A DNA stretch of 5,442 nt, from NCBI GenBank assembly GCA_021815245.1, contig JAKAHF010000202.1:1-5442 (forward strand), given 5' to 3'. The stretch is from Actinomycetes bacterium (GTDB taxonomy: Bacteria; Actinomycetota; Thermoleophilia; RBG-16-64-13). Positions 1-5,442 of the stretch are shown in pieces. The notes under the pieces are model-generated. The model was not told where the DNA came from and did not search any database. It was given only the letters and a program-made list of their open reading frames with translations. The first letter of the stretch is position 1; each line of letters begins with the position of its first letter. Both the position numbers and the translations under genes were made by a program.

Positions 1-1
1 G

Positions 2-94
2 GCGGGAGCGCTCGCGCTGTGCGCGCTCGTAGTCACCGCCTGGTGCACCGTGCTGATACTGGTGCCGAGCGGAGGAACGGTCAGGACGGCATGA
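2..94 (+). CDS. C-terminal end of a membrane protein (5' end outside window)
   Basis: Reading frame 2 is open from the window edge to a TGA at 92-94 and gives 30 residues. The first ~21 are strongly hydrophobic (AGALALCALVVTAWCTVLIL, then VPSGG...), as expected of a final transmembrane helix with a short polar tail. The stop overlaps the start of the following GntR gene as ATGA (91-94), a common arrangement for translationally coupled genes. YtrA-type regulators often sit beside ABC-transporter permeases or small integral membrane proteins, so a membrane protein controlled by that regulator is a fair inference. The fragment is too short to name a family. The frame and overlap are seen directly; the membrane assignment rests on composition. 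Confidence 0.55.
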   Translation, partial: AGALALCALVVTAWCTVLILVPSGGTVRTA

Positions 95-489
95 GCGTCG
101 CCCTCAAGATCGATGCGCGCGATCCCACGCCCCCCTACGAGCAGTTGCACCGCCAGTTGATGACGGCGATATCCTTCGGCGCCCTGCAACCGGGCGTGCG
201 GCTGCCATCGGTACGGCAACTCGCCGCCGACCTGGGTGTCGCGACAGGGACCGTCATGCGGGCCTATGCGGAGTTGGAGGCGGGGGGCTTCGTCACAAGC
301 CGCCGTGGCGGAGGTACGGCGGTGGCCAAGACGCCACCCGCGCTATCACCCGCCGAACAGCAGGGGTCGCTCGCATCGCAAGCCGCGGCGTTCGTGGCCC
401 AAGCCAGGTTGCTGGGGGTGAGCGACAAGACGATACTCAACGCCGTTGAGGAGGCTCTCGGCGAGCTTCAACTGGAAGCCATGCGCTGA
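91..489 (+). CDS. GntR-family transcriptional regulator, YtrA-like
   Basis: A cytoplasmic DNA-binding protein of 132 aa, probably a repressor of its own operon. Residues ~10-75 are a winged helix-turn-helix of the GntR type. The opening PPYEQLHRQLMTAISFGAL, the motif PGVRLPSVRQLAADLGVATG and the wing sequence GGFVTSRRGGGTAV are all characteristic. The remaining ~55 residues are a short helical tail, not a FadR/HutC effector domain. That size and layout match the YtrA subfamily, whose usual partners are membrane transport genes. The frame stays open to the window edge, but ATG at 91 is preferred because the GntR domain begins just after it, an AGGA lies at 83-86, and it overlaps the stop of the upstream membrane gene. 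The last 22 bp overlap the 3' end of the convergent PRC-barrel gene. Confidence 0.9.
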   Translation: MSVALKIDARDPTPPYEQLHRQLMTAISFGALQPGVRLPSVRQLAADLGVATGTVMRAYAELEAGGFVTSRRGGGTAVAKTPPALSPAEQQGSLASQAAAFVAQARLLGVSDKTILNAVEEALGELQLEAMR

Positions 490-854
490 TAGCGCTTGTT
501 GGCGCGGCAGAGACCGCACCCGTAGCAGGCGGTGCCGGGCACCATGAAATCCATGCCCCAGTGAAGACGAAGGCGTCGCTCGGAGGCTCGTATGAGTTGC
601 TCGTCTTCTTCGACGGTAGGGGCCGTCTCGACGTAGCGCTTGGGGTACGGCAGGACCAGACGATCGTCGGAGCTCTTGATCTGGTCGGCGGGCACGAGCA
701 CCGTGCCGCCTGAGGCGATCTCGACGAGCAGCCAAGCCGAACCGAACCTCCGGCGCGGATAGCCCAGCCGTACGATGGTGCCGATCTTGTCGTTGTCGGC
801 GTCGAAGAGCTCCCGGCCGATCCAGGGTGTGATTTGGTCAGGTTGCAGGGCCAT
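468..854 (-). CDS. PRC-barrel domain protein with C-terminal CxxCxxC tail
   Basis: A 128-aa soluble protein. Residues ~8-80 read as a PRC-barrel: WIGRELFDADNDKIGTIVRL, then a strand-rich stretch ending in VLVPADQIKSSDDRLVLPYP and YVETAP. PRC-barrels are small beta folds found in photosynthetic reaction centre subunit H, the rRNA maturation factor RimM and many uncharacterised actinobacterial proteins; the role here is unknown. A helical, charged linker (residues ~82-98, rich in E and R) leads to a tail with Cys110, Cys113 and Cys116 (CYGCGLC), which could bind metal or be redox active. The ATG at 854 is chosen over the upstream in-frame ATG because a GAGGGG ribosome site lies 6 nt before it and the domain starts there. 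The gene diverges from the aminotransferase and converges on the GntR gene. Confidence 0.82.
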   Translation of the reverse strand: MALQPDQITPWIGRELFDADNDKIGTIVRLGYPRRRFGSAWLLVEIASGGTVLVPADQIKSSDDRLVLPYPKRYVETAPTVEEDEQLIRASERRLRLHWGMDFMVPGTACYGCGLCRANKRYQRMASS

Positions 855-860
855 CGCCGT

Positions 861-866
861 CCCCTC
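861..866 (-). promoter_or_regulatory. Ribosome binding site of the PRC-barrel gene
   Basis: Read on the minus strand this is GAGGGG, followed by a 6-nt spacer and ATG at 854-852. It selects this ATG over the in-frame start about 50 codons upstream at 1001, whose extra residues do not look like part of the domain. Confidence 0.6.
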
Positions 867-901
867 GCAGGAATGCACATCGCGGTCGAACTGTGCGAAG
901 G

Positions 902-917
902 ATGCTACCACGCGTGG
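902..917 (-). promoter_or_regulatory. Candidate -10 element with adjacent palindrome for the PRC-barrel gene
   Basis: On the minus strand TAGCAT (902-907) matches the TAnnnT pattern of a -10 box and lies ~48 nt upstream of the start codon. Directly upstream of it, where the promoter spacer would be, is the perfect 10-bp palindrome CCACGCGTGG (908-917), a possible operator. No convincing -35 hexamer is seen, so this is a weak call. Confidence 0.25.
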
Positions 918-954
918 GTGATTCGGAACGCCGATGGAGACCCAAAGACGGCGT

Positions 955-983
955 TTGCAGGTCGCCGCCGCCTTCGCTACCCT
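955..983 (+). promoter_or_regulatory. Candidate promoter of the aminotransferase-dioxygenase-heliorhodopsin cluster
   Basis: TTGCAG (955-960) and TACCCT (978-983) are separated by exactly 17 nt and fit the loose TTGnnn / TAnnnT consensus of housekeeping sigma factors in GC-rich actinobacteria. Transcription would begin near 990 and give a leader of about 22 nt that carries the ribosome site. Each hexamer matches the E. coli consensus at only 3 of 6 positions, so the main support is spacing and location. Confidence 0.4.
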
Positions 984-1000
984 TGAAGCGCATCGACCCA

Positions 1001-1008
1001 AAGGAGGG
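1001..1008 (+). promoter_or_regulatory. Strong ribosome binding site of the aminotransferase gene
   Basis: AAGGAGGG, preceded by a further A, is a near-perfect complement of the 16S 3' end and sits 4 nt before ATG at 1012. It rules out the in-frame ATG at 934, which would add 26 residues unlike the family and run through the candidate promoter. Confidence 0.8.
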
Positions 1009-1011
1009 CAT

Positions 1012-2364
1012 ATGCCGGCGCTCGACAGGACGCGGCTCGAACAGGCGCTTCACCGCGAACGAGACGAGTTCGTCCGCGGCCATCCGGGCTCGGCGGCCCT
1101 CAGCGCCACGGCCCGCAAGAACCTGCTCACGGGCGTTCCCATGGCGTGGATGACCCGCTGGCCGGGGTCGTTTCCCATCTTCTTCGCAGAAGCCCAGGGC
1201 GCCCGCGTGATCGACGTCGACGGCATCGAGTATGTCGACTTCGCCCTGGGCGACACCGGCGCCATGACCGGTCACGCCCGGCCTTTCATAACCGAGACCG
1301 TCGCCCAGCGGGCGGCTCGGGGCATCACCACCATGCTGCCTTCCGAGGACTGCATCTGGGTCGGCGCCGAGCTCGAACGCCGCTTCGGACTCCCGTTGTG
1401 GCAATTCGCCCTCACCGCGACCGACGCCAACCGCTTCGTCCTTCGCATCGCCCGCTACGTCACGGGCCGTCCGAAGATCCTGGTCTTCGACTGGTGCTAT
1501 CACGGCACGGTCGACGAGACTCTGGCGACGCTGGCCCCCGACGGCAGCACCGAGCTGCGCCCGTCGAACATCGGCGCCCAGGTTCATCCGTCGTTGACGA
1601 CGAAGGTCGTGGAGTTCAACGATCTCGCGGCCCTCGAGGCCGCGCTCGCCCCGGGCGACGTCGCCTGCGTCTTGGCCGAGCCGGCCCTCACCAACATCGG
1701 CATCGTTCTGCCCGATCCCGGGTACCACGAGGAGCTGCGCCGCATCACCCGCGAAACGGGCACCCTGCTCGTCATCGACGAGACGCACACGATCTGTGCC
1801 GGCCCGGGTGGGGCGACCGCCGCCTGGGGATTGGAGCCCGACATGCTGACCATCGGCAAGCCCATCGGCGGGGGCGTGCCCACGGCCGCCTACGGCCTCT
1901 CGGCCGAATTGGGCGCGCGCATCGACGAGTTCTTCAACAGCGAGGGAGTCGATGTGAGCGGCATCGGTGGCACTCTGGCCGGCAACGCCCTCGCGGCGGC
2001 GGCCATGCGTTCCGCGCTCGGCTACGCCCTGCGCGACGAGGACTTCGCCATCGCCATCCCGTTGGCGGAACGGTGGGCGGCGGGAGTGGCCGGCGTCATC
2101 GCCGAGAAAGGCCTGCCGTGGACCGTCCAGCGCCTGGGCTGCCGGGCCGAGTACTGGTTCTGCGAACCGCCGCGCAACGGCGCACAGGCGGCCGCCGCCG
2201 TAGACCCCGAACTGGAAGCGTGGTTCCACCTCTACATGCTCAACCGCGGCGTACTCATGACGCCGTTCCACAACATGGCTCTTCTCTCCTCAAGCCATTC
2301 GCCGGCAGACATCGAACTGCATACACAGCTCTTCTCCGGCGCGGTGAGTGAGATCCTGACATGA
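1012..2364 (+). CDS. Class III PLP-dependent aminotransferase (glutamate-1-semialdehyde aminomutase-like)
   Basis: A 450-aa cytoplasmic fold-type I PLP enzyme of the class III aminotransferase family; length is typical. Landmarks in order: substrate-side N-terminal region with VIDVDGIEYVDFALGDTGAM (66-85); cofactor phosphate region TATDANRF (135-142); WCYHG (161-165), matching the aromatic-His stacking motif; VIDETHT (254-260), with Asp256 contacting the pyridine nitrogen; and IGKPIGGGVP (281-290), with Lys283 as the Schiff-base lysine. The closest well-known relative by motif is HemL, but the usual GTEA/GSEA signature reads ATDA here (136-139), and no other haem gene is nearby, so a role other than tetrapyrrole synthesis is more likely. 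Substrate unknown. The end is 10 bp from the dioxygenase start, implying co-transcription with the dioxygenase and heliorhodopsin. Confidence 0.88.
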   Translation: MPALDRTRLEQALHRERDEFVRGHPGSAALSATARKNLLTGVPMAWMTRWPGSFPIFFAEAQGARVIDVDGIEYVDFALGDTGAMTGHARPFITETVAQRAARGITTMLPSEDCIWVGAELERRFGLPLWQFALTATDANRFVLRIARYVTGRPKILVFDWCYHGTVDETLATLAPDGSTELRPSNIGAQVHPSLTTKVVEFNDLAALEAALAPGDVACVLAEPALTNIGIVLPDPGYHEELRRITRETGTLLVIDETHTICAGPGGATAAWGLEPDMLTIGKPIGGGVPTAAYGLSAELGARIDEFFNSEGVDVSGIGGTLAGNALAAAAMRSALGYALRDEDFAIAIPLAERWAAGVAGVIAEKGLPWTVQRLGCRAEYWFCEPPRNGAQAAAAVDPELEAWFHLYMLNRGVLMTPFHNMALLSSSHSPADIELHTQLFSGAVSEILT

Positions 2365-2378
2365 TGACCACGCGATGA
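2361..2378 (+). other. Possible five-codon coupling minicistron (MMTTR)
   Basis: ATG at 2361 overlaps the aminotransferase stop (ATGA, 2361-2364), and this frame ends at TGA 2376-2378, overlapping the dioxygenase ATG (ATGA, 2375-2378). A ribosome re-initiating at the first overlap would be delivered to the second. The dioxygenase has no visible Shine-Dalgarno sequence, which makes such a relay plausible. It may also be chance in a short gap. Confidence 0.25.
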
Positions 2379-3148
2379 GCGACAGCCGCCTGCCCGCGCT
2401 CTTCCTGGGGCATGGCAGCCCTCTGAACGCCATCGCCGACAACGCGTTCACACGGGCGCTTGCCCGGCTGGCGGCCGAGTTGCCCCGGCCCGATGCGGTC
2501 ATGGTCGTCTCTGCCCACTGGCTGACCCAGGGCACCCGGGTGCTCACCGCACCCAAGCCCCGCACGATCCATGACTTCGGAGGCTTTCCCGAGCCCCTCT
2601 ATCAAGTGGAGTATCCGGCTCCCGGGGCGCCGGCGATAGCGAGCCTCGTGCGGCGGTTGGTTCCGGAGGTGGTGCCCGACGACCGGTGGGGTCTCGACCA
2701 CGCTTCGTGGGCCGTCTTGCGGCACATGTGGCCCGACGCGAGTGTGCCGGTCCTGGAACTGTCGCTCGATGTGACCGCGCCTCCCCAGAGCCACTGGGAC
2801 CTCGGACGCCGTCTCGCCCCGCTCCGCGACCACGGGGTGTTGGTCGTAGGCAGCGGCAACATCGTGCACAGCTTCGCCGCCATCGACTGGGATCCCGATG
2901 CCGTGCCGCAGCCGTGGGCCGTCGAGTTCGATACGTGGGTCGCCGACGTGTTGACGACCGGCGATCGGTCGGCGCTCGTTCACTACGAAACGGCCGGCCG
3001 AAGCGCCCGCATGGCCTTCTCGACCAACGAGCATTATCTGCCGCTGCTCTACCCGACTGCCATGGCCGGCCCCGAGGATGAGGTACGCTTCCCCTACACC
3101 GGCATAGAGCTGGCCTCGATGTCGATGCGGTGCGTACAATTCGGATGA
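2375..3148 (+). CDS. ygiD: DODA-type (YgiD-like) extradiol aromatic ring-opening dioxygenase
   Basis: A 257-aa soluble class III (LigB superfamily) extradiol dioxygenase. Members use a single divalent metal to open catechol rings; E. coli YgiD and plant DODA act on L-DOPA at the 4,5 position, giving a seco-DOPA that cyclises to betalamic acid. Family hallmarks are all present: PALFLGHGSPLNAI at the N-terminus, VVSAHW, TIHDFGGFPEPLY, WGLDHASWAVL, GSGNIVH and EHYLPLLY near the C-terminus. His13, His48, His165 and His220 are the likely metal-binding and catalytic histidines, with His109 also conserved. Length matches YgiD and no domain is missing. ATG 2375 is the only start available, because an in-frame stop lies at 2357-2359. 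It is sandwiched between aminotransferase and heliorhodopsin genes. The in vivo substrate is unknown. Confidence 0.92.
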   Translation: MSDSRLPALFLGHGSPLNAIADNAFTRALARLAAELPRPDAVMVVSAHWLTQGTRVLTAPKPRTIHDFGGFPEPLYQVEYPAPGAPAIASLVRRLVPEVVPDDRWGLDHASWAVLRHMWPDASVPVLELSLDVTAPPQSHWDLGRRLAPLRDHGVLVVGSGNIVHSFAAIDWDPDAVPQPWAVEFDTWVADVLTTGDRSALVHYETAGRSARMAFSTNEHYLPLLYPTAMAGPEDEVRFPYTGIELASMSMRCVQFG

Positions 3149-3161
3149 CAGCAAGCCGAAG

Positions 3162-3168
3162 AAGGGAG
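3162..3168 (+). promoter_or_regulatory. Ribosome binding site of the heliorhodopsin gene
   Basis: AAGGGAG lies 5 nt before ATG 3174 in the 25-bp gap after the dioxygenase stop. It fixes the start and shows that the rhodopsin is translated independently of the upstream gene. Confidence 0.7.
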
Positions 3169-3173
3169 CGAAG

Positions 3174-3968
3174 ATGAGTGACCGAAAGTCGCGTTCGAAG
3201 CGCCCGGCGGACCAGAGTGCCGAGGCACGCTTCACCAACCTCCGCTGGTGGAACGCGGGGGTCGGATTGATCTTGGCGGCAGAGGCCGTCGTCATCGCCG
3301 TGCTCGCCAACGACTTCGGGCTGCCTGTCACGGCGACCTACATGACGGGCCCTCCCGGCACGGAATCTGCGCTGACTCGTGTCGGCACCTTCCCCCTCGC
3401 ATGGGGAGTGTTCGCCTTCATGGCGCTCTCGGCACTGGCACTGCTACTGATCGCCTCGCCCGGCATCTTCAGCTGGTACAAGGGCAATTTGCGCTCGAAC
3501 CGCAACTACGGGCGCTGGGTCGAGTACTCGGTGACCTCGTCGCTCATGATCGTGCTCATCGGCCTCATCTGCGGCATCAGCGATATCGCCGCCATCCTCG
3601 CGATATTCGGCGTCAACGCGTCGATGATCCTGTTCGGGCTGCTCATGGAGAAGTACGAGAATCCCGGAAAACCGAAGTGGCTGGCGTTCTGGTTCGGGAG
3701 TTTCGCCGGCCTCGTCCCGTGGATCGCGATCTTTGTCTACCTGGTCAATCCCGGTCTCGACGGAGCGCAGCCGCCCGGTTTCGTATACGCCATCCTCGTC
3801 ACCTACTTCGTGCTCTTCAACTGCTTCGCCGTCAACATGGTGCTGCAGTACAAGAAGGTCGGACGGTGGCGTGATTACTTGTTCGGCGAGAAGACCTACA
3901 TCGTGCTCAGCCTGACGGCCAAGTCACTCCTGGCCTGGCTCGTTTTCGCCAATACGCTGATCGGCTAG
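3174..3968 (+). CDS. Heliorhodopsin (type-3 microbial rhodopsin)
   Basis: A 264-aa seven-helix retinal protein of the heliorhodopsin family, whose N-terminus faces the cytoplasm, opposite to type-1 rhodopsins. The basic N-terminus (MSDRKSRSKR) before TM1 fits that topology. Approximate helices: 22-47, 71-94, 113-135, 138-158, 168-192, 201-226 and 238-262. Family hallmarks seen: LANDFGLPVTATYMTGPPGT between TM1 and TM2, RWVEYSVTSSLMIVLI in TM3 with Glu117 as the Schiff-base counterion, DIAAILAIFGVNASMILFG in TM4, PGFVYAILV in TM6, and YIVLSLTAKSLLAW in TM7 with Lys250 as the retinal attachment site and Ser246 one turn before it. The residues match the first described heliorhodopsin, 48C12, closely from memory. 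It is full length with no fused domain. It is last in a cluster with two enzymes, suggesting a light-sensing or regulatory role; ion pumping is not expected for the family. Confidence 0.96.
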   Translation: MSDRKSRSKRPADQSAEARFTNLRWWNAGVGLILAAEAVVIAVLANDFGLPVTATYMTGPPGTESALTRVGTFPLAWGVFAFMALSALALLLIASPGIFSWYKGNLRSNRNYGRWVEYSVTSSLMIVLIGLICGISDIAAILAIFGVNASMILFGLLMEKYENPGKPKWLAFWFGSFAGLVPWIAIFVYLVNPGLDGAQPPGFVYAILVTYFVLFNCFAVNMVLQYKKVGRWRDYLFGEKTYIVLSLTAKSLLAWLVFANTLIG

Positions 3969-3983
3969 AGCCAGGCCGTCCCA

Positions 3984-4008
3984 GGGGCCTGCCGCGTGGC
4001 GGGTCCCC
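3984..4008 (+). terminator. GC-rich hairpin after heliorhodopsin, probable terminator
   Basis: GGGGCCTGCC (3984-3993) pairs with GGCGGG plus CCCC (3998-4003 and 4005-4008) around a 4-nt GCGT loop, with one bulged T at 4004 and one G-T pair. It begins 15 nt past the heliorhodopsin stop. No T-run follows, so it would be a U-less terminator of the kind proposed in GC-rich actinobacteria, or a 3'-end stabilising stem. Confidence 0.45.
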
Positions 4009-4033
4009 GACTCGAGATGCGGGCCCATATGGA

Positions 4034-4067
4034 TCCGGCTCACTCTAGGTCGCGCTAGGAAGCCGGA
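4034..4067. repeat. Second imperfect inverted repeat in the intergenic gap
   Basis: TCCGGCT (4034-4040) and AGCCGGA (4061-4067) form a perfect 7-bp stem. Inside it CTAG (4045-4048) and CTAG (4055-4058) give a further 4 bp around a GTCGCG loop, across a small internal loop. It lies 26 nt after the first hairpin and ~40 nt before the zinc-ribbon gene. It could be a second terminator stem, an operator or a structured leader. Confidence 0.4.
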
Positions 4068-4094
4068 GCGCTAAACCCCGAGGCATCATCGGTC

Positions 4095-4100
4095 GATATT
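4095..4100 (+). promoter_or_regulatory. Candidate -10 element for a leaderless zinc-ribbon gene mRNA
   Basis: GATATT matches TATAAT at four of six positions and ends 6 nt before the GTG at 4107. No Shine-Dalgarno sequence precedes the start. That spacing would place the transcript start on or beside the initiation codon, as in leaderless actinobacterial mRNAs. No clear -35 is seen. Confidence 0.3.
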
Positions 4101-4106
4101 GGTCGT

Positions 4107-4433
4107 GTGATGATCGAACCGAACAACACGACCAAGAACGTGGCGCCGAACATCTTCTGCCGCTGCTGCGCTTCGCCCCTGGTGCAAGCGCGCGATTGGG
4201 AGCCCGAAGAAACGGAGATGTGGAGTGTCAGGCTCTGGTGCCCCGATTGCGACTTCGAGCAGGCGGCGATCCTCGACAAGGCCCAGCTGCTCTACCTCAC
4301 GCTGGCCGTGGAAGAAGGCTTCGCTTGGATGCTCGATGCCCTGTCGCAGCTCAACGCCTCGACCGTCTCGCCCGACGAGTTCGACATCGTCAAGCTGGCT
4401 CTGACCGACAGGATAAGCCCCGCGGCTCTCTGA
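4107..4433 (+). CDS. Small zinc-ribbon-like protein of unknown function
   Basis: A 108-aa protein from GTG 4107, or 107 aa from the next codon, ATG 4110; the sequence does not decide between them. Two cysteine knuckles, Cys18-x2-Cys21 (FCRCCAS, with an extra Cys20) and Cys45-x2-Cys48 (WCPDCDFEQ), are separated by 23 residues, the usual spacing of a zinc ribbon. The C-terminal half (residues ~52-104) is predicted helical by composition (LDKAQLLYLTLAVEEGFAWM and following). No catalytic motif is recognised. Zinc ribbons of this kind bind nucleic acid or proteins, so an adaptor role is possible. It follows the heliorhodopsin on the same strand but is separated by 138 bp holding two hairpins, so it is probably a separate transcription unit. 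It converges on the next gene with a 16-bp gap. Confidence 0.75.
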   Translation: MMIEPNNTTKNVAPNIFCRCCASPLVQARDWEPEETEMWSVRLWCPDCDFEQAAILDKAQLLYLTLAVEEGFAWMLDALSQLNASTVSPDEFDIVKLALTDRISPAAL

Positions 4434-4449
4434 TCGCGGGTCGGCGGGT

Positions 4450-5055
4450 CTACGTCGGTCGCCAGCCGAGAACTCCGGCCTCAGCGTCTTTGCGCTTCTC
4501 GAGCTGAATGAGCGCGTCCTTGTACTTGCCGTGGCGCAGACCGATGACTTCGCCCATCACCTGAAGAAAGCGCCACATGTCGACGTCGACGGTGTCCGCC
4601 GACGAGTCGAGGTAGATGACACTACCCTTGAGACCGGCTCCTTCTTGCCCCCGTACCGCGTGAAACACGGTCTTGCTCATGATCATGTCGACTTCGAGCT
4701 CCATGCCTTGAAGCGCGAGGGTCTTCACGAGTAGCCCACCGTCGTCGAGACGGATCGCACCGGGAGGGGGCGGCACGGGAGCCGCGGCCGCCGAGCGGGC
4801 GTTGGACTGCACGGGTGTGCCGTCGAATTCGGTCTCGAGAGTCAGCTCGCTGGGGTCGGGCTCGGGCTCGGGGTCGAGGTCCATTGGGGGCCGGGGTCCA
4901 AGGTTGACGATCACTGGTCCCATCCGCGCGGGGTATACGAAGGGAGTCTCGACCCGCATCCGCTCGCCCGAGGCAAGACGGCTCTTCAGATAGGGGTCGC
5001 CCCAAAGGAGGGCCAGGAACTCCTGGCGGGTGAGTTGGGTCACGTTTTCGGGCAC
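4450..5055 (-). CDS. Hypothetical protein, DUF1828-like, with acidic/proline linker
   Basis: A 201-aa protein of unknown function. An N-terminal helix (TRQEFLALLWGDPYLKSRL) leads into MRVETPFVYPARMGPVIVNL (33-52) and, after a linker, IRLDDGGLLVKTLALQGMEL (101-120). The order 'V-x-TPF ... strand ... L-D-D-G-G ... L' resembles DUF1828 proteins, which usually read TPF ... LTDDG; I make this call from memory with modest confidence. Residues ~53-99 are low complexity: an acidic-proline run, then alanine and proline. The C-terminus ends with a charged helix. The start is GTG at 5055, supported by AGGA (5063-5066) 7 nt upstream. That site overlaps the stop of the preceding gene, so the two genes are probably one operon. 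Confidence 0.7.
   Translation of the reverse strand: MPENVTQLTRQEFLALLWGDPYLKSRLASGERMRVETPFVYPARMGPVIVNLGPRPPMDLDPEPEPDPSELTLETEFDGTPVQSNARSAAAAPVPPPPGAIRLDDGGLLVKTLALQGMELEVDMIMSKTVFHAVRGQEGAGLKGSVIYLDSSADTVDVDMWRFLQVMGEVIGLRHGKYKDALIQLEKRKDAEAGVLGWRPT
4852..4881. repeat. Tandem hexamer run GGGSTC inside the hypothetical gene
   Basis: Five consecutive 6-bp units (GGGGTC, GGGCTC, GGGCTC, GGGGTC, GAGGTC) encode the DLDPEPEPDP stretch on the minus strand. Units of 6 bp keep the frame, so copy-number change would only lengthen or shorten the acidic linker. Confidence 0.6.
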
Positions 5056-5064
5056 GTTCTCGTC

Positions 5065-5442
5065 CTATTCCGCGGCTGGGGGAACATCGTTGCCGGACGC
5101 AGCGGCGTCGGCTCTACTCGCAGCGTCGGCTCCCGTGGGAGCTCCGGGGCCGGGCCAGCCGCCGGCAGCCCGAGCCTTCTCGGCCCTGGCTTCAGCTTCG
5201 GCTTCGCGCTTGGCTTGGGCGGCCGCTCTCGACTGCATGAGCTGCTCTTCGAGCTGAGCCATGTCGTCGAGGTACTTCTGGCGCAGCACCTGGTCGACTT
5301 CGCGACCACGGTAGAAATCGAAAACGAGATAGCCGAGCTTCTTGGCAAGCCCGTCCATCTGCATCTCGATCTGAAGCTCCCCGACCTTGGCCTTGCCCTT
5401 CTCGAAGGCCTTGTCCGCCTCCTGGGCGGCTCGCTCGATGCC
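5065..5442 (-). CDS. Coiled-coil hypothetical protein (5' end outside window)
   Basis: The frame is open from the window edge to TAG at 5065-5067, giving 125 residues. The internal ATG at 5364 is unlikely to be the start, because the same helical, charged composition (GIERAAQEADKAFEKGKAKV...) continues upstream of it. Visible parts: an amphipathic helical segment, a conserved-looking patch AKKLGYLVFDFYRGREVD, a long helix rich in Glu, Ala, Gln and Arg (LDDMAQLEEQLMQSRAAAQA and beyond) that should form a coiled coil, and a flexible Ala/Gly/Pro tail. No family is recognised. The stop is 9 nt before the GTG of the DUF1828-like gene, whose ribosome site overlaps it, so they are co-transcribed and may act together. 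Confidence 0.7.
   Translation of the reverse strand, partial: GIERAAQEADKAFEKGKAKVGELQIEMQMDGLAKKLGYLVFDFYRGREVDQVLRQKYLDDMAQLEEQLMQSRAAAQAKREAEAEARAEKARAAGGWPGPGAPTGADAASRADAAASGNDVPPAAE

What the first reader, a model, noticed from the sequence alone, without database searches (positions are those of the whole stretch)
1012..3968. Heliorhodopsin in an apparent operon with a class III aminotransferase and a DODA-type extradiol dioxygenase
Seen: three same-strand genes with 10- and 25-bp gaps, a candidate promoter before the first and a hairpin after the last. Known: heliorhodopsins lack a settled function, are thought to be sensory, and have been linked to glutamine synthetase and to oxidative-stress genes. 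Inference: the light signal may act on a small amine/aromatic pathway, for example a catechol amine opened by the dioxygenase and deaminated by the PLP enzyme, or the enzymes may deal with photo-oxidised aromatics. I cannot tell whether this neighbourhood has been described before.
Basis: partly seen in the sequence, partly recalled or inferred. Interest (0 to 1): 0.75.

Follow-up and report, generated by a model that had tools for sequence, protein, structure and literature searches.

The report
Light-sensor gene beside two enzyme genes
A bacterial light-sensing protein gene really does sit in a tight row with two metabolic enzyme genes, but the row was found only among very close relatives, so it looks like one more local variation in where these light-sensor genes settle rather than a new general system.

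Summary
The three genes are real and intact: class III aminotransferase (AT, 1012-2364), YgiD-type DODA dioxygenase (2375-3148) and heliorhodopsin (HeR, 3174-3968), same strand, gaps 10 and 25 bp. The claimed promoter and hairpin do not stand out from shuffles. The neighbourhood is lineage-restricted: AT lies in the fetched flanks of 0 of 80 HeR loci, DODA of 1 of 80; in 249 class genomes no contig carried all three matches. Four relatives carry the window's right-flank genes at a site without the row. It is not unique, though: equal contig lengths place AT and HeR together on three other contigs (HeR 83-90% identical), DODA on one. AT+HeR seems the steadier pair, DODA optional. Function stays inferred. 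In passing: the window's HeR has Leu at both positions of the His23/His80 pair. Of 142 HeRs (near-homologue list left out) 100 are His-His, 41 Leu-Leu, 1 mixed; supported branches force at least three changes of the pair. That bears on a published 'conserved' HeR signalling path using His23 (PMC9385722).

The parts
1012..2364 (+). Class III PLP aminotransferase, NF005453/PRK07046 type, 450 aa
   Evidence: Lys283 and Asp256 (PLP roles recalled) in 120 of 120 listed proteins, the window's own included; best solved relatives 5ykr/5ykt
2375..3148 (+). YgiD/DODA-type extradiol dioxygenase (LigB family), 257 aa
   Evidence: His48, 109, 165, 220 in 120 of 120 and His13 in 118 of 120 listed proteins
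3174..3968 (+). Heliorhodopsin, 264 aa; Lys250, Glu117, Ser246; Leu34 and Leu90 in place of His23/His80 (48C12 numbering)
2365..2374 (+). 10-bp gap AT/DODA
3149..3173 (+). 25-bp gap DODA/HeR with a Shine-Dalgarno-like stretch
   Evidence: by eye
864..1011 (.). Region upstream of AT, between it and the divergent PRC-barrel-like gene; no promoter detected by the scan
468..863 (-). PRC-barrel-like protein, divergent left neighbour; not part of the row
   Evidence: 19.9 bits, just below the 21.2 cut-off; relatives in 2 of 12 genomes (G001, G007), on other contigs than their right-flank block
4107..4433 (+). Small Cys-containing protein (no Pfam hit), first gene of the right-flank block kept in relatives
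4450..5055 (-). Unknown protein of the right-flank block
5065..5442 (-). Unknown protein (cut by the window end) of the right-flank block

Best explanation
This is a lineage-restricted, probably co-transcribed gene row in a bacterium whose nearest HeR, AT and flank relatives are actinobacterial (Thermoleophilia-like) genomes, made by HeR coming to lie beside a broad-family aminotransferase, with a DODA-type dioxygenase as an optional third member. Shown: the genes, their intactness, their spacing, and AT+HeR on three other contigs. Inferred: one transcript. Most likely way of working: HeR is a retinal photoreceptor made together with enzymes useful in lit, oxic conditions; DODA would open reactive catechols before they become quinones and AT would handle an amino or aldehyde compound. 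Coupling would be by shared expression, with HeR's own output not specific to these two enzymes. Its internal relay cannot use the His23/His80 pair described for HeR 48C12 and TaHeR, because both positions are Leu; Glu117 and the remaining polar cavity would have to take the Schiff-base proton.
For: Tight same-strand spacing. Key residues kept in 118-120 of the 120 listed proteins of each family. AT and HeR on contigs of identical length and source: 44,714 bp (ENA), 122,638 bp (NCBI/ENA), 25,757 bp (JGI), the last with DODA. HeR neighbours differ among close relatives: MsrA and MsrB in L001, DegV in L002, an AMP-binding enzyme in L135. In G001, G047, G007 and G059 the right-flank block lies without AT, DODA or HeR in the stretches fetched, and HeR is on other contigs. 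Bulzu et al. (PMC8612252; gene-context section and passages read) report varied HeR neighbours and propose an oxidative-stress role.
Against: No transcript or light data. Same contig is not adjacency, and the DNA of those contigs could not be read. HeR P0003 (85%, 144,347-bp contig) has no AT or DODA of that contig length among the listed 120. Close kin keep gene order for no functional reason. Genome-level co-occurrence in the class sample: AT with HeR not significant (28 of 75 AT genomes, p = 0.24); DODA with HeR significant (12 of 16, p = 0.0003) and AT with DODA weakly (9 of 16, p = 0.025), relatedness not corrected; DODA with HeR not significant in the phylum sample (18 of 56, p = 0.33).
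Confidence: 0.5

Rival explanations
1. HeR binds the aminotransferase (or DODA) through its cytoplasmic loops and changes its activity with light, as reported for AbHeR with glutamine synthetase and OcHeR with an ABC transporter.
For: AT and HeR recur on the same contig in three relatives. Precedents PMC9529153 and PMC11109279 (passages read) tie operon neighbours to binding and activity.
Against: No binding data. HeR partners change between close relatives. In 27 of the 28 class genomes with both, the AT and HeR matches are on different contigs (the assemblies are fragmented); the exception, G077, has a 36% AT relative 3.5 kb from HeR.
Confidence: 0.2
2. Neutral neighbourhood: the genes became adjacent by rearrangement and are still together only because the relatives are recent.
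For: The row was found in 0 of 18 family genomes held and 0 of 249 class genomes searched; the right flank occurs without it in four relatives; DODA is patchy.
Against: AT+HeR retained across 10-17% HeR divergence; 10- and 25-bp gaps suggest joint expression.
Confidence: 0.25
3. A small dedicated pathway: DODA opens L-DOPA or a catechol amine to a betalamic-acid-like aldehyde and AT acts on the product, giving a pigment or light screen next to a photoreceptor.
For: DODA passes the 4,5-DOPA dioxygenase model; bacterial DODAs with that activity exist (PMC12186922, start of abstract in a search listing); AT and DODA co-occur weakly in the class (p = 0.025).
Against: No DODA in the list of 120 has the contig length of two of the three AT+HeR contigs; no DOPA-forming enzyme recognised in the window; in 12 of 29 fetched DODA loci read, no AT beside DODA (G033 and G028 have 40-45% relatives near each other).
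Confidence: 0.05

Closest known systems
HeR operons with metabolic enzymes (AbHeR-glutamine synthetase, PMC9529153; ten neighbour groups of PMC11109279; passages read)
   Same: HeR behind enzyme genes on one strand with operon-like gaps
   Different: Neither an aminotransferase nor a dioxygenase is among the ten groups named in the passages read; the partners here were found only in a near lineage
HeR oxidative-stress neighbourhoods (Bulzu et al., PMC8612252; section and passages read)
   Same: Variable context; enzymes plausible in oxidative conditions; L001 adds MsrA and MsrB
   Different: No glutaredoxin, glutathione peroxidase or catalase recognised in this window; their Table S9 was not consulted
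YgiD / 4,5-DOPA extradiol dioxygenase (NF007914, PDB 2pw6)
   Same: Full-length match above the cut-off, His residues kept
   Different: Substrate here unknown
PRK07046 transaminase (NF005453; PDB 5ykr/5ykt)
   Same: Full-length match above the cut-off
   Different: Not a glutamate-1-semialdehyde aminomutase by TIGR00713 (203.6 against 527.3 bits)
HeR 48C12 and TaHeR (PDB 6su3, 6is6)
   Same: Lys, Glu counterion, Ser237 and Asn16, Tyr92, Arg104, Trp246 equivalents kept
   Different: His23 and His80 positions both Leu; Gln26 position is Glu

Membership tests
Heliorhodopsin | Match to PF18761 / NF038020 above cut-off | tested here: met
   313.9 and 310.2 bits
Heliorhodopsin | Schiff-base Lys in TM7 (SxxxK) and Glu counterion in TM3 | tested here: met
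   Ser246, Lys250, Glu117
Heliorhodopsin | Inverted topology, retinal binding, long photocycle | not testable with these tools
   needs expression and spectroscopy
48C12/TaHeR-type signalling route | His23 and His80 (His82) at the Schiff-base cavity | tested here: not met
   Leu34 and Leu90
HeR-glutamine synthetase operon group | Glutamine synthetase beside HeR | tested here: not met
   no such gene among the eight window proteins scanned
4,5-DOPA extradiol dioxygenase (YgiD) | NF007914 above cut-off | tested here: met
   288.8 against 233 bits
4,5-DOPA extradiol dioxygenase (YgiD) | Metal-site and catalytic His (assignment recalled) | tested here: met
   five His kept in 118-120 of 120 listed proteins
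4,5-DOPA extradiol dioxygenase (YgiD) | Cleavage of L-DOPA | not testable with these tools
   needs an assay
Class III transaminase, NF005453 | Model above cut-off; PLP Lys and Asp (roles recalled) | tested here: met
   639.8 against 425 bits; Lys283, Asp256
Glutamate-1-semialdehyde aminomutase (HemL) | TIGR00713 above cut-off | tested here: not met
   203.6 against 527.3 bits
Operon | One transcript over both junctions | not testable with these tools
   only spacing is available

The most novel reading that the evidence does not exclude
Leu-Leu heliorhodopsins are a separately working class: both positions of the proposed proton-accepting His pair changed together, on at least three branches (direction not fixed), so these proteins send their light signal by another route, and in this lineage the co-expressed aminotransferase is the cytosolic target of that signal.
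Probability: 0.1. Interest if true: 0.7.

Novelty: new member of a known kind. Interest (0 to 1): 0.35.

Why it matters
HeR function is still open, and many clues come from gene neighbours. This case adds a concrete AT(+DODA)-HeR row and shows how narrowly such a row can be kept, which warns against reading function from one neighbourhood. The Leu-Leu HeR clade gives natural variants to test whether His23/His80 matter for HeR signalling, which published work leaves disputed (PMC6951262 and PMC9726877, passages read).

Tried and rejected
Widespread AT-DODA-HeR association: rejected. Uniqueness to this contig: rejected by contig-length matches. AT as a HemL: rejected. Mobile-element origin: no tRNA, no Rfam hit at gathering level, one chance-like 21-nt repeat pair in 480-4450. 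Viral carriage: the AT scan of viral contigs gave no relative; the HeR scan gave one at 48%. DODA-HeR linkage elsewhere: within 8 kb in G005 (2 kb) and G026 (7.8 kb) of 29 distinct genomes with both (12 class, 18 phylum, G026 in both); too few to claim. Among HeR loci fetched later, L132 and L145 hold weak AT relatives (34% and 26%) 3.5-5 kb away. AT-DODA near each other in G033 and G028 are 40-45% relatives. Short contig-length matches between the HeR and DODA lists (918, 1702, 1751, 1826 bp) were set aside as likely chance; two (1702, 1826) share the source jgi and could hold both genes, so they are not excluded. A search for 5YKR gave one unrelated paper. PMC7110647, listed with HeR, dioxygenase and aminotransferase, uses the terms in unrelated places. 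Structure prediction was not run.

Full report
What is there. Searches place three + strand genes at 1012-2364, 2375-3148 and 3174-3968, with 10- and 25-bp gaps. Searches identify them above curated cut-offs as a class III aminotransferase (AT, NF005453), a YgiD-type DODA dioxygenase (NF007914) and a heliorhodopsin (HeR, NF038020). AT is not a HemL (203.6 bits against 527.3). Key residues are kept in 118-120 of the 120 listed proteins of each family, the window's own included. The promoter scan found nothing in 800-4200 and the hairpin after HeR is not better than shuffles. Neighbours are a GntR regulator on the left (91-489), a divergent PRC-barrel-like gene, and three unknown genes on the right.

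Is the neighbourhood kept? A scan of genome contigs gave 80 HeR loci (258 confirmed, best 80 kept; many cut by contig ends). tblastn of the window's proteins against them found AT in 0 of 80 and DODA in 1 of 80: L005, where DODA (74% identical) lies 2 kb from HeR, directly behind a MarR gene and before a pirin-like frame recognised by eye only. In 249 genomes of the class, AT (E <= 1e-60) is in 75, DODA (<= 1e-40) in 16, HeR (<= 1e-20) in 79; seven have all three and none has the three matches on one contig. On one contig and within 8 kb lie DODA and HeR in G005 (2 kb) and G026 (7.8 kb), and a 36% AT relative and HeR in G077 (3.5 kb) (pairs compared by eye from the printed places). In 396 genomes of the phylum HeR (<= 1e-25) is in 105, DODA in 56, both in 18, with only G026 linked within 8 kb (AT was not searched there). 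The family and the order of G001 each hold 18 genomes, all in the class sample, none with the row (with 20 and 24). The assemblies are fragmented, so absence on one contig is not proof of distance.

Where the row sits. The genes to the right of HeR (4107-5442) are a block also found in G001:C182, G047:C10, G007:C122 and G059:C29, of 12 relatives searched. AT, DODA and HeR are not in those fetched stretches (11-16 kb), and HeR in these genomes is on other contigs. An OsmC-family gene lies inside the block in G001 and G047 (by eye also G059) but not in the window or G007. So the row occupies a site where these relatives have other genes.

Closer relatives. The protein database has no context, but it prints the longest contig of each cluster. 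Among the best 120 listed per protein, HeR and AT share exact contig lengths and sources in three cases beyond the window: 44,714 bp (HeR 90%, AT 90%), 122,638 bp (85%, 86%) and 25,757 bp (83%, 88%); DODA (78%) shares 25,757. P0003 (HeR 85%, 144,347 bp) matches neither; P0004 cannot be decided. With relatives' genomes near 2.5 Mb, unlinked genes would share contigs of these sizes about 1, 2 and 5% of the time (own estimate). AT+HeR is thus linked in this lineage and DODA is patchy, as far as capped lists show. Linked is not adjacent.

Function. HeR neighbours change quickly: MsrA and MsrB flank HeR in L001 (78% identical), DegV follows it in L002, an AMP-binding enzyme precedes it in L135. Elsewhere AT lies beside a GreA gene in 6 of 20 loci and an SDR gene in 2 (L084, L098); DODA follows an adenylosuccinate synthetase in 2 and precedes an M28 peptidase in 2 of 12 loci read of 29 fetched (the L098 SDR by eye). 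None of these is shared with the window. Bulzu et al. (PMC8612252; gene-context section and passages read) proposed oxidative-stress roles from neighbours; PMC9529153 and PMC11109279 (passages read) report binding to operon partners. No held paper has both 'heliorhodopsin' and 'DOPA dioxygenase', and the passages read name no aminotransferase or DODA gene beside HeR; Bulzu Table S9 was not consulted, so prior description is not excluded. I take shared expression in lit, oxic conditions as likeliest, direct regulation of AT as a rival, and neutral placement as another.

The histidine pair. Aligned to 48C12, residues 34 and 90 of the window's HeR are Leu where His23 and His80 stand. Of 91 distinct HeRs, 53 are His-His, 38 Leu-Leu, none mixed. 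With 60 phylum HeRs and the 120 listed homologues added, 260 distinct: 100, 159 and 1 mixed (L197). Without the 120 list: 100, 41 and 1 of 142; supported branches force three changes of the pair, which may be gains or losses. Independent pairs: in 3 of 4 the second position goes the same way, in 1 it does not differ, sign test p = 0.25, so the coupling is striking but rests on few events. Residue 30 (Val for Met) changes along in most. PMC9385722 proposes a conserved signalling path in which His23 turns; PMC9726877 treats His80/His23 as a plausible proton acceptor; PMC6951262 finds them not essential (passages read). No natural Leu-Leu form was met in the passages shown; papers outside the held library were not seen, so it may be in print.

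Verdict. A real, probably co-transcribed row, ordinary in kind and narrow in spread; its specific function is untested.

Noticed in passing
window 3174-3968, HeR residues 34 and 90; Leu-Leu in place of the His23/His80 pair; at least three supported changes of the pair, one mixed sequence (L197) in 142.
   Followed up: yes
window HeR residue 37; The Gln26 position is Glu in the window and in 26 of 120 listed proteins, among them P0001-P0008.
   Followed up: partly
L001 6962-7495 (-) and 8780-9334 (+): Methionine sulfoxide reductase genes (PMSR and SelR families) flank the HeR of a close relative.
   Followed up: partly
L005 10258-11498: MarR gene overlapping DODA, with a pirin-like frame after it (by eye), 2 kb from HeR.
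   Followed up: partly
L180, L181, L183 against window 4107-5442: Conserved block of small unknown genes that holds an OsmC-family gene in relatives (L183 by eye) but not in the window.
   Followed up: partly
L090, L093, L097, L098, L099, L103: GreA transcription factor gene beside or near the AT orthologue in 6 of 20 loci.
   Followed up: partly
L133 and L134: 40-45% relatives of AT and DODA are divergent neighbours in G033 and 3 kb apart in G028.
   Followed up: no
G002, G137, G537: Genomes with two HeR matches of different identity to the window's.
   Followed up: no
L002, L004, L028: A DegV-like gene lies within 100 bp of HeR in three loci (Pfam hit checked for L002).
   Followed up: no
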